Source of the DNA: an uncultured bacterium | GTDB taxonomy: Bacteria; Bacteroidota; Rhodothermia; Rhodothermales; Rubricoccaceae | Reading direction: 5' to 3' | Assembly (NCBI GenBank): GCA_947493945.1 | Contig: CANLSR010000001.1 | Coordinates: 248,001-312,000 of the forward strand | Length of the DNA stretch: 64,000 bases | In this document: piece after piece, positions 1-64,000 of the stretch | Position numbering within the stretch: the stretch's first letter is position 1 | Layout: each line of letters starts with the position of its first letter | Notes under the pieces: generated by a model | Databases searched by the model: none | Seen by the model: the letters and a program-made list of their open reading frames with translations, nothing else | Told to the model about the DNA's origin: nothing | Program-made: the position numbers and the translations under genes

Positions 1-15
1 CGTGTCAGGGGCTGA

Positions 16-87
16 GGGTTCAGAGGGTTCGTCGCCTGCAGGCCAGGAGCTTTGTCCTTGCGAACCCTGAACCTCGAACCCTGAACC
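16..87. repeat. Inverted/direct repeat downstream of ettA
   Basis: GGGTTCAGAGGGTTCG at 16-31 faces two direct copies of CGAACCCTGAACC (61-73 and 75-87) in inverted orientation. The arms can form a hairpin just past the minus-strand ettA stop at 91, so it may act as a terminator. There is no T-tract. Whether the unit recurs elsewhere in the genome cannot be seen from here. Confidence 0.5.
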
Positions 88-90
88 GCT

Positions 91-1761
91 CTACGCGCGC
101 GTCAGGCGGCGGTGCGGGCCGGAGGGCTCGTCGTCCTCGACGCCCAGCCGCTTTTTCCGGTCGTCCTCGTACTCGGCGTAGTTGCCGGGGTAGACGAACA
201 CGCCGTCGTCCTCGAAGGCCAGGATGTGGGTGGCCACGCGGTTCAAGAACCAGCGGTCGTGCGAGATGACCACGGCGCAGCCGCCGAACGCCAGCAGCGC
301 CTCCTCCAGCGCGCGCAGCGTGTTGACGTCGAGGTCGTTGGTCGGCTCGTCCAAGAGGAGCACGTTGGCGCCCTCCTTCAACGTCACCGCCAGCTGGAGC
401 CGGCCGCGCTCGCCGCCGGACAGCGTGCCGACCTTCTTCTGCTGGTCCTGCCCGCCAAAGTTGAACCGGCCGACGTAGGCGCGGGAGTTGACCTCGCGCG
501 TGCCCAGCTGGATAAAGTCTGAGCCGCCCGAGATCGTCTCCCAGACCGTCTTGTTCGGGTCGAGGTCGCGGTCCTGGTTCACGTAGCCCAGCTTGACCGT
601 CTCGCCGACCTTGAACTCGCCGGAGTCCGGGTCCTCCGACCCGGTGATCATGCGGAACAGCGTCGTCTTGCCGGCCCCGTTCGGCCCCACGATGCCGACG
701 ATGCCGCCCGGCGGCAGGTCGAACGTCAGGTCCTCGACCAGCTGGCGGCCGTCGTAGCCCTTCGAGACGTGCTCGGCCTGGACCACGACGTTGCCCAGCC
801 GCGGGCCCGGCGGGATGTAGATCTCGAGCTCGTCGCGCTTCTCCTCAGAGAGCCCCGCCTGGAGCTCCTCGTAGCGCGCGATGCGGGCCTTGGACTTGGT
901 CCGCTGGCCCTTGGCGTTCTGGCGGACCCACTCCAGCTCTTGGTGGATCGTCTTCTGGCGCTTGGACGCCTCCTTCTCCTCCTGGGCCAGGCGCGCCTCC
1001 TTCTGCTCCAGCCACGAGGTGTAGTTGCCCTCGAACGGGATGCCCTTGCCGCGGTCGAGCTCCAGGATCCAGCCCGCGACGTTGTCCAGGAAGTAGCGGT
1101 CGTGGGTAACGGCGATCACGGTGCCGGGGTAGCCGGCCAGGTGCTGCTCCAGCCACGCGACGGAGGCGGCGTCGAGGTGGTTGGTCGGCTCGTCCAGCAG
1201 CAGCACGTCCGGCGCCTGCAAGAGCAGGCGCACCAGCGCCACGCGGCGCTTTTCGCCGCCGCTCAGCGGACCAATCGGCGAGTCGGCGGGCGGGCAGTGG
1301 AGCGCGTCCATCGCCTGCTGCAGGCGTGCGTCGACGTCCCAGGCGCCCAGCCGGTCGATGTCCTCCTGGACCTTGCCCTGCTCGGCGATCAGCGCGTCGA
1401 AGTCGGCGTCGGGCTCGGCGAAGGCGTTCGAGATCTCCTCGTAGCGCTTGAGCAGGCCGACGGCCTCGGCCATCCCCTCCTCGGCGACGTCCTTGACCGT
1501 CCGCGACGGGTCGCCGAGGTCGGGCTCCTGCTCCAGCATCCCGATGGTCAGGCCGGGCTGCATCTCGATCGTGCCGTCGTACTTGTCGTCGCGGCCCGCG
1601 ATGATGCGCAGGAGCGTCGACTTGCCGGCCCCGTTCAGGCCCAGGACGCCGATCTTGGCGCCGTAGTAGAACGAGAGGTAGATGTTGTCCAGGATCTTCT
1701 TGCCCGTCGGCAGGGTCTTGCCGACGCCGAGCATGGAGAAGATGATTTTCTGATCGCTCAC
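91..1761 (-). CDS. ettA: Energy-dependent translational throttle protein EttA (ABC-F ATPase)
   Basis: This is a 556-residue ABC-F protein, the usual length for EttA. It has two ATPase domains and no membrane segment. The first domain has Walker A GLNGAGKS at 41-48, signature LSGGE at 166-170 and Walker B LLLDEPTNHLD from about 187. The second has GPNGAGKT at 359-366, LSGGERG near 447 and LLLDEPTNDLD near 468. A charged linker of about residues 245-305 sits between them, where the family carries the P-site tRNA interaction motif. Known EttA binds the ribosomal E site and gates entry into elongation according to ATP/ADP. The start is GTG at 1761, and a TAGCTTCG box lies 22 nt upstream, which supports this start. 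It appears monocistronic. Confidence 0.95.
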   Translation of the reverse strand: MSDQKIIFSMLGVGKTLPTGKKILDNIYLSFYYGAKIGVLGLNGAGKSTLLRIIAGRDDKYDGTIEMQPGLTIGMLEQEPDLGDPSRTVKDVAEEGMAEAVGLLKRYEEISNAFAEPDADFDALIAEQGKVQEDIDRLGAWDVDARLQQAMDALHCPPADSPIGPLSGGEKRRVALVRLLLQAPDVLLLDEPTNHLDAASVAWLEQHLAGYPGTVIAVTHDRYFLDNVAGWILELDRGKGIPFEGNYTSWLEQKEARLAQEEKEASKRQKTIHQELEWVRQNAKGQRTKSKARIARYEELQAGLSEEKRDELEIYIPPGPRLGNVVVQAEHVSKGYDGRQLVEDLTFDLPPGGIVGIVGPNGAGKTTLFRMITGSEDPDSGEFKVGETVKLGYVNQDRDLDPNKTVWETISGGSDFIQLGTREVNSRAYVGRFNFGGQDQQKKVGTLSGGERGRLQLAVTLKEGANVLLLDEPTNDLDVNTLRALEEALLAFGGCAVVISHDRWFLNRVATHILAFEDDGVFVYPGNYAEYEDDRKKRLGVEDDEPSGPHRRLTRA

Positions 1762-1783
1762 GAGTGCTTCGAGGATGTGCCGA

Positions 1784-1791
1784 CGAAGCTA
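1784..1791 (-). promoter_or_regulatory. -7-like box TAGCTTCG of ettA
   Basis: TAGCTTCG on the minus strand lies 22 nt before the ettA GTG. It matches the TANCTTSG pattern found at similar distances before many other genes in this window. No TTG at -33 is evident. Confidence 0.5.
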
Positions 1792-1848
1792 GGCGGGCGC
1801 CGTTCTCCACGGGGTGGATAACCCGTGGACACGCCGCACGTCACCCCG

Positions 1849-1902
1849 CGGGCGGCGGGCGGCGGGCGGCGGGCGGCGGGCGGCGGGCGGCGGGCGGCGG
1901 GC
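1849..1902. repeat. G-rich heptamer tandem array (CGGGCGG)7
   Basis: Seven perfect copies of CGGGCGG (1849-1897) are followed by a partial copy. The array lies between ettA (starting leftward at 1761) and the 3' end of the TerB-like gene at 1982. The regularly spaced GGG runs with short loops fit a G-quadruplex pattern on the plus strand. It is probably prone to copy-number slippage. Confidence 0.9.
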
Positions 1903-1981
1903 CAAAGCTGCGGCGCTGGCGGAGGCCGTGCGAGCCGCTCCACGCCCTACGTCCTCTCCCTGCTCTACACGCCCTCCCGCT

Positions 1982-2389
1982 CTACGGCGTGCCCACGGCC
2001 TCGCCGAGGTGCATCGCCTCCTCGATCAGCGCCTGGTGGCGGCGCGCCCAGTCGACGGCCGTCTCGAAGGTGCCGGCGTCGGTCTGGAGGCGGGCGGCGA
2101 TGGAGCGGACGGCCGCCAGCTCCGACGGGTGGAGCCGGCCGTCGGCGTGGGCCACCAGCAGGAGGTCGAGGAGCACCACCACGCGCGCGCGCGGCGCCCC
2201 GAACAAGAGGTTGAGGTCGCCGACGCCGTTGGGCGCGTCCGCCGTCTCGGTCCCCACGCCGGCCTCGACGTAGAGCCGGTCGAGGCGCTCGACCTCCTGG
2301 ATCGCCAGCCGGTTGTCGGCGTCGATCACCTGGCGGGCCAGGACCAGGAAGGCGCGGCGCTGCTCGGGGCTGAGTTCGTGGAGAAACAT
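1982..2389 (-). CDS. TerB-like (tellurite-resistance/DUF533-type) helical protein
   Basis: This 135-residue soluble protein lacks a signal peptide. Its central stretch (about residues 68-100), with the acidic pattern HADGRLHPSE at 81-90, is typical of the metal-binding TerB fold. The function of stand-alone TerB proteins is not established; some are linked to stress or phage responses, and nothing here decides between them. The ATG at 2389 is preferred over the much longer open frame because that upstream frame is only the antisense of ugd. A TACCTTCG box also lies 24 nt before this ATG. It is separated from ettA by the G-rich heptamer array and is probably its own transcription unit. Confidence 0.75.
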   Translation of the reverse strand: MFLHELSPEQRRAFLVLARQVIDADNRLAIQEVERLDRLYVEAGVGTETADAPNGVGDLNLLFGAPRARVVVLLDLLLVAHADGRLHPSELAAVRSIAARLQTDAGTFETAVDWARRHQALIEEAMHLGEAVGTP

Positions 2390-2413
2390 GGGGAGACGGC
2401 GGGGTCGTGCGGC

Positions 2414-2421
2414 CGAAGGTA
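2414..2421 (-). promoter_or_regulatory. -7-like box TACCTTCG of the TerB-like gene
   Basis: TACCTTCG on the minus strand sits 24 nt before the ATG at 2389. It fits the TANCTTSG consensus seen before other leading genes here. Confidence 0.5.
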
Positions 2422-2559
2422 ACGGACAGAGCGGGCCGGGCGTGTTCCGGCAGCGACGCCCTTTGCGCCGACGCCCGGACCGCGGCGCTCGCCCGGCTGG
2501 CGGTCCGAACGGAGAGCGCGGGCTCCGGAGACGACTCCCCGGCGCCCGCGCTCGGCGGA

Positions 2560-3954
2560 TCAGCCCTTGGCGTCCGTGGGCGCCACGTAGGGGCGGCCGA
2601 TCGAGTGGTACTCGAAGCCGGCCTCGGCCATCCGCTCCGGGTCGAACACGTTGCGGCCGTCGAACACCAGCGGCTGCTCCATCGCCTGGTGCATCTTGTC
2701 GAAGTCGGGGCGGCGGAACTCGGGCCACTCCGTGGCGATGACCAGCGCCGAGGCGCCGTCGAGGGCGTCGTAACCGCGCTCGGCGTAGGTCAGCGAGCCC
2801 GGCCCGTCGAGCGGCTCGCGCTCGAAGGTGGCCTGGGTGGTCTCGGTGGCCTCGGGGTCGAAGGCCACCACGTCGGCGCCGAGCCCGACCAGCGCGCGGA
2901 TCAGCACGTGCGCCGGCGACTCGCGGACGTCGTCGGTGTGGGGCTTGAAGGCGAGCCCCCAGACGGCGACCCGGCGGCCGGCGAGTTGGCCGTCGTCGTC
3001 GCCTAGGGCCTCGACGATGCGGGGCGCGAGCGACTGGCGCTGGGCGTCGTTGACGCGGAGCACGGCGTCCAGGATCTCGAACTCGTAGCCGTTCTGGCGC
3101 GAGGTCCGGTGGAGCGCCTGGACGTCCTTGGGGAAGCACGAGCCGCCAAAGCCGATGCCGGCGTACAAGAACTTCGGCCCGATGCGGCTGTCGGTGCCGA
3201 TCCCGCGGCGCACCTTGTCCACGTCGGCCCCGACGCGCTCGCAGACGTTGGCGATCTCGTTCATGAACGTGATCTTGGTGGCCAGCATGGCGTTGGCGGC
3301 GTACTTGGTCATCTCCGCCGACGCCTCGTCCATCACGATGATCGGGTTGCCCTGGCGCACGAACGGCTCGTAGAGCCGCTCCATGATCTCGGCCGCGCGC
3401 GGGCTGTCGGTGCCGATCACGACGCGCTCGGGCTTCATAAAGTCCTCCACGGCCACGCCCTCGCGCAAAAACTCGGGGTTCGAGACCACGTCGAAGTCCT
3501 GGCCGGCCACGACGCCGTGCTGGGCGACGGCGGCCGTGACGCGCTCGGCGGTGCCGACGGGGACGGTGCTCTTGTCCACGATCACCTTGTAGCCCCAGCC
3601 GTCGCCGCCCTCGGCGGCCTCCGCCAGCAGGCGGCCCAGGTCGTCGGCCACGCCCAGGACGTACTGGAGGTCGGCCGAGCCGTCGGCGCCGGGGGGCGTG
3701 GGCAGGGCCAGGAACACGACGTCGGCCGGCTCGACGGCGGCGGCGAGGTCGGTGGTAAAGTGGAGCCGCTCCTCACGGCGGCCGCGGTCGAAGTAGACTT
3801 CGAGGCCGGGCTCGTAGATGGTCAGGCGCCCGTCGCGCAGGCTCTCGACCTTGCCCGAGTCGATGTCGACGCAGGTGACCTGGTTGCCCATTTCGGCAAA
3901 GCACACGCCGGAGACGAGGCCGACGTAGCCGGTGCCGATGACTGCGATGTTCAT
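2560..3954 (-). CDS. ugd: UDP-glucose 6-dehydrogenase
   Basis: This 464-residue cytosolic enzyme would oxidise UDP-glucose to UDP-glucuronate with two NAD+, supplying acidic sugars for polysaccharide. The N-terminus is a Rossmann motif (GTGYVGLV at 7-14). A conserved STVPVGT segment lies near residue 129, and the catalytic cysteine is in GGSCFPKD (Cys273). The C-terminal UDP-binding domain contains WGLAFKPHTDDVRESP. The length is normal for the family. The ATG at 3954 gives the expected N-terminus; the open frame extends further upstream but without family similarity. A perfect Bacteroidota-type TACCTTTG box lies 38 nt upstream. The gene is monocistronic, far from the other polysaccharide genes at 37-42 kb. 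Confidence 0.96.
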   Translation of the reverse strand: MNIAVIGTGYVGLVSGVCFAEMGNQVTCVDIDSGKVESLRDGRLTIYEPGLEVYFDRGRREERLHFTTDLAAAVEPADVVFLALPTPPGADGSADLQYVLGVADDLGRLLAEAAEGGDGWGYKVIVDKSTVPVGTAERVTAAVAQHGVVAGQDFDVVSNPEFLREGVAVEDFMKPERVVIGTDSPRAAEIMERLYEPFVRQGNPIIVMDEASAEMTKYAANAMLATKITFMNEIANVCERVGADVDKVRRGIGTDSRIGPKFLYAGIGFGGSCFPKDVQALHRTSRQNGYEFEILDAVLRVNDAQRQSLAPRIVEALGDDDGQLAGRRVAVWGLAFKPHTDDVRESPAHVLIRALVGLGADVVAFDPEATETTQATFEREPLDGPGSLTYAERGYDALDGASALVIATEWPEFRRPDFDKMHQAMEQPLVFDGRNVFDPERMAEAGFEYHSIGRPYVAPTDAKG

Positions 3955-3992
3955 GCTCTTGGGGAGGTGTGCTCTGAGAAGGGGTTTGCCCT

Positions 3993-4000
3993 CAAAGGTA
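3993..4000 (-). promoter_or_regulatory. Bacteroidota-type -7 box TACCTTTG of ugd
   Basis: The minus strand reads TACCTTTG, an exact TAnnTTTG match, 38 nt before the ugd ATG. The known Bacteroidota primary sigma factor recognises this element about 7 nt before the transcription start. No clear -33 TTG is visible. Confidence 0.6.
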
Positions 4001-4221
4001 TCGGCTGGCGGGCGTCGGGCTCTACCCCTCACGGAATCCTCGCAGCCACCGACTGGCGGCGGCCGTCGCCAGCGGGGCGGGGCGCCGGAGGAAGAGGGGC
4101 GGTGTCCGTCGGGCGGAGACGACACGCGGGGCGTCTCTACGACGTCACGATGGGCGGGACATTTCCAGCCGGCTGAGTCCCCATTCCCCATTCGTCTTTG
4201 CTGGCGCTCCACACGGCCCCG

Positions 4222-4252
4222 TTGCCCAAGCCGGGCGCACGTCCTAGTTTGG
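4222..4252 (+). promoter_or_regulatory. Candidate promoter of the tRNA-Lys/tRNA-Leu operon
   Basis: TTG (4222-4224) and TAGTTTGG (4245-4252) are separated by 20 nt, close to the Bacteroidota TTG-N19-21-TAnnTTTG layout. The box ends 38 nt before the mature tRNA-Lys 5' end. Confidence 0.45.
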
Positions 4253-4290
4253 CTGTCTGTCCGCCGGGGGCGGCGCCACGCCTCCGGCAC

Positions 4291-4363
4291 GGCTCCGTAG
4301 CTCAGTTGGCAGAGCAGCTGGCTTTTAACCAGCGGGTCGTAGGTTCGAGCCCTACCGGAGTCA
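4291..4363 (+). tRNA. tRNA-Lys (anticodon TTT)
   Basis: The 73-nt cloverleaf has acceptor strand GGCTCCG (4291-4297) pairing with CGGAGTC (4356-4362) through one G-T pair. The anticodon stem GCTGG/CCAGC closes loop CTTTTAA, giving anticodon TTT. The T arm is GTAGG/CCTAC around TTCGAGC. The discriminator is A4363, and CCA is not encoded in full (only CC follows). It is followed 43 nt later by tRNA-Leu on the same strand, so both are probably processed from one transcript. Confidence 0.97.
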
Positions 4364-4406
4364 CCCTCGCCGCCGGCCCCCGACGGCCCTGTTCTTCAAG
4401 CCTCCT

Positions 4407-4490
4407 GCCCGGGTGGTGAAATTGGTAGACACGCACGCTTGAGGGGCGTGTGGAGTAAAATCCGTGCTGGTTCGAGTCCAGTCCCGGGCA
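4407..4490 (+). tRNA. tRNA-Leu (anticodon GAG)
   Basis: The 84-nt class II tRNA has acceptor GCCCGGG pairing with CCCGGGC and a long variable arm. The anticodon stem CACGC/GCGTG encloses loop TTGAGGG, giving GAG, which reads CUC/CUU leucine codons. CUC is one of the common Leu codons in these GC-rich genes. The intrinsic terminator begins four bases after the discriminator. Confidence 0.97.
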
Positions 4491-4493
4491 CCG

Positions 4494-4527
4494 AGCGGCC
4501 TCTCCACACCGGAGAGGCCGCTTTTTT
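4494..4527 (+). terminator. Rho-independent terminator of the tRNA operon
   Basis: A perfect 12-bp stem (AGCGGCCTCTCC / GGAGAGGCCGCT) with a 5-nt loop is followed at once by a run of T. This is the clearest classical terminator in the window. Confidence 0.93.
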
Positions 4528-4537
4528 GTCTCTGGAC

Positions 4538-4569
4538 CGCTGGCGGTCCGTCGGCGGCGACCGCCAGCG
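4538..4569 (-). terminator. Inverted pair of the CGCTGGCGG word at the 3' end of the L,D-transpeptidase gene
   Basis: CGCTGGCGGTC (4538-4548) and GACCGCCAGCG (4559-4569) form an 11-bp stem with a 10-nt loop, ending one base past the stop codon of the leftward gene at 4571. There is no T-tract. The arms are copies of the iterated word described in the findings. Confidence 0.55.
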
Positions 4570-4570
4570 A

Positions 4571-5383
4571 CTAGGGCTCGATCACGACCGGCGTGCCGAC
4601 CGAGACGTAGGCCCACAGCTCGTCCATGTGCACGTTGCGGAGCGCCACGCAGCCGCGCGTCCAGGCCCGCTGGCGGCCCGAGCCGGACCCGTGGATCTCG
4701 ATCAACCCGCCCAGGCGCGTGTTCATCGGCGGCTCGACGCCGTCCTGGTCGGCTCGGACGATGGCCTCGTACTGGTCCTGGGTGATGATCCCGTCCCGGA
4801 AGCCGCGCAGCGCGTGGACGGGGCCGGGGTAGCTGATCACGAACGCGCGGTAGTAGGCCGACCGGTCGTTGCGGCGCGTCACGAAAAAGACGCCCTCGGG
4901 GATCCGGTAGTGGGCGTCCTCGCCGCGCGCCGACCGCCGCACCTTGTCCTCGTCGCTGATCGACACGTCGGCGGGGAGCTCGCGGACCAGGGCGGAGCCG
5001 CGGTACACGTAGACCACCCGGTCGCTCTTGTCGACGCGGATCCACAGGTTCGACAGCTCGGCCGCGCGCACGTAGCCCTCCAGGCCGCCGTACCGGACGC
5101 GCCGCCAGCCGGCGGCGAACCCGTCGGCAGGGGGCCCCGCCTCCTCCAGCACGCGGACGCCGTCGCGGGGCTGGAGCGTGGCCAGAACGGGCGCCCGGCC
5201 CACGGGCGACGCCCGGAGCGCGACGTCCCGGTCGGTGACGTAGTAGGCCGGCGCCGCGTCGACGCGGCTGGCCGATGGGGAGTAGACCGACGACGGGGCC
5301 TCGGCCGTCGCGTACCCGTCGGGGTCGGACTGGGCTGAGACCGACGCGCTGACGATCAGGACGGCGGCGAGGAAGCGGTACAT
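4571..5383 (-). CDS. Exported L,D-transpeptidase (YkuD domain) with SH3-like domain
   Basis: This 270-residue protein starts with a signal peptide (about residues 1-18). An SH3b-like segment follows at about 50-110, and a YkuD catalytic domain runs from about 112 to the end. The catalytic motif is visible: His231 in IEIHGSGSG and the nucleophilic Cys245 in RGCVALRN. Enzymes of this family make 3-3 crosslinks in peptidoglycan or anchor proteins to it, acting in the periplasm. The start is ATG at 5383, with a TACCTTTA box 16 nt upstream and a TTG 21 nt before that box. It stands alone between a convergent tRNA operon and the HAD gene. Confidence 0.9.
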   Translation of the reverse strand: MYRFLAAVLIVSASVSAQSDPDGYATAEAPSSVYSPSASRVDAAPAYYVTDRDVALRASPVGRAPVLATLQPRDGVRVLEEAGPPADGFAAGWRRVRYGGLEGYVRAAELSNLWIRVDKSDRVVYVYRGSALVRELPADVSISDEDKVRRSARGEDAHYRIPEGVFFVTRRNDRSAYYRAFVISYPGPVHALRGFRDGIITQDQYEAIVRADQDGVEPPMNTRLGGLIEIHGSGSGRQRAWTRGCVALRNVHMDELWAYVSVGTPVVIEP

Positions 5384-5399
5384 GTCGCGGGGGGCGGCC

Positions 5400-5431
5400 T
5401 AAAGGTATCGGCAAGACGGGCCCCGGACCAA
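5400..5431 (-). promoter_or_regulatory. Promoter of the L,D-transpeptidase gene (TTG-N21-TACCTTTA)
   Basis: On the minus strand TTG (5431-5429) is followed after 21 nt by TACCTTTA (5407-5400). It is the most complete Bacteroidota-style promoter here, and the box ends 16 nt before the ATG. Confidence 0.6.
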
Positions 5432-5492
5432 CGCCGCCCTCGTTATTCCTGCACGTAAAGTCCACGGACCTGCCGGTCCGGCGAGCCCCGCG

Positions 5493-6245
5493 CTACTCGA
5501 CGACGCCGTGGCGTGCCAGGCACGAGCGGTAGGCCTCCAACACGCCGTCCAGCACCGCCCCGGCGGTGACCACGTCGGCCGCGTCCTGGGCGACGGGGGA
5601 GCCGTTGGCGGGCGCGAACCCGAACCCGCAGGCCGCGATGGCGGGCGCGTCGCCGTTGGTGTCGCCGATAAACGCGATCTCGTCCAGGCCGATCGCCTCC
5701 GTCTCCGCGAGCCAGCCCAGCGCCTCCACCTTGGTCAGCGCCAGCGGGACGACGTCGACGGAGTACGGCGTGTGGTACGCCGTGAGGCCGGGCGTGTGCT
5801 CGGCGGCGAACGCCTCGATCTCGGGCAGGAACGTCTCGCACTCGCCCGGCACCGGCCCCACGATGCCGGCCTGGCTCCGCTTGCCGTAGTCGAACGAGAC
5901 CGTCGGCGAGCGGCCGACGACCTCCGCGAGCAGGAACTGGCGGCAGGCGTCGAGCTCGGCCTCGGTGCCGGGCGTGAGCGCCGGGTTCCAGGTGATCCGG
6001 GCGTCGGGCAGGTCGAAGCGCCCGCCGCCGCTCTCGAACAGCGCCGGGGCCTTGAGCCCCAGCGCCTGGGCGGTGGCCTCGACGTAGGCGTAGGCCCGGC
6101 CGGAGCAGATCCCGACGCGCGGGTAGCGCGGGTCGGTCTCGGCGCGGGCGCCCCACTCGCGGAGCTGGCGGAAGCCGTCGAGCGCGAACGGGACGTAGGG
6201 CTCGCTTAGGCAGCCGTCGATGTCGGCGAGAAAGAGTCGGATCAT
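5493..6245 (-). CDS. HAD-superfamily hydrolase (Cof/sugar-phosphatase type)
   Basis: This 250-residue soluble phosphatase has HAD motif I DIDGCL with Asp8 and Asp10. Motif II is represented by CSGR near 47, the motif III lysine probably lies in LTKVEAL, and motif IV is GDTNGD near 205. The layout, with a cap inserted between motifs II and III, is that of the Cof/MPGP-like group. The substrate is probably a small phosphorylated metabolite and is not determinable here. The gene lies 46 bp after the M1 peptidase gene on the same strand, so it is probably the last gene of the fabI-doxX-peptidase run. Confidence 0.8.
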   Translation of the reverse strand: MIRLFLADIDGCLSEPYVPFALDGFRQLREWGARAETDPRYPRVGICSGRAYAYVEATAQALGLKAPALFESGGGRFDLPDARITWNPALTPGTEAELDACRQFLLAEVVGRSPTVSFDYGKRSQAGIVGPVPGECETFLPEIEAFAAEHTPGLTAYHTPYSVDVVPLALTKVEALGWLAETEAIGLDEIAFIGDTNGDAPAIAACGFGFAPANGSPVAQDAADVVTAGAVLDGVLEAYRSCLARHGVVE

Positions 6246-6291
6246 GTGGGGTGTGGGGGTTTGGCCCTCGCCCGCGGCCTCCGCCAGCGGG

Positions 6292-7857
6292 TCAGCGGGC
6301 GCGCTCGACGGTGAGCAGGACGCCGACGGGCTCGACGGTCGGCGCGCGGTCGCCGTCCAGCCCGACCACGCCGTCGGTGACGGGCACGAACTGGGCCTCG
6401 TCGCCCTGGCGGACGTAGAGCTCGAACGGCAGGCCGGACAGGGTGCCGCCGTCGCCGGTGATCTCCCAGGCTAGCGTTCGCGTGCCGCGGTCCCAGCGCG
6501 TGCGGAGCGTGGGCAGGCCGGTGCCCGTCACCCAGCGATCGAACAGCGGGCCGAGGTCCCGGCCCGAGGCCGCCTCCAGCGACCGGCGGAGCGCCTTGGT
6601 CGAGAGCGGGCGGTCGGCGTAGTCGCGCTGGACCTGGCGGAGCGCGCCGTAGAACGCGTCCTCGCCCAGGGTGAGGCGGAGCAGGTAGAAGACCGAGCCG
6701 CCTTTTTGGTAGACGGTCGGCGTGAGCAGGTCGGCCGGGTCGTCGTAGCTAGCGGGGACGAGCTGGGCGGCGGCGTCCTCCGGCCCGATCTGGCGCGACA
6801 TCAGGGTCAGGAAGCGGCGGCCGGCGTCGGCGCCGTCGAGCTGGCGGTAGACCTCGGTGGTGAGGAAGGTCGCGGCGCCCTCGGCGATCCACAGGTCCCG
6901 CCAGTCGGCCGGGACCACGGCGTTGCCCCACCACTGGTGCACGATCTCGTGGACGTTGACCTCCTCGATGGGATTCCGGCCATCCGCCTGGGCCGCATAC
7001 AGATCCGCGCGCAGGAAGGACGCCGCCGCGTTTTCCATGCCGGCGTAGGCCATCGGCACCTGGACGGTGGCGTAGGTCCCGTACGGGTACGGCCCGAGCC
7101 GCTCCGCCAGCACCTCGATGACGGAGGGCGTCCGGCTCAGCAGGCCCGCCCGCCCAGCGTCTTCGGCCAAGAGGGCGTGGCGGATGGGGACGGGGCCGGG
7201 CTGATTGGTCACGGCAAAGTCGGCCACGGCAAAGGCCCAGGTGTAGGCCGGCGCGTCCTCGCCCAGCACGAACCGCGCCCAGCGCCGGCCGCCGGCGACC
7301 GAGTCCGAGACGGCGCGGCCGCTGGCGACGACCTCAGAGGCGGCCGGCACCACCAGCGTCAGGTCCAGCCGGGCCGGGTCGGACGGGTGGTGGACGGCGG
7401 GCAGCCAGCCGGCCGTGCGGTCGGGCCAGCCGTCGGTAAAGGCGACGCGCTGGCCCAGGGCGTCGTCGGCGTAGAGGCCGGCCTGGGGCGTGCCCCGGTA
7501 GGCGACCTCCACGCTCGACTGGCGGCTGCCGCCGCCCGCGGCTTCCGCCAGCGGGACGTGGAGCGCGTCGCCCTCGCGCCAGAACAGCACGCCCGCGCCG
7601 TCGACCTGGACCGTGACGACCTCCAGCACGTCGTCGAGGCCGAACACGAGGGCCCGGAGCGAATCGGGGTGCTCCACGTCGAGCGTCGCCGTCGCGTCGA
7701 GGGCCAGCGTCTCGGGGTCGAGCCGGATCTCGGCCCGCACCGCCTGCACGTCGACGCCCGGCTGGGGCCGGGGCGCGTCGACGCCGTCGTCCTGGGCCGG
7801 GCTGTCGCCGCACGCGCCGGCCGCCAGCGCGACGAGCAGGACCGCCAGGCGCCTCAC
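6292..7857 (-). CDS. M1-family (gluzincin) metallopeptidase lipoprotein
   Basis: This is a 521-residue zinc aminopeptidase-type protein. The N-terminus is a lipoprotein signal with LAAGAC lipobox (Cys at about 16), so it should be lipid-anchored in the envelope. Substrate-site motif GMEN (about 275) precedes HEIVH (about 303-307). The third zinc ligand, the Glu of WIAEGAATF, is about 20 residues later, as in M1 enzymes. I chose the GTG at 7857 because it overlaps the doxX-like stop as GTGA and leaves a short clean signal peptide; a GTG at 7872 would add five residues. It is shorter than full M1 aminopeptidases, lacking most of the C-terminal helical domain. Confidence 0.9.
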   Translation of the reverse strand: MRRLAVLLVALAAGACGDSPAQDDGVDAPRPQPGVDVQAVRAEIRLDPETLALDATATLDVEHPDSLRALVFGLDDVLEVVTVQVDGAGVLFWREGDALHVPLAEAAGGGSRQSSVEVAYRGTPQAGLYADDALGQRVAFTDGWPDRTAGWLPAVHHPSDPARLDLTLVVPAASEVVASGRAVSDSVAGGRRWARFVLGEDAPAYTWAFAVADFAVTNQPGPVPIRHALLAEDAGRAGLLSRTPSVIEVLAERLGPYPYGTYATVQVPMAYAGMENAAASFLRADLYAAQADGRNPIEEVNVHEIVHQWWGNAVVPADWRDLWIAEGAATFLTTEVYRQLDGADAGRRFLTLMSRQIGPEDAAAQLVPASYDDPADLLTPTVYQKGGSVFYLLRLTLGEDAFYGALRQVQRDYADRPLSTKALRRSLEAASGRDLGPLFDRWVTGTGLPTLRTRWDRGTRTLAWEITGDGGTLSGLPFELYVRQGDEAQFVPVTDGVVGLDGDRAPTVEPVGVLLTVERAR

Positions 7858-8291
7858 GGCCGGGCCGCCCACAGCACCCAGGCGATCAGGACCAGCTGCA
7901 ACGGCAGCCGCAGCATCAGCGCCCAGCGCGGCGCGATCCGGCGGAAGCGCTGGGACTGGCGGGCCATGTAGACGTTGGCGGGGAAGACGGCGACGAGCAG
8001 CGCCACCAGCCCCCAGCCGGCCCAGACGCGCAGCGCCGGCACCAGGAGCCCCAACCCACCGGCGATCTCGGCGACGCCGCTGAGGTAGACCAGCAGCCGA
8101 GGCGCCGGCAGGCTCGGCGGCACGATCGCCTCGAACAGCCGGGGCCGGACCAGGTGCAGCACGCCGGCCCCGACGAACGCCGCCGCCAGCAGCGCGACCG
8201 AGGCGGCCTGCGCGGTGCCGTCCGGCAGGCCGATCACGGCCGCGACCGCGCCGCTGGCGGTGCCGACGGGCGGGCGGGCCGGCAGGCTCAC
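7854..8291 (-). CDS. DoxX-family membrane protein
   Basis: This 145-residue integral membrane protein has about four hydrophobic helices (roughly 30-45, 65-85, 88-105 and 125-143). The family-typical segments are HLVRPRLFEAIVPP near 46 and YLSGVAEIAGGLGLL near 69. DoxX-like proteins are often tied to quinone or thiol redox, but the role is mostly unknown. It starts with GTG at 8291 overlapping the fabI stop (GTGA), and its own stop overlaps the peptidase GTG in the same way. The three genes are therefore probably translationally coupled. Confidence 0.85.
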   Translation of the reverse strand: MSLPARPPVGTASGAVAAVIGLPDGTAQAASVALLAAAFVGAGVLHLVRPRLFEAIVPPSLPAPRLLVYLSGVAEIAGGLGLLVPALRVWAGWGLVALLVAVFPANVYMARQSQRFRRIAPRWALMLRLPLQLVLIAWVLWAARP

Positions 8292-9127
8292 GCGTCCTCG
8301 TGGATCGCCTGGCCGGTCATCTGCTCCACGAGCGCGTCCGAGATGCCCATGGCCGAGAAGCCGCCGTCGTGGTAGAGCGTCTGCATGGTGACCATCCGCG
8401 CGTAGTCGCTCAGGAGCGTGACGCAGTAGTCGGCGCAGCTTGCGGCGTCGGCGTTGCCCAGCGGCGCCACCTTGTCGGCAAAGTCGTACATGGCGTCGAA
8501 GCCCGAGATGCCGCCGCCGGCCGTCGTGCGCGTGGGGCTCTGGGAGACCGCGTTGATGCGGATGCCGCGCCGGCCCAGCCGGTAGCCGAACGAGCGCACG
8601 ATGGACTCCAGGAGCGCCTTGGCGTCGCCCATCTCGGAGTACTCCGAGAAGATGCGCTGGGCGCCGATGTAGCTCATCGCCAGGACCGACCCGCCGTCGC
8701 TCAGCGACCCGGTCTCCAGCGCGGCGCGGACCATCCGGTGGAGCGACACGGCCGAGATGTCGAGGCTCTTGAGGTACCACTCGTACTTGAGCTCCTCGTA
8801 GGCCTTCCCCTTGCGCACGTTCATGCCCATCCCGATGGAGTGGACCACGAAGTCGAGCGGCCCGCCCAGCGCCTCCGTCGACTGCGTGAACAGGTCGGCC
8901 AGCTCGCCGTCCTTGGTCGCGTCGGCGTAGATGATCGGGCTGCCGCCGGTGGCCTCCGCCAGCTCGTCGAGCTGGCCGAAGCGGCTGGCCACGGGCGCGT
9001 TGGTGAGCACGAAGCGGGCGCCCTCGCGGTGGGCCGCGTGGGCCAGCGCCCAGGCGATGGAGTTGGGGTCGAGGGCGCCGGAGATGACGCCGGTCTTGCC
9101 GGCGAGGAGCCCGTGGGAATCGGCCAT
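8288..9127 (-). CDS. fabI: Enoyl-[acyl-carrier-protein] reductase (NADH)
   Basis: This 279-residue SDR enzyme catalyses the last step of each fatty-acid elongation round. The N-terminal SGALDPNSIAWALA is the FabI-type dinucleotide site. The catalytic Tyr-(x6)-Met-x3-Lys layout is seen in YSEMGDAK, and SQSPTRTTAGGGISGF matches the substrate-loop region of FabI (SAGPIRTLA...). The length is normal. The ATG at 9127 is supported by a TAGCTTGG box 23 nt upstream. It heads a run with the DoxX-like and M1 peptidase genes. Confidence 0.95.
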   Translation of the reverse strand: MADSHGLLAGKTGVISGALDPNSIAWALAHAAHREGARFVLTNAPVASRFGQLDELAEATGGSPIIYADATKDGELADLFTQSTEALGGPLDFVVHSIGMGMNVRKGKAYEELKYEWYLKSLDISAVSLHRMVRAALETGSLSDGGSVLAMSYIGAQRIFSEYSEMGDAKALLESIVRSFGYRLGRRGIRINAVSQSPTRTTAGGGISGFDAMYDFADKVAPLGNADAASCADYCVTLLSDYARMVTMQTLYHDGGFSAMGISDALVEQMTGQAIHEDA

Positions 9128-9150
9128 GTCGGGGGTCGGGGGAGGGACCG

Positions 9151-9158
9151 CCAAGCTA
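9151..9158 (-). promoter_or_regulatory. -7-like box TAGCTTGG of fabI
   Basis: TAGCTTGG on the minus strand ends 23 nt before the fabI ATG, the same spacing seen for cls, metH and the lipoprotein at 58931. Confidence 0.55.
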
Positions 9159-9205
9159 CGGAGGCCGGCGCCGGCTGCGGGGCCGCCGCTCGGGCCGCCC
9201 GCCCG

Positions 9206-9227
9206 GCTGGCGGTCGGCGCCGCCAGC
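9206..9227 (-). terminator. Inverted pair hairpin downstream of the receiver-domain gene
   Basis: GCTGGCGG (9206-9213) and CCGCCAGC (9220-9227) form an 8-bp stem with a 6-nt loop, lying 44 nt past the leftward gene that ends at 9271. There is no T-tract. Confidence 0.45.
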
Positions 9228-9270
9228 GGGGCGCCGGGGCTGGAGGACGCCACGCCGTGGCGCCCCCCGC

Positions 9271-9645
9271 TCACCCGCCGGCCAGCAGCGCCTCGACGGC
9301 GGCGAGCATCTCGGCCTTCATCACCGGCTTCGACAGGTAGCCGTCGAAGCCCGCGGCGAGGCAGCGGGCGCGGTCCTCGGGCGACGCGTGCGCCGTCAGC
9401 GCGAGGGCGCGGACCGACGCCGTCTCGCGGTCGGCGCGGAGGCGCTGGATCAGGTCCAGCCCGGTCATGCCGCCCTGGTAGTTGAGGTCCAGCAGCGCCG
9501 CGTCGACGCCCTCGGCGATGCGCTCGGCGGCCTCCTCGGCCGTGGTCGCCGTGACCACCTCGTAGTCGCGCCGCAGGTAGAGCGTGAACAGGTGGAGGTT
9601 CTCGGGGTAGTCGTCGGCGACGAGGAGCGTGGGCCGGACCTGCAT
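9271..9645 (-). CDS. Stand-alone response-regulator receiver domain
   Basis: This 124-residue CheY-like protein has no output domain. The acidic pocket Asp11-Asp12, phospho-acceptor Asp53 (LLDLNY), Thr84 (ALTAH) and Lys106 (YLSKP) are all present, so it should be phosphorylatable. Partners are unknown: no histidine kinase is encoded nearby. The start is ATG at 9645. It lies 143 bp upstream of fabI on the same strand, but hairpin 9206-9227 and the fabI box between them argue for separate transcription. Confidence 0.92.
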   Translation of the reverse strand: MQVRPTLLVADDYPENLHLFTLYLRRDYEVVTATTAEEAAERIAEGVDAALLDLNYQGGMTGLDLIQRLRADRETASVRALALTAHASPEDRARCLAAGFDGYLSKPVMKAEMLAAVEALLAGG

Positions 9646-9764
9646 TGGGGAGCGCGAGTGGGGGCCCCTGGAGAATCGGCTCCGGGGCCGTCCATCTTAA
9701 GCACGCGCCCCGCCCCCCGCGCGCCCCTCCGCAGGGCACGCCGTCCCGCTGGCGGGGCGCGTTG

Positions 9765-10595
9765 TCAAGCGGGCGCCTGCAGCACCTCGCGGTAGGCGAC
9801 GGCCAGCGGCCGGACGGCCTCCCTCAAGTCCCCGAACACGCCGGGCCCCGCGGCCACCAGCCCGCCCGTGGTCACGGGGTCGGCGCCGTCCCACAGCCCG
9901 GCCACGCGCCCGCCGGCGGCCTCCACCAGCACCACGCCGGCGGCGATGTCCCAGGGCGCCAGGCCGGCCTCGAAAAACCCGTCGAAGCGGCCCGCCGCCG
10001 TCCACGCCAGGTCGATGGCCGCGGCGCCGTGTCGCCGGATCCCGCGCGTCTGGCGGATCACGGCCTCGAAGGCCGTCAGGTAGCCGGCGACGTAGCGGTA
10101 GTCGCGGAACGGGACGCCGGTCGAGATCAGCGAGTCGGTCAGGCTCGTCGCCTCCGACACCGACGCGGGCGTGCCCGAGACGGTCAGCCCGGCGCCGCGC
10201 GCGGCCGAGAACAGCTCGCCCGACGACACGTCGAGCACCACGCCGACCACGCCCACGCCGTCGACGCGCAGGCCGATGGAGACGGCGTAGGGCGGCACGC
10301 CGTGCGAAAAGTTGGTCGTGCCGTCGAGCGGGTCCACGATCCAGACGCGGCCCCGGTCCAGCCGCTCGGTCCCATCGGCGCCCTCCTCGCCGACGACGGT
10401 GTCGTCGGGGAACGACTGGCGGAGCGCGTCGACGACGATCCGCTCGGAGCCCTCGTCGACGAACGTGACGTAGTCGTGGACGCCTTTGAGGCGGAGCTCG
10501 TCGGCGCTGAGGCCGCCGGCGTGGGGGCGGATAAAGGCGGTGGCGGCGTGGGCGGCGGCCTCGGCGGCGCGGCGCTCGGAGTCGTAGTCGGTCAT
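9765..10595 (-). CDS. suhB: Inositol-1-monophosphatase family protein
   Basis: This 276-residue Mg-dependent phosphatase has the signature WIVDPLDGTTNF (85-96), GEEG metal ligands near 69-72 and the C-terminal WDIAAGVVLVEAAGG motif. Family members hydrolyse inositol or other small phosphates such as fructose-1,6-bisphosphate, 3'-phosphoadenosine phosphate or histidinol phosphate. The precise substrate is not clear, so the symbol is by family only. It is transcribed away from the lipoprotein gene starting near 10652, leaving only a short shared upstream region. Confidence 0.88.
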   Translation of the reverse strand: MTDYDSERRAAEAAAHAATAFIRPHAGGLSADELRLKGVHDYVTFVDEGSERIVVDALRQSFPDDTVVGEEGADGTERLDRGRVWIVDPLDGTTNFSHGVPPYAVSIGLRVDGVGVVGVVLDVSSGELFSAARGAGLTVSGTPASVSEATSLTDSLISTGVPFRDYRYVAGYLTAFEAVIRQTRGIRRHGAAAIDLAWTAAGRFDGFFEAGLAPWDIAAGVVLVEAAGGRVAGLWDGADPVTTGGLVAAGPGVFGDLREAVRPLAVAYREVLQAPA

Positions 10596-10651
10596 GGGCC
10601 GTGCAACCCCGGCCGCCGGGGCGGGTTCTGACGGCCGCCCTCCTCCGTGCC

Positions 10652-11380
10652 GTGCCTGCTCGCCTGCTCGTCTGCCTCGCCCTGCTGGCCCTCAGCGCCG
10701 GCTGCGCCGACGAGGCGCCCGCCCCGGTCTCGGCCGAGACCGAGGCCGAGCGGCTGCTGTCGGCCGTCGTGGCGTCGGCCGTCGCGCCGGCCTTCGAGCG
10801 CGCCCGCACCCACCGCGCCGACGTGACGGTCTCGGTCTACGACGCCCACGTCGTGGCCGGGCAGGAGACGGCGACCGTGGTCCAGGCCGGCGACTCGGTG
10901 CAGGTGACGGACCGGGCCGCCAGAGGCGTGCTCTCGGGCGACGCCACGGCCGCGCCGCGCCTGCGCGACCCGATCGCGCCGGCGCTGCCCCAGGACCCGC
11001 CCTACCTCGACCCGTCGATCCGCGAGGCCTACCGCGTGTCGGTCCTGGGCGACACCATGATCGCCGGCACGCCGTTCCGCCGCGTCCAGGCCGTGCTCGC
11101 CGACGAGTCCCGCCAGCTGGGCGTGCGCCGCGTCTGGGCCGCCGTCGGCGCCGACGGCCAGGTCGGCGCCATCGAAGTCGACCGCCGGTCGGACTCGGTC
11201 CTCTACGACGAGACCAGCCACGTGCGCGTGGACCTGGCGCCGGGGCCGAGCGGCTGGGTGCCGCGCCGCGTCGTGACCGACACCCGGACCGACGTCCCCC
11301 TCGCCGACCCGGCCCACGTCCGCACTGTCTGGACGGTCCGCGAGGTCGACGGCCAGCCGGTCCGCCGCGATGGGCGCTAG
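10652..11380 (+). CDS. Conserved-type lipoprotein of unknown function
   Basis: I do not recognise the family. The product of about 242 residues has a hydrophobic N-terminus ending in a lipobox (LSAGC), so it is probably an envelope lipoprotein. The rest is hydrophilic, without transmembrane segments or catalytic motifs I can name. I prefer the GTG at 10652, which gives a short signal peptide. The open frame allows a GTG at 10601, but that would leave only five bases to the divergent phosphatase start. It precedes a REP-like repeat and birA. Confidence 0.65.
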   Translation: MPARLLVCLALLALSAGCADEAPAPVSAETEAERLLSAVVASAVAPAFERARTHRADVTVSVYDAHVVAGQETATVVQAGDSVQVTDRAARGVLSGDATAAPRLRDPIAPALPQDPPYLDPSIREAYRVSVLGDTMIAGTPFRRVQAVLADESRQLGVRRVWAAVGADGQVGAIEVDRRSDSVLYDETSHVRVDLAPGPSGWVPRRVVTDTRTDVPLADPAHVRTVWTVREVDGQPVRRDGR

Positions 11381-11406
11381 ACGCTGCACGCACGCTCGCT
11401 GCACCT

Positions 11407-11517
11407 GTCATCCTGAGCAGGGCGAAGGATCTCAACTCGGTCCTTCGAGCCCATCGGTGCCGTCGCCAACGGCCTGCACGTCCGGCATCGAGATCCTTCG
11501 CTGGCGCTCAGGATGAC
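11407..11517. repeat. REP/MITE-like element with 27-28-bp imperfect inverted ends
   Basis: The left end (11407-11433, beginning GTCATCCTGAGC and finishing GCGAAGGATCTC) and the right end (11490-11517) are inverted copies, identical in the outer 12 and inner 11-12 bases. They enclose about 56 bp. Short non-autonomous elements with TCATCCTGAG...GAAGGATCT ends are widespread in bacterial genomes. The right end contains CGCCAGCG and supplies the ATG used by birA. Confidence 0.8.
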
Positions 11518-12268
11518 AACACAGGAGTTTCGTGGGAGCGCTAGGCTGGGCACGCCGGCTCGCCACCTGGCCTCGGTGGGCTCGACGATGACCGAGGCCG
11601 CGTCGTGGGCCGCCCAGGGCGCGCCGCACGGCGCCGTGGTCGTGGCCGAGCACCAGACCGACGGGCGCGGGCGCCACGGCCGGGCGTGGACGGCCGCGCC
11701 GGGCGAGGGCCTGCTGTTCACGGTCGTGCTCCGGCCCGAGCTGGAGCCGTCGCGGCTGGGCCTCGTCCCGCTGGCGGCCGGGCTGGGCGTGGCCGAGGCC
11801 GTGGCGGCGCGGGGCGTCGAGGCCCAGATCAAGTGGCCCAACGACGTCCGCGTGGGCGGGCGGAAGCTGGCGGGCCTGCTGGCCGAGGCGTCCCACGGAC
11901 GCGGCGGAGCCGTCGTGCTGCTGGGCGTCGGCCTCAACGTCGGCCAGTCGGCTTTCCCGGGCGAGTTGGCGGCCACGTCGATCGGGCTGGAAACCGGAGC
12001 GCCGGCCCGGCCGCTCGACCTCCTCTCCCCCATCTTGCGGGCCATCGAGCGCCGGCTGAGTCAGGCCCGCACCGACCCGGCGCGGCTCGTCGCAGACGTG
12101 GAGGCCCAGATGGAAGGGATCGGCCAGGCGGTCACGGTGCGCGAACACGCGACCGGCGCGGTCCTGGCCGACGGCCGGGCGCTCGGCCTGGCGGCCGACG
12201 GCGCGTTGCGGGTCGACACCGGAACCGGCGAGCGCGCGGTCTACGCCGGCGAGACCACGCTGTCATGA
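11513..12268 (+). CDS. birA: Biotin--[biotin carboxyl-carrier protein] ligase
   Basis: This 251-residue ligase activates biotin as biotinyl-AMP and transfers it to the carrier lysine. The ATP/biotin motif GRGRHGRAW lies near 52-60 and the catalytic-lysine segment QIKWPNDV near 103-110, followed by GRKLAGLLAE. There is no N-terminal DNA-binding domain, so it is the mono-functional type without repressor activity. The only good ATG (11513) lies inside the right end of the REP-like repeat. The stop overlaps the next gene as ATGA. A likely substrate, the biotin-carrier protein at 13394, is one gene away. Confidence 0.92.
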   Translation: MTTQEFRGSARLGTPARHLASVGSTMTEAASWAAQGAPHGAVVVAEHQTDGRGRHGRAWTAAPGEGLLFTVVLRPELEPSRLGLVPLAAGLGVAEAVAARGVEAQIKWPNDVRVGGRKLAGLLAEASHGRGGAVVLLGVGLNVGQSAFPGELAATSIGLETGAPARPLDLLSPILRAIERRLSQARTDPARLVADVEAQMEGIGQAVTVREHATGAVLADGRALGLAADGALRVDTGTGERAVYAGETTLS

Positions 12269-13272
12269 CGCTCGTCACCGGCGCCACCGGATTCGTCGGC
12301 TCCGCGCTCGTCCGCCAGTTGCTGGCGGCGGGCGGGCCGGTGCGCGTGCTGCGGCGCGAGTCGTCGTCGCTGGACCTGCTCGGCGCGTCGGCGGGCCGGG
12401 TCGAGCACGCCGTCGGCGACGTGACCGACGCCGAGTCGGTGTACCGCGCGGCGGAGGGCGTGGAGACCGTGTACCACGTCGCGGCCACGGTGGCGTTCGG
12501 GCGCCGCGCCCGGGCCCGGCTGCGCGCGGTCAACGTCGGGGGCACGGCGAACGTGGTCAACGCCGCGCTGGCGGCCGGCGTCGGGCGGCTCGTCCACACG
12601 TCGAGCATCGCGGCGCTGGGGCGGCCCGCCCGGGCGGGCGTGCTGGACGAGACGGCGACCTGGACGCGCTCGCGGCTCAACACGGCCTACGCCGTCAGCA
12701 AGCGCGACGCCGAGCGCGAGGTGCTGCGGGGCGTGGCCGAGGGCCTCGACGCCGTGATCGCCAGCCCGGCGCTGGTGTTCGGGCCGGGCCGGCCGGGCGA
12801 GGGCACGACGGCGCTCGCCCAGCGGCTCGCCGCCGGCCGCATGCCGCTGACTAGCGTCGTCCCTGGCGGGGTGGCGCCGCCCGGCGCGACGGCCGTGGTC
12901 GACGTCGAGGACGTGGCCGCGGGCTTGCGCGCCGCGCGCGCGCGCGGCGCCACCGGCGAGCGCTACCTGCTGGCCGCCGAGAACCTGCCGTGGACCGAGA
13001 TCCTCGTCACGCTGGCGGCGGCGCTGGGCGTGGAGGCGCCGACGCGCACGGCGCCTCCGTGGCTCTTGACCGCGGGCGGCGTGCTGGGCGAGACCTGGGC
13101 GGCCGCCACGGGCTCGGAGCCGGACCTGACGTTGGAGACGGCCCGCAACGCCGCCGCGGCGGTCCGCTACGACGGCTCGCGCGCCGAGCGCCAGCTGGGC
13201 GTGACGTACCGCCCGTTCTCGGAGACGGCCCGCCGGATCGCCGCCGCGCTGGCGGACGGGCTGGGCGCGTAG
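12265..13272 (+). CDS. NAD(P)-dependent epimerase/dehydratase (extended SDR)
   Basis: This 335-residue Rossmann protein has nucleotide motif GATGFVG at 6-12, HTSSIAALG near 111 and the catalytic YxxxK as YAVSK near 145. The overall pattern resembles dihydroflavonol-reductase-like or hopanoid/NDP-sugar SDRs; the substrate cannot be assigned. Its ATG overlaps the birA stop by four bases, which suggests coupling even though no functional link to biotin is obvious. The 3' end is followed by a 121-bp gap before the biotin carrier gene. Confidence 0.85.
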   Translation: MTLVTGATGFVGSALVRQLLAAGGPVRVLRRESSSLDLLGASAGRVEHAVGDVTDAESVYRAAEGVETVYHVAATVAFGRRARARLRAVNVGGTANVVNAALAAGVGRLVHTSSIAALGRPARAGVLDETATWTRSRLNTAYAVSKRDAEREVLRGVAEGLDAVIASPALVFGPGRPGEGTTALAQRLAAGRMPLTSVVPGGVAPPGATAVVDVEDVAAGLRAARARGATGERYLLAAENLPWTEILVTLAAALGVEAPTRTAPPWLLTAGGVLGETWAAATGSEPDLTLETARNAAAAVRYDGSRAERQLGVTYRPFSETARRIAAALADGLGA

Positions 13273-13393
13273 CCAGGGCTGAGCACGTGACTAGACCCGA
13301 CGCCCCCGCGTGTGCCGCGCGAGCCGGCGCGCGGCCTCCGCGTGTACCAAGCGCACGCGCGTCCGCGCGTCCGCGTCTCTGGTATCTTGCCGC

Positions 13394-13903
13394 ATGGCCC
13401 TCGACCTCCGCACCGGCGACCAGTCCCTCACCCTCGACCACGCCGAAGGCGCGCCCACCGTCGATGGCGCCGCGCTCGACGTCCGCCAGCGGCGCCTGGG
13501 CACGACCGGCGACACGTCCGAGACGCTCCTGCTCGTCGTCGACGGCCGGCCCCGCGTGGTCACCGTCGAGCGCGACGGCGGCGAGACCCGGGTCTGGGTC
13601 GACGGGGCGCCCGTCGAGGTCGGGGTCAAGACCGAGGCCGACTTGCTCCTGGAGCGCTTCGGGCTCGACGCCGGCGACGCCGGGGCCGACCGCGAGATCA
13701 AGGCGCCCATGCCCGGCCTGGTGCTCCGCGTGCTCGTCGAGCCGGGCCAGGCCGTCGAGGCCGGGCAGGGCGTGGTGGTCCTGGAGGCCATGAAGATGGA
13801 GAACGAGCTGACGGCGCCGGCCGCGGGCACCGTCGCCGCCGTCCACGCCGCCCCGGGCGGCGCCGTGGCCAAGGGCGACCTGCTGATCGAGATCGACCCC
13901 TGA
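13394..13903 (+). CDS. Biotin carboxyl carrier protein / biotin-lipoyl attachment domain protein
   Basis: This 169-residue protein has an N-terminal beta-rich segment and a C-terminal biotinyl domain (about 100-169) with the canonical EAMKME motif; the lysine is the biotinylation site. The preceding APMPGLV and following TAPAAGTV are standard. Such short carriers serve acyl-CoA or other biotin-dependent carboxylases; no carboxylase subunit is encoded here. A TATCTTGC box (13383-13390) lies only 3 nt before the ATG at 13394, so either the mRNA is nearly leaderless or the true promoter lies elsewhere. Confidence 0.9.
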   Translation: MALDLRTGDQSLTLDHAEGAPTVDGAALDVRQRRLGTTGDTSETLLLVVDGRPRVVTVERDGGETRVWVDGAPVEVGVKTEADLLLERFGLDAGDAGADREIKAPMPGLVLRVLVEPGQAVEAGQGVVVLEAMKMENELTAPAAGTVAAVHAAPGGAVAKGDLLIEIDP

Positions 13904-13972
13904 GTCCTCCTCCGGCCCGCCCCCGCCGCGCTGGCGGTTCGCACTGGCGGCCGGCGTCTCTGCCCCCTCCCC

Positions 13973-14686
13973 ATGCCTCTCCTGCTGCTCAGCAACTCGA
14001 CGTCGCCCGGGCGGCCGTACCTGGCGCACGCGCGCGACTGGATCGCGGAGGTCGTCGGCCCAGCCCGGCGCGTGGCGTTCGTGCCCTACGCCGCCGTCAC
14101 GTTCTCCTACGACGACTACGCCGCGCGCGTGAGCCAGGCGCTCGACGGGCTGGGGCTGGACGTCGTGGGCGTCCACACCGCCGACGACCCGGCCGAGGCG
14201 GTCCGCCAGTCGGAGGCGGTGTTCGTGGGCGGCGGCAACACGTTCCACCTGCTCCGCGCGTGCGCCCGCCACGGCCTGGTCGAGGCCGTCCGCGAGCGCG
14301 TGGCCGAGGGCGCGCCCTACGTGGGCTGGAGCGCCGGCTCCAACCTGGCGTGCCCCACCATCCGCACCACCAACGACATGCCCATCGTGGAGCCGCCGTC
14401 GCTCGACGCGCTGGGCCTGGTGCCGGTCCAGGTCAACCCGCACTACACCGACGCGCACCCCGACGGGCACCAGGGCGAGACGCGCGCCCAGCGGCTGGCG
14501 GAGTTCGTGGCCGCCAACCCCGACGCGCCCGTCGTGGGTCTGCCCGAGGGCACCGCCGTCCGGGTGTCGGGCGGAGACGTCCGGCTCTTGGGCGACGGCG
14601 CCCCGCGCGTGTTCGACGGCGCGACGCCGGGGGGCCGAGCGGCCGCGGCGGGCGAGGCGGAGGCGCTGTTCGCGCCGGGCCGCTAG
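13973..14686 (+). CDS. pepE: Dipeptidase E (alpha-aspartyl dipeptidase, S51)
   Basis: This 237-residue class-I glutamine-amidotransferase-like serine peptidase removes N-terminal Asp from dipeptides. The nucleophile elbow GWSAGSN (about 120-126) holds the catalytic Ser. GGGNTFHLL near 82 and QVNPHYTDAH near 150 (probable catalytic His region) match the family. The length is typical. The start is ATG at 13973, 69 bp after the biotin carrier gene. It is convergent with the lipoprotein gene whose stop begins at the very next base, 14687. Confidence 0.92.
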   Translation: MPLLLLSNSTSPGRPYLAHARDWIAEVVGPARRVAFVPYAAVTFSYDDYAARVSQALDGLGLDVVGVHTADDPAEAVRQSEAVFVGGGNTFHLLRACARHGLVEAVRERVAEGAPYVGWSAGSNLACPTIRTTNDMPIVEPPSLDALGLVPVQVNPHYTDAHPDGHQGETRAQRLAEFVAANPDAPVVGLPEGTAVRVSGGDVRLLGDGAPRVFDGATPGGRAAAAGEAEALFAPGR

Positions 14687-15391
14687 CTAGAGCGAGCCGG
14701 CCAGGTCGGCGGCGACGCCTGCCCCCAGCCGCACCACGTCGGCGTTCTGGGACTCGGCGCCGCTCTCGATGCCGCTCACGGCCTGCGACATGGCGTCCTG
14801 AACGCCCGCGTCGGTGACGCGCGCGCGGCTCGCCTCCCACCGCTGGGCCAGCGCCGACGCGCTCGCCCGGAGCGCCCGCCAGTCGGGCAGCGGCGACCGG
14901 GCCAGCGCCGACACCACGAGCGCGTCGGCCCGGAGCCGGGCGGGGTCGGCGTCGGGCCGGGACGCCGTGAGCACGCGGTAGGCGCGGGCCGCCGCGACGG
15001 CCACGCCGGCCCGGTCGCCACGCTGGGCCGCCGACCGCACGACGCGCCGGAGCGAGTCGAGCGACGGCGAGCGCGGCTGGAGCGCGCCGACCTGAGCGTC
15101 GGCCGCGCCGACGACGCGCGCGAGCGTCTGGGCGTCGGCGTCGGGCGCGCGGCTGACCACGTCCAACAGGGCGCCCTCGGCCGCCCCTTGCTGCGCGGCG
15201 ACGGTCGGGCCGCTCGGGCGCAGAGCGGCCGAGTCAGCGCCGGTGACCACCGTGAACGTGTCCGCCCGGTCTCGCAGGGGCGGCGTGACCACCCGGGCCG
15301 ACGTGGTGTCGAGCGGGGCGTCACCGCTGGTGCCGCCGGTCTCCACCTGGCATCCGGCGACGATCAGAAAGAGGACGAGCAGTCGGGTCAT
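14687..15391 (-). CDS. Lipoprotein of unknown function
   Basis: I do not recognise the family. This 234-residue product has a short lipoprotein signal (LIVAGC) at the N-terminus. A Thr/Ser-rich linker follows, then an Ala/Arg-rich, probably all-helical domain with heptad-like spacing (about 70-234). No catalytic motif is visible. The ATG at 15391 was chosen because the lipobox follows immediately; the longer frame upstream is not protein-like. A perfect TAACTTTG box lies about 120 nt upstream. Confidence 0.7.
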   Translation of the reverse strand: MTRLLVLFLIVAGCQVETGGTSGDAPLDTTSARVVTPPLRDRADTFTVVTGADSAALRPSGPTVAAQQGAAEGALLDVVSRAPDADAQTLARVVGAADAQVGALQPRSPSLDSLRRVVRSAAQRGDRAGVAVAAARAYRVLTASRPDADPARLRADALVVSALARSPLPDWRALRASASALAQRWEASRARVTDAGVQDAMSQAVSGIESGAESQNADVVRLGAGVAADLAGSL

Positions 15392-15510
15392 CGGGGGGCG
15401 TCGTGGAGACGTTCGGCCTCGCCGTGGATCAGGCGGCGCGAGTTGCCCGGCGTGCGGGCCAAGAGCCGGGCGGCCCCAGAGCCGGGCGGACCGGGCAGCT
15501 CGGGGGACGA

Positions 15511-15518
15511 CAAAGTTA
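15511..15518 (-). promoter_or_regulatory. Bacteroidota-type -7 box TAACTTTG
   Basis: There is an exact TAnnTTTG match on the minus strand, 119 nt before the lipoprotein ATG at 15391. It would give a leader of roughly 110 nt, longer than usual here. The rest of 15392-15669 shows no gene. Confidence 0.4.
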
Positions 15519-15669
15519 CAGACGCGGCGACGGGTCACGTCCGCCCTGGGACTCGGCAGGCGCTCCGGCCACCGCCGCCGCACACGGCGTGGGCAGCGAG
15601 CACGGGCGCCCCCTTGGGTCCGAGGGTCCGGCCGGTCTCCTCGACCCGGCTCTGCCCTCGCGAGGGTAC

Positions 15670-16227
15670 CTACCCGCCCTCCCCGGCGGCGCGCTGGGCG
15701 AAGGCCATCACCAGCCGGGCGTGGGCGGCCACCAGGTCCACCAAGCCGGTCTGGGCCAGACGAGCGTCGGGCGAGGTGGGGAGCTTGGGCGGCGAGACGC
15801 GGCCCATCCACAGCGGCATCTTGTCGCGGAGCACGCTCGGACCGGGAAAGCGCCCCGGCGCGAGGTGGGCGCCGTAGAACTGCGCTTTGCGGTCGAGCCG
15901 GTCGTACACGCTCTGGTCCGGCGTCACGTCGCCCTCACCGCCAGCGGCAACCATCTGGGCGCCCAAGAGGAAGTCGTGGTAGAGGAACGGCAGCTCCGCC
16001 AGCGCCGGCCCCACGGCCGCCAGCGCCTCGGGGCGCTCGCGCAGGCCCGTCTCCGCCGCGCGCGCGGTCACGGTCGCGATCAGCGCCAGCGTCTCCTCGG
16101 CGACGAGCCCCGGGTCCGCCTGGTCGGTCAGCGTCGGCCGCACGGCGCGGACGACGTCCTGGACGGTCGAGAGCGCCCCGCTGGCGGCGAAGGTCGCCAC
16201 GCGGGCGGCGAGGGCGGCGTCGGACAC
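15670..16227 (-). CDS. Hypothetical protein, possibly helical
   Basis: I do not recognise the family. The product of about 185 residues is Ala/Leu-rich, soluble, mostly helical in character and has no signal peptide. A conserved-looking segment with Asp-Lys-Met-Pro-Leu-Trp-Met lies near residue 137. The GTG at 16227 was chosen because upstream residues (Pro/Arg-rich) look like non-coding translation. It lies 85 bp downstream of floA on the same strand, where many genomes place an nfeD gene, but it does not resemble NfeD. Confidence 0.6.
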   Translation of the reverse strand: MSDAALAARVATFAASGALSTVQDVVRAVRPTLTDQADPGLVAEETLALIATVTARAAETGLRERPEALAAVGPALAELPFLYHDFLLGAQMVAAGGEGDVTPDQSVYDRLDRKAQFYGAHLAPGRFPGPSVLRDKMPLWMGRVSPPKLPTSPDARLAQTGLVDLVAAHARLVMAFAQRAAGEGG

Positions 16228-16312
16228 GGGAGGGCGGGGGGTTCGGGGGACGGGGGACGCCGGGAGCACGGGGTTCAGAGGGCGCGCCTCGCCGGCCGGC
16301 CCCTGGGCCTCG

Positions 16313-17281
16313 CTAGGCCGGGCCGGTCGGCTGGTTGCCGCCGCCGATCTGGGTGCGCATCTGGGTGTCGGCCTCCACGTTGCGCATGTTGTAGTAGTCC
16401 ATGATCCCCAGGTTGCCCTGGCGGAACGCCTCGGCCATGGCCTGGGGGATCTCGGCCTCGGCGGCGACTAGGTTGGCGCGCTGCTCCTGCTCCGACGCCA
16501 CGGCGGCGGCGCGGCGCTCCTCGGCCTTGGCGCGCGCGACCCGGAGGTCGGCCTCGGCCTGGTCGGTCTGGAGCTTGGCCCCGATGTTCTCGCCCACGTC
16601 CACGTCGGCGATGTCGATGGACAGGATGTCGAACGCGGTCCCGTTGTCGAGCCCCTTGGCCAGCACCGTCTTCGAGATGTTGTCCGGGTTCTCGAGCACC
16701 TGGGCGTGCGTCGCCGACGAGCCGATCGTGCTCACGATCCCCTCGCCCACCCGGGCAATGATGGTCTCCTCGCCCGCGCCGCCCACCAGCCGCTCGATGT
16801 TGGCTCGGACCGTCACGCGCGCGATCGCCCGCACCTGGATGCCGTCCTTGGCGATGGCCGAGATCGGCGGCGTGGTGATCACCTTGGGGTTGACCGACAC
16901 CTGGACGGCCTCGAACACGTCGCGCCCGGCCAGGTCGATGGCCGTCGCTCGGGCGAAGTTGAGGTCGATGTTGGCCTTGTCGGCCGAGATCAACGCGTTG
17001 ACGACCTGCTGGACGTGGCCGCCGGCGAGGTAGTGGGCCTCCAGCAACGGCGGCGAGACCGGGATGCCCGCCTTGTGCGCCGTGATCAGCGGCCGGACGA
17101 TGGCCGCCGGCGGCACGTTGCGCAGCCGCATCCCGACCAGGTCGCGGAACAGGCTCAGCTTGACGCCCGAGAACACGGCCGTGATCCACAGCCGGACCGG
17201 CACGAAGTACAGCAGCACCACGGCCGCCAGCACGGCGCCCAAGATGACGATGAGGCTACCGACGCCGAGAAGCTCGTCCAT
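16313..17281 (-). CDS. floA: Flotillin-like protein FloA
   Basis: This 322-residue FloA/YqfA (UPF0365) protein begins with an N-terminal membrane helix (about 8-28). An SPFH-like core follows, then an Ala/Glu/Arg-rich coiled coil (about 228-285) and a short tail. Characteristic segments such as [13 protein letters not shown] near 88 and [19 protein letters not shown] near 207 fit the family well. Flotillins organise membrane microdomains and act as scaffolds. The start is ATG at 17281. NfeD, the usual partner, is not adjacent. moaC lies upstream (17324). Confidence 0.95.
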
Positions 17282-17323
17282 TGAAGTCTGGGGAGGGGGG
17301 CCTCGGTCTACCGGCCCCGGGCG

Positions 17324-17824
17324 CTAGTTGTTGCGCGGGCTCGCCCGCCGGTAGTCGCCGCTCCGGCCGCCGCTCTTGGCCAGCAGCCGGATGCCCGTGA
17401 TCTCGATGTCTTTGGTGACCGACTTGCACATGTCGTACACCGTAAGTGCAGCAATGCTAACGGCCGTCAGCGCCTCCATCTCGACGCCCGTCGGCCCCTC
17501 CGTCTTGCAGATCGCCCGCACGTCGACGGCGCCGGCCTCGTCGTCCAGCTCGAACTCGATCTCGACGTTTTGGAGCACCACGTCGTGGCAGAGCGGCAAG
17601 AGGCGGCTGGTCTGCTTGGCGCCCAGCACGCCGGCCACGTTGGAGACGGTCAGCACGTCGCCCTTGCGGATCTCGTTCTCGCGGATCAAGCGCAGCGCCT
17701 CGGCGCCGACCACCACCCGGCCGGCCGCGACGGCCGTGCGCGCCGTCCGGGGCTTGTTGCTGATGTCGACCATCCGGGCCTGGCCCTGGTCGTCGACGTG
17801 GCTGAGGGCGGGGGTCTCGGTCAT
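17324..17824 (-). CDS. moaC: Cyclic pyranopterin monophosphate synthase
   Basis: This 166-residue enzyme converts the MoaA product (3',8-cyclo-7,8-dihydro-GTP) to cyclic pyranopterin monophosphate in molybdenum-cofactor synthesis. LLPLCHDV near 82, KTEGPTGVEMEALTAVS near 113 and YDMCKSV near 135 are the conserved family segments. No other moa gene is in the window, so this step is encoded apart from the rest of the pathway. The ATG at 17824 has a TATCTTGG box 21 nt upstream. Confidence 0.96.
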   Translation of the reverse strand: MTETPALSHVDDQGQARMVDISNKPRTARTAVAAGRVVVGAEALRLIRENEIRKGDVLTVSNVAGVLGAKQTSRLLPLCHDVVLQNVEIEFELDDEAGAVDVRAICKTEGPTGVEMEALTAVSIAALTVYDMCKSVTKDIEITGIRLLAKSGGRSGDYRRASPRNN

Positions 17825-17845
17825 GGGAGTCGGGGGGGACGTGCG

Positions 17846-17853
17846 CCAAGATA
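17846..17853 (-). promoter_or_regulatory. -7-like box TATCTTGG of moaC
   Basis: TATCTTGG on the minus strand ends 21 nt before the moaC ATG and matches the TANCTTSG pattern. Confidence 0.55.
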
Positions 17854-17892
17854 CCGGGTCCGGCCGGACGCAACGAGCCCTCTGGCCGTGAC

Positions 17893-17927
17893 CGCCCGGC
17901 TGGCGGACGCGCTCCGCCAGCCGGGCG
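17893..17927 (-). terminator. Perfect 15-bp hairpin between the aminotransferase gene and moaC
   Basis: CGCCCGGCTGGCGGA (17893-17907) and its exact reverse complement (17913-17927) flank a CGCGC loop. It lies 90 nt past the leftward aminotransferase stop (18017) and just upstream of the moaC promoter box, so it probably separates the two units. There is no T-tract; the arms carry the iterated GCTGGCGG word. Confidence 0.65.
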
Positions 17928-18016
17928 GGGCAACGGAAGCGGGCGGGCGCCCAAAGGCGCCACGTGGCGTCTCTACGGGACCGCGGTCGTGGGGGCCCCT
18001 GGCGGCGCCCCAAACC

Positions 18017-19231
18017 CTACGCCAGCGCCGTCAGGCCGGCCTCGATGCGGTCGCAGGCGCGCGTCAGCGTGTCCAGGTCCGTGGCGTACGACAGGCGGAC
18101 GCCGGCGTCGGAGCCGAACGCCTGGCCGGGCACCAGCGCCACGTCGTGCGCTTCCAGCAGGTACCGGCACAGGCCCACGCTGCCCGAGATCGTGTCGCCG
18201 TCGGGCGTTTGGCGGCCGTAGAGCGCCGAGACGTCGGGGAACAGGTAGAACGCGCCCTGGGGCACCGGGCAGACCACGCCGCCGATGGCGTCCAGCCGGG
18301 CCAGCACGGCGTCGCGGCGCTGGCGGAAGGCGTCGACCATCGCCTGGACCGGCTCCGGCCCCATCGTGAACGCCGCCAGCGAGGCGTACTGGGAGATGGA
18401 CGAGGCGCCGCTGGTGAGCTGGCTCTGGACCTTGGCCGCGGCGCCGGACCACCAGCCGGGCGCGGCGAGGTAGCCCAGCCGCCAGCCCGTCATGGCGTAG
18501 GCCTTGGAGAACCCGTTGACCGTCGCCGTCCGGCCGCCCATGCCGTCGAGCGAGCCGAACGAGACGTGCTCGGCGTCGAACACGACGTACTCGTAGATCT
18601 CGTCCGAGATGACCACGACGTTGGGGTGATCGCGGAGGACCTCGGCCAGGGCCTCTTGCTCGTCGCGGCTGTAGACGGCGCCGGTCGGGTTGGAGGGGCT
18701 GTTGAAGATCAGCGCCCGCGTCCGCTCGGTCATCGCGTTCGCCAGCTGGGCGGGCGTGATCTTGTAGTCGGCGGCGGCCGTGGCCGGGATCTCGACCGGC
18801 TCGGCGCCCGCCAGCCGCGCCATCTCGGGGTAGCTCACCCAGTACGGCGCCGGGATCAGCACTTCGTCGCCGGGCCGGCAGACGGCCAGCAGGGCCTGGG
18901 CGACGGACTGCTTGGCCCCGTTAGAGACCACCACGTCGCCGGCGGCCACATCGAGCCCGTTCTCGCGCGTCAGCTTGTGGGCGATGGCTTGGCGGAGCTC
19001 GGGGATGCCGGCGCTGGGCGTGTAGTGGAACCGGCCGTCGCGCAGCGCTTGGTGCGCCGCCTCGACGATGGGCGCCGGCGTGTCGAAGTCGGGCTCGCCG
19101 GCCGAGAGCGCGATGACGTCGCGGCCCTCGCGGACGAGCGCGGCGGCGCGCGCCGAGATGGCCAACGTGGCCGAGGGCCGCATGGCCTCCACGCGGGGGC
19201 TGAGGGCGTCGAGGGCGGGGGCGTCGGTCAT
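18017..19231 (-). CDS. Class I PLP-dependent aminotransferase (aspartate aminotransferase type)
   Basis: This 404-residue cytosolic enzyme belongs to the aspartate/aromatic aminotransferase fold-type I family, subgroup Ib. Visible features are SAGEPDFDTP near 43, the cofactor-phosphate segment SNGAKQSV near 107 and the Schiff-base lysine in NGFSKAYAMTGWRLGY near 238. A substrate-carboxylate Arg near the C-terminus (VRLSYAT) is also present. The length is standard. It most likely transaminates aspartate or glutamate. The ATG at 19231 is preceded by a TACCTTCC box at 19 nt. It appears monocistronic. Confidence 0.93.
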   Translation of the reverse strand: MTDAPALDALSPRVEAMRPSATLAISARAAALVREGRDVIALSAGEPDFDTPAPIVEAAHQALRDGRFHYTPSAGIPELRQAIAHKLTRENGLDVAAGDVVVSNGAKQSVAQALLAVCRPGDEVLIPAPYWVSYPEMARLAGAEPVEIPATAAADYKITPAQLANAMTERTRALIFNSPSNPTGAVYSRDEQEALAEVLRDHPNVVVISDEIYEYVVFDAEHVSFGSLDGMGGRTATVNGFSKAYAMTGWRLGYLAAPGWWSGAAAKVQSQLTSGASSISQYASLAAFTMGPEPVQAMVDAFRQRRDAVLARLDAIGGVVCPVPQGAFYLFPDVSALYGRQTPDGDTISGSVGLCRYLLEAHDVALVPGQAFGSDAGVRLSYATDLDTLTRACDRIEAGLTALA

Positions 19232-19250
19232 GGCGTCGGCGGGGGGAGAT

Positions 19251-19258
19251 GGAAGGTA
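19251..19258 (-). promoter_or_regulatory. -7-like box TACCTTCC of the aminotransferase gene
   Basis: TACCTTCC on the minus strand lies 19 nt before the ATG at 19231, consistent with the window-wide box. Confidence 0.5.
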
Positions 19259-19412
19259 GAGGGCCCGGCCGTCCGGCGGGCGGGTTCCGCCAGCGGGAAC
19301 GGGCCTGGCACGCGGAGGCGCCTAGGTCTGGGAGGACGCCTCGGAGGACTGGAGGGCTGAACGCCCAGCGTGCCGCCGAGTCGGCGGTCGCCCCTCCCCC
19401 GGCGCCCCCACC

Positions 19413-19904
19413 CTACGGCCTCCGCAGCCGGGCCAGCGCCTCCACCACGACCGGCGGCACGAACGAGGCCACGTCGCCGCCCCAGTGGTGGATCTCGCGG
19501 ACGATGGAGGCGGCCACGAACGTGTGCGCCTCGGCCGGCATCAGGAACACGGTCTGGAGCTCGGGGAACAGCCGCCGGTTGGCCAGCGCCATCCGGAACT
19601 CGTAGTCGAAGTCGCTCACCTGGCGGAGCCCGCGCACCAGCGCCACGGCGCCCGTGGCCCGGGCGTGGTCCACGAGCAGGCCCTCGAAGGCCGTCACCCG
19701 GACGCGCTCGGCGCCCTCGATGTCCGCCGCGCTGGCCTGGACCAGGCCGACCCGGTCCTCGGTCGAGAACAGGGTCTTTTTGGAGGCGTTGACGGCGACC
19801 GTGACCTCGACCTCGTCGAACACCTTGAGCGCGCGTTCGAGCACGTCGAGGTGGCCGTAGGTGACGGGGTCGAAGGTGCCGGGGTAGAGCGCGAGCGTGG
19901 CCAC
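19413..19904 (-). CDS. coaD: Phosphopantetheine adenylyltransferase
   Basis: This 163-residue enzyme joins ATP and 4'-phosphopantetheine to dephospho-CoA, the fourth step of CoA synthesis. The nucleotidyltransferase motif YPGTFDPVTYGHL (T/HxGH-like, here YGHL) is at 8-20. ASKKTLFS is at about 40-47 and a second conserved loop EAHTFVAASIVRE is at about 133-145. The start codon is GTG at 19904, immediately preceded by a G-rich heptamer array (19905-19938). The usual neighbour rsmD is upstream (20038-20574), as in many bacteria. Confidence 0.95.
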   Translation of the reverse strand: MATLALYPGTFDPVTYGHLDVLERALKVFDEVEVTVAVNASKKTLFSTEDRVGLVQASAADIEGAERVRVTAFEGLLVDHARATGAVALVRGLRQVSDFDYEFRMALANRRLFPELQTVFLMPAEAHTFVAASIVREIHHWGGDVASFVPPVVVEALARLRRP

Positions 19905-19938
19905 GGGAGGCGGGAGGCGGGAGGCGGGAGGCGGGAAG
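19905..19938. repeat. G-rich heptamer array (GGGAGGC)4 abutting the coaD start
   Basis: Four perfect GGGAGGC copies and a GGGAAG remnant directly touch the coaD GTG. The G-rich strand is the coaD template. It is analogous in unit length and composition to the array at 1849 and can form a G-quadruplex. Confidence 0.9.
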
Positions 19939-20037
19939 ATCGGTCGCGGCGCCGGCTCTCGCCGCGCCGAATTCGGCCGCTAGCCGGGCCGCCGCTCGGG
20001 GCACCTGGCTACGCCGCCCGCTGGCGGTCGGCGGCGG

Positions 20038-20574
20038 CTACGCCTCGTTCTCGAACAGGCTGACGACGGTGCCGCCGTACGTCCGCGACTGGCGCCAGCC
20101 GCCGGCGTGCTCGAACGCGTGGCGGGCGTCGTGCTCCAGCACGAACAGGCCGCCGGGCGCGAGCCACGGCCGGGCCGCGTCGGGCAGCGCCGCCAGTTCG
20201 GCCAAGCCGTAGGGCGGGTCGGCTAGCACCAGGTCGAACGCCTCGGGCGCGCGGCGCAGGTAGGCGAGCGCGTCGGCGCGCACAAACGTGGCCCGCGGTT
20301 CCAGCCCCAGCGCGGCGGCGTTGCGGCGGGCGACGGCCAGCGTCCGCGCGTGCTGCTCCACGAACGTCGCGCGGGCGGCGCCTCGGCTCAAGGCCTCCAG
20401 GCCCAGCGCGCCGCTCCCGGCGAACAGGTCCAGCACGCGGGCGCCGGGCAGGGTCATGCGCGATCCGAGCGCGCTGAACAGCGCCTCGCGCACGCGGTCG
20501 GTGGTGGGGCGCGTGCGGTCGCCTCGGGGCGCGTCGATGGGGCGGCGGGCCAGCGTGCCCCCGGTGATCCGCAT
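20038..20574 (-). CDS. rsmD: 16S rRNA (guanine(966)-N(2))-methyltransferase
   Basis: This 178-residue SAM-dependent methyltransferase modifies G966 of 16S rRNA. The N-terminus MRITGGTLARRPI is typical. SAM motif I is VLDLFAGSGALGLEAL (about 47-62), and the catalytic DPPY of N2-guanine methylases is at about 131-134. The ATG at 20574 gives the standard length; the longer frame upstream is not conserved-looking. It is probably co-transcribed with coaD 133 bp downstream, the usual pairing. Confidence 0.95.
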   Translation of the reverse strand: MRITGGTLARRPIDAPRGDRTRPTTDRVREALFSALGSRMTLPGARVLDLFAGSGALGLEALSRGAARATFVEQHARTLAVARRNAAALGLEPRATFVRADALAYLRRAPEAFDLVLADPPYGLAELAALPDAARPWLAPGGLFVLEHDARHAFEHAGGWRQSRTYGGTVVSLFENEA

Positions 20575-20641
20575 CAGCCCGGCCGGCCGGTCTCGGCCCG
20601 CTGGCGGTCGGCGCCGGCGTTCGTCTCGGCCGCGCGGCCGG

Positions 20642-21514
20642 TCACAGCACCACGCCCAGCACCGGGCCAAAGGCGGCCAGCTCGGCCGCGTCGGCGCCGG
20701 GGCGCCGGCGGAAGGGCGCGAACGGGTCGAGCGGCTGGGGCGTGGCCCCGGCGAACTCGGCCGTCAGGCCCAGGCGCTCCGGCGTCGCGTCGTCGCCGTA
20801 GACCAGGAGCCGGTCCAGCGAGCCCGCGTCGGCGCCGGCCTGCTGGAGCGCCGCCAGCGCGAAGTAGGCCGTGTCGGCAGGGGCCGTGCTCGGCCCGTAG
20901 GTGCCGAACAGGAACGCGCCGCCCTGGGTCACCGCGACCTCGGTGTGGCTGCCGTAGGCCCCGACCACCAGGTCCAGGCCCGCCCCGCTGGCGGCGGCGG
21001 CCACGGCGCGCGTGGTGTCGGCGACGTCGTACGCCGAGAGCGCCAGCGCGTCGGCCAGCTGCGCCAGCCGGCCGTGGACGGGCTCGTCGACGTGGACCAC
21101 GTGGAACCACTCGCGGTCGCCCTCGGCCCGGCGCTCGGTGCGCACCGACGCGGCCCGCACGCGGACGGCTTGGGACGGCGCGAGGTCGGCCAGGAGCGCC
21201 GTCTCCTGCCGGATCTGGCCCTCGCGGACGTCGGCCGGGAGGCCCACCGGCAGCGGCGTGAAAAACGACGTCGTGGCCGTCGGGTGCACGGCCAGCACCA
21301 GCGCCTGGGCCTCGGTCCCGCCCAGGCCCTCCGCCAGCGCGGCGGCCACGGCCTCGACCGCCGCCGGCCCGCCGTCGTGGAGCACGGCCCGCTCGACGTC
21401 CATCTCGAAATCGGCCGCGCCCAGGCGGCGCAGGCGCGGCCCGTCCGGCCCGGCTACGGCCTCGGCGTAGCGGAGCGTCCGGCCCGAGATCGAGGCGGCG
21501 GCGCGAGTGCTCAC
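20642..21514 (-). CDS. PilM/GspL-like actin-fold protein (tentative)
   Basis: This soluble 290-residue protein looks like the actin/FtsA-type fold of PilM. Residues near 190-240 read as a second ATPase-like subdomain (LVVGAYGSHTEVAV, then DTAYFALAALQQAG). The C-terminus has PLDPFAPF and ends with AFGPVLGVVL, as PilM proteins end in an Ala-Gly-Leu-type motif. It starts with GTG at 21514, four bases after the stop of a pseudopilin-like membrane protein. A role in a type IV pilus or type II secretion-like machine is inferred; no other pil or gsp gene is here. Confidence 0.5.
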   Translation of the reverse strand: MSTRAAASISGRTLRYAEAVAGPDGPRLRRLGAADFEMDVERAVLHDGGPAAVEAVAAALAEGLGGTEAQALVLAVHPTATTSFFTPLPVGLPADVREGQIRQETALLADLAPSQAVRVRAASVRTERRAEGDREWFHVVHVDEPVHGRLAQLADALALSAYDVADTTRAVAAAASGAGLDLVVGAYGSHTEVAVTQGGAFLFGTYGPSTAPADTAYFALAALQQAGADAGSLDRLLVYGDDATPERLGLTAEFAGATPQPLDPFAPFRRRPGADAAELAAFGPVLGVVL

Positions 21515-21518
21515 GGGG

Positions 21519-21995
21519 CTACTCCCACGAGGCCGCGTTGCGCAGGGCCGGGTTGGGCACGCGCGACCCGATCGAGTCGGCCTCCATCGCGGGGTCGGCC
21601 AGCCAGTAGATCTGGAAGCCCGACGTGTCCCGGACCACTTGGTAGCGGAACGGCTGCCCGTCGCGGGGCGAGGACGCCAGCGACTCGGCCGACGGCGGCG
21701 CCAGCCGGCCCTCCTCGCCCGCGGCCTCGGACGCAAAGCGCGGGTCGTTGCGCGTGTACATCACCAGCGAGTCGAGCGTGGACGGGTACACGCCCATCGA
21801 GTCGCGGTAGGAAATCAGGGCCGTGCGGACGTCGGACATCCGCTCGCGCGTCAGGTCGGTCTGGCGCTGGGCCGCCTCGGCCCGCCGGGCCGGCACGACG
21901 GTGACGTAGAACAGGAGGACGACGAGGCCGAGGATGATGAGGGCAAGTACGGCGCGAATGCCGATTTCGCTGCCGCTAGCGCCGGTGGAGGCCAT
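21519..21995 (-). CDS. Single-pass membrane protein with pseudopilin-like periplasmic domain
   Basis: This 158-residue protein has a short cytoplasmic N-terminus and one membrane helix (about 13-32). A coiled segment follows, then a domain containing ISYRDSMGVYPSTLDSL (about 62-78), which resembles the YxxDxGxYPxxLxxL pattern of GspG-type pseudopilins. No prepilin-peptidase site (Gly before the helix with Glu at +5) is evident, so it is not a classic pseudopilin; a PilN/GspM-like partner is possible. It is the first gene of a two-gene unit with the PilM-like gene. Confidence 0.5.
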   Translation of the reverse strand: MASTGASGSEIGIRAVLALIILGLVVLLFYVTVVPARRAEAAQRQTDLTRERMSDVRTALISYRDSMGVYPSTLDSLVMYTRNDPRFASEAAGEEGRLAPPSAESLASSPRDGQPFRYQVVRDTSGFQIYWLADPAMEADSIGSRVPNPALRNAASWE

Positions 21996-22186
21996 CGAGA
22001 GGGGTGGATGTGATCGAGAAAGGTCGGGGCCGGCGCGTCGCCGCGCGTCCGGGTAGAATACCCCCGCGCGTCCCGCATCCGCAAGACGACGTGCCGGGGC
22101 CGGGGGCCGCAGTCCGTCCCCGCGCCGGGACCCGCCGCCAGCGGAAACGTTGCCCGGCCTCGGCCGTCCCCAGGGCCGTCCTCCCG

Positions 22187-22972
22187 ATGGCCCCTCCCGT
22201 GACCCGGCTCAGCGTCAACCTCAACAAAGCCGCCCTGATGCGGAACGCACGCGGCGGCGGCCGTCCCGACGTGGCCCACCTGGCCCGGCTCTGCGTCGGG
22301 GCCGGCGCCGCCGGCGTGACGCTCCACCCCCGGCCCGACGGGCGCCACGCGCGCGCCGCCGACGTCGAGGCGCTGGCGGCGCTCGTGGCCGAGTCGCCCG
22401 CCGAGCTCAACGTCGAGGGCAACCCGCTGGAGGGCCCCCGCACGACCGCCGGCTACGACTTCCCCGGGTTCATGGCGCTGGTCCGGCGCGTGCGCCCGAC
22501 CCAGGCCACGCTCGTCCCCGACGCCCAGGGCCAGCGGACGAGCGACCACGGCTGGGACCTGGACCGCGACGCCGGCCGGCTGGCGCCCATCGTCGGCGAG
22601 CTGAGGGCGCTCGGCTGCCGGGTCAGCCTGTTCGTGGACCCAGAGCCGGAGACGGTGGCGGCGGCGGCCGCGCTCGGGGCCGACCGCGTCGAGCTCTACA
22701 CCGGCCCCTACGCCTGGGCCGCCGCCCGGGGCGAGCCCGGCCCCGAGACCGAGCGCCACCGCCGCGCCGCCGACGCCGCCCGCCGGTCGGGCCTGACGCT
22801 CAACGCCGGCCACGACCTGGACCTGGACAACCTCGGCCCCTACCTCGCCGCCGTCCCCGGCGTGGCCGAGGTGTCCATCGGCCAGGCGCTCTTGGCCGAT
22901 GCCTTGGAGCGCGGGCTCGCCCGGACGGTCCGCGACTACCTCGCCGTCATCGCCGCCGCGCGGCCGGCCTGA
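22187..22972 (+). CDS. pdxJ: Pyridoxine 5'-phosphate synthase
   Basis: This 261-residue TIM-barrel enzyme condenses deoxyxylulose 5-phosphate with 3-amino-2-oxopropyl phosphate in the DXP-dependent vitamin B6 pathway. The N-terminus LSVNLNKAALMRNARGG is the Bacteroidota-type version of the usual VNIDHxATxRxARG. VTLHPRPDGRHAR near 44 and ELNVEGNP near 69 are conserved active-site strands, and NAGHDLDLDNL near 206 is the phosphate-side loop. I use ATG 22187; in-frame codons upstream are not family-like. It is divergent from the pseudopilin-like gene and convergent with the DUF3124 gene six bases away. Confidence 0.94.
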   Translation: MAPPVTRLSVNLNKAALMRNARGGGRPDVAHLARLCVGAGAAGVTLHPRPDGRHARAADVEALAALVAESPAELNVEGNPLEGPRTTAGYDFPGFMALVRRVRPTQATLVPDAQGQRTSDHGWDLDRDAGRLAPIVGELRALGCRVSLFVDPEPETVAAAAALGADRVELYTGPYAWAAARGEPGPETERHRRAADAARRSGLTLNAGHDLDLDNLGPYLAAVPGVAEVSIGQALLADALERGLARTVRDYLAVIAAARPA

Positions 22973-22978
22973 GCCATT

Positions 22979-23545
22979 CTACTCGGCGCCGAGCCGGCGG
23001 ACGACCTGGCTCTGGCCGGTAAACGACAGGCCCTGCGCGCTCGCCGTCGAGATCATGACCGACTCGATCAGGGGCTCGCTCAGCGCTCGTCGCGCCGACC
23101 ACGTCACGAGAAAGTTGGCGCCGGAGCCGCCCGTCCGGTCGCGCTCGGCCACCACGAACGACCGCGAGGCGAGCGGCCCCAGCGTCAACGGCGCGTCGAG
23201 GTAGTCGCGGACGAGGTGACCGGCGGAGTCGTAGTACGAGACCGACGCGACCGTGAGCGTCCGCTCCGGGTCCGTGTTGCGGACGCTCAGCGTGGCGGCC
23301 AGGTCGAACTCCCGCGTGCCGTCCTGGTCGTAGATGTGGGAGTAGGCCGGGACGTAGACGACGGCGCCGGCGGCCGCGCCCTCGGCGAACCCGGCCAGCA
23401 CGGCGCCGCCCAGCGAGTCGCCGCCGGCGGCCACCGCCGACCCGCCGCGCGCGCGCTCCGCGCCCGGTCTCTCGCAGCCGCCCACGGCGGCCGCCAGCAG
23501 GAGCGCGGCCAACGGCAGCGCACGGGAGGGGAGCGAGACGGTCAT
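22979..23545 (-). CDS. DUF3124-family lipoprotein
   Basis: This 188-residue lipoprotein has a signal ending in VGGC. The domain (about 60-185) shows the DUF3124 pattern: YVPAYSHIYDQDG near 64, LSVRNTDPERT, VSYYDSAG, PLASRSFVV and the Gly-rich GGSGANFLVTW. The function of the family is unknown. The ATG at 23545 lies 25 nt after a TACCCTCC box. Its stop is six bases from the pdxJ stop on the opposite strand, so transcription is convergent. Confidence 0.85.
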   Translation of the reverse strand: MTVSLPSRALPLAALLLAAAVGGCERPGAERARGGSAVAAGGDSLGGAVLAGFAEGAAAGAVVYVPAYSHIYDQDGTREFDLAATLSVRNTDPERTLTVASVSYYDSAGHLVRDYLDAPLTLGPLASRSFVVAERDRTGGSGANFLVTWSARRALSEPLIESVMISTASAQGLSFTGQSQVVRRLGAE

Positions 23546-23570
23546 CGAGGGCGCGTTGCGGGGGCGTGTC

Positions 23571-23578
23571 GGAGGGTA
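23571..23578 (-). promoter_or_regulatory. -7-like box TACCCTCC of the DUF3124 gene
   Basis: TACCCTCC lies 25 nt before the ATG at 23545. It is a weaker match to TANCTTSG, kept because position and context agree. Confidence 0.35.
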
Positions 23579-23598
23579 CGGCCGCCGGGCCGCCGGGC

Positions 23599-23629
23599 CC
23601 CCGCTGGCGGAGCCGGACCGCCAGCGGGG
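23599..23629 (-). terminator. 12-bp inverted-pair hairpin after the oxidoreductase gene
   Basis: CCCCGCTGGCGG (23599-23610) and CCGCCAGCGGGG (23618-23629) form a perfect 12-bp stem with a 7-nt loop, beginning three bases after the leftward stop at 23633. There is no T-tract. This is one of the best examples of the paired word acting as a 3'-end hairpin. Confidence 0.65.
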
Positions 23630-23632
23630 CGG

Positions 23633-25303
23633 TCAGTCGCCCGACGGCGACAGCATCGACCACAGCGCGGCGCCGACGGCCCCCGTCGCCGCGGTGCCCA
23701 GCGCGACCTCCTTCCAGGGCACGCCGCTCGTCAACCGCTCGGCGACGAGCCAGCCCGAGGTCGCGTTGTTACCCGGGCCCGGCCACGCCGCCGCGCCGCA
23801 CAGGTAGAGGCCCTCGACCGGCATCTCGTAGCGGCTCCAGCCGGGGAACGGCCGGAACAGGAAGTTCTGCCGGAAGTGGGCGCTCCCGCCGATCGAGTCG
23901 CCGCCGACCAGGTTGGCGTTGTGGCGCTCCAGGTCCACCGGGCTCATGGCGTGCTGGCCCACGACGCGCTCGCGAACGCCTGGCGCGAACCGCTCCAGCT
24001 TGTGCAGGACGCGCTCGACAAACGGCTCGGCCGCCCCGGCCCAGTCGGTCGCGTCGATCTCGCCGGCGGCGTCACCGGCGATGGTGCCCGGCACGGTGCG
24101 GACCTGGATCCACAACACGTGCGTGCCGTCGGGCGCCCGCGTCGGGTCGACGGCCGTCGTCTGGCCGACGATCAGGAGCGGGCTGTCGGGCAGGAGGCCG
24201 GCCAGGCTCTGCTGGTAGGTCCGCGCCAGGTCGTCGACGGTGGGCGGGACGTGGACGTAGGCGAAGTCCGCCAGGTCGGCGCCGGCGGCCCACGGGACCG
24301 GCCCGTCCAGGGTCAGGTGGAGCATGAACGTGCCCGGCCCGTGCTGGTAGCCCTCCACCTTGTGCTCGAACTCGTCGGGCAGCGGCACATCGCCCAGCAG
24401 CCGGCCGAAGATGGCCTGGGGCATCAGGTTCGCGACGACCGCCTTGCCGGCCCCGATCTGCTCACCGCCCTCGATCTCGACGCCCGTCGCCCGGCCGCCG
24501 TCGGTCAGGATGCGCGTCACGCGGGCGCCGGTGCGGACCGTCCCGCCGTTCTCCTCGATCATGGCGCAGAGCGCCTGCGGGATCTTCGAGGCCCCGCCCT
24601 CGGCCACCACCATGCCGCCCTCGATGTTCGAGAACGTCTCCATGAGCGGGAAGACCGCCCCGCCCGAGACGTCCGGCCCGAAGTCCATGTGCAGGCCCCA
24701 GGTCGTGAGCAGCGCCTGGGCCTCGGGCGTTTCGAAGTAGCTCTCGCCCAACTCGCGCGTCGAGCCCAGGAGCATCCCGGCCAGCTCCAGCGTCCGCTCG
24801 ACGCCGAGCGTGGCGACGCCCTTGGCGAGCACGCCGGCGGCCCCGGCTGAGGGGAGCGCGTGGCCGTAGAGCGGGAGGAACACCTTCTGGAAGTCCTGGA
24901 ACCGCTCGTTCAGCTGGCGGAGGCCCCGGGCGTCGGCGGGCGAGCGCTGGGCCAACTCGGCGGCCGTCCGGTCGAGGTCGGCGACGACGCGGATCGCCGT
25001 GCCGTCCTCGAACACGTTGCAGAACGGGGTGTCGGAGTGGGCAAAGCGCAGCCCGTGGCGCTCGAAGTCCTCCTCCCACGCCCGGTACGGCGGCGACTGC
25101 TTAAACAGGTTCTGGTTGGTGGAGTACAGGTCGTGGACGACGCCGGGCAGCGTGACCTCGCCCGAGCGGACGCAGCCGCCGGGCGTGTCCTCGGCTTCGA
25201 GGACCACGACCGACCACCCGGCCTTGGCGAGGGCCGCCGCGGCGACGAGCCCGTTGTGGCCGGAGCCGATGACGACGGCGTCGTGGGAAGAAGCGAGTGA
25301 CAT
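23633..25303 (-). CDS. FAD-dependent phytoene desaturase/retinol-saturase-like oxidoreductase
   Basis: This is a 556-residue NAD(P)/FAD-dependent oxidoreductase of the CrtI-like amine-oxidase clan. The dinucleotide motif GSGHNGLVAAAALA lies at 13-26, followed by VVLEAEDTPGGCVRS. The FAD-binding C-terminal motif GLYLCGAAAWPGPGNNATSG lies near residue 500. A hydrophobic, Ala-rich C-terminal helix may tether it to the membrane. Members act on carotenoids, retinol-like lipids or other polyenes; the substrate is unknown. The ATG at 25303 gives a clean N-terminus. No other carotenoid gene is adjacent. Confidence 0.85.
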   Translation of the reverse strand: MSLASSHDAVVIGSGHNGLVAAAALAKAGWSVVVLEAEDTPGGCVRSGEVTLPGVVHDLYSTNQNLFKQSPPYRAWEEDFERHGLRFAHSDTPFCNVFEDGTAIRVVADLDRTAAELAQRSPADARGLRQLNERFQDFQKVFLPLYGHALPSAGAAGVLAKGVATLGVERTLELAGMLLGSTRELGESYFETPEAQALLTTWGLHMDFGPDVSGGAVFPLMETFSNIEGGMVVAEGGASKIPQALCAMIEENGGTVRTGARVTRILTDGGRATGVEIEGGEQIGAGKAVVANLMPQAIFGRLLGDVPLPDEFEHKVEGYQHGPGTFMLHLTLDGPVPWAAGADLADFAYVHVPPTVDDLARTYQQSLAGLLPDSPLLIVGQTTAVDPTRAPDGTHVLWIQVRTVPGTIAGDAAGEIDATDWAGAAEPFVERVLHKLERFAPGVRERVVGQHAMSPVDLERHNANLVGGDSIGGSAHFRQNFLFRPFPGWSRYEMPVEGLYLCGAAAWPGPGNNATSGWLVAERLTSGVPWKEVALGTAATGAVGAALWSMLSPSGD

Positions 25304-25487
25304 AGGGGGAGGCAGAGGGGACGCCTTGAGACTCGGCCGACCGCGCGCAGGTCCGCGCGCCCCGTCGCGGCGGCCGGGGACGCCAGCGCCAGGCCAGCGC
25401 GAACCGCCGCGCCCACGGCACCCGCCAGCCGGCCCCGGTCGAGCGCGGATGGGGCCCCTCGCACGGCGCCTCGGCAGAGAGGGCCCG

Positions 25488-25495
25488 TACCTTGG
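25488..25495 (+). promoter_or_regulatory. -7-like box TACCTTGG of cls
   Basis: TACCTTGG ends 23 nt before the cardiolipin synthase ATG, the same spacing as for fabI and metH. Confidence 0.55.
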
Positions 25496-25518
25496 CCCCT
25501 CGGTTCCCCCACGTCCGC

Positions 25519-26973
25519 ATGGAGCTTGGCGACATTCTCGGGTGGTCACTGGGCGTGGCCCTGCCCCTCCTCCAGGTCCTCGGCATCGCCAGCGCCGTCG
25601 ACGCGATCATGCACGCGCGGACGCCCCAGGGGGCGACGGCGTGGGTCGTGGCGCTCGTGCTCCTGCCGGGCATCGGGCTGGTCACCTACTGGGCGTTTGG
25701 CCGGTCGCGGTTCGAGGGCTACGTCAAGGCGCTCCGCGGCCTCAACGCCCGGATCGAGGACCTCCTGGAGCAGAAGCGCGACGAGCTGGCGGAGTGGGAG
25801 GTGACCCCCGAGGAGGCGCGCGACGAGCGGACGGCCTCCGAGCTCCGCGGCTTTTCCAGCCTCGGTGGCGTCCCGTTTACGCGCGGAAACGGGCTCCGGC
25901 TGCTGGTGGACGGTGACGCGACGTTCGAGGCCATCTTCGCCGCCATCGACGCGGCCCAGGAGACCGTGCTCGCCCAGTTCTACATCATCCACGACGACAC
26001 GGTGGGCCGGGCGTTCAAGCGGAGGCTGCTGGACGCCGCCGGGCGCGGCGTGCGCGTCCACCTGCTCTACGACGAGGTCGGCAGCTACGCACTCCCTCGC
26101 CGCTACATCCGGACGCTGCGCGAGGGCGGCGTCAAGGTCACGTCCTTTAGCGGCGAGCGGGGCTGGCTGGGGCGGTTCCGGATCAACTTCCGCAACCACC
26201 GCAAGATCGTGGTCGTGGACGGCGTCGAGGGGTTCGTGGGCGGACTCAACGTGGGCGACGAGTACCTCAGCCGCGACCCCGACATCGGCCACTGGCGCGA
26301 CACCCACCTGGCCGTCCGCGGGCCGATCGTGCGCCAACTCCAGCTGTCGTTCGTCCGCGACTGGTACTACAGCTTGGGCGAGTTGATCGGCGGATTGGGG
26401 TGGGAGCCGGACGCGAGCCCCAACGATCAGTGCGCGATGGTGGTCGCCTCCGGCCCGGCCGATCCGCTCGAAACCGCCGGCCTGCTCTACACCCAAGCCA
26501 TCAACGCGGCCGAGCACCGGGTCTGGATCGCGAGCCCCTACTTCGTGCCGGACGGCATGGTGCTGGGCGCGCTCCAGGCGGCGGCACTCCGAGGCGTCGA
26601 CGTCCGCGTGGTCATGCCCCGCCAGTCGGACGCGTGGTACTTCCGGTTCGTCCCCTACGCCTTCCTGCCGGAGATCGAGCGGGCCGGCGTCAAGGTGTTC
26701 CTCTACGAGGACGGGTTCATGCACCAAAAGGTGGTCCTGGTGGACGACGACTACGCTGCTGTCGGAACGGCCAACTTCGACAACCGCTCGTTCCGCCTCA
26801 ACTTCGAGGTGACGGCCTTGGCCCACGACAAGACGTTCTGCGCCGACGTGGAGGCCATGCTCGCCGCCGACCTGGCCCGCTCGACGCGGCTGACCGAGGC
26901 CGACCTGAACGAGAAGTCGTTCCTGTTCCGCCTGGCCGCCCAGAGCACGCGTCTCCTCTCGCCGGTGCTGTAG
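25519..26973 (+). CDS. cls: Cardiolipin synthase (phospholipase D family)
   Basis: This 484-residue membrane enzyme has two N-terminal helices (about 9-30 and 40-60) and two phospholipase-D catalytic repeats. The first reads His227-Arg-Lys229 with Asp234 (NHRKIVVVDG). The second reads His402-Gln-Lys404 with Asp409 (MHQKVVLVDD), followed by GTANFDNRSF. It would condense two phosphatidylglycerols to cardiolipin and glycerol at the inner membrane. The length is standard. ATG 25519 is preferred over the in-frame ATG nine codons upstream, because the TACCTTGG box would overlap that earlier start. Confidence 0.95.
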   Translation: MELGDILGWSLGVALPLLQVLGIASAVDAIMHARTPQGATAWVVALVLLPGIGLVTYWAFGRSRFEGYVKALRGLNARIEDLLEQKRDELAEWEVTPEEARDERTASELRGFSSLGGVPFTRGNGLRLLVDGDATFEAIFAAIDAAQETVLAQFYIIHDDTVGRAFKRRLLDAAGRGVRVHLLYDEVGSYALPRRYIRTLREGGVKVTSFSGERGWLGRFRINFRNHRKIVVVDGVEGFVGGLNVGDEYLSRDPDIGHWRDTHLAVRGPIVRQLQLSFVRDWYYSLGELIGGLGWEPDASPNDQCAMVVASGPADPLETAGLLYTQAINAAEHRVWIASPYFVPDGMVLGALQAAALRGVDVRVVMPRQSDAWYFRFVPYAFLPEIERAGVKVFLYEDGFMHQKVVLVDDDYAAVGTANFDNRSFRLNFEVTALAHDKTFCADVEAMLAADLARSTRLTEADLNEKSFLFRLAAQSTRLLSPVL

Positions 26974-27132
26974 CCGCGCCCGCCGCGCTGCATGCCCCCA
27001 CGCAGGCGGGGGCGGTTCGAGCCGGGACGAGGTGGACCGCTGCGCGCTGGGACGACCCGGTGAATCCGCCGGTGGACGGGCTCCGCGCGCTCTGCGCGAT
27101 GTACGACTCACATGGATCGGCCTTTTAACCCT

Positions 27133-27687
27133 ATGGACCGCGTTACTGCCGTCGCGCTGGCGGTCGCCGTCGGCGCGCTCTTCGTGCTCGTCGGCGTCGC
27201 CGCCGCCGGATCACTGTCCGACCCGACCGCGACGACCGCCAGCGCGCGGCCGGACCCCGACCCAATCCCGGCGCCGGACTTCGAACTGGCGACGCGTGGC
27301 GGCGAGTCGTTCCGGCTTTCGGACCACCGCGGTGAGGTGGTGCTGCTCAACCTGTGGGCCACGTGGTGCCCGCCGTGCCGCCACGAGATCCCCGACTTTA
27401 TGGAGCTCCAGGGCGAGCTCGGCGCAGAGGGGTTCACGGTCGTCGGCGTGGCCCTGGACGAGGGCGGCTGGGACGATGTTGGCCCGTTCGTGGACGAGCT
27501 GGGCGTGACCTACCCGATCGCCGTGGACGACGGGACGGTGGACCAGCTCTACGGTCCGACCGCCACGTTCCCGACGTCGTTCCTGATCGACCGCCAGGGG
27601 AACGTCCGCCACTACCTGCCGGGGATGATCCTGCGGCCGGACCTGGAGCCGCTGGTCCGCGACCTGCTCGCCGAGCCGGCGCCGTGA
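27133..27687 (+). CDS. TlpA/ResA-like thioredoxin-fold protein, membrane-anchored (first copy)
   Basis: This protein of about 184 residues has an N-terminal signal-anchor helix and a periplasmic thioredoxin-like domain of the AhpC/TSA-Redoxin type with WCPPC. The cis-Pro loop is in TFPTSFLID. ResA/TlpA proteins reduce apocytochrome c or other exported thiols. An ATG at 27112 in frame would add seven residues; I favour 27133. Its stop overlaps the start of a second TlpA-like gene as GTGA, so both are probably co-translated. The pair precedes the convergent SafE-like/thioredoxin/rhodanese group. Confidence 0.85.
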   Translation: MDRVTAVALAVAVGALFVLVGVAAAGSLSDPTATTASARPDPDPIPAPDFELATRGGESFRLSDHRGEVVLLNLWATWCPPCRHEIPDFMELQGELGAEGFTVVGVALDEGGWDDVGPFVDELGVTYPIAVDDGTVDQLYGPTATFPTSFLIDRQGNVRHYLPGMILRPDLEPLVRDLLAEPAP

Positions 27688-28226
27688 GCGGCCCGGCCTC
27701 GCCGTCCGCGAGCCGCTGGCGGCGGGCGTGGGCGGTGCTCCAGTGGGGGGTCGTGCTGGTGCTCGTCGTCGTGGTCGTGCGCCGGTACGTCCCCGACCTC
27801 GACCTGCCGGATCTCGGCCCGGCGCCCCAGGTGACGTACGCTACGTTGGACGGCAAGACCGTCGGTCCGGCCGACTACGCCGGTCAAGTCGTCGTCCTCA
27901 ACGTGTGGGCGACGTGGTGCCCGCCGTGCGTCGTCGAGACGCCCGGCTTCGTGGACCTCCAGGCCGAGTTCGCCGGCGACGTCCAGTTTCTCGGCCTCTC
28001 GCAAGACGACGACCTGGGCGCCGTCCGCGACTTTGCCGAGCGGCACGGCATCGGCTACCCCCTCCTGGTCGGGCCGCCGGTCGCCGGCACGCCGCCGCCG
28101 ACGGCCATGCTCCCGACCACGCTCGTCATCGGCCGTCGGGGCCGCGTGCGGATGCGCCACGAGGGGTTGCTGTTGGAGGTCGCCCTCCGCCCCGCCCTCC
28201 GCACGCTCGCCGCCGAGCCCTCGTGA
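27684..28226 (+). CDS. TlpA/ResA-like thioredoxin-fold protein, membrane-anchored (second copy)
   Basis: This 180-residue protein has one N-terminal membrane helix (about 15-32) and a periplasmic thioredoxin domain with WCPPC near 78. It is related to but clearly diverged from the preceding gene. A Pro-rich insertion (GTPPPTAMLPTT) sits near the cis-Pro loop. It probably works with the first copy as a thiol-disulfide relay, perhaps in cytochrome c maturation or metal-centre assembly. The start is GTG 27684 within the upstream stop. The gene is followed by a 115-bp convergent gap. Confidence 0.82.
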   Translation: MSGPASPSASRWRRAWAVLQWGVVLVLVVVVVRRYVPDLDLPDLGPAPQVTYATLDGKTVGPADYAGQVVVLNVWATWCPPCVVETPGFVDLQAEFAGDVQFLGLSQDDDLGAVRDFAERHGIGYPLLVGPPVAGTPPPTAMLPTTLVIGRRGRVRMRHEGLLLEVALRPALRTLAAEPS

Positions 28227-28341
28227 GTCGGTCGCGCGCCGCCTGACCTCGACACCGGTCGTGAACGCCGGAGGTCGGTAGCGTCATACCAGCGGTATGG
28301 CCCTACGGGGTCCCGTCCACGGACTCGCCGTCCCGCCGAAC

Positions 28342-29040
28342 TCAGTGGCCCATGAACGCGTGCATGATTGTGCTCCACAGCGGGGTCGCGCGCAAGACGG
28401 TTGGGAGGCCGGCCAACACCAAAAGGGCGCCGGCGGCGCGCTGCATCCGCGAGCGCCACGCCGGCCGGGCGGCGTAGCCCAGCGTCCCGATGGCGACCAG
28501 CGCCGGCGCCGTCCCCAGCCCGAAGGCCGCCATCGACAGGGCGCCGCCCCAGGCCGAGCCCGTCGTGGCCGCGACGCCGAGCCCGGCGTAGACCAACCCG
28601 CACGGCAGCAGCCCGTTCAAGAACCCCAGCCCCACGCTCGCCGCCAGCGACCGCTCGCGGACGAGCGCGCGGAAGGCGGCGCCGAACACGGGCAGACGGA
28701 GCGCCCACCCGCCGCCCTCGGGCAACCGCCGGCCGGCCAGCAGGGCTACGCCCAGCGCCACCAGCGCCACGCCCAGCCCGACGCTCAGCACGCGCTGCCC
28801 GTCGCGCGCGACCGCCGCGAGCCCGTCGCCGGCCAGCCCCGCCAGCGCGCCGACGACGGCGCCGAGCACGGCGTAGGCCAGCGACTTGCCGACGTGGTAG
28901 AGCGCCTGGTGCGCCTGGAGCTCGGCCGCCGTCCGGTGCCGCTGGGCGGCGGCCAGCACCAGCGGCCCGCACATGCCGGCGCAGTGGCCGCTGCCGAGCA
29001 GGCCGAACAGGAACGACGAGACGAGGGCGGCGGCGGTCAC
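28342..29040 (-). CDS. Sulfite exporter TauE/SafE-family (cytochrome-biogenesis-type) membrane protein
   Basis: This polytopic protein of about 232 residues has six predicted helices. It carries the GHCAGMCGPLV motif (18-28) that marks the SafE/DsbD-like subgroup often encoded beside cbb3 oxidase or copper-handling genes. The second half has NGLLPCGLVYAGL, the internal repeat of the same motif. The paired Cys-containing helices suggest electron or metal transfer across the membrane. The start codon is GTG at 29040. It is the last gene on the minus strand of the redox group, 83 bp after the DUF202 gene. Confidence 0.85.
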   Translation of the reverse strand: MTAAALVSSFLFGLLGSGHCAGMCGPLVLAAAQRHRTAAELQAHQALYHVGKSLAYAVLGAVVGALAGLAGDGLAAVARDGQRVLSVGLGVALVALGVALLAGRRLPEGGGWALRLPVFGAAFRALVRERSLAASVGLGFLNGLLPCGLVYAGLGVAATTGSAWGGALSMAAFGLGTAPALVAIGTLGYAARPAWRSRMQRAAGALLVLAGLPTVLRATPLWSTIMHAFMGH

Positions 29041-29123
29041 CGGTCGGGGAGCTGGCGGACGTGGAGCACGCCCAGGTGCGAGCGCTTACTCGGGCGGCCC
29101 GCGTCGGGCGCACCGCCGCGGGG

Positions 29124-29378
29124 TCAACTGGGGTCGGCGGCGAGCTCTCGCCGGAGGCGCACGAAGCGCCACGCGCCGACGGCGGCCGCCAGCGGGGAGA
29201 GCCCCATCGCGGCCCAGCCCACGGCCAGGAAGCCCGGCTCGTCCGTAAAGTGGACGAGGGCCGCGCCGGTGGCGATCAGCCCGAGCGCCGTGCGGACGTA
29301 GGCGAGCAGCGTCCGCTCGTTGGCGAGCACCGTTCGGTCCAGCGCCAGCCGGTCGCGGAGCGGCAGCGGCTTGCTCAC
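29124..29378 (-). CDS. DUF202-family small membrane protein
   Basis: This 84-residue protein has the DUF202 signature LANERTLLAYVRTALGLIATG (Asp-Arg-Thr precedes it), followed by a second hydrophobic segment and a basic C-terminus. Function is unknown; the yeast Vtc membrane domain belongs to this fold. It starts with GTG at 29378, overlapping the thioredoxin stop by four bases (GTGA), so translation is probably coupled. Confidence 0.85.
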   Translation of the reverse strand: MSKPLPLRDRLALDRTVLANERTLLAYVRTALGLIATGAALVHFTDEPGFLAVGWAAMGLSPLAAAVGAWRFVRLRRELAADPS

Positions 29379-29695
29379 GCGGGCTCGGGGAGGTGCTGGG
29401 CCAGCCACTGGCGGAGGTCGGCCTCGGGGAGCGCGCCGGTAAACTCGGCCGCGACGGCGCCGTCCACGAACATCTTGACGGCCGGGATGCCGCGGATGCC
29501 GAAGCGCTGTGACAGATCGGGATGCGCGTCGGTGTTGATCTTGACCAGCCGCCAGCGGCCGGCGCTCTCCTTGGCCAGCTTCTCGATGGTCGGCCCGAGC
29601 ACGCGGCACGGGCCGCACCACGGCGCCCAGAAGTCGACGAGGACGGGTTTCTCGTGGCTCTTGTCGAGCACGTCGGTTTGGAATCGGTCGGCCAT
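29375..29695 (-). CDS. Thioredoxin
   Basis: This 106-residue cytosolic thioredoxin has the classical WCGPC active site (about 26-30), the buried Asp on LVDFWAPW and cis-Pro in IRGIPAVKMF. It has no signal peptide, so it acts in the cytoplasm. The start is ATG at 29695, three bases after the stop of the rhodanese gene. Together with DUF202 and DUF2892 proteins it forms a tight four-gene unit that suggests sulfur or thiol handling. Confidence 0.93.
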   Translation of the reverse strand: MADRFQTDVLDKSHEKPVLVDFWAPWCGPCRVLGPTIEKLAKESAGRWRLVKINTDAHPDLSQRFGIRGIPAVKMFVDGAVAAEFTGALPEADLRQWLAQHLPEPA

Positions 29696-29698
29696 GGG

Positions 29699-30142
29699 TC
29701 AGGGCGTGTAGGGTTCGGTGGCGAGGCCGGCGGCGGCGAGCGCGTCGAAGCCGCCGGCGTTGGCGAGACGGGAGAACCCGAGATCTGCCAGGCGCCGGGC
29801 GGCCCGCTCGGCGCGGGCCCCCGAGCGGCAGTACAAGACCGTCGGCCGGTCGGGGTCGAGCGCGGCGAGCGCGCGGGCCTCGAAGTCGGGCGCGGTCACG
29901 TCCAGCACGACGGCGCCCGCCAGCCGGCCGGACGCGGCCACCTCGGCCGGCGTGCGGACGTCGACCACGACCGTCTCGGGCACGTCGGCGAGGGCCGCGG
30001 CGGTCTCGGCCGGCGAGAGCCGGGGCACGTCGACGGTGTCGGCGGCGAGAGCGCTGGCGGGTTGGTTCACCTCGGCTCCCGGACCGCACGCTCCGAGCAG
30101 TCCGAGGCCGACCAGCGCCGCGCCAAGTAGGGAGTAGGGCAT
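29699..30142 (-). CDS. Rhodanese-domain lipoprotein
   Basis: This 147-residue exported lipoprotein (lipobox LLGAC near 15-19) carries one rhodanese domain. The active-site loop CRSGARAERAA has the catalytic Cys of sulfurtransferases, and VVVDVRTPAEVAASG is the typical start of the fold. It would bind or transfer sulfane sulfur in the periplasm. It lies four bases after the DUF2892 gene and three bases before the thioredoxin gene. In many bacteria a rhodanese and a DUF2892-type helix pair are fused (YgaP); here they are separate neighbours. Confidence 0.9.
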   Translation of the reverse strand: MPYSLLGAALVGLGLLGACGPGAEVNQPASALAADTVDVPRLSPAETAAALADVPETVVVDVRTPAEVAASGRLAGAVVLDVTAPDFEARALAALDPDRPTVLYCRSGARAERAARRLADLGFSRLANAGGFDALAAAGLATEPYTP

Positions 30143-30146
30143 CGTG

Positions 30147-30392
30147 TTAGGCGCCCGCGCGGAGTCGGGCGCGGGCCGCGTCGCCGTCGAGCGGGGCGCC
30201 GAGGGCCGGCCCGAGCACGCACACGTCGAGGGCGCCGGCCGCCAGCGGGACGAGGGCCAGCGCGGCCGTGGCCTTGCCGCTGGCGGCGTCGCGGCGCGAC
30301 AGGCCGGAGGCCAAAAGGCCCAGCCCGGCGACGACGCGGAGCGCGCGGCCGGCGGGCGAAACCATGAACGAGACGAACGACGGGGCTTTCAT
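30147..30392 (-). CDS. DUF2892-like small membrane protein
   Basis: This 81-residue protein has two hydrophobic helices (about 16-30 and 42-58) and a C-terminal CVLGPALGAPLDG. That last segment matches the Cys-x-Leu-xPLLG end of DUF2892/YgaP membrane domains. ATG 30392 is chosen from the family-like N-terminus SPAGRALRVVAGLGLL. It heads the rhodanese-thioredoxin-DUF202 unit and is divergent from era across 157 bp. Confidence 0.75.
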   Translation of the reverse strand: MKAPSFVSFMVSPAGRALRVVAGLGLLASGLSRRDAASGKATAALALVPLAAGALDVCVLGPALGAPLDGDAARARLRAGA

Positions 30393-30549
30393 GTCCTTCG
30401 GGGGAGAGGGGCGGGGCGTCAGCGAACGCTCGGGCGCTGGAACGGTTTGGCCGCGGGCGACGGAGAGCGCGTGAGGGCGCGACCTGGCCCCCGTCGGCCC
30501 GGACCTCTGCGCGCGCCCGCGGCGTCGGAGCCGACCCGCCCGCCCTCGC

Positions 30550-31623
30550 ATGACGCCGCTCGACGACCTCCCCGACCCGACCGACGACCCGTCCGCCCCG
30601 CCGGCGGACGGCGCCGGCCCCCACGACGCCGACTCGCCCGCGGCGACCGCCAGCGGCGCGTCGGTCCCCGTCGAGGACATCCTGAGCCCCATGCCGGGCG
30701 GCGCCGGAGGCCACCGCAGCGGCTACGTCGCCATCGTGGGCGCGCCCAACGTGGGCAAGTCGACGCTGCTCAACCGCTGGCTGGGCACCAAGCTGTCCAT
30801 CGTCTCGCCGCGGCCATCGACCACGCGCAACCGCGTGCTGGGCATCCTGACGCGCGAGGCCGACGACGAGACGGACGGCCACCAGATCATCCTGCTCGAC
30901 ACGCCGGGCGTGGTGCGGCCCAAGTACCGCTTGCACCAGCACATGATGCGCGACGTGGACCGGTCCCTCGGCGACGCCGACGTGACGGTGTTCGTCGCTG
31001 ACGCCACGGAGCGCCGCCTGACGCACGACGCCCAGAGCGCCGTCGACCGCGTCCAGGGCTTCCACGGTCCGGTCCTGCTGGCCCTGAACAAAGTCGACAA
31101 GCTGGGGCTGGTGGACGAGGCGCTGCCTCTGGTGGACCTCTACGCCCAGGCGCTGGGCCGGGCGCCCGACGCCGTCGTCCCGATCTCGGCGCGTGACGGG
31201 CAGGGGACGGATGCGCTCTTGGACCTGGTGCTGGAGCGCGTGCCGCACGGCCCGCCGTACTACCCGCCGGACCAGCTCTCGGAGCATCCGGAGCGGTTCT
31301 TTATCGCCGAGATCGTGCGCGAGGCCGTCTTCCACCAGTTCCGCGACGAGGTGCCGTACGCGACCCAGGTCGTGGTGGTGACGTTCCAGGAGCGGCCGGG
31401 GCGCAAGGACTACGTCGCCTGCGACATCGTGGTCGAGCGCGACTCCCAAAAGGCGATCCTGATCGGCAAGGGCGGCGCGGCCCTAAAGCGGCTGGGCCAG
31501 TCGGCGCGGCAGGAGATCGAGGCGTTCCTCGGGCGCGGCGTGTTCTTGCAGCTCTACGTCAAGACGCGGTCCGACTGGCGGGACAAGGAGGGCCACCTGC
31601 GCGAGTACGGCTTCGGCCGGTAG
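30550..31623 (+). CDS. era: GTPase Era with N-terminal extension
   Basis: This 357-residue Era acts in 16S rRNA and 30S subunit maturation. G1 GAPNVGKST is at 64-72, G3 DTPG follows, and G4 is NKVD. The C-terminal KH domain contains AILIGKGGAALKRLG near 302. Family members are about 300 residues. Here an extra stretch of about 55 Asp/Pro/Ala-rich residues precedes the GTPase domain, part of it (ATASGAS) encoded by a copy of the iterated CCGCCAGCGG word. It starts at ATG 30550; internal GTG or ATG starts (for example Met48) are possible. Convergent with purL. Confidence 0.93.
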   Translation: MTPLDDLPDPTDDPSAPPADGAGPHDADSPAATASGASVPVEDILSPMPGGAGGHRSGYVAIVGAPNVGKSTLLNRWLGTKLSIVSPRPSTTRNRVLGILTREADDETDGHQIILLDTPGVVRPKYRLHQHMMRDVDRSLGDADVTVFVADATERRLTHDAQSAVDRVQGFHGPVLLALNKVDKLGLVDEALPLVDLYAQALGRAPDAVVPISARDGQGTDALLDLVLERVPHGPPYYPPDQLSEHPERFFIAEIVREAVFHQFRDEVPYATQVVVVTFQERPGRKDYVACDIVVERDSQKAILIGKGGAALKRLGQSARQEIEAFLGRGVFLQLYVKTRSDWRDKEGHLREYGFGR

Positions 31624-31633
31624 CGCCTCGCCC

Positions 31634-31654
31634 CGCTGGCGGCGCGCGCCAGCG
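31634..31654 (+). terminator. Inverted pair hairpin after era
   Basis: CGCTGGCG (31634-31641) and CGCCAGCG (31647-31654) form an 8-bp stem with a 5-nt loop, 10 nt past the era stop. There is no T-tract, but a second perfect palindrome follows. Confidence 0.6.
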
Positions 31655-31668
31655 CGCGGCAACAAAGG

Positions 31669-31694
31669 GTCCCCCTCCTGGCCAGGAGGGGGAC
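31669..31694. terminator. Perfect 26-bp palindrome between convergent era and purL
   Basis: GTCCCCCTCCTGG at 31669-31681 is followed at once by its exact reverse complement. It ends four bases before the purL stop codon and so can terminate both convergent genes. The sequence is unrelated to the iterated word. Confidence 0.7.
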
Positions 31695-31698
31695 TCGG

Positions 31699-34023
31699 CT
31701 ACGCCGACACGGCCTCCCCCATCGCGTCCGGGATCGCCGTCTCGTACGGCTGGCGGAGCGCGTCGACGGGCACGGACAAGACCTCGGCCCCGCCGACGGC
31801 GACCGCCAGCGGGCCGTCGGTGACGGTCCCGATCTCGGTCGCCTGGGCGCCGGCCTCGGCGGCGAGCTGGCGGACGGCCTCAGCGGCGTCGGGCGACACG
31901 CTCAGCACGACGCGGCTCTGGGCCTCGCCGAACAGGACGGCGTCCAACCGGGCGTCGCTAGCGGGCAGGTTCACGTCCGCGCCCAGGCCAGAAAACACGG
32001 CGCTCTCGGCCAGGCACACCGCCAGCCCACCGTCGGCGCAGTCGTGGGCCGAGCGGACGTGGCCGGCGCGGATGGCCGCCAGCACCGTCGCCTGGACCGC
32101 CTTCTCCTCCTCCAGGTCCAGGTGCGGCGCGTCGCCTGCCGTCTGGTCGTGGAGGGTGGCGAGGTACTCCCCGCCTTCGACGCCGCCGGTGTGCCACCAG
32201 CCGGCCGGCGAGACCAAGAGCAGCACGTCGCCGGCGGACTGCCAGGCGGCGGTCGTGGTGTGCGCCTCGACGTCCTCCACCAGCCCGACCATGCCGATGG
32301 TGGGGGTCGGGAAGACGGCGCCCTCGGGCGACTCGTTGTAGAAGCTCACGTTGCCGCCCGTGACGGGCGTCCCCAGGGCGCGGCAGGCGTCGCCCATGCC
32401 GCCGACGGCCTCGGTAAACTGCCAGTAGACCTCGGGCTTGTACGGGTTGCCGAAGTTGAGGCAGTTGGTGACCGCCAGCGGCTCGCCGCCGGCACAGACC
32501 ACGTTCCGGGCCGCCTCGGCGACGGCGACCTGGGCCCCGCGCCGCGGGTTGAGGTAGACGTAGCGGCCGTTGCAGTCGGTGGTGACGGCCAGCCCGCGCT
32601 CGGCGCCCGCACCGCCGGCGGTGCCCTTGAGGCGGACGACCGCCGCGTCGGTCGGCCCCGGCCCCGCGACGGTGTTGGTGCGGACCTCGGTGTCGTACTG
32701 GCCGAACACCCAGCGCTTGGACGCGATGTTGGGCGTGCCCATCAGCGCCACCAGCGCCCCGCTGGCGGTCTCGGCGGTCAGGTCGTCCAGCCCGTCGAGG
32801 TCGGCCGCCAGCGTCTGGTCGAGGTAGCCCGGCCGGGCCGTCTCGCGGTGGTACACCGGCGCCCCGCCGCCCAGCACCAGCGACTCGGCCGGCACGTCCA
32901 CGACGAGATCCCCATCCCAAAAAACGCGGACGCGCTCCGTGCCCGTCACCTCGCCGATCTGGACCGCGTGCAAGTCCCACTTGTCGAACACGGCCTCGAC
33001 CTCGGCCTCGCGCCCCTTCTCCACCACCACCAGCATCCGCTCCTGGCTCTCCGACAGGAGGAGCTCGTAGGGCGTCATCCCGGTCTCGCGCTGGGGCGTC
33101 CGGTCGAGCTGGAGGTCCATCCCGACGCCGCCCTTCTCGCTCATCTCCGACGACGAGCACGTGATGCCGGCCGCGCCCATGTCCTGCATCCCCACGACGG
33201 CCCCGGTCGCGATGGCCTCCAGGCTCGCTTCCAGGAGCAGCTTCTCGGTGAACGGGTCGCCCACCTGGACGTTGGGGCGCATCGCGTCCGAGTCCTCGGA
33301 CAGCTCCACCGACGCGAACGTGGCCCCGTGGATGCCGTCTCTCCCGGTCGCCGAGCCGACGATGAACACCGGGTTGCCGACGCCCTGGGCCGTCGCGCTC
33401 ACCGTCTCCCCCACCTTGACGATGCCCACCGACATGGCGTTGACCAGCGGGTTCCCCTCGTATGCCGGGTCGAACACGACCTCGCCGCCGACCGTCGGCA
33501 CGCCGAACGAGTTGCCGTAGCCGCCGATCCCGCGCACGACGCCGTCGAACAGGAACCGCACCCTGGGGGTGTCCAGCGACCCGAAGCGGAGCGAGTTCAG
33601 CGACGCGATGGGCCGCGCGCCCATGGTAAAGATGTCGCGCTGGATGCCGCCGACGCCGGTCGCGGCGCCCTGGTACGGCTCGACGGCCGAGGGGTGGTTG
33701 TGGCTCTCGATCTTGAACGCGACCGCCAGCCCGCCGCCGATGTCCACCAGCCCGGCGTTCTCGTCGCCGGCCGCCGCCAGCAGCCGCTCGCCGTCGCGGG
33801 GCAGCGTCTTGAGGAGCGCGATGGAGTTCTTGTACGAGCAGTGCTCGCTCCACATCACCGAGTAAACACCCAACTCGGTGTAGGTCGGGGTCCGGCCCAG
33901 GATCTCCCGGACGCGGGCGTACTCGTCGTCGGTCAGCCCGTGCTCGCGGGCCAGGTCGGGCGTGACGGCGGGGTCGCCGGGCTGCGGCTGGGGGGGCGTG
34001 TCGGGGCGGTCGGCGGGCGTCAT
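31699..34023 (-). CDS. purL: Phosphoribosylformylglycinamidine synthase, PurL subunit (small type)
   Basis: This 774-residue synthetase subunit converts FGAR to FGAM with ATP and ammonia supplied by PurQ. It is of the small (about 740-residue) type that needs separate PurS and PurQ, neither of which is in the window. Key segments are [11 protein letters not shown] near 58, [21 protein letters not shown] (from about 108) and [16 protein letters not shown] near 288. A further ATP-site glycine-rich loop is [12 protein letters not shown] near 577. ATG 34023 is chosen, with TACCTTCC 22 nt upstream. The frame stays open for a further 3.2 kb upstream, but that is antisense to the NYN and hslU genes. 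Confidence 0.96.
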
Positions 34024-34045
34024 CGGCGGGGGCGGGAGGGCACCC

Positions 34046-34053
34046 GGAAGGTA
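34046..34053 (-). promoter_or_regulatory. -7-like box TACCTTCC of purL
   Basis: TACCTTCC on the minus strand ends 22 nt before the purL ATG and is identical to the aminotransferase-gene box. Confidence 0.5.
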
Positions 34054-34109
34054 CCCGGACTCGCGGCCGCCCGGGGCCCCGTCACGCAGACCGGCCGGCG
34101 TCCTCGCCG

Positions 34110-34238
34110 CCCGCTGGCGGTCGCGGCCGGCGGCCCGGCGGCGGCACGGCCCCGGGCGCTTCCCGCCAGCGGGCGGCGCCGGCAGCCGGGCACCGGCGGG
34201 CGCCCCCGCCGGGCGCTCGCGCGCGGTCGCCAGCGGGG
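34110..34238. repeat. Three copies of the iterated CCGCTGGCGG word in the purL/NYN divergent gap
   Basis: CCGCTGGCGG at 34111-34120, CCGCCAGCGG at 34163-34172 and CGCCAGCGGGG at 34228-34238 lie within 130 bp upstream of two divergent genes. No gene is visible in 34024-34320. The first copy is inverted relative to the next two. Confidence 0.8.
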
Positions 34239-34320
34239 CCGGTGGGGCCGGCAGGGCCGGCGCCGTAGTTTCCCCGCCGCGCACGTCCATTTGCGCGTTT
34301 GTTCCCCAGCCTTCTCCCCG

Positions 34321-35274
34321 ATGCCCGACGTCCCCGCCCCCGACCCGTCCGCCCCCGCCCCGGAGCGTGCCCCCGAGGGCGCCCGCCAGGCCGCGGCGCT
34401 GGTCGACTACCAGAACCTCCACCACTACCTCAAAGGCCGGACGGGCGGCAACGGCTCCACGGCCGACCTGGCCGGCGCGCTGCTCCTCGCGCTCCGCGAC
34501 CGGCTCGCCGACGACGACACGCGGCTGGTCCGCGGACGCGCCTACGCCGACTTTGGCGGCCTCGACGACCACACGCGCCACGTCCAGCGGACGCTCTACC
34601 TCCACGCCATCGAGCCGGTCTACGTGCCCGCCACGATGCACCGCAACACCACCGACCTCCAGCTGGCCGTCGACGCCGTCGAGATGCGCGCGCGCCACCC
34701 CGAGGTGGACACGTTCGTGCTGGTGGCCGGCGACCGCGACTACGCCCCCGTCGTGACGGCGCTCCTGGCGCACGGCCGCCACGTGGTGGTGGTGGGCTTT
34801 AAAGAGCACCTCTCGCCGCACCTCCTGGAGCACACCGGCGGCGGCGAGTTCGTCGACGCGGCGGGCCTGCTGCCCGGCGACGCGCTGCCGCCCGAGGTCG
34901 AGGTGGGCACGGCCATCCAGACGACCGAGTTCGCCGAGACCCAGGACCCGGCCTACGAGATCAACTACGACGCGCTGGAGACCATCGAGAAGTTTTTCGG
35001 CCAGTACGAGGAGATCTACCTCACGCCGCTCCTGCGCCGGCTCTCCGACGAGATCGGCGAGGTCGAGGGCCACGACCCCAAGTCGCTCGTCTCCGACCTG
35101 GAGGAGTGCGGGGCCGTCCGCCTGGAGCGGCGCAAGGGGATGCCCTACGACTACACCGTCCTGCTGGTCAACGGCGAGCACCCGGCCGTGGTCGAGGTGC
35201 GCGAGGAAGTCCACGGCGCGCCCGTCGAGGCCACCGACGACGGGCTCCCGTTCGAGGACGACGCGGTGATGTAG
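34321..35274 (+). CDS. NYN-domain (LabA/DUF88-type) putative ribonuclease
   Basis: This 317-residue protein has an N-terminal PIN-like NYN domain (about 24-175). The metal-binding acidic residues are visible: LVDYQN (Asp29), [13 protein letters not shown] and [10 protein letters not shown]. The rest includes an acidic linker and a possible winged-helix-like segment (about 225-285, with [12 protein letters not shown]). NYN proteins are usually RNases acting in RNA processing or decay; the substrate is unknown. The ATG at 34321 follows a gap rich in the iterated word. A TAGTTTCC box lies about 48 nt upstream. It lies between purL and hslU. Confidence 0.85.
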
Positions 35275-35348
35275 GGCGGTACGTGACGCGTGGCTCCCAG
35301 TCGGGGAGGCCCCGCTCGGCGGCCGGGACGCACGGGCCCGCCCGACTG

Positions 35349-35402
35349 GCGACGCCCGCCAGCGGGGCGACGTCCGCCAGCGGGGCGACGTCCGCCGGCG
35401 GG
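35349..35402. repeat. Three 18-bp tandem repeats carrying the iterated word
   Basis: Three adjacent units at 35349-35366, 35367-35384 and 35385-35402 each read GCGACGYCCGCCRGCGGG. They lie in the 255-bp gap between the NYN gene and hslU, and no gene is visible there. The first two contain an exact CCGCCAGCGGG. Confidence 0.9.
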
Positions 35403-35529
35403 ACGCGGGGCCGGGCGCGCCCGGCCCCGGCGGCAATCTGAAGACCTCACGCATCACGCACCGCGCGTCCAGCTGCGCGCATCCCCTCCGCCAGCGGGGC
35501 GTAGGCCCGGCCGACCGTCTTCCGATTCC

Positions 35530-37017
35530 ATGACCGAGACCCCGACCCCCACGCCCCCCTCCGACGCGTCCGAGCCCGCCGAGGGCACCGCGCACCTGGC
35601 CGGCCTCACGCCGCGCCAGATCGTCGCCGAGCTCGACCACTACGTCGTCGGTCAGCACGACGCCAAGCGGTCGGTCGCGATCGCGCTCCGCAACCGCTGG
35701 CGCCGGCTCCACGCCGACCCCGCCCTGCGCGACGAGATCACGCCGGCCAACATCATCATGATCGGGCCGACGGGCGTGGGCAAGACCGAGATCGCGCGCC
35801 GGCTGGCCAAGCTGACCGGCGCCCCGTTCGTCAAGGTCGAGGCCACCAAGTTCACCGAGGTCGGCTACGTCGGCCGCGACGTGGAAAGCATGATCCGCGA
35901 CCTGGTGGACCTGGCTGTGGGCCAGGCCCGCGACGCCCAGGTCGAGCGCGTCCAGGAGCCGGCGCGCGCCCGCGCCGAGGACCGCGTGCTGGAGCTCTTG
36001 GTCCCCTCGTCCAAGCCCAAGCCCGTCGCCGGCGGCCTGGGCTTCCCCCTCGGCGGCGTCCAGGCCGGCGCCGGCGCGCCGGCCGAGGCCGCCAGCGGCA
36101 CCAACGGCGGCTCCGACGAGGACGACCTCCGCCGGCGGACGCTGGAGAAGTTCCGCGACCGCCTGCGCGACGGCAAGCTGGACGAGCGCGAGGTCGAGAT
36201 CGACGTGACGCTGGACAAGACCACCAACCTGCAGATGTTCGGGCCGATGGGCCTGGAGGAGATGGGCATCAACCTGCAGGAGATGCTGGGCGGGATGGGC
36301 AAGACGCGCAAAAAGCGCCGCGTCAAGGTGCCCGAGGCCCTCGACCTCCTGACCCAGGAGGAGGCCCAGAAGTTGATCGACGGCGACGCGGCCAAGGAGG
36401 AGGCGCTCGCGCGCGTCGAGCAGGCCGGGATCGTGTTCATCGACGAGATCGACAAGGTGGCCGGCCGCCAGCAGGCCGGCGGCGGGGGCGGGCCGGACGT
36501 GTCGCGCGAGGGCGTCCAGCGCGACCTCCTGCCCATCGTCGAGGGCTCGACGGTGATGACCAAGCACGGGACGGTCAAGACCGACCACATCCTGTTTATC
36601 GCCTCCGGCGCGTTCCACGTCGCCAAGCCGTCCGACCTGATCCCGGAGCTCCAGGGCCGCTTCCCGATCCGCGTCGAGCTGACGTCGCTCTCCGAGGACG
36701 ACTTCGTCGAGATCCTGACCGGCCCCAAGACGGCGCTCCTGAAGCAGTACGCGGCCATGTTCGAGTCGGAGGGCGTCGCGCTCACCTTCACCGACGACGC
36801 CGTGCGCGAGATCGCCAAGACCGCCGCGACGGTCAACGACGAGGTCGAGAACATCGGGGCCCGCCGCCTCCACACCATCCTGACCACGCTCCTGGAAGAC
36901 TGGCTCTTCGACGTGCCGGACGACGTCAGCGGGCCGGTCGAGATCACCACCGACGACGTGGCGCGCAAGCTCGACGGCGTGGTCGAGAACCGCGACCTGA
37001 GCCAGTACATCCTGTGA
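35530..37017 (+). CDS. hslU: ATP-dependent protease ATPase subunit HslU
   Basis: This 495-residue AAA+ unfoldase partners with the HslV peptidase. Walker A GPTGVGKT is at 79-86 and [14 protein letters not shown] near 116 is the pore-side segment. The I-domain is long, with a Gly/Ala-rich insert (about 170-200) partly encoded by the iterated word. Walker B is [10 protein letters not shown] near 300, and the C-terminus ends with the docking tail (SQYIL). ATG 35530 starts a slightly long Thr/Pro-rich N-terminus. No hslV is adjacent; it usually lies directly upstream. Convergence is absent; a flippase gene follows. Confidence 0.95.
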
Positions 37018-37078
37018 GGACTGGGGAACCTGGAGCGGGAGCCGCGCCTGCTCCTCCGGTCCCGTGGACGCCCCGCCG

Positions 37079-37114
37079 CGCTGGCGGTCGTTCTGCGCGC
37101 GGCCTCCGCCAGCG
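37079..37114 (+). terminator. Inverted pair of the iterated word after hslU
   Basis: CGCTGGCGG (37079-37087) and CCGCCAGCG (37106-37114) can form a 9-bp stem with an 18-nt loop, 62 nt past the hslU stop and 12 nt before the next GTG. There is no T-tract. Confidence 0.45.
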
Positions 37115-37126
37115 GCACGGGGCCGC

Positions 37127-38575
37127 GTGACGCCGGTCTGGCTCCGGGCGCTCGGCGTGCTCCGGCGCAGCCGGGGGTCCCGCCAGGTGCTCACGCTCGT
37201 CACCGGCGCCGCGGCGGCCCAGGCCGTGCTGCTGCTGGCTCGGCCGGTCCTAACGCGGCTCTACCCCGCCGAGGCGTTCGGCCTGCTGAGCGTGTTCGTG
37301 GCGCCGGCCTACCTGCTGGCGACGGTCGGGACGCTGCGCTACGAGGACGCCGTGGCGGTGCCGGCCCGCGACCGCGACGGCGCCGGGCTGGCGGTCCTCG
37401 CCGCGGCGGGCGGGCTCGCGGTCGCGCTCGGGCTCGCGCTGACCGCTCCGGCGCGCGCCCAGGTCGCCGCCGCGCTGGGGGCGCCGGAGCTGGCGCCGCT
37501 GCTCCCCTTGGTCCCGGTCGTGGTGGGCACGCTGGCGGCGGCCAACGCCGCCCAGGCCTGGCTGGCGCGGGTCGGCGCCTACCGCGTCCTCTCGCTGGCG
37601 GCCGTGGTCCAGAGCGCGCTCGTGGTCGGCGTCCAACTCGCGTGGCCCGAGCGGGACGCGTCGGGGCTGGTGCTGGGCACCGCGCTCGGAGCGGCCGCCT
37701 TCGCGGGCGTGCTGGCCGTGGCCGCCGTGCGGACCGGCGTGGCCCGGGACCTCCGGTGGCCCGAGCTGGGCGCGCTGGCCCGCCGGTGGCGCCGGTTTCC
37801 CCAGCTCGGCCTCCCCGCGTCGGCGCTGGTCCAGCTGGCCGCGCGCCTGCCCCCGCTCGTCCTGGTGGCCTCGTTCGGGCCGACGGTGGTGGGCCACTTC
37901 GCCATCGCGGTGGCCTCGGTGAGCGTGCCGGTCGGGCTGGTGGCCGACGCCGCCGGCCAGGTGTTCGCGGTGCGCGGGGCCGAGGCGCAGCGGGCGGGCC
38001 GCCTGGGACCACTCGTGGAGCGCGTCCACGGCCGGCTGGTGGCCGCCGTCGCCTTCCCGGTCCTCGCGGTGGCCCTTCTCGGGCCGGACCTGTTCGCGTT
38101 CGTCTTTGGCGAGCCGTGGCGTCCGTCGGGCCTCTACGCCCGGGTCCTGTCGCCGTGGCTGCTGCTGGGCGCCGTGGGCGCGCCGCTTACCCGAGCGTTC
38201 GACGTGACGGAGCGCCAGCGCGACGAGCTGCTGTCGGGCGCGGCGACGGCCGGCCTGATCGGGACGGCCCTCACCATCGGCGCCGGGCTGGCGACGCCGG
38301 CCGCCGCGCTGGCGGTGCTGGCCGGCGGAGGCGTGCTGGCGCGCGTCGTCCAGATCGGGTGGGTGTTTCGTCTGAGCGGCGCCCGCCTCAGACGCGGCGC
38401 GCTCGACCTGTCCACGACCGTCGCCAGCGCGGCGCTGGGGCTGGTGCCCTCCGCCCTGGGGCTGGCGTACGGGGGGCTCGCCGGAGGCATTGCGGGCGCC
38501 CTGGCCGGCGGCATCGGCTACGGGGCGACCGTCTTGCGCCGCCTGCCGGAGCCTCCACCGCGACCGCGCCTCTAG
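37127..38575 (+). CDS. Lipopolysaccharide/polysaccharide flippase (MATE/MOP-type, Wzx-like)
   Basis: This 482-residue polytopic membrane protein has about 12 hydrophobic helices. The N-terminus [32 protein letters not shown] is typical of PST/Wzx transporters that flip lipid-linked sugars across the inner membrane. I chose GTG 37127, which lies after the hairpin at 37079-37114; the open frame starts earlier at 37064 within that hairpin region. It begins a four-gene plus-strand group (flippase, GNAT-like, GT2, membrane protein), which suggests an envelope-glycan role. Confidence 0.85.
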
Positions 38576-38576
38576 C

Positions 38577-39518
38577 TTGGGCCGCTCCGCCCCCGTCCCC
38601 CTGACGCTCCTCCCCACCGACGACCGCTACGCCACGCTCTGGGCCGGATCGCCCGGGCGGACGCCGTTTTCCCATCCCGCCGCCGTCGCGGCCTACGGTC
38701 GAGCCTTCGGGCTGGACGCCCGCGTCGTGATCCTGGACGACCAGGCGGCTGGGGTGCCCATCTTCCACAAACGGCGGGGGCCGTTTCGCGCCGCCTCGCT
38801 GCCGCCGTTGTGCCCGGTCGCGCGCCCGCTGCTGGCCCGGCCGCTGGCGGAGGCCGCCAGCCACGCGAGGACCTCGCCGCTGGACCGGCTGCTGGCCCGC
38901 CTCGACGGCCAGGCCCACCAGCTCACGCTCGCCCTGGGCGCCGACGACCTCCGCCCCTACCTCTGGGCCGGGTGGACGGCGACGCCGCGCGCGACGTATC
39001 GCCTGGACCTGGGCGGCGACCTCAGCGCCGGCTACTCCTCCAACGTCCGCCGCACCCTGAAGTCCGACTCGGACGCCTTTGAGATCGTGGAGGACGACGC
39101 GCTGGCGGGCCAGGCCGCCGGCCTGATGGCCGCGTCGTACCGGCGCGGGGGCGCGGACCTGGGGCTCGACGAGCGCGCCGTCGCCGGGCTGGCGGACGCG
39201 TTCGGCGCGGCCGGGCTGGCGCGGACGTTCGCGGCCCGGCGCGGAGGCGCCGTCGAGGCCGCGGTCACGGCCGCCACGGACGGGCGGACGGCCTTTTACT
39301 GGATCGCCGGCAGCCGCCCCGGCCCGGCCATGACGGTGCTGCTGGATTACACGCTCGGCCGGCTGGCGGACGACGGCGTCGAGGTGTTCGACTTTTGCGG
39401 CGCCAACGTGCCGTCCATCGCCGAGTTTAAGCGCCGGTTCGGGCCGAGCCTGGCGCCGGCGCCCCTCGTCCGCCGCGTGGCGCACCCGGCGCTGCGGCTC
39501 CTCGACCGGTTCCGCTGA
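38577..39518 (+). CDS. GNAT/FemAB-like acyltransferase
   Basis: This protein of about 313 residues has two GNAT-like lobes. Visible features include RRTLKSDSDAFEI near 157 and a C-terminal core with FDFCGANVPSIAEFKRRFG near 278, a pattern seen in FemAB-like or polysaccharide-cluster acetyltransferases. It may transfer an acyl or aminoacyl group to a cell-envelope sugar; this is inferred from its neighbours. The start is uncertain: TTG at 38577, one base after the flippase stop, is used because no ATG/GTG fits. Codons upstream overlap the flippase gene. Confidence 0.7.
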   Translation: MGRSAPVPLTLLPTDDRYATLWAGSPGRTPFSHPAAVAAYGRAFGLDARVVILDDQAAGVPIFHKRRGPFRAASLPPLCPVARPLLARPLAEAASHARTSPLDRLLARLDGQAHQLTLALGADDLRPYLWAGWTATPRATYRLDLGGDLSAGYSSNVRRTLKSDSDAFEIVEDDALAGQAAGLMAASYRRGGADLGLDERAVAGLADAFGAAGLARTFAARRGGAVEAAVTAATDGRTAFYWIAGSRPGPAMTVLLDYTLGRLADDGVEVFDFCGANVPSIAEFKRRFGPSLAPAPLVRRVAHPALRLLDRFR

Positions 39519-39594
39519 CCGCCGCCGACGCCCACCGCCAGCGGGGCGGCGTGTTGCCCGTGCCCCGGGCGCCGGCGGGTGAGATCTTGCGTCC

Positions 39595-40329
39595 ATGCCG
39601 CTGGTCTCCCTCGTCCTGCCCGCCTTCAACGAGGTCGAGAACCTGGCCGACGCCGTGGCCGGCGTGGCGACCGCGCTGGACGACGTCGGACCCGCCTGGC
39701 AACTCGTGATCGTGGACGACGGGTCGACCGACGGCACCGGCGACCTCGCCCGCCAGCTCGCGGCGTCCGACCCGCGCGTCGTGGTCGCCCGCCACCCCAG
39801 GAACCGGGGCAAGGGCGCGGCGCTTAAGACCGGCGTGGCCCTCGCGACCGCGCCCGTCGTCGGCTACACCGACGCCGACCTGCCGTTCGACATGGAGGCG
39901 CTGGGCCGCGCCTACGCCCGGCTGGCGGAGACCGGCGCCGACCTGGTGGCCGGCGTCCGCGTCAACCGCGAGCGCTACTCGCTGCGGCGGCGCGTCGTGT
40001 CGGGCACCTACAACGCGCTCGTCCGCGCCATTTTGAACGTGCCCCACGACGACCTCGGGTTCGCGCTCAAGATGATGCGCCGTGAAACGTTCGAGCGCGC
40101 CGAGCTCGAAAGCGACGGCGGGTTCGTGTGCGTGGAGCTGATCGCCAAAACGTACGCGGCCGGGCTCCAGATCGAGCGCGTCGGCGTCGAGTTTACGCCC
40201 CGGACGCGCGGCACCTCGACGATGGCCGGGCCGGCGTCGGTGGCCGGCATCATCCGCGACCTGATCCGCTACCGGCTGGGCCGGCTCCCGTCCGGCCGGC
40301 TGGGCCGATCCGCCGAGACGTCGGCGTGA
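39595..40329 (+). CDS. Family 2 glycosyltransferase (dolichol-phosphate-mannose-synthase-like)
   Basis: This 244-residue cytosolic enzyme has the GT-A fold: LVLPAFNE at 5-12, IVDDGSTDGTG near 39, the DxD metal-binding motif as TDADLPF near 93 and RNRGKGAALKTG near 69. It belongs to the polyprenyl-phosphate sugar transferase group that loads a sugar onto a lipid carrier for flipping and transfer. There are no extra membrane segments. The start is ATG 39595. Its stop overlaps the following membrane-protein gene as GTGA, so the two are probably coupled; that product could use the lipid-linked sugar. Confidence 0.9.
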   Translation: MPLVSLVLPAFNEVENLADAVAGVATALDDVGPAWQLVIVDDGSTDGTGDLARQLAASDPRVVVARHPRNRGKGAALKTGVALATAPVVGYTDADLPFDMEALGRAYARLAETGADLVAGVRVNRERYSLRRRVVSGTYNALVRAILNVPHDDLGFALKMMRRETFERAELESDGGFVCVELIAKTYAAGLQIERVGVEFTPRTRGTSTMAGPASVAGIIRDLIRYRLGRLPSGRLGRSAETSA

Positions 40330-41966
40330 GCGAGCCGCGTCCCGGCTCTCGCGTGTCGGTGCCCCTTTGGGCGGTGGTGCTGCTCGGGCTGGCGTGCTAC
40401 TGGCGGGTCGGCTACGGCTACGGCACCGGCGACCACGAGGAGATCCTGCCCCAACTGCTCCGCGCGCTCGACCCGAGCCTGTTCCCGCGCGACCCCTACC
40501 TCGTGGGCGAGGACGACGCGTTCAGCGTCCGGTTCGTGTTCCTGGGCGTGCTCCGGGCCTTGAGCGTCGTGCTCCCGCCGCCCGTCGCCGTGTTCGGCCT
40601 CAGCGTCGGCGCGTGGCTGGGCGCCGGCTGGGCCGCGTCGCGGCTGGCCCTGACGCTTCTCGCCTCCCCGACCGCCTCCGGCTCGCCGCTCACGCCGACC
40701 GCCAGCCGGACGGCGGCGGTGCTCGCCGTGCTGGCCGCGATCGCGACGGTCTACTGGACGCCCGGCGGCAACGCGCTGGTCTCGCCGACGCTCGTCCCGG
40801 AGTCGCTGGCCTGGACGCCCGTGCTGCTGGCGGTCGACGCGTTCGCGCGCGGACGCCCTTACCGAGCGGCGGCCTGGCTGGGCGCGGCGACCTGGGTCCA
40901 GCCGCTCATCGGGCTCCAGTTTGGGCTGCTGCTGGGGATCGTCGGGCTGTGGCGGATGGCCGACGGCGACGCCCGCCGCGCGCTGGGCCAGGCGCTCGGC
41001 TTCGGCGCGCTGTTCTTTGCCGTCGCCAGCCCCATCCTGGTCCCCACGCTGCTCACCCAGGCCGGCACCGTGCCCCCCGACGACGGCCTGACGACGTTCA
41101 CCGTCACGGCGTGGCTGCGCCAGGCGCATCACTACCTGCTGTTCTCCCAACACCCGCTCACGCTCGCACGCTTCGGGCTGGTGATCGCGGCGGGGCTGGG
41201 CGGCTTGTCCGTTCTCCGCGCGCGGCGTGTGCCGCTGGCGCACGGCCGGTTCGCCGTCCGCACGCTGATCGTGATCGCGGCGCTGGTGGTCGCCTACGTC
41301 GTGATGACCGAGGGCGCCGAGAGCTTGACGGTCGCCAAGATGCAGGTTTTCCGCCTGACCGTCCTGGCCAAGCTGATGCTGCTGACGTGGGCGGCCGGCG
41401 CTGCGGTGTCGCTCGCCCCGGGCCGCTGGCGGCGCGCGTCGCCAGCGGCTGGCCGGTGGGGATGGGCCGCGGCGCTGGCGGCCGTCGCCGTGACGGTGGC
41501 GACGGGCGCGTCCGGCATCGGCCGGCCGGCGGCGATGTGGAAACCCGCCCGGCACGCCGCGACGGACCTGTTCCGCGCCGAGGACTGGATCCGCCGCCAC
41601 ACGCCCCGCGACGCGCTGTTCCTGGTCCCGCCCGGCACCACGTCGTTTCGGAGCCACGCCCTGCGCTCGGTCGCCGTCAACTTCAAGCCCACCACGTTCC
41701 GCGACGACGCGATGCACGCTTGGCTCCAGCGCATCCGCACCGTCGCGCCGGCTCCGCTGCCAGCCCGCGACGGCGGCCGCGCCGCCATCCAGGCTTGGCG
41801 CGACGCGCTCGACCCGGCCTACCACGCCCACAGCCCAGCCGAGTGGGCCCGGCTGGCCGACACCTTCGGCACCGATTACGCGCTCGTCGACCGGTCCCAA
41901 ACGCCGACGCCGCCCGCGGGCGAGCCAGTGTTTCAAGCCGGCGACTGGGCCGTCTACGCGCTGTAA
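40326..41966 (+). CDS. Polytopic membrane protein, possibly GT-C type glycosyltransferase
   Basis: I cannot name the family with confidence. The 546-residue protein has about 10 membrane helices. A loop after the first helix reads GYGTGDHEEILPQLLRALDP (about 28-47), and a soluble C-terminal domain (about 410-546) contains DWIRRHTPRDALFLVPP. This layout is like GT-C enzymes or DUF-type membrane proteins of glycan clusters that use polyprenyl-phosphate sugars. The start is GTG 40326 overlapping the GT2 stop. A copy pair of the iterated word (near 41422 and 41447) lies inside the coding sequence. Confidence 0.65.
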   Translation: MSEPRPGSRVSVPLWAVVLLGLACYWRVGYGYGTGDHEEILPQLLRALDPSLFPRDPYLVGEDDAFSVRFVFLGVLRALSVVLPPPVAVFGLSVGAWLGAGWAASRLALTLLASPTASGSPLTPTASRTAAVLAVLAAIATVYWTPGGNALVSPTLVPESLAWTPVLLAVDAFARGRPYRAAAWLGAATWVQPLIGLQFGLLLGIVGLWRMADGDARRALGQALGFGALFFAVASPILVPTLLTQAGTVPPDDGLTTFTVTAWLRQAHHYLLFSQHPLTLARFGLVIAAGLGGLSVLRARRVPLAHGRFAVRTLIVIAALVVAYVVMTEGAESLTVAKMQVFRLTVLAKLMLLTWAAGAAVSLAPGRWRRASPAAGRWGWAAALAAVAVTVATGASGIGRPAAMWKPARHAATDLFRAEDWIRRHTPRDALFLVPPGTTSFRSHALRSVAVNFKPTTFRDDAMHAWLQRIRTVAPAPLPARDGGRAAIQAWRDALDPAYHAHSPAEWARLADTFGTDYALVDRSQTPTPPAGEPVFQAGDWAVYAL

Positions 41967-42018
41967 CCGCTCGCCCACCGACGCCGCCAGCAAGGGGCGG
42001 TTGCTGCACGCGGCGGGG

Positions 42019-42303
42019 TCAGCGGTCGAACTCGCGCGCGAGACGCTCCACGTAGGCGTCCCAGAGCGTGCGCGGGTCGGCGGCGTAGACCTCGACGAAG
42101 CCGCAGTCGCCGCACACCTGGGCGCGCGTCGAGACGCGAACCTCGCCGGTGAACATCAGGGCGTCCGGCTTGGTCTCGACGCCCAGCTCGGCCGGCATTC
42201 GGGCGTTGCCCTCGCGCCGGTCGATCAGGCGGACGTCGGGGATGACGGCGTCCGAGCCGCACTTGAGGCAGCGGGGCGACAGCTCTGGCGAGGTCTCGGG
42301 CAT
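42019..42303 (-). CDS. Small zinc-ribbon protein, copy B
   Basis: This 94-residue protein has an N-terminal CLKCGSD (Cys12, Cys15) and a C-terminal CGDCGF, four cysteines positioned to bind one zinc. Between them lies a basic/acidic segment with no further motif. I do not recognise a named family. It is clearly paralogous to the gene just upstream (42309): both start MPET and share CGSDAVIPDV, VCGDCGF and a WD..VERL.RE ending. The start is ATG 42303, five bases after the upstream stop. Confidence 0.75.
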   Translation of the reverse strand: MPETSPELSPRCLKCGSDAVIPDVRLIDRREGNARMPAELGVETKPDALMFTGEVRVSTRAQVCGDCGFVEVYAADPRTLWDAYVERLAREFDR

Positions 42304-42308
42304 GGCGG

Positions 42309-42599
42309 TTAGGGGCCGAGCTCGCGCGAGAGCCGCTCGACGTGGCCGTCCCACAACGTCTGGGGGTCGTCGGCGAACAGCATGGCGAACCCGCAATCGC
42401 CGCACACGCGGTACGTGGCCCGGGACGTCGCGGGCTTCTTGCGCAGCATGGCCCCAGGGTCCGTGTGGAGCCCGACGCCGAACCTGTTGGTGAGCCCGTT
42501 CACCGTCGACCTTCCGTCGAACAGGAAAACGTCGGGGATCACAGCGTCGGAGCCGCACGCCACGCAGTGAGGCGTGATGGCACGGTGGGTCTCGGGCAT
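42309..42599 (-). CDS. Small zinc-ribbon protein, copy A
   Basis: This 96-residue paralogue of the following gene has CVACGSDAVIPDV near 12 and CGDCGFAMLFADDP near 67, forming a four-cysteine zinc ribbon. The middle segment diverges. Zinc ribbons of this size bind nucleic acid or protein, but nothing tells which. The start is ATG 42599. It lies 30 bp after the M42 peptidase gene and five bases before its copy, probably one transcript. Confidence 0.75.
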   Translation of the reverse strand: MPETHRAITPHCVACGSDAVIPDVFLFDGRSTVNGLTNRFGVGLHTDPGAMLRKKPATSRATYRVCGDCGFAMLFADDPQTLWDGHVERLSRELGP

Positions 42600-42629
42600 G
42601 AGCGGCTGGCGGAAGGCGTCGGCGGGCGG

Positions 42630-43712
42630 CTAGAGGATCTCGGTGCGGAACGTGTCGTCGGCCGTGACCGAGCGGGCGAAGGCCGCCAGCAGCGCGACCG
42701 TGTGCTCGACGTCGGCCAGGTCGACGGTCTCGACGGTCGAGTGCATGTAGCGCATCGGGATGGACACGAGCGCGCTCGGGATGCCGCGCCGGGTGGTAAA
42801 GATGACGTCGGTGTCGGTGCCCGAAAAGCGGCTGGACGACTCGTGCTGGAGCGGGATGTCGTTCTGCTCCGCCACCTCGATCAGCCGCTCCACGACGGCC
42901 GGGTGGTTGACCGTCCCGTGCGTCACGGACGGGCCGCCGCCCAGGCGCACGTCGCCGTGCTTGGCCTTCTCGATGCCCGGCGAGTCGGTCGCGTGCGTCA
43001 CGTCCAGCACGACGGCCACGTCGGGCTCGATGGCGTAGGCCGCCATCCGGGCGCCGTTGCCGCCGATCTCTTCCTGGACCGCGTTCAGCGCCGTCACCGC
43101 CGCCGCGTGCTTTTTGCCGCCGGCCAGCTCCGCCAGCACCTGGGTGAGCACGAAGCCGCCCAGCCGGTTGTCCAGCGCGCGGCCGGTCACGCGCGTGTCG
43201 GTCAGCATCTCGACGGCCTCGGCGTAGACGCCCGGCTGGCCGACGCGCAGCCCCAGCTCGGCCACCTCCTCCTTGCTCGACGCGCCCACGTCGACGAACA
43301 GCTCCTCCACCTTGGGCACTTTCTCCTCGTCCTTGCGGTCGCGCAGGTGGATCGCCGTGTTGCCCAGGACGCCCGGCACCGGCCCCTTGGAGCCCAAGAA
43401 CATGATCCGCCGAGCGCGCGCGATGGCGTGGTCGGAGCCCCCGATGCGGTCGACGCGCAGGAACCCCTCGTCGGTGACGTACTTGATGGCGAAGCCGATC
43501 TCGTCGGCGTGGGCCTCCAGGAGCACCGTCGGCGCGTCCTTTTTGCCGTCGCGCGTGGCCCAGGCGCTGCCGTAGGCGTCGCTCTCGACGCGGTCGGCCT
43601 GGGCGGCGGCGCGGGCGGCCCAGAGCCGCTGGCCGGGCGCCTCGAAGCCCGTCGGCGAGGGCGTGCGGAGAAGGTCGAAGAGGAACTGGCGGTCGTCGTC
43701 GGAGAGCGGCAT
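42630..43712 (-). CDS. M42-family metallo-aminopeptidase
   Basis: This 360-residue cytosolic di-metal aminopeptidase belongs to the FrvX/glutamyl/TET-like family. Metal ligands and catalytic residues are visible: EAHADEIGF near 67, DNRLGG near 178, QEEIGGNGA near 211 and VVLDVTHATDSP near 229. The late metal His lies in YMHSTVE near 325. Such enzymes cleave short peptides and often form large tetrahedral complexes. ATG 43712 is chosen (LSDDDRQFLFDLLRTPSPTG is the expected N-terminus). Two zinc-ribbon genes follow. Divergent from the PIG-L gene. Confidence 0.93.
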   Translation of the reverse strand: MPLSDDDRQFLFDLLRTPSPTGFEAPGQRLWAARAAAQADRVESDAYGSAWATRDGKKDAPTVLLEAHADEIGFAIKYVTDEGFLRVDRIGGSDHAIARARRIMFLGSKGPVPGVLGNTAIHLRDRKDEEKVPKVEELFVDVGASSKEEVAELGLRVGQPGVYAEAVEMLTDTRVTGRALDNRLGGFVLTQVLAELAGGKKHAAAVTALNAVQEEIGGNGARMAAYAIEPDVAVVLDVTHATDSPGIEKAKHGDVRLGGGPSVTHGTVNHPAVVERLIEVAEQNDIPLQHESSSRFSGTDTDVIFTTRRGIPSALVSIPMRYMHSTVETVDLADVEHTVALLAAFARSVTADDTFRTEIL

Positions 43713-43866
43713 GGGGCGGATGTAAAGAGAAAAGGAGCTGCGACACTGGGGGCTCTCCCGGGAGGTCCCCTCCCCTGGGAGGGGGAGGGGGAGCACACGC
43801 GGGCCATGGGCCGGCGTGGGGAGAGCGGGCGAGGACGCGGGGCGCAGGGATCGGGGCCGGGCGGGG

Positions 43867-43874
43867 TACGTTCG
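43867..43874 (+). promoter_or_regulatory. -7-like box TACGTTCG of the PIG-L gene
   Basis: TACGTTCG ends 26 nt before the ATG at 43901, in line with the window-wide box and spacing. Confidence 0.4.
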
Positions 43875-43900
43875 CCCGGCGCGCACGCCCCGTTCCGCCG

Positions 43901-46198
43901 ATGCCCCGATTTGTCCTCGCCTTCGCCGCCCTCGCCCTGTCGCTCGCCCCGCTGGCGACGGCCGCCAGCGCGCGCCCGGACCCGCCGGACCGGGCGCTCG
44001 TGGTCATGAACCTGGCCGCCCACCCCGACGACGAGGACGGCCTGACGATGGCCTACTACCGCGGCAACCAGGACGCCGTGGTGTACTCGGTGATCGCCAC
44101 GCGCGGCGAGGGCGGCCAGAACGAGGCCGGGCCGGACCTCTACGAGCGGCTGGGCGCCATCCGCACGGCCGAGACCGAGGCCGCCGCCCGCATCCTGGGC
44201 ACGCGCGTGACCTACCTCGACCGCTACGACTTCGGGTTCTCCAAGCACGCCGCCGAGGCCTTTGCCGAGTGGAGCGCGCCGCGCACCGGCTTTTGGCAGG
44301 ACCGCGACGGGCTGGCGCTGGACGCCGACGCCGGACGCGACGCGCTCGTGGCCGACGTCGTGCGGCTGGTGCGGCTCTACAAGCCCGACGTGCTGTTCAC
44401 CAACCACGACACCACGACGGCCTGGCCCGACGCCCAGCACGGCCACCACCAGGCCGTCGGCATCGCGGCCTACCAGGCGTTCGGCCTCGCCGCCGACGGG
44501 TCCTACCACCCCGAGCAACTGGCGGAGGACGGCGTGGACCTGTGGCAGCCGTCGCGGCTGTTCGTCCGCCAGGGCGGATTTTCGGACGGCGCGCCCGACG
44601 CCTACGACGCGGCCGTCCCCGTCGGCGACGCGTGCCAGGCGACCGCCAGCCGGCCGGCCGAGGCGTGCGCCGACCGCGCCGTGACCGCGGCGGCCCAGCA
44701 CGTGAGCCAGGGCTTCGACACGTTCGCGCCTCGGTTCCGCCGCGACACGACCTACTTCGCGCTGCTGGCGGAAGCCCCCGGCGCACCGCCGCTGCCCCCG
44801 GACGCCGCCGATCTGGCCGCCGGCTTGGCCCCCAACGCACACGCCGCCGACCTCAGCCTGGCGACGATGGTCGACAGCCAGCGCCTGCCCCCGCTCGACG
44901 GACTGGCGGTGGCCGCCGAGACCGTCGTCCCGAGCCAGTCGGTCTACGTCACCTGGCCCGCCGGCGGCGACCGCCAGTCCGTCACCGTCGAGCCGCCGCC
45001 GGGCGCGCCGACGCGCGGCCTGTTCGCGGCCGGGCCCCAGACGGCCCCGCTCTCGGCGGGCCAGCTGCGCGTCCCCGTCCCCTCGGGCACGCCGCCGACG
45101 GCGCCGGCCCACCGCGCCCAGTACACCCGCGCCAACGGCACCCCGCCGATGCTCTACGCCGTCCGCGACGGCGGCCGGCTGGTGGCCGGCGGGCGCCTGC
45201 CGGTCCAGGTCGTGCCCCCGGCAACGGTCGACCTGGACGCCTCGCCCATCCGGCTCGCCAGCGGCACGACCGAGATCCCGGTCTCGCTGACGGTCTACGA
45301 CGCCCGCCTGGACACCGTCTCGGTCGGGCTGACGGTGGTGGGTTCTGACGACCAGGCCGTCTCGTTCCAGGTGCTCCCCGTCGCCGCCGCGGATGGCGGC
45401 GCGACCTTCACCATCGACCTGGACGACGCGGCGCCGGGCCGCTACCGCGTCCTGGCCGAGGCGCGGACGAGCGGCTGCGGCCTCCCGTGGTACCGTGTCT
45501 CACGCCCGGCCGCCGTGCTCCCCGACGTGTCGGTGGCGCCGGGCCTGCGCGTCGGCTTCGTGCGCTCCTACGACGGCACGATGGGCGACGCGCTCCGCGT
45601 GATGGGCGCCGGCGTGACCGACCTCGATTCGACGGCTCTCGCCAGCGGCGACCTGGACAGCCTCGACACCATCGTCGTCGACATCCGGGCGACGCTGGAG
45701 CGGGCCGATCTGCGCGAGTCCTTCCCCCGGCTCCTCGCCTGGGTCGAGCGCGGCGGCCACCTGGTCGTGGGCTACCACAAGACGTTCGAGTGGAACCCGG
45801 GCGCCGACCTGTACGCGCCGTACCCGCTGCAACTCGGCCGCGACCGCGTGGTCGACGAGACGGCGCCGGTCACCGTGCTCCGGCCGGAGCACACGCTGTT
45901 CACCCAGCCCCACCGCTTGACTGAATCGGACTGGGACAACTGGGTCCAGGAGCGCGGCCTGTACTTTCCCGCCGAGGCCGACGCGCGCTACCAGCGACTG
46001 GTGACGGTCGGCGACCCCGGCGAGGAGCCGCTGACGACGGGCCTGCTGCTGGCGGAGGTCGGGCGCGGGACCTACGTCTACTCGCCGCTGGTGTGGTACC
46101 GCCAGCTGGCGGCCTTGAATCCGGGCGCGTGGCGGGCCTTCGCCAACCTGGTGTCGCTGCCCTTGGTGGACGGCCGGGGCTCCCACGGCACGCGATGA
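43901..46198 (+). CDS. Secreted PIG-L/LmbE-family deacetylase
   Basis: This 765-residue exported protein begins with a signal peptide (about 1-22). A zinc-dependent N-acetylglucosaminyl-deacetylase-like domain follows, with HPDDE at 41-45, RGEGGQNE near 68 and a later HGHHQAV metal-ligand segment near 185. The second half (about 300-765) is a beta-rich region plus a C-terminal domain with VVGYHKTFEWNPG near 625, whose role is unclear. The likely substrate is an N-acetyl sugar of extracellular or envelope origin. The stop overlaps the next gene as ATGA. Confidence 0.88.
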   Translation: MPRFVLAFAALALSLAPLATAASARPDPPDRALVVMNLAAHPDDEDGLTMAYYRGNQDAVVYSVIATRGEGGQNEAGPDLYERLGAIRTAETEAAARILGTRVTYLDRYDFGFSKHAAEAFAEWSAPRTGFWQDRDGLALDADAGRDALVADVVRLVRLYKPDVLFTNHDTTTAWPDAQHGHHQAVGIAAYQAFGLAADGSYHPEQLAEDGVDLWQPSRLFVRQGGFSDGAPDAYDAAVPVGDACQATASRPAEACADRAVTAAAQHVSQGFDTFAPRFRRDTTYFALLAEAPGAPPLPPDAADLAAGLAPNAHAADLSLATMVDSQRLPPLDGLAVAAETVVPSQSVYVTWPAGGDRQSVTVEPPPGAPTRGLFAAGPQTAPLSAGQLRVPVPSGTPPTAPAHRAQYTRANGTPPMLYAVRDGGRLVAGGRLPVQVVPPATVDLDASPIRLASGTTEIPVSLTVYDARLDTVSVGLTVVGSDDQAVSFQVLPVAAADGGATFTIDLDDAAPGRYRVLAEARTSGCGLPWYRVSRPAAVLPDVSVAPGLRVGFVRSYDGTMGDALRVMGAGVTDLDSTALASGDLDSLDTIVVDIRATLERADLRESFPRLLAWVERGGHLVVGYHKTFEWNPGADLYAPYPLQLGRDRVVDETAPVTVLRPEHTLFTQPHRLTESDWDNWVQERGLYFPAEADARYQRLVTVGDPGEEPLTTGLLLAEVGRGTYVYSPLVWYRQLAALNPGAWRAFANLVSLPLVDGRGSHGTR

Positions 46199-47079
46199 CG
46201 GAGCGCCGGTGGGCCTTCGCCGCACTCGCGACGGCCAGCGCGCTGTGGGGCGCCTCCTTTCTTCTGGGCAAGCTGGCGCTGGCCGGCGTGGGGCCGACGT
46301 GGCTCATCACGCTCCGGTTCGCCATCGCCTCGGCGGTCATGCTCCCGTTCGTGCGCTGGCGGCGCCTATCGGTGACGCGACGCGACCTGAGGCTGATCGC
46401 CACCGGCGCGGTCCTGGCCGGCCCGGTGGCGTTCGTGCTCCAGTTCGAGGGCCTGTCGAGGACCACCGCCAGCAGCGCGGCCCTCTTGGTCGCGATCTCG
46501 GCGCCGCTCTTGGCCGTCGGCGCGGCGATGGTGGACGGCGAGCGCGCCGGGAAGACCGCGTGGACCGCCATCGCCCTCTCGACCGTGGGCGTCTCGCTGT
46601 TGGTGGGCGCGCCCGGACCCGGGCGGACGCTCTTGGGCGACGCCATGTGCGCCGCGTCCATCGTCGGCGCCGTCGTCTGGTCGCTGCTGTCGCGGCGGCT
46701 GACGCGCCGGGTTGGGGCGCTGCCTTCGACGGCGCTCCAATTTGCGGCGGCGCTTGTGGTCCTGGTGCCGATGGCGGCCGTGCGCGAGGGGCCGCTGCCG
46801 GCGATGTCGGGCGGCGTCTGGGCGTCGGTCCTGGCCCTGGGCCTGGGCTGCACGGCCGTCACCTTCGGGCTCTGGAACTGGGGCCTGGCCCGCGTCGAGG
46901 CAGCGCGCGCGGGCGTGCTCTCCAACATCGAGCCCATCGTCGGGACGGCGCTGGGCGTCCTGATCCTGCACGACCGGCCGGGGCCGCTGTCGCTCGTCGG
47001 CGGCGCGCTGCTGGTCGCCGCCGCCGGGCTGGCGACTCGCCCCGACAGCCCTCCGGTCCAACCGAGCGTGGCCCTATGA
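46195..47079 (+). CDS. EamA/DMT-family transporter
   Basis: This 294-residue inner-membrane protein has ten hydrophobic helices in two EamA repeats. The N-terminus (ALWGASFLLGKLAL, about 18-31) and the second repeat around SIVGAVVWSLLSR are typical of drug/metabolite exporters. The substrate cannot be read from sequence. It starts at ATG 46195 inside the PIG-L stop and ends in the ZapE start (ATGA at 47076-47079), so the three genes form one tightly coupled unit. Confidence 0.9.
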   Translation: MTERRWAFAALATASALWGASFLLGKLALAGVGPTWLITLRFAIASAVMLPFVRWRRLSVTRRDLRLIATGAVLAGPVAFVLQFEGLSRTTASSAALLVAISAPLLAVGAAMVDGERAGKTAWTAIALSTVGVSLLVGAPGPGRTLLGDAMCAASIVGAVVWSLLSRRLTRRVGALPSTALQFAAALVVLVPMAAVREGPLPAMSGGVWASVLALGLGCTAVTFGLWNWGLARVEAARAGVLSNIEPIVGTALGVLILHDRPGPLSLVGGALLVAAAGLATRPDSPPVQPSVAL

Positions 47080-48089
47080 CCGACGACCTCCGCCCGCCCC
47101 GCCGCTACGACGACGCCCGGCTGGCGACGTACACGCCCCAGACCGAGAGCCAGGCCGAGGCGCTCCGGAGCGCCCGCCAGTTCGTGCGGCTGGTGCGCGT
47201 CCGCACGGGCCGGCCGTCGTGGATGCGGCTGTTCTCGCGCGACGACGGGCTCCGCGGAGGGCTCTACCTCGTCGGGCCGGTGGGGACGGGCAAGACGCAC
47301 CTGCTGGCGTCGATCCACCACGCGCTCCAAACGCCCGACGGAGACCGTGCTCCCGTCGCCTGCGCCTACACCCACTCGTCGGCCCTCCTGCGGGACCGGC
47401 GGACGCCGGAGGCGTATGCGGAGCACGTCGCGGAGCACGCCCGGGTGCTGTGCCTGGACGAGGTGGAACTGGACGACCCCGCCGGCGAGGTCCGCTTGAT
47501 CGGCGTGCTCCGGGCGCTGCGCGAGCGCGGCGTCACGCTGGCGGCCACGTCCAACGCCGAGCCCGAGCGGTTCGTCTCGTCGCACCTCGGACGCGACCGC
47601 CTGGAGCGGTTTATCTCGGAAGAGTTCGAGCGCCAGTACCACGTCGTGTTCGTCGGCGGCGACGACTTCCGCCAGCGGCTCGACAAGGAGGGCCGCGCCT
47701 GGATCGGGGCCCCGGACGCCGCCCGCGCCGCCATGCGCCGGGCCTACGACGCCGCGCCCGAGCCCAAACGCTGGCTCGCCTTCGACGACCTGATCCGCCT
47801 GACCACCGACGTCGAGCGGACGCGCCTGACCGCCGACCTCGCCCGGTCCCGGGCGCTGTTTATCGACGGGATCACTGTCGCCGACACCGACGCCGCCCTG
47901 CGCCTGCTGCGCGTCGCCGACGACCTCTACGGCCTGCCCGACCCGCCGACGCTGTCCTTTACCGCCGAGGCGCCGCCCGCCGAGTGGTTCGCCGCCGAGG
48001 GCCGCGCCGGACTGGCGGCCGCGATCGCCGAGAAGTTTACCCGGACCACGAGCCGGCTCACCGCGCTCGCCGCCGTCGAGCGCGTCTAG
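47076..48089 (+). CDS. zapE: Cell-division ATPase ZapE (AFG1/LACE1 family)
   Basis: This 337-residue AAA-type ATPase has Walker A GPVGTGKTH near 67, Walker B LCLDEVELDD near 124 and the ZapE/AFG1 segment VTLAATSNAEPERF near 151, followed by Arg-finger residues. ZapE associates with the division septum and lowers FtsZ ring stability under stress; in mitochondria AFG1 has chaperone or quality-control roles. It is translationally coupled to the EamA gene by a 4-base overlap. It ends 44 bp from the convergent methyltransferase stop. Confidence 0.9.
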   Translation: MTDDLRPPRRYDDARLATYTPQTESQAEALRSARQFVRLVRVRTGRPSWMRLFSRDDGLRGGLYLVGPVGTGKTHLLASIHHALQTPDGDRAPVACAYTHSSALLRDRRTPEAYAEHVAEHARVLCLDEVELDDPAGEVRLIGVLRALRERGVTLAATSNAEPERFVSSHLGRDRLERFISEEFERQYHVVFVGGDDFRQRLDKEGRAWIGAPDAARAAMRRAYDAAPEPKRWLAFDDLIRLTTDVERTRLTADLARSRALFIDGITVADTDAALRLLRVADDLYGLPDPPTLSFTAEAPPAEWFAAEGRAGLAAAIAEKFTRTTSRLTALAAVERV

Positions 48090-48133
48090 AGAAGGGGCCG
48101 GCCGCTCACGGCCTCCGCGAGCCCGACCCGCGT

Positions 48134-48835
48134 CTACCCGCGCGCGAACGCCGTAAAGCTGGCGAACGAGCCGGACGTCCAGTCGCCCTGAAACGCGTGC
48201 GGGTTGGGGACGTGGTCCAGAACGGACCACTCGGGCGCGTTCTCCCGGATCCACGTCGAGTAGGCCCGGTGGCGCACGTGCGGCTCCTGGGCCGCGTCTT
48301 GGGTGTCGCGGTCGCTCGAGTAGACCACCACGTACCGAGACGCCGACGCGAACAAAGTGGCCATGTAGTCCTCGAACACCTCGTCCTCGACCAGGTGGAA
48401 GATGACGTCGAGCGAGAGCGCCAGGTCGAACGCACGGGCGGGCCGGTACCGGTCGAGCAGCTCGAACCCCTTCGACGCGTCGTCCGCAAAGCGTTCCCGG
48501 CACAGCGCGATCGCCTGCGGGCTCACGTCCACCCCCAGGTACGTGTCCACGTCGAGCAGCCCGAGCTGGTGCCCGTCTCCACAGCCGAGCTCGACCACCG
48601 TGGTCACGTCGTGGCGTTCGACAAAGTCGTTGATGACCTTGGCTTTGTACATCGCCAGCATCCCCCGCGACCCCGGCCCCGACGTCCCGCCCCGGCTGTA
48701 CCTCTTGTCCCAGTAGTCAGAGGACGTGCTGAAAGCCAGCCCCTTTGCGAACAGGTACGGCGTCACGACGAGGGCGCTCAAAAGCCGACTTTCGATGGCG
48801 GCGGACCGGATCCTAACGAGAGCTTTCCGGATCAT
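48134..48835 (-). CDS. SAM-dependent methyltransferase of atypical base composition
   Basis: This 233-residue class I methyltransferase has SAM motif I VVELGCGDG near 94. The post-I acidic residue lies in YLGVDVSPQAI, and LALSLDVIFHLVEDE near 156 forms motif IV. An N-terminal hydrophobic stretch (about 15-35) may associate with membrane. Its codon choice is less GC-rich than most neighbours, and the sequence upstream is the most AT-rich in the window, which suggests recent acquisition; such proteins often sit in polysaccharide loci. ATG 48835 is used. The substrate is unknown. Confidence 0.8.
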   Translation of the reverse strand: MIRKALVRIRSAAIESRLLSALVVTPYLFAKGLAFSTSSDYWDKRYSRGGTSGPGSRGMLAMYKAKVINDFVERHDVTTVVELGCGDGHQLGLLDVDTYLGVDVSPQAIALCRERFADDASKGFELLDRYRPARAFDLALSLDVIFHLVEDEVFEDYMATLFASASRYVVVYSSDRDTQDAAQEPHVRHRAYSTWIRENAPEWSVLDHVPNPHAFQGDWTSGSFASFTAFARG

Positions 48836-49176
48836 GTGTCGGGGGGAAAGAGGAAGAGTGGCGATGCCCCAGACCTCGCCCCAGGTCGTAGGTCTGAATA
48901 TAACACCCCCAGACATGCGTCCGATTCTACCTGATGGTGCCTGGTTATGCGCCCCGATAAAGATCGGAACTCCCACCTCTCCCGCTGCAGCCTCCGACTC
49001 CGCGCCAACGCACCGATCGGCGAGTTCACCGGCGGCGCCGACGGCATCCGCCAGTCGGTGAGCGCGGCCGCTACCGAGACCTGGCGGCCGATGGGCCGCC
49101 GCCTGCCCCGACGTGCGCGTCGGGGCGGGCGAACCCGGCACCCGAGCCCGCGTCTACCGCCCCCCCTCTGGTCCCG
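48836..49176. other. Non-coding divergent gap, AT-rich at its left end
   Basis: These 341 bases separate the leftward methyltransferase gene from the rightward hydrolase gene. The left third (about 48836-48975) is distinctly AT-richer, with CTGAATATAACACC near 48894; its reverse strand reads TATATTCA as a possible -7 box. Further right is a perfect 9-bp hairpin GCCCCGACG-TGCG-CGTCGGGGC at 49105-49126. No credible gene is seen. Confidence 0.6.
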
Positions 49177-50082
49177 ATGCGCCTCGCCCTGCTCGCCCTG
49201 CTCCTCGTCACCGCCGGCTGCCAGTCGGCCAAGGAGGCCGTCGTCTCGGCAGCCGTCGCCTCGCGCCGTGCCGACGCCGGCCTGGAAACCCGCCAGGCGA
49301 CGGTCGACGGGCGGACGGTGGCCTACCTGGAGCGGCCCGGGACGGAGCCGGCGTTGGTGCTGCTCCACGGCTTCGGCGCCCAGAAAGACGCCTGGCTCGA
49401 CTTGGTGGACGTGGTCCCCGAGGGCCGCCGCGTGCTCGTCCCCGACCTGGCCGGCCACGGCGACTCGCCGGCCGAGCCCGGGGCCCGCTACGACGGCCCG
49501 CGCTACGCCGCCGACGTCGCCGCCTGGCTGGCGGAGGTGGCCGGCGGGCCGGTGGACCTGGCCGGCAACTCGATGGGCGGGCTGGTGGCCACCCTGGTGA
49601 CCATCGAGGCGCCCCGGGCCGTACGGTCGCTGGTCCTGCTCGACCCCGCCGGCGTCCCGTCGCCCCGGACGAGCGGGCTCGACTCTTTGGTGGCGAGCGG
49701 CACCAACCCGCTGATCCCGACCACGCGCGCCGAGTACGACCGGCTGCTGGCGTTCGTGTTCGCCACGCCGCCCGACCTGCCGGGCGTCGCGCGCGACGTG
49801 CTCGTGGCCGACACGCGCGAGCGCGCCCCGTTCCTGCGCCGGCTGTTCGCCGACCTCAACCGCACGCCCGGCGAGCTCCGGGCGCTGCTCCCCGAGATCC
49901 GCCAGCCGGTGCTGATCGTGTGGGGCGCCCAGGACCGCGTGCTCGACCCGTCGGCCGCGCCGCTCTGGGCCGAGGCCATCCCCAACGCCACGCTGGTGGT
50001 CCTCCCCGGCGTCGGCCACGCGCCGATGATGGAGGAGCCGGGCGAGACGGCCCGCCTTATCACCGACTTCCTCGCCCGCTAG
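49177..50082 (+). CDS. Lipoprotein alpha/beta hydrolase
   Basis: This 301-residue lipoprotein (lipobox LLVTAGC) carries an alpha/beta-hydrolase domain. The oxyanion-side segment LLHGFGAQKDAW is near 63, the nucleophile elbow GNSMGG near 129, the acid in IVWGAQDRV near 247 and the catalytic His in GVGHAPMMEEP near 274. It would act at the envelope on esters or similar substrates, which cannot be specified. The start is ATG 49177. It is followed 46 bp later by the dioxygenase gene, possibly co-transcribed. Confidence 0.9.
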   Translation: MRLALLALLLVTAGCQSAKEAVVSAAVASRRADAGLETRQATVDGRTVAYLERPGTEPALVLLHGFGAQKDAWLDLVDVVPEGRRVLVPDLAGHGDSPAEPGARYDGPRYAADVAAWLAEVAGGPVDLAGNSMGGLVATLVTIEAPRAVRSLVLLDPAGVPSPRTSGLDSLVASGTNPLIPTTRAEYDRLLAFVFATPPDLPGVARDVLVADTRERAPFLRRLFADLNRTPGELRALLPEIRQPVLIVWGAQDRVLDPSAAPLWAEAIPNATLVVLPGVGHAPMMEEPGETARLITDFLAR

Positions 50083-50128
50083 CGCCCCGCCCGCGCCAGC
50101 CGCCAGCAGCACGCGCCCACCTCCTGCC

Positions 50129-51058
50129 ATGACCTCCGGCCTCCACCACGTCACCGCCATCACCGGCCCGGCCCAGCCCACGGTCGACTTTTACTCGGGC
50201 GTGCTCGGGCTCCGGCTCGTCAAGCGGACCGTCAACTTCGACGACCCCGGGACCTACCACCTCTACTACGCCGACGGCGACGCGGCGCCGGGCTCCATCC
50301 TCACGTTTTTCCCCTGGGCCGCCGACGCGCTCCGGGGGCGGCCGGGGCAGGGCCAGGCCAGCGCCGTGGCGTACGCCGTGGCCCAGGGCGGCGTCGACGC
50401 GTGGGCGGACCGCCTGGCGGGGGCCGGCGTCGAGCGGACCGAGGCCGAGCGCTTTGGCGAGCGCGTGCTGTCGCTCCGCGGCCCCGACGGGCTGGCGGTC
50501 GAGGTCGTCGAGGGCGGCGCGGCCGGCGGAGGCTGGGCCGGGGGGCCGGTGGACGCGTCGCTGGCGCTGGGCGCCTTCCACTCGGTCACGTTGTGCTCGG
50601 CCGCGCCGTGGGCCACCCAGGAAGTGCTGGTCGGCGTGCTCGGGTTCGAGGTGGCGGGTGCCGAGGGCGGCCGGACGCGGCTCGTCAACCCGGCCGCCGA
50701 GCGCGCCGGCACCGTCGACCTGTTCTGCGCGCCCGGCGACGGCGCCGCCCGGATGGGCACCGGCACCGTCCACCACGTCGCGTTCCGCGTGCCCGACGAC
50801 CGCGCGCAGCGCGAGGTCCGAGACGCGCTCTTGGCCGCCGGCCTCCACCCCACCGAGCCGGTCGACCGCCAGTACTTCCGCTCGGTCTACGTCCGGGAGC
50901 CCGGCGGCGTCCTGTTCGAGATCGCCACCGACCCGCCCGGCTTCGCCGTCGACGAGCCGGCCGACGCGCTCGGCCGGTCGTTGATGCTCCCGCCGCAGTA
51001 CGAGCCGGTGCGCGACAAAATCGAGGCCCGGCTGCCGCCGCTGGCGGTGCCCGCGTAG
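50129..51058 (+). CDS. Ring-cleaving dioxygenase / glyoxalase-fold protein (MhqO-like)
   Basis: This 309-residue protein has two vicinal-oxygen-chelate (glyoxalase) modules. The first begins GLHHVTAITG with the metal His of LHH. The second contains TVHHVAFRVPDD near 212 and a metal Glu near YVREPGGVLFEIATDPPGF, about 254-272. The pattern VDFYSGVLGLRLVKRTVNFDDP is typical of MhqO/MhqA-type enzymes that act on hydroquinone-like or other aromatic diols. Metal ligands look intact. The start is ATG 50129. A 16-nt-loop inverted pair follows at 51098. Confidence 0.88.
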   Translation: MTSGLHHVTAITGPAQPTVDFYSGVLGLRLVKRTVNFDDPGTYHLYYADGDAAPGSILTFFPWAADALRGRPGQGQASAVAYAVAQGGVDAWADRLAGAGVERTEAERFGERVLSLRGPDGLAVEVVEGGAAGGGWAGGPVDASLALGAFHSVTLCSAAPWATQEVLVGVLGFEVAGAEGGRTRLVNPAAERAGTVDLFCAPGDGAARMGTGTVHHVAFRVPDDRAQREVRDALLAAGLHPTEPVDRQYFRSVYVREPGGVLFEIATDPPGFAVDEPADALGRSLMLPPQYEPVRDKIEARLPPLAVPA

Positions 51059-51097
51059 CGGCGCGTCCCGCCCGCGCCGCCGCGACGCCGACGAGAA

Positions 51098-51131
51098 CCG
51101 CCAGCGCGGCAGCGGCCCGTGCCGCTGGCGG
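51098..51131 (+). terminator. Inverted pair of the iterated word after the dioxygenase gene
   Basis: CCGCCAGCG (51098-51106) and CGCTGGCGG (51123-51131) form a 9-bp stem with a 16-nt loop, 39 nt past the stop at 51058. Orientation is reversed relative to the other pairs. There is no T-tract. Confidence 0.4.
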
Positions 51132-51257
51132 AGACGGCCGGCGGGCGCGCAGGGCGACAAACGGAACGGCGCGGGGTCAAACGAAACCGCCCGCTCGGCC
51201 CAGAGAAGGCGGGCGCCCACTCTGGACGCTCGGCACGGGGCGTGCGGAGGCCTGGCC

Positions 51258-54179
51258 ATGGACCACCCCCACGCCTCCGCCGCCCGCCTCCGGCTCCTCT
51301 CCACCATCATCACGGGCAAGGGCCCGTTCCTGGACCGCGCCCGGGACGCGCTCCGGCTGACGGCCGACCTCATGGGCTACGAGATCGGCCTGATGAGCCA
51401 GGTGTCCGGCACCGACTACCTCGTGTCGGTGGCCCACGCGCCGGGCACCGAGATCACGGCCGGTTCGGTGTTCGACCTCCAGGACACCTACTGCGAGCTC
51501 ACGCTGGCCCAGGACGACCTGCTGGAGATCCAGCACGCCGAGCGGTCGCCCCACCGCCTCCACCCGTGCCACACGCTGTTCGGGCTCGAGAGCTACGTCG
51601 GCGTGCCCATCTGCATCGACGGCGAGGCGTGGGGCACGCTGAGCTTCTCGTCGTCGCAGCCGCTCGCAGCGGCCCTGGGCGAGGGCGACCACGACCTCGT
51701 CCGGCTGCTCGCGACCTGGATCGGGAGCGTCCTGGAGCGCGACACCCGGGACCAGCGGCTGGCCGAGGAGGCCGGCCGGCTCCACGCCATCGTGGACCAG
51801 GCCCCGATCGTCGTCTACGGCCTCGACGCCGAGGGCCGGTTCACCCTGTCCGAGGGTGCCGGGCTGGCCAGCCTCGGGCTGGAGCCGGGCGAGGTCGTCG
51901 GCGAGTCCATCTTCGACCTCTACGGCCACCTGGACGTGGCGATCGTGGCCATCCAGCGCGTGCTCGGCGGCGAGCCCCAATCGTGGGAGAACGTCAACGG
52001 ATCGGCCGTGTTCGTGAACAAGGCCCGCCCCGTCCGCGCCCCCGACGGATCGGTAAAGGGGCTGATCGGCGTCTCGTTCGACGTCACCGAGCAGGCCCGG
52101 GCGCGCGAGGCGCTGGCCGAGAGCGAGGCCCGGCTCCGCGCGCTCAGCGCGGCCTCGTTCGAGGGCATCGCGTTCACCGAGCACGGGCGGATCATCGACG
52201 GCAACGACCAGCTGGCCCGGCTGTTCGGCTACGACTGCGTCGCGGACCTCGTCGACGCCCCGGCCCAGCAGTTTGCCGCCCCCGAGTTCACCGACAAGGT
52301 GACGCAGATGATCCGCGACGGCAACCCCGACCCGTACGAGATCGCGTGCGTGCGCCGGGACGGGTCGCGGTTCTGGGCCGAGGTCCAGGGCCACCCGACG
52401 CCGTTCCACGGCCGGACGGTCCGCATGACGGCCGTCCGCGACGTCACGTCCCGCAAGCAGGCCGAGGAGCAGCGCCGCTTCCAGGCCGACGTGCTCGCCC
52501 ACGTCTCCGACGCCGTCGTGGCCCTCGACCTCGACGGCCGCGTCACCTACTGGAACGACGGCGCGGCGGCCCTCCACGGGCGGACCGCGAGCCAGGCGCT
52601 GGGCCGGCCGCTCGAAGAGGTCGTGACCTACCTCGGGGCCACCCTGGACGACTCGCCCCACGACCAGCCCGCGGAGGCCGCACTCCGCAGCGAGGCCGCC
52701 CGCAACGGCGAGCTGATCCTGGCCGGCCCGGACGGACGGCGCCGCTTCGTGTCGGTCTCGGTGAGCGTGCTCTGCGACGACCAGGGTACCGAGCGCGGCC
52801 TGCTCGCGGTCTCGCACGACGTGACGGCCCAGCGCGAGATGTCGGCCCGGCTGCGCCACCAGGCCAGCCACGACGCCCTAACGGGCCTCCCCAACCGCAC
52901 CCTGTTCCGCAAGCGGATCGCGGCGGCGCTGGCCAGGGACGCCCCGTTCGCCGTCCTGTTCGTGGACCTCGACCGGTTCAAGGTGGTCAACGACTCGCTG
53001 GGCCACGGCGCCGGCGACCGGCTCCTGACCACGGTGGCCCAGCGGCTGCGCCAAGCGTTCGGGCCCGTCAGAGGCGCCGTCGTCGCCCGGCTCGGCGGCG
53101 ACGAGTTCGGCGTGATGGCGCCCACCGCTCGCCTGGACCCCGAGGCGGCGGGGGCCACAGTGCTCCAGGCGCTCGCGCCGGCGCTCGACCTCGGGCCGCG
53201 GGCCGTCTCGCCCTCGGCCAGCGTCGGCGTGGTGGCGCACGCCGAGCGCTACGACGAGCCCGAGGCCATCCTGCGCGACGCCGACACGGCCATGTACGCG
53301 GCCAAGCACGGCGGCCGCGGCCGGCTCGCGGTCTTTGCCGAGGCCATGCACGAGCGGGCCGCGCTCCGCTTCGGCCTGGAGCACGACCTGCCCTACGCCG
53401 CCGGCCGAGGCCAGCTCCGCGCCTACTTCCAGCCCATCGTGGACCTCGACACCGGCCACGTGATCGGCTTCGAGTCGCTCATCCGCTGGGCGCACCCCGA
53501 GCTGGGCCTGCTCGCCCCGGGCCACTTTCTGCCGCTGGCGGAGGAGCTCGGCCTCGTCACCGACCTCGACCGCTGGATGCTCGACGCCACCTGCGCCGAG
53601 GTGGCCACCTGGGGCGCCGACGCGTTGGGGGCGCTCGCGCTGGTCAGCCTCAACTGCTCCGACCAGACGTTCCTGAGCGTCGGCCTGGCCGACTACGCCC
53701 GCGCCGCCGCCGACCAGGCCGGGCTGCCGCCGGGGTGCCTAATGCTGGAGCTGACCGAGCGCGCGCTGGTCGACATCGACCTGGCCCGGGAGGTCGTGGG
53801 CGCGGCGCAGCGCAACGGGATCCAGCTGGCCATCGACGACTTCGGCGCCGGCTACTCGTCGCTCGGGCTGCTGCACGCGCTGCCGGTGGACGGCGTCAAG
53901 ATCGACCGCACGTTCATCCGCGACCTGGAGGTCTCGCGGCCGGCGCGCGCCGTGGTCCGGGCCGTGGTGGGGCTGTCCGACGACCTGGGAATGCGGGCCA
54001 TCGGCGAGGGCGTCGAGACGCCGGAGCAACTCCGCGTGCTCCGCGAGGCGGGGGCCCGCCACGCCCAGGGCTACCTGTTCGCGCGCCCGGTGCCGGCCCA
54101 CCAAGCGCGCGCCATGCTCAAAGACCCGCCGTGGGCCGATTCCTGGGACGCCTGGACGCGCGACCTGGTCACCGCCTGA
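51258..54179 (+). CDS. GAF-PAS-PAS-PAS-GGDEF-EAL c-di-GMP signalling protein
   Basis: This 973-residue soluble sensor protein has an N-terminal GAF-like domain (about 10-160) and three PAS domains (about 172-285, 292-400 and 407-525). A diguanylate cyclase domain follows with intact GGDEF (613-617), then a phosphodiesterase domain. The latter's signature is ESL (739-741) instead of EAL, but the catalytic Glu is kept, with ELTE near 831, DDFGAGYSS near 860, the Lys in VKIDRTFI and a final QGYLFARP. No RxxD inhibition site precedes GGDEF. Both activities are plausible. The start is ATG 51258; no membrane helix is seen. It is the only c-di-GMP gene here. Confidence 0.93.
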   Translation: MDHPHASAARLRLLSTIITGKGPFLDRARDALRLTADLMGYEIGLMSQVSGTDYLVSVAHAPGTEITAGSVFDLQDTYCELTLAQDDLLEIQHAERSPHRLHPCHTLFGLESYVGVPICIDGEAWGTLSFSSSQPLAAALGEGDHDLVRLLATWIGSVLERDTRDQRLAEEAGRLHAIVDQAPIVVYGLDAEGRFTLSEGAGLASLGLEPGEVVGESIFDLYGHLDVAIVAIQRVLGGEPQSWENVNGSAVFVNKARPVRAPDGSVKGLIGVSFDVTEQARAREALAESEARLRALSAASFEGIAFTEHGRIIDGNDQLARLFGYDCVADLVDAPAQQFAAPEFTDKVTQMIRDGNPDPYEIACVRRDGSRFWAEVQGHPTPFHGRTVRMTAVRDVTSRKQAEEQRRFQADVLAHVSDAVVALDLDGRVTYWNDGAAALHGRTASQALGRPLEEVVTYLGATLDDSPHDQPAEAALRSEAARNGELILAGPDGRRRFVSVSVSVLCDDQGTERGLLAVSHDVTAQREMSARLRHQASHDALTGLPNRTLFRKRIAAALARDAPFAVLFVDLDRFKVVNDSLGHGAGDRLLTTVAQRLRQAFGPVRGAVVARLGGDEFGVMAPTARLDPEAAGATVLQALAPALDLGPRAVSPSASVGVVAHAERYDEPEAILRDADTAMYAAKHGGRGRLAVFAEAMHERAALRFGLEHDLPYAAGRGQLRAYFQPIVDLDTGHVIGFESLIRWAHPELGLLAPGHFLPLAEELGLVTDLDRWMLDATCAEVATWGADALGALALVSLNCSDQTFLSVGLADYARAAADQAGLPPGCLMLELTERALVDIDLAREVVGAAQRNGIQLAIDDFGAGYSSLGLLHALPVDGVKIDRTFIRDLEVSRPARAVVRAVVGLSDDLGMRAIGEGVETPEQLRVLREAGARHAQGYLFARPVPAHQARAMLKDPPWADSWDAWTRDLVTA

Positions 54180-54181
54180 CC

Positions 54182-54206
54182 CGCTGGTGGACCGCCTCCG
54201 CCAGCG
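54182..54206 (+). terminator. Inverted pair hairpin after the GGDEF-EAL gene
   Basis: CGCTGGTGGA (54182-54191) and TCCGCCAGCG (54197-54206) form a 10-bp stem with one G-T pair and a CCGCC loop, starting three bases past the stop. It is one of three hairpins with nearly the same stem-loop design. Confidence 0.6.
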
Positions 54207-54273
54207 CGGGGCGGTTTCGGCGAGCGGGGCGCCGGGGGCGGGCGGGGCGTCCCTGCGGGCCCCCGGGCCCCGA

Positions 54274-55188
54274 TCACCCGCCGCCCAGCGCCTCCGCCAG
54301 CGCGGCGGCCTCGGCGCGGATGGCGTCGGCGCCCTCGACGGCGCGGAGCCAGTCCGGGGGGAAGACGGCGGTGCCGTGGAGCGCGCCCATCAGCGCGCCC
54401 ACGCAGGCGCCCACCGCCGCCGCGTCGCCGCCCACGTTGACGGCCGCCAGCAGCGTCGACTCCACCAGCGACGGCGAGCGGGCCACCATCGCGACGGCGA
54501 ACGGGAACGCCTCGTCGGCCGCCGACCCGGTCCCATTGCACAGGTCCTGGAGGTCCAGCGGGTAGTCGTCGAGGTGCCCCGCCAGCAGGCCCAGGCGCGC
54601 CGAGACGCGGTCGTCGGCGCCCAGGAGGCGCTCGCTGTCGCGTGCGGCCGAGACTGCCGCGCCCAGGACCTGGGCGCCCGAGAGCGCCTCGGGGTCCTTG
54701 CCCAGGCACGTGCGCAGGGCCGCGACCTGGGCCGCCGCCGCGACCGCCGCCGCCGGGTGCGGGTCGATGGACCGGAGCAGCATCGACGCCCAGCGCGCGC
54801 CGGCCAGGTCCGCCAGCCCGCGGAGCCGGGCCTGGACGCCCAGCGGCGCCGCCATCGCCGCGCCCGCGCTGCTCGGGCCGACCACGCCGCCCCGTCGGAG
54901 GTCGCCCTCGGGCGGCAACTCGGCCAGGAACGCCTGGCGGACTCCGTCGGGGCTGTCGGGCGCGCCGCTGGCGAGCGCCCGCGCCAAGGCGCGGGCGCGC
55001 TGGGTGTCGGCGGTCCACTGGCCCCGGCCCAGGTCGCCGCGCTTGTCGTCGGCCGCGAGGTCCTTGATCCCCTTGTAGTACGTGCGGACGTTCTGGTGGC
55101 TCAGGCCCTCGACGGGCATCCCGAGGGCGTCGCCCAGGGCGGAGCCGAGCAGGGTGGCGACCAAGCGGTCGTGGAACGGTGCGGGCAC
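54274..55188 (-). CDS. ADP-ribosylglycohydrolase (DraG) homologue with altered metal site
   Basis: This 304-residue protein has the DraG/ARH all-helical fold. GSALGDALGMPVEG (15-28) and GQWTADTQ (56-63) are the usual first motifs, but the metal-binding Asp-Asp pair is Ala-Asp (A60). The second metal motif, normally GGDTDT, reads GGDAAAVG (253-260), with the key Asp replaced by Ala257. Several metal ligands are therefore missing, and catalysis may be lost or changed. The start is GTG 55188. It is divergent from ccmB across 53 bases that contain face-to-face -7-like boxes. Confidence 0.85.
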   Translation of the reverse strand: MPAPFHDRLVATLLGSALGDALGMPVEGLSHQNVRTYYKGIKDLAADDKRGDLGRGQWTADTQRARALARALASGAPDSPDGVRQAFLAELPPEGDLRRGGVVGPSSAGAAMAAPLGVQARLRGLADLAGARWASMLLRSIDPHPAAAVAAAAQVAALRTCLGKDPEALSGAQVLGAAVSAARDSERLLGADDRVSARLGLLAGHLDDYPLDLQDLCNGTGSAADEAFPFAVAMVARSPSLVESTLLAAVNVGGDAAAVGACVGALMGALHGTAVFPPDWLRAVEGADAIRAEAAALAEALGGG

Positions 55189-55208
55189 GGGCGCGGGGGT
55201 TGGGGTCG

Positions 55209-55222
55209 GCGTGCTATCCTCC
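55209..55222. promoter_or_regulatory. Overlapping divergent -7-like boxes between DraG homologue and ccmB
   Basis: The minus strand reads TAGCACGC (55216-55209), 20 nt before the DraG-homologue GTG. The plus strand reads TATCCTCC (55215-55222), 19 nt before the ccmB ATG. The two boxes share one TA step. Both are weak matches to the consensus. Confidence 0.3.
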
Positions 55223-55241
55223 CCGGCTCCCCCCCGTTCCC

Positions 55242-55913
55242 ATGCGCTGGCTGGCCGGTACCCTGTCCGTCGTCGCCAACGACGCCCGCCTCGAACTCCG
55301 CACGCGCGTGGCCCTGAGCGGGCTGGGCCTGTTCGTGGCCGCGTCGCTGATCCTGGTGCGGATCGCCGTCCAGGGCGCGCCGACGGTGCCCGTCGCGGCG
55401 GCGCTGTTGTGGATCGTGGTCGTGTTCGCCGCGGCGGTCGGGCTGGGGCGCGCGTTCGTGGCCGAGGAAGAGCGCGGCACGTCGCTCCTGCTCCAGCTCC
55501 ACTTGCGGCCGAGCCAGGTGTTCGCCGGCAAGCTGGCGTTCAACGTGGCGCTGATGACGGCCGTGGTGGCCCTGGCCGCGGGCGGCTTCCGCATCCTGGT
55601 GCCCGTGCCGCTGGGCGCGCCCGGCGTGTGGGCCGCCGCGCTGGCGCTGGGCGCCGTCGGCATCGCCGGGACGACGACGCTGCTCTCGGCCTTGGTGGCA
55701 CGGGCACGGGCGGCCGGCCCGCTCCTGCCGGTCCTGGCGTTCCCGCTCCTCGTCCCGCTCCTCTACCCCGCCGTCGCCCTGACTGAGCTGGCCTCCGGCA
55801 GCGCCGCCGGCGTGTGGGACGCCGCCGCCGAGGACCTGACGCTGATGGCGTCCTACGCCGGGCTCCTGATCTCGGCCTCGTTCCTGCTGTTCGACTACGT
55901 CTGGCGCGACTGA
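55242..55913 (+). CDS. ccmB: Heme exporter protein CcmB
   Basis: This 223-residue membrane protein of cytochrome c maturation has about six helices. The conserved EEERGTSLLLQLHLRPSQVFAGK-like segment (about 75-95) is shared by CcmB proteins. CcmB pairs with the ATPase CcmA to drive heme attachment through CcmC/CcmE. No ccmA, ccmC or other ccm gene is in the window, which is unusual. ATG 55242 is chosen over the earlier in-frame codons because it gives the normal N-terminus. The gene ends convergent with the outer-membrane receptor gene. Confidence 0.88.
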   Translation: MRWLAGTLSVVANDARLELRTRVALSGLGLFVAASLILVRIAVQGAPTVPVAAALLWIVVVFAAAVGLGRAFVAEEERGTSLLLQLHLRPSQVFAGKLAFNVALMTAVVALAAGGFRILVPVPLGAPGVWAAALALGAVGIAGTTTLLSALVARARAAGPLLPVLAFPLLVPLLYPAVALTELASGSAAGVWDAAAEDLTLMASYAGLLISASFLLFDYVWRD

Positions 55914-56099
55914 CGCCCCGCTGGCAGGGGCCGTCGGCGAGAGCGGCCGCCCCCCCGTCCCAGCCTGGTGGGAGTAGGGACCTCCCGAGCCCACCTCAAA
56001 ACCCGTCGTCCCCGCGCACGCAGGAATTCAGGGTGCGGGGAACGCCCCCCGCGCCGACCGCCAGCGCGGCAGACGGGGGGCAGCTCCCACCCTTGCCAG

Positions 56100-56141
56100 C
56101 CGTCCGAGAGACCTTGAGCCACGCGACGGACTCTCGGACGG
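56100..56141 (-). terminator. Hairpin downstream of the outer-membrane receptor gene
   Basis: CCGTCCGAGAG (56100-56110) and CTCTCGGACGG (56131-56141) form a perfect 11-bp stem with a 20-nt loop, 14 nt past the leftward stop at 56156. There is no T-tract; its sequence is unrelated to the iterated word. The rest of 55914-56155 shows no gene. Confidence 0.5.
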
Positions 56142-56155
56142 GGGCAGCGCCTTCG

Positions 56156-58717
56156 CTAGATCCCGAAGCCGCCGTCGTCCATGCCGCCCTGCTGGGGCTG
56201 CTGGGGCTGCTGGGGCTGCGGGCGATTCTGGCCCGAGCCGAACGTGTACGTCAGCGTGAACGACGCGCTCTGGATGCTCGGGTTGAAGGACGTGTCGCGC
56301 AGGAACGTCCCGTCGTTCGTGTTGAACTCGAACTTGGCCAGCCCGAACGGGTCGTTGACGCGCGCCGCCAGCCGCAACCGGTCGCTCAAGGTCTGGTTGA
56401 TGCCGATGTTCGAGAACACGAACGCGCCGCGCTCGCCGTCGACCGTCTTGCGCGCGCCGCGGTAGAACACGAAGCCCTGGATCTCGGTCCCCTCGCGCAC
56501 CTTGAACTGGAGGCTGGTGCGGGCGTCGAAGGCCAGCGCCTTGGTGTCGGCCTCGCCCGGGTTGGGATCGGTCGTGACGGCCTGGTACAGGCTCCCGCTG
56601 GCGAACCCGCGGAGGGCGCCGCCCAGGAACTGGCCGAACAGCGTCAGGTCGGCGCCGGCGTTGCTCTCCGAGTCCAGGTTGCCCGGGTAGAACAGGGCGG
56701 TGCCGTTGTCGTTGGTGAACACGCGCCGCGAGATCACGTCGGTGGTGCGGCGGTAGAACGGCGTCAGGGTGGCGAAAAACTTGTACTGCAGCGTCAGCTC
56801 GAACGAGTCGGTGTACTCGGGCCGGAGCGTCGGCGAGCCGACGCGCACGAACGTCGTGTCGGACAGGTCCGGGAACGGGTTGAGGAAGAACGTCCGCGGC
56901 CGGTTGATCCGGCGGCTGTACGAGGCCTTGACGAGCGACCCGGGCTCGAACGCGTAGGTCACGAACGCGCTCGGGAACAGGCTGGTGTAGCTCTGGTCGG
57001 TCGCGTCGAGGTCCAGGTCCGGCGCGTCCGGCGGGCGGAAGCCGTCCGGGATCTCGGTGCTCAGGTCGAAGCCGCGCCGGGCGTGCTCGGCACGGAGCCC
57101 GCCCTGGAGCTGGAGCTTGCCGAAGCCGCGCGCGGCCTGGAGGTAGACCGCCGCGATCTGGCGGTCGTAGTCGAAGGCGTTGGTCTGGTTGAGGTCCGGC
57201 ACCAGGCTGCCCATGTCCTGGCCGCTCTCGACCTGGCTGTCGCTGCCGACCCACTCCGAGGTCAGCTTGCTGCCCACCTCCAGCTTGACGTCGCCGACGG
57301 GCCGCGTGTAGTCGACCTGGAACGAGGCCTCGTCGTTGGTCTCGTCCTGGAGTTGGGACGTGAACGGCGCCCGGAGCGAGCCGCCGGGCACGACCACCTG
57401 GCCGCCGCTGTCGACGAACAGGCCCAGCCCGTCGTTGGCGTTGTGGGTGTAGCGCGTCTCGACCGCCAGCTCGTGGCCGCTCTGGGTGCCGCCGCCGCCG
57501 CGCGGGCCGCCGAAGCCGCCGCGCCCGCGGCCGCCGCCTCCCGTCCCGCCCTGGCCGCCGCCCGCGCTGGCCCCGGCGTCGGGGAACTGGCGGCGGAAGA
57601 CCAGCGCGAGGTCGCCGTTGAGCCCGTCGCCGTCGTTGGTGGTGGCCCGCTCCGAGAGGACGACGTCGCCGGCGCTCGTCCGGGTAAACTCCGTGAGCCC
57701 GTCCGAGCCGTTGGAGCGGAGGCCGAGCGAGCCCTCGGCGGCCAGCGTCGTGCCCTCGGAAAGCGTGTAGGTCGCCGAGCCGTTGAAGAAGTTGGACAGG
57801 TCGTCGTTGTCGGTCGTCCCGATCTGGTTCAGGATGGGCGTCCCGTTGATCAGGCTCTGGTTGGACGTGATCGAGACGCCGCGCTCGCCGTAGCGCAGGC
57901 CGTACTGGCCGTTGAGGTCCCAATCCCCTTTCTGGTAGCTGAGGTTGGCGCCCAGGTTGCCGCTGAACTCGGTCCCGGCCCCGAACGTGAGCCCGCCCGA
58001 AAGGCCGCGGTCCGTGCCCTCGGCGAGCACGATGTTGACGATGCCGCTCATGCCGTCGGGCTCGTACTTGGCGCTCGGGTTGGGGATCACCTCGACGCGC
58101 TCCACCTTGTCGGCGGGGATCTGGCGCAGGAGCGCAGCCAAGAACGCGCCGCGGACGGGCGTCGGGCGGCCGTTGATCTGGATCACCACGTTCTGGTTGC
58201 CGCGCAGCGACACGTTGCCGTCGGTGTCGACCTCCAGCGACGGCAGCGTCTGGAGCGTTTCGAGCGCGCTCCCACCGGCGGTCACGGCCTGCTCCTGGAC
58301 GTTGTAGACCGTCCGGTCGGCCTGCTGCTCCACGAAGTCGCGCGCGGCGACGACCTCGGCCTCTTCCAGCAGCTCGGCGCCCTCGGCCAGCCGGATCTCG
58401 CCCAGGGCGGTCGGCGCCCCGGCGGCGACGGCGAACTCGGGCACCTCGACCGACTCGTAGCCGATAAAGCTGACGCGCGCCGAGTACGAGCCCGCGCCGA
58501 CCGGGTCGATGGTCACCGTGCCGTCGAGGCCGGTGGCGCCGCCCGTCGCGAAGCTGGAGTCGCTCCCGGCGTAGAGCGCGAGCGTGGCGGACGGCAGCGG
58601 CTCGCCGGTCGCGGCGTCGACGACGCGGGCGGTGACGGAGCCGGCGGGCCGGCCCTGGGCCGATGCGCTGGCGGTGAGCGCCAGCAGGACGAGGAGGAGC
58701 GGGAAGCGAAGGGGCAT
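56156..58717 (-). CDS. TonB-dependent/outer-membrane beta-barrel receptor with carboxypeptidase-regulatory domain
   Basis: This 853-residue outer-membrane protein starts with a signal peptide (about 1-20). A carboxypeptidase-regulatory-like beta domain follows (about 25-110, SVTARVVDAATGEPLPSA then YSARVSFIGYESVEV), and then a plug-like segment with TLPSLEVDTDGNVSLRGNQNV near 150. A long barrel typical of the OMP_b-brl_3 group of Bacteroidota makes up the rest. The C-terminus is Pro-Gln rich (PQQPQQ repeats) before the last residues. The ligand is unknown; no SusD-like or uptake gene is adjacent. ATG 58717 has TAGCCTCG 24 nt upstream. Confidence 0.85.
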   Translation of the reverse strand: MPLRFPLLLVLLALTASASAQGRPAGSVTARVVDAATGEPLPSATLALYAGSDSSFATGGATGLDGTVTIDPVGAGSYSARVSFIGYESVEVPEFAVAAGAPTALGEIRLAEGAELLEEAEVVAARDFVEQQADRTVYNVQEQAVTAGGSALETLQTLPSLEVDTDGNVSLRGNQNVVIQINGRPTPVRGAFLAALLRQIPADKVERVEVIPNPSAKYEPDGMSGIVNIVLAEGTDRGLSGGLTFGAGTEFSGNLGANLSYQKGDWDLNGQYGLRYGERGVSITSNQSLINGTPILNQIGTTDNDDLSNFFNGSATYTLSEGTTLAAEGSLGLRSNGSDGLTEFTRTSAGDVVLSERATTNDGDGLNGDLALVFRRQFPDAGASAGGGQGGTGGGGRGRGGFGGPRGGGGTQSGHELAVETRYTHNANDGLGLFVDSGGQVVVPGGSLRAPFTSQLQDETNDEASFQVDYTRPVGDVKLEVGSKLTSEWVGSDSQVESGQDMGSLVPDLNQTNAFDYDRQIAAVYLQAARGFGKLQLQGGLRAEHARRGFDLSTEIPDGFRPPDAPDLDLDATDQSYTSLFPSAFVTYAFEPGSLVKASYSRRINRPRTFFLNPFPDLSDTTFVRVGSPTLRPEYTDSFELTLQYKFFATLTPFYRRTTDVISRRVFTNDNGTALFYPGNLDSESNAGADLTLFGQFLGGALRGFASGSLYQAVTTDPNPGEADTKALAFDARTSLQFKVREGTEIQGFVFYRGARKTVDGERGAFVFSNIGINQTLSDRLRLAARVNDPFGLAKFEFNTNDGTFLRDTSFNPSIQSASFTLTYTFGSGQNRPQPQQPQQPQQGGMDDGGFGI

Positions 58718-58741
58718 CGTCGAGGGGGAGTCGGGAACGGG

Positions 58742-58749
58742 CGAGGCTA
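58742..58749 (-). promoter_or_regulatory. -7-like box TAGCCTCG of the outer-membrane receptor gene
   Basis: TAGCCTCG on the minus strand lies 24 nt before the ATG at 58717. It has one mismatch to TANCTTSG. Confidence 0.4.
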
Positions 58750-58899
58750 CGAGAAAAGAGGCTCAGGGGTGTGGCGGACGTGCGCCGGAACGGCGGAGAG
58801 CACGCGAACCGTGCCCGCTACGGGGACACGCGCCGCCAGTTGCGCGCCGGGAGCCTCGGGCCCGTCGCGGCCTCGGTCCGCGGTGCGCCGGATCGGGGC

Positions 58900-58907
58900 T
58901 AGCTTGG
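58900..58907 (+). promoter_or_regulatory. -7-like box TAGCTTGG of the 58931 lipoprotein gene
   Basis: TAGCTTGG ends 23 nt before the ATG at 58931. It is identical in sequence and spacing to the fabI box. Confidence 0.55.
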
Positions 58908-58930
58908 CCCCCTCGTCCCCCCCGACGCTC

Positions 58931-59617
58931 ATGTGGAAGATCCCGCTCGCGGGGCGCCCGACCCTCCTCCCGCTGGCGGCCCTGCTGGCCGCGCTCGGCA
59001 CGGCCGGTTTGGGTGGCTGCGTGCCCTACGCCGTCGGCACGACGGCCAAGACGGCCCCGGCCCGCGAGGTCCAGCCCAGCGTGGTGCTCCAGGTGGTCTC
59101 GTCGCGGCGCGACCTCGACCGCGACGACCGGCCGCGCGGCGCCGGCCTCGCCATCGGCAACTCGGCGCGGCTGGGGCTCGACGCCCGCTCCGACGTCGGC
59201 GTCCAGATTATCGGGCTGGGCAGCATCACGGCGACGTACAAGCGGCGCCTGACCGGCCCGCTGGAGTCGGACCGCGGGACGGCGCTCGTCGTCGGGGCCG
59301 GCGTCGTCGGGACGAGCCACCTCCACGCCGAGGCCACGTTCGTCGCCTCGCCCGGCGCGCTCCAGATCGCGCCCCAGGTGGTGCCCTACGGCGGCGTCCG
59401 CGTCCAAGACCTGACGCCGTTCGGGGGCAACGCGCTGGGGTCGGGCCCGGCCGTCGGGCTGTTCGTCGGCGGCCGGTTCGGGTGGGCGGACCTGGGGCTG
59501 AGCCCCGAGGTGGGCGTGTTCTACAGCCCGTCGCCGCTGGTGGGCGACCGCGACGTGATCATCGTGCCGTCGATCACCGTCCGCGGCGACCGCCTTCGCA
59601 AGGCGCTCGGCCTCTAG
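58931..59617 (+). CDS. Lipoprotein, probably outer-membrane beta-barrel-like
   Basis: I do not recognise the family. The 228-residue product has a lipoprotein signal with lipobox GLGGC. The remainder alternates Gly- and aromatic-containing short strands (for example [15 protein letters not shown] and [13 protein letters not shown]), suggestive of a small barrel or beta-sandwich, and ends with [18 protein letters not shown]. The ATG at 58931 is preceded by a strong TAGCTTGG box. It is divergent from the receptor gene and followed at once by a 3'-end hairpin. Confidence 0.7.
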
Positions 59618-59644
59618 CCGCTAGCGGACGCCCTCCGCCAGCGG
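59618..59644 (+). terminator. Inverted pair hairpin directly after the 58931 gene
   Basis: CCGCTAGCGGA (59618-59628) and TCCGCCAGCGG (59634-59644) make an 11-bp stem with one mismatch and a CGCCC loop, touching the TAG stop codon. It has nearly the same design as 17893-17927 and 54182-54206. Confidence 0.6.
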
Positions 59645-59667
59645 GGCGGGACAGCGCCGAGAAGGCG

Positions 59668-59871
59668 CTAGCTCGACTCGCGCTCGCTCCCGTCGTCGGC
59701 GCGCGAGCCGGTCCGGTTGCCCGTCCGGTCGGGCGGCGTCGTCTCGCCGGCGGCGTGCTTGGTCTGGCCGCCGCCGCCGGAACCGCCCCCGCCCCCGCCC
59801 TGCTCGTCGCCGTGCTGCTTTTGCCAGCCGGACTTCTGGTTGCTCTCGGCCTTGTCGGAGTCGTCGGACAT
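59668..59871 (-). CDS. Small hydrophilic Gly-rich protein
   Basis: This 67-residue protein is rich in Gly, Ser, Asp, Glu and Gln, with a central run of glycines (about 26-34) and no hydrophobic segment, so it is probably disordered. I do not recognise a family; small proteins of this kind occur as stress-associated or spacer peptides. ATG 59869-59871 is the best start. The very long open frame it belongs to is otherwise antisense to metH. It lies between two convergent/divergent genes. It may not be translated. Confidence 0.45.
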
Positions 59872-59933
59872 CGTGCTTGGGGGAAGGTGGGGCCGTTCCG
59901 ACGAGGCCGGGAACGCCCGGTTCGCGCGCGCGC

Positions 59934-59941
59934 TACGTTGG
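59934..59941 (+). promoter_or_regulatory. -7-like box TACGTTGG of metH
   Basis: TACGTTGG ends 23 nt before the metH ATG, as for fabI and cls. No cobalamin riboswitch-like sequence is visible in the short 59872-59964 interval. Confidence 0.5.
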
Positions 59942-59964
59942 GGCAAGACCTGACGCCTCGGCCC

Positions 59965-63639
<3,675 letters not shown>

Positions 63640-63768
63640 GGTCGGGGCGTCCGGACGGGGGAGCTGCCGCCACGTACCCGCCGGGAGGAACGGGGCCGTT
63701 CCGTCTGAGGCCAGCGAACGCTGCCGAGACGGCGCCGCCCGATACCCAGGCCCGGCTCTCCCGGTCCC

Positions 63769-64000
63769 GTGCGGCTCCTCGTCTTCGCCCTCTGCCTGTC
63801 CGCGCTCGGCGCCGGCTCCTACGCCCTGCTCACCCGCAGCGGGGCCACCGGCGCCGCTGAGTTCGCGGGCGCCGCTGCGCCCGCCGGCGCCGACCGCCAG
63901 CCCGACGCGCAGGCGTCTCCCGAGCCGCTGGCGCCGGCCCTCCGCGAGCGCCCCGCCGTCCGCACGCGCCTCGTGGTGGAGGCGTACGAGGTCGCCGGGG
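63769..64000 (+). CDS. Exported protein, truncated by the window end
   Basis: A reading frame beginning at GTG 63769 stays open to the last base (77 codons). It starts with a signal-peptide-like segment (about 1-20, VRLLVFALCLSALGAGSY) followed by an Ala/Pro-rich stretch. The visible part is too short to name a family; the VVEAYEVAG segment at the end recalls the first strand of SAF/CpaB-type pilus proteins but this is weak. The 129-bp gap after metH holds no clear gene. Confidence 0.5.
   Translation, partial: MRLLVFALCLSALGAGSYALLTRSGATGAAEFAGAAAPAGADRQPDAQASPEPLAPALRERPAVRTRLVVEAYEVAG

Follow-up and report, generated by a model that had tools for sequence, protein, structure and literature searches.

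An iterated, uptake-sequence-like word with dialects and its inverted pairs at gene ends in a Rhodothermota family

Nine gene ends in the 64-kb window analysed here (bases 248,001-312,000 of contig C1 of G000, a 3.77-Mb genome; window GC 74%) are followed by inverted pairs of a short word, GCTGGCGG. On balance, and by analogy with known systems, we favour reading this word as a self-DNA word of the uptake-sequence kind, with dialects among relatives, whose inverted pairs may double as non-canonical hairpins at mRNA 3' ends. The initial annotation had likened the pairs to paired uptake sequences, and as a resemblance this is well supported: the word is iterated and non-palindromic, its single copies within genes go beyond codon bias, its pairs lie past stop codons, relatives carry dialects, mobile DNA is depleted in it and competence genes are present. 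The analogy is less comfortable in that the word is iterated about 2-3 times more densely than known uptake sequences, and the role in uptake is itself a proposal.

Under this proposal GCTGGCGG would be the self-DNA word of this species, probably read by a candidate DNA-binding minor pilin of the type IV pilus, and its reading would lead to kin DNA being preferred in natural transformation, while relatives carry other words. Close inverted pairs, we propose, are favoured just past stops because in that position they double as GC-rich hairpins with short loops at the 3' ends of mRNAs, where they could act either as terminators that have no T-tract, aided by Rho or NusG, or as stabilisers of the 3' end. 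A further-reaching version, which we offer tentatively and regard as possible but doubtful, is that an uptake-sequence system of three or more dialects arose independently within a single Rhodothermota family. In it, a three-gene minor-pilin cassette of the type IV pilus operon would be exchangeable and would determine the dialect, and dialect-word pairs would by now have become common mRNA 3'-end elements.

To our knowledge, uptake sequences are established only in Neisseriaceae and Pasteurellaceae, and a literature search, which did not extend to preprints, found no description of such words in this family of Rubrivirga relatives. A third, unrelated lineage, with words that vary among close relatives, would make it possible to test how words spread, how they switch and how they settle at gene ends, and the uptake reading would also point to a concrete candidate reader. 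The dialect word would mark native as against acquired DNA within the family, and its density in G004 (14,000 copies) is about three times that of the Neisseriaceae and Pasteurellaceae cases.

Inverted pairs at gene ends

Genes were called with our own simple codon-usage caller, which gives approximate starts and firmer stops. All nine inverted pairs listed in the initial annotation are present (Table 1). It had placed them at or after stops or in gene gaps; all nine fall between called genes, with 0-89 nt separating each from the nearest upstream stop. It had counted two pairs that touch or nearly touch the stop codon; there are five, each 10 nt or less from it. The description of the nine as pairs of the word holds exactly for the six that have two GCTGGCGG arms and needs amending for those at 31634, 54182 and 59618, each of which carries one mismatch. 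Similarly, of three hairpins said to share almost one design, that at 17893 does pair perfectly, with GGCTGGCGGA rather than CGCTGGCGGA as its stem, and the other two pair imperfectly, with a G-U and an A-C position. Within the window, close exact inverted pairs number six in approximately 7 kb of gaps against two in 57 kb of coding DNA.

When RNA folding was compared with shuffles, the pairs at 17893-17927 and 54182-54206 were clearly more stable and those at 4538 and 23599 moderately so. The remaining pairs, including 31634, 51098 and 59618, were weak because the background is so GC-rich. The GC-rich hairpin that characterises intrinsic terminators is therefore present, strong at 17893 and 54182 and weak at 31634, 51098 and 59618.

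Table 1. Word pairs and a contrasting terminator in the window (window coordinates), with the pilin-like cassettes of four genomes
Feature	Location	Strand	Arms and loop	Setting	RNA fold
Word pair	4538..4569	-	exact arms, loop 14	1 nt beyond stop of L,D-transpeptidase gene 4571-5383(-)	z -2.4
Word pair	9206..9227	-	exact arms, loop 6	43 nt beyond stop of gene 9271-9645(-)	
Word pair	17893..17927	-	exact arms, loop 7, unbroken long stem	89 nt beyond stop of aminotransferase gene 18017-19231(-)	-43.7 kcal/mol, z -5.0
Word pair	23599..23629	-	exact arms, loop 7	3 nt beyond stop of oxidoreductase gene 23633-25303(-)	
Word pair	31634..31654	+	one mismatch, loop 3	convergent gap, 10 nt beyond stop of era-like GTPase gene	
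Word pair	37079..37114	+	exact arms, loop 18	61 nt beyond stop 37017, 12 nt ahead of next start 37127	
Word pair	51098..51131	+	exact arms, opposite polarity CCGCCAGC...GCTGGCGG, loop 18	39 nt beyond stop 51058	
Word pair	54182..54206	+	one arm GCTGGTGG (one mismatch), loop 7	convergent gap, 2 nt beyond stop of GGDEF-EAL gene	z -3.6
Word pair	59618..59644	+	one arm GCTAGCGG (one mismatch), loop 7	convergent gap, immediately after stop 59617 (0 nt)	z -0.5
Canonical intrinsic terminator (contrast, no word pair)	4495..4527	+	GCGGCCTCTCC-acac-CGGAGAGGCCGC-TTTTTT	after tRNA-Lys/tRNA-Leu	
Pilin-like cassette, G000 (contig C3)	L181:9996-13754				
Pilin-like cassette, G003	L182:11120-13991				
Pilin-like cassette, G001	L198:10718-13635				
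Pilin-like cassette, G002	L199				

The genome-wide search for the stem-loop that the initial annotation had suggested gave 221 pairs with loops of 1-9 nt in the whole of G000, against 4 for the reversed control. Pairs are also enriched after stops, with 1.2 per kb over the first 50 nt past them and 0.02 per kb over the final 100 nt of genes. Word density likewise peaks in the first 50 nt past stop codons and is low just ahead of starts, and it is highest in convergent gaps, followed by tandem and then divergent gaps. In a 464-kb sample of G000 there are 28 intergenic pairs, where words placed at random in the same gaps give 7.3 ± 2.6; the corresponding figures for close inverted pairs are 9 against 2.9 in G007, 33 against 13.4 in G004 and 15 against 3.2 in G003, the pairs of G001 being too few for this comparison. 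Inverted pairs in 3' intergenic positions, a property of uptake sequences, are thus found in the genomes with enough data.

At loops of up to 20 nt, inverted doubles outnumber direct ones by 29 to 2 in G000 and by 33 to 4 in G004, a preference that points to selection of the hairpin or palindrome as such. Spacings are sharply fixed: G000 has 7 or 3 nt (1 nt where the polarity is opposite), G007 has 19 nt, G003 4 nt and G004 0 nt. The 0-nt pair of G004 is the palindrome GCCTCTGGCGCCAGAGGC, which several times overlaps a TAG stop, and 47% of the gapped gene ends of this genome have a pair within 100 nt. A small sample of orthologous gene ends contained no shared pairs (0 of 24) and no association in 82 comparisons. 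The 3' end of era nevertheless bears pairs in two dialects. Among named organisms, the era-like GTPase of the window is closest to that of a Rubrivirga MAG (83% identity), which makes G000 a Rubrivirga-like member of the Rhodothermota, and the orthologue in that MAG (L069) bears the other-dialect pair CCGCCTCG-gcgt-CGAGGCGG at the same gene end.

The absence of a T-tract, as claimed at the outset, was borne out: TTTT occurs within 20 nt after the pair at 0 of 21 oriented sites in G000 and at 1 of 38 in G004, so that the U-tract which directly follows the hairpin of an intrinsic terminator is missing from these sites. Termination of the canonical kind does occur, though seldom where protein genes end: across all five genomes, about 1% of gene ends show a stem with TTTT behind it. 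One textbook T-tract terminator closes the tRNA-Lys and tRNA-Leu unit at 4291-4527 of the window, which adjoins the word pair at 4538-4569. A search for covariation extending the stem past the word found none; the hairpins therefore look to be made of two word copies, rather than to be independently evolved terminators, and it appears to be the word that is maintained. The hairpins probably serve some function at the 3' ends of mRNAs.

The iterated word and its dialects

The analysis covered stretches that add up to approximately 0.7 Mb for G000 and 0.1-0.3 Mb for each relative compared; words were discovered from samples, and whole-genome word counts are exact. The word GCTGGCGG occurs 1,273 times in 624 kb of G000, where a third-order Markov model predicts 296, and CGCTGGCGG occurs 3,889 times in the whole genome against 575 for the reversed string. 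With both strands counted, GCTGGCGG recurs about once per 400-500 bp. Within coding DNA, 621 sense copies compare with 172 after synonymous codon shuffles within genes, and 328 antisense copies with 124, a 2.7-3.6-fold excess that holds on both strands; the dialect word of G004 stands at 292 against 21 and 209 against 10 on the two strands. Forward and reverse counts are near equal genome-wide and in each 20-kb stretch along the G004 chromosome. The word thus shares with uptake sequences both its over-representation on the two strands and its single coding copies beyond codon and amino-acid constraint.

With codon phase controlled, isolated words reveal an extended element, approximately C-G-n-C-C-C-GCTGGCGG-A/T-n4-G-T-C-G-G-C-G. 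In G000 these isolated words have C-G-n-C-C-C upstream and a second box, G-T-C-G-G-C-G-n-G, at +6 to +14 downstream. This weak second box, about one helical turn 3' of the core, is strong in G000 and has several positions repeated in G007, from another genus, in which positions -6, -1, +1, +7 and +9 of the extended element recur. An extended and oriented element like this is what one would expect of a site contacted by a protein on double-stranded DNA. Several family members show a mild excess of a further string, CTCGGCGA, irrespective of the main word that they use (samples of G001, G003 and G008); this string resembles the second box of the G000 element.

Relatives differ in the word they iterate (family and genus labels f1, g1 and g2 are the genome tool's own, and formal names for these groups are inferred). 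G001, G002 and G003, from the same genus as G000, show a weak excess of GCTGGCGG and iterate CCGAGGCGG instead, with 3,300, 2,523 and 4,084 copies, respectively, against 241-459 for controls. The second genus is split, as G007 uses GCTGGCGG (3,973 copies of CGCTGGCGG) and G004 uses GCCTCTGGCG, which reaches 14,176 copies in that genome, or one per 310 bp, and at most 99 in each of the 19 other genomes counted. GCTGGCGG does not, then, reflect a compositional trait of the whole family. A 94-kb sample of genus g3 yielded no comparable word, and neither did ten genomes from other families, each sampled once over 12-20 kb; samples of this size are too small to exclude weaker words.

The word is rare in horizontally acquired DNA, as uptake sequences are. 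On contigs that bear RepA, Tn3 or integrase genes, and in an island encoding type I restriction and SIR2/STALD, there are 4-8 words per 13-20 kb, compared with a background elsewhere of approximately 30-56 per 20 kb in G000 and 42-98 in G004, and the plasmid-like contigs of G004 have the same GC as its own chromosome. The island (L150, G000:C1:540001-560000) is word-poor and lower in GC (64%), encodes type I restriction and a SIR2/STALD protein, and is a probable defence island. One of the word-poor RepA contigs (L128, contig C11 of G004) has separate genes for a secretin, PilN, a prepilin peptidase, T2SSE/T2SSF and N_methyl pilins, amounting to a further pilus or secretion system borne by a plasmid-like element.

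Competence genes and a candidate reader

Competence machinery, which an uptake-sequence system needs, is encoded in the genome. ComEC is encoded by 37 of the 40 genomes sampled from the order, among them every one of the nine in family f1, and each of the five genomes tested for DprA has it. A G000 cluster contains secretin, PilT-like, PilB-like and PilC-like genes together with a small pilin-like protein. The pilus ATPase was not found in the incomplete assembly of G007 (91% complete), which shares the G000 word and gave no match to T2SSE, the third pilin, A2 or the cassette.

Three pilin-like genes sit between the PilT-like and PilB-like genes (Table 1). Members of this trio are 66-77% identical between G001 and G003, which use the same dialect, and only 29-35% identical between G000 and either of these, whereas the remaining pilus-cluster proteins of G000 are 61-91% identical to those of G001 and G003. 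The third cassette protein has a long Ala-rich C-terminal extension that is confined to G000 and one copy in G002. Predicted models of two of the pilin-like proteins, of low to moderate confidence, place an N-terminal helix of 57-61 residues ahead of beta strands, a predicted shape like that of type IV pilins. A PDB fold search with the models returned no significant match, and a Pfam search of G000 for N_methyl found none. The only candidates for a receptor like ComP are these divergent pilin-like proteins, whose putative kinship with ComP has no significant fold match behind it.

G002, which uses CCGAGGCGG, has its own cassette type as well as one like that of G000, so reader and word are not one-to-one; together with G007, which shows neither cassette nor pilus ATPase, this makes the assignment of the pilin-like cassette as putative word reader a lead. 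G005 and G008 have pilin cassettes and gave no clear word in a 94-kb sample. In their samples a string around ATCGGGGTCCGGATCC recurs in a dozen copies and may be a repeat of the tandem or CRISPR type.

Alternative explanations and known systems

The main rival, which we judge unlikely, is a motif like the cyanobacterial HIPs, a short site kept at high copy number by a DNA methyltransferase or by a mismatch-repair system, with no role in uptake, its pairs being a by-product or a secondary use at 3' ends. A very dense iterated word that is swapped for others in some species is common to both systems: the density of one per 310-460 bp lies within the range of HIP1 and above that of DUS and USS, and HIP1, itself dense, is replaced in some species by other words linked to matching methyltransferases (PMC4390886). 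However, HIPs are perfect palindromes tied to methyltransferases, and none of the three words here equals its own reverse complement. We also know of no report of HIPs as inverted pairs at 3' ends. Less probable still is that the word is primarily an RNA 3'-end element, with GC-rich hairpins in place of T-tract terminators and single words as half-sites or decayed copies. This would agree with the clustering of pairs past stops, their inverted orientation (29 against 2 direct), their short, fixed loops and the T-tract terminators at about 1% of gene ends; most copies, however, are single words within genes, and their excess over synonymous shuffles, seen for both strands, is beyond what an RNA hairpin could explain; the stem has no covarying extension and is built from a word that differs between species.

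Spread of REP-like repeats by a RAYT (Y1) transposase is very improbable and largely refuted. Although one or two Y1_Tnp genes are present in G000, G002, G003, G004 and G007, and inverted pairs near genes resemble REP/BIME elements, the Y1 genes examined (G000, G004 and G007) lie near RepA or integrase genes in word-poor stretches (4-8 words per 13-20 kb), the words are for the most part single 8-10-mers within genes rather than mainly extragenic repeats beside a RAYT gene, and G001 has its dialect word without Y1_Tnp. We give an equally slight chance to a recombination or segregation signal. The E. coli Chi octamer is GCTGGTGG, from which GCTGGCGG differs by one base, and the density is high, but the likeness holds in one dialect only, close relatives use unrelated words, and inverted pairs after genes are not expected of Chi; a Chi or KOPS role was rejected on the absence of strand bias, both genome-wide and per 20-kb stretch of the G004 chromosome. 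Finally, that the word is a by-product of high-GC codon usage (CTG-GCG-G) has a negligible probability. It is true that 584 of the 621 sense genic copies are in one frame, but antisense and intergenic copies are in excess too, congeneric genomes of like GC show far less of the word, and the 3.6-fold excess over synonymous shuffles refutes the artefact.

The uptake-sequence-like reading that we prefer can be set beside several known systems. Hairpin terminators that lack a T-tract, termed I-shaped, have been proposed in actinobacteria; the pairs described here are like these in being GC-rich hairpins just beyond the stop with no U-run, and differ in that the stem is an iterated, species-specific word. 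Pasteurellaceae USS come in two clade-specific core types, with weaker 3' flanking segments about one helical turn apart (PMC1626085), and the extended element likewise has a 3' segment about one turn from its core, although this flank (GTCGGCG) is rich in GC where that of USS is rich in AT, and stands out clearly in the GCTGGCGG dialect alone. The words are not Pasteurellaceae USS proper, the cores AAGTGCGGT or ACAAGCGGT with AT-rich flanks being unmatched.

Neisseriaceae DUS form inverted pairs that are able to fold into stem-loops and are associated with terminators in all dialect genomes (PMC3630211). Compared with DUS, the words of this family are unrelated in sequence and 2-3 times denser, their pairs have no T-tracts, the host phylum is Rhodothermota, the receptor is putative and uptake is proposed from sequence. 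DUS proper was rejected, since the top words GCTGGCGG, CCGAGGCGG and GCCTCTGGCG are unrelated to GCCGTCTGAA; CTG, the shared DUS core, is found in two of the three words and is absent from CCGAGGCGG. What the family has in common with Neisseriaceae DUS is thousands of copies on both strands, several dialects per family, single copies within genes, inverted pairs and depletion in mobile DNA.

Follow-up and report, generated by a model that had tools for sequence, protein, structure and literature searches.

Does a gene with the signature of the ADP-ribosylglycohydrolases (ARH), but short of metal-binding aspartates, still encode an enzyme, does its product serve some other role, or is the gene being lost? 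The question is raised by one gene in the window, the whole 64,000-nucleotide stretch of Rhodothermales DNA analysed here. The features concerned, each with its basis, are:

54274 to 55188, minus strand: ARH-family (PF03747) pseudoenzyme candidate of 304 amino acids with a GTG start (PF03747 match, AF2 model and structural matches)

55063 to 55101, minus strand: codons 30-42, SHQNVRTYYKGIK, the segment after the Glu-flap (conservation lists)

55006 to 55017, minus strand: codons 58-61 (W T A D) of the first metal motif, degraded here by Ala at residue 60 where Asp is expected (position from the ORF start at 55188 and alignment)

54412 to 54429, minus strand: codons 254-259 (G D A A A V) of the second metal motif, likewise degraded, with Ala in place of both Asp257 and Thr258 of intact members (position from the ORF start at 55188 and alignment)

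55189 to 55241, no strand: the 53 bp that separate ARH from the divergent ccmB (ORF coordinates)

55242 to 55913, plus strand: ccmB, the divergent neighbour, a cytochrome c maturation / haem exporter membrane protein (PF03379, 6.7e-13)

The protein matches PF03747 (ADP_ribosyl_GH) over profile positions 2-286 of 287, scoring 106.5 bits against a cut-off of 26.2 (2.7e-30), and is the sole PF03747 match in its own assembly (3.77 Mb, 93.8% complete; E up to 0.001). It falls far below the cut-offs of the NCBIfam DraG equivalog TIGR02662 (58.7 vs 337.05 bits) and of the Tri1 ADP-ribosylarginine hydrolase NF041672 (32.6 vs 490 bits). An AF2 model built from six sequences (mean pLDDT 77.5, pTM 0.84, with low confidence at residues 27-57, which include the best-conserved segment, and at 95-103) is predicted to adopt the all-helical ARH fold, and this predicted model matches mouse ARH3 (2qty; rmsd 2.7 over 283 residues), MJ1187, ARH1 and DraG with VIA-align Z scores of 31.7, 30.4, 27.5 and 25.0, respectively. 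The profile match and the predicted fold bear out the first-pass annotation, which had called the gene an ADP-ribosylglycohydrolase homologue and had proposed a structural comparison with DraG.

The binuclear metal site of an active DraG/ARH hydrolase is incomplete in the window protein. Its motifs read GQWTADTQ and VNVGGDAAAVG, and when the protein itself, together with its family profile, was aligned with DraG, the Thermus ARH and MJ1187, both motifs aligned without gaps, the first as TADT against TDDT in all three and the second as GGDAAA against GGDADT (DraG, Thermus) or GGDTDS (MJ1187). The ligands have therefore been replaced rather than displaced, and displacement, which the first-pass annotation had named as one finding that would overturn its reading, was rejected. 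That reading, of TADT and GGDAAAVG with at least two ligands lost and the fold motifs kept, agrees with what we find, as three of the seven ligand positions (E, T, D, D, D, D, T) are affected: the window protein lacks D60, D257 and T258 and keeps E27, T59, D61 and D255, with which it might still bind a single metal weakly. Sequencing error was ruled out because TADTQ and GGDAAAVG are identical in both same-genus homologues (G001, G003) and because the coding frame is under purifying selection (see below).

We take T258 to be the counterpart of ARH3 T317. Residues 60, 61, 255 and 257 were equated by motif, not by residue-by-residue alignment, with Asp77, Asp78, Asp314 and Asp316, the acidic ligands of human ARH3 as numbered in PMC8141533; the Glu flap residue is Glu41 in ARH3 (review PMC7050489). 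According to PMC8141533, each of the substitutions D77A, D78A, D314A and D316A abolishes the removal of ADP-ribose from serine, and D314A alone partly retains PAR hydrolysis. One such loss suffices to stop ARH3, and the window protein carries two.

To place these losses we searched related genomes with a profile built from 16 homologues (A1). The subfamily occurs in 47/114 genomes of the order (E 1e-20) and, class-wide, in 49/244 (E 1e-30), the two extra ones belonging to one genus outside the order; an even draw across the phylum gave 20/395 genomes, none beyond the class. The branch has thus been found so far in Rhodothermales and one related genus, and the window gene has both its signature, SHxNVRxYYKGIK...GQWT..TQ, and its place divergent to ccmB. 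The f1 genomes G008 and G002, the latter a third member of the window's genus (81% complete, 750 contigs), gave no subfamily match. One row per genome was taken from the 49 genomes, and four contig-end fragments (L095-L098), whose motifs are intact wherever covered, were left out of the ligand count.

In 33 of the 45 scorable homologues no ligand is missing, and the AAMR arginine, the THRHP histidine and every one of the 26 columns of the loop RRWG...RLAxG are in place as well. The other 12 are degraded: seven carriers of the window's family (f1), three of f10, G014 (f7) and G018 (f11). D60, D257 and the AAMR arginine are absent from 12/12 degraded rows, the window protein included, and present in 33/33 others. 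The degraded rows keep T59 in 12/12 cases, D255 in 8/12, E27 and D61 in 7/12 each and T258 in 5/12 (with Ser in one more), and position 257 is Asn, Ala or Ser in four rows each. Five of the 26 loop columns are filled in the window protein, 5-7 in 11/12 degraded rows and 19 in G014, and the THRHP histidine is lost in 10/12. Going by ARH structures, this loop, the arginine and the histidine would belong to the ADP-ribose site. Loop shrinkage, the loss of the arginine and the sharing of the loss by a lineage had all escaped the first-pass annotation, whose question of whether the altered residues recur in related genomes is answered in the affirmative by the 12/45.

The motifs form a graded series, from TSDT/GGDANT through TADT/GGDAAA to TRHT/GGAASA. 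The least degraded rows (G004, G005 and G007 of f1, and G014) have lost D60 and carry Asn at 257 and Thr or Ser at 258, keeping E27, T59, D61 and D255; the three f10 rows and G006, another f1 genome, have also lost E27, D61 and D255, and in G018 even the W of QWT is gone. A further scan of genome contigs returned two loci, duplicates of G006 and G007. A viral contig scan returned three ARH relatives (L099, L100 and L101), all with intact TDDT and GGDxDT and with a TDDTQ/SLPxSY signature resembling the window subfamily; a second viral scan found no ARH relatives.

E27, T59, D61 and D255 are all present in the window protein and in six further degraded rows, and could still serve an enzyme, be it a one-metal or metal-free hydrolase or a protein with another substrate or chemistry acting through E27, D61 and D255. 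The residual PAR hydrolysis of ARH3 D314A fits such an enzyme, and ARH3 D77A, D78A and D316A, nearly inactive, speak against it (PMC8141533). The Tyr of the GTGY segment, present in the canonical ARH rows L028 and L031 (GSGY in L030), is missing even in intact subfamily members, so the natural substrate may be unusual. However, the losses in the f10 rows and G006 leave no catalytic set common to the clade, and the AAMR arginine is gone throughout the degraded set; we consider continued catalysis distinctly unlikely.

The first-pass annotation had also offered a binding protein, a regulator or an enzyme with one metal or none. With 12/45 homologues degraded the evidence does point in that direction, but a role in binding ADP-ribose itself is weakened because segments that would line its site are lost (the AAMR arginine in every degraded row, the histidine in all but two, most of the loop in all but one). 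It is therefore very improbable, in our view, that loss of the first metal turned the eraser into a sensor that binds ADP-ribose tightly. The precedent would be ARH3 D77A, the equivalent of TADT, which loses MgA, is inactive and binds ADP-ribose 23-fold more tightly (PMC8141533), and G004, G005, G007 and G014 keep D255, Thr or Ser at 258 and an Asn at 257. The tight binding of D77A, however, involved Mg-B and a hydrogen bond to Asp316, whose equivalent is lost here, and D314A, which loses the other Mg, binds ADP-ribose 44-fold more weakly, f10 having Ala at that position (PMC8141533 for the ARH3 mutants).

Both catalysis and ADP-ribose sensing seem to us less likely than slow decay; what counts against sensing is the loss of D257, the arginine and the greater part of the loop. 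In slow decay the substrate or the transferase would have disappeared, the hydrolase would have become useless, and the gene would be on its way out without a new function, metal ligands and substrate loop being the first to go. We regard this as the main rival to a pseudoenzyme, although on balance as unlikely. The open frame extends across 291-313 codons in 12/12 degraded rows, which argues against decay, though GC-rich DNA easily keeps frames open; identity between the window protein and those of other f1/f10 genera is only 47-55%. In addition, 55 columns show no change among the 10 f1/f10 rows and reach at least 95% conservation in 31 intact rows of the order; another 57 are conserved to that degree in intact rows but vary among the 10 (some are 9/10). 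S30, H31, N33, R35, Y38, G40 and K42 belong to the 55, and the stretches kept include SHxNVRxYYKGIK after the Glu-flap, R98-R99 and PLDLQD...DE.

Substitution rates speak for both sides. Same-genus Nei-Gojobori dN/dS values lie well below 1, at 0.28, 0.41 and 0.33 within the window genus, 0.25 for G004/G007 and 0.26 for G017/G039 (dS 1.1), and in the three pairs checked the true frame had the lowest dN/dS of the six, followed by the -1 frame, which shares third positions. For decay, on the other hand, count the comparisons with ccmB, which is lower in each of the four same pairs (0.25, 0.17, 0.11 and 0.21 vs 0.28, 0.41, 0.33 and 0.25), and with intact homologues: at dS 0.3-0.9 the median dN/dS is 0.20 in intact pairs (49 pairs, range 0.06-0.47) and 0.59 in degraded pairs (17 pairs, range 0.25-0.77), 13 of the latter being cross-genus pairs whose dS we hold to be saturated by high GC. 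Same-genus values below 1, yet above ccmB and the intact median, point to a degraded gene under purifying but relaxed constraint. Hence what marks a pseudoenzyme, loss of catalytic residues with fold and gene under selection, is found here with selection that appears purifying but relaxed, and the product is probably a bacterial pseudoenzyme candidate of the ARH/DraG fold, judged from sequence to be inactive.

As the first-pass annotation had noted, the gene is next to ccmB, the PF03379 gene lying 53 bp away in divergent orientation. Each of the 15 ARH-less genomes examined has murB followed directly by ccmB on the same strand, the matches being 0-282 bp apart, and in carriers ARH sits antisense to murB and ccmB. 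Among 21 loci, ccmB is divergent beside ARH in 20, murB is convergent on the other flank in 16, and ccmC and ccmE follow ccmB in 16. A hand count from coordinates puts ccmB directly divergent to ARH in 44/47 carriers, the exceptions being G046 (ccmB elsewhere), G072 (on different contigs) and G080 (outside the ccmB search). Neither ccmC nor ccmE was found in the window or in the stretches taken from G003, G004 and G007, where ARH and ccmB are still together. Nor was murB found within the window, where a 973-aa GAF-PAS-GGDEF-EAL protein (51258-54179, plus strand), convergent to ARH, occupies its usual place.

Since ccmB is near universal (109/113 genomes) and ARH is found in 47/114, ARH is an optional passenger or accessory, and a functional tie to cytochrome c maturation was not adopted on the same ground. 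Vertical descent and a short divergent spacing can account for the persistence of ARH beside ccmB. That the cell can do without ARH is in keeping with slow decay, as is G008, a genome of the same genus as G005 in which murB and ccmB are adjacent with no ARH gene between them and in which no PF03747 match was found anywhere (E up to 1e-5).

Did the degraded form arise once? An ARH tree of 45 subfamily rows plus an outgroup unites f1 with f10 in a single clade (99/99) and puts G014 and G018 elsewhere with weak support, so that this tree by itself is compatible with a single origin; G018 is extremely diverged (branch 1.93), which together with its lost W also suits decay. Because the ligand-trait columns sit within the ARH tree, we built a second tree from the neighbour genes murB, ccmB, ccmC and ccmE. 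Its 36 genomes comprise the window, 20 of the remaining 46 carriers and 15 hand-picked of the 67 ARH-less genomes; the rows of the window and G007 are only 25% filled, and G018, G009 and G011 have long branches. Here f1 and f10 again form one clade (100/98), with G008 nested inside it at 100/100, and the degraded G014 is sister to the intact G027 (99/98); the placement of G018 is weak (44/15). Forcing all degraded genomes and G008 together is rejected (p-AU 0.0084; 0.019 without G018). The G014-G027 pair and this rejection argue that the degraded form arose at least twice, barring regain of ligands or movement of ARH independently of its neighbours, and each origin appears to have begun at the same two aspartates, D60 and D257.

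No ADP-ribosyltransferase had been seen in the first-pass annotation, which is true at most locally, as the window's genome (G000) has a DarT-type match on another contig (contig 16, 44001-44606, plus strand; PF14487, 1.3e-50). DarT was rejected as a partner transferase: it occurs in only 7/60 genomes and in 0 of the other 8 f1 genomes, and therefore does not track the degraded ARH. A DraG of a nitrogenase switch was also considered and rejected, a DRAT search having given 0 matches in 60 relatives, but the control genomes gave none either, so that this negative falls short of showing absence. Compensation by a second ARH was likewise rejected, as 7/12 degraded genomes, G000 among them, have no further PF03747 match (E up to 1e-5); the other five, G001, G003, G004, G007 and G014, have one elsewhere. 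Several f1 members other than the window genome carry a strong extra PF03747 gene (E 1e-65 to 1e-70), at C3:2162328-2163263 in G001, C1:658962-659888 in G003, C254:2666-3601 in G002 and C1:1117481-1118308 in G004.

Taken together, we favour, with moderate confidence, an ARH pseudoenzyme that retains a non-catalytic binding or scaffold role. The ancestor would have been a two-metal hydrolase whose gene lay between murB and ccmB on the opposite strand. The window's family together with a sister family, and at least one further lineage independently, lost D60 and D257 jointly; the AAMR arginine went too, as did a loop close by, in large part or partially, and the predicted helical fold stayed, as did a number of conserved residues. 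Hydrolysis of ADP-ribosyl bonds would thereby be gone, and the old cleft and its rim may bind a protein or a modified partner non-catalytically, as proposed for ADPRHL1. We prefer this reading because D60 and D257 separate the 12 degraded from the 33 intact rows and the corresponding ARH3 mutants D77A and D316A are inactive, and because of the 55 retained positions, dN/dS below 1, the repeated origin and the ADPRHL1 precedent. Against it stand the raised dN/dS, the absence of the gene from G008, the divergence of G018 and the four ligands left, and the retained residues may only keep the fold.

A wider reading, which we put forward as a rather doubtful extrapolation, is that this order made an ADP-ribosyl eraser non-catalytic at least twice by the same route, with Asp60 and Asp257 lost together, Asn at 257 in the least degraded rows and the substrate site lost afterwards. 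ARH would then be a fold that has moved more than once from enzyme towards binder or scaffold, each step being preserved in living intermediates, and the region between it and divergent ccmB might link ADP-ribose-type signals with cytochrome c maturation. Among the open-access literature matches listed, no title or abstract opening names a bacterial ARH pseudoenzyme, and searches of the open-access literature for ADP-ribosylglycohydrolase with pseudoenzyme, or with Rhodothermus, found none; the ARH pseudoenzyme that does surface there is the vertebrate heart protein ADPRHL1. The window subfamily would supply a bacterial counterpart, with intact same-locus homologues in other families and graded intermediates, so that what becomes of an ARH after metal loss can be tested on natural sequences and by simple genetics in bacteria. 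There is a warning for annotation as well, since the degraded genes match PF03747 and would readily be labelled ADP-ribosylglycohydrolase.

Finally, we compared the window protein with known systems. It shares with DraG, ARH1 and ARH3 the all-helical fold (Z 25-32), GDALG, the Glu-flap segment, T59, D61 and D255, and differs from them in lacking D60, D257, T258, the AAMR arginine and most of the RRWG...RLAxG loop. By sequence the closest solved structure is MJ1187 (PDB 1t5j; 9.4e-17, or 3.5e-33 with the profile), which likewise has a GTGxxxDExxP segment in place of GTGY but, unlike the window protein, retains TDDT and GGDTDS; to our knowledge it has no assigned substrate. As parts of large complexes, the ARH fold is found in ARHL of the Chlamydomonas Ycf2/Orf2971-FtsHi motor (8xks, 8xqw; Z 29.2) and in mt-SAF23 of a trypanosome mitoribosome assembly intermediate (6sga; Z 21.7), both of them, unlike the window protein, eukaryotic organelle proteins. 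Vertebrate ADPRHL1 (ARH2), the known ARH pseudoenzyme, also combines the ARH fold with lost metal aspartates: according to PMC4990356 and PMC7390403 three of the four are gone, namely the equivalents of ARH1 D56, D302 and D304, with D55 kept, and deletions of 1-4 residues in the old cleft stop heart chamber growth. The two proteins differ in that the window protein is bacterial and ADPRHL1 a eukaryotic heart protein, and in the Asp pair, of which the window protein is missing the first residue and retains the second while ADPRHL1 shows the reverse; their origins would be separate.
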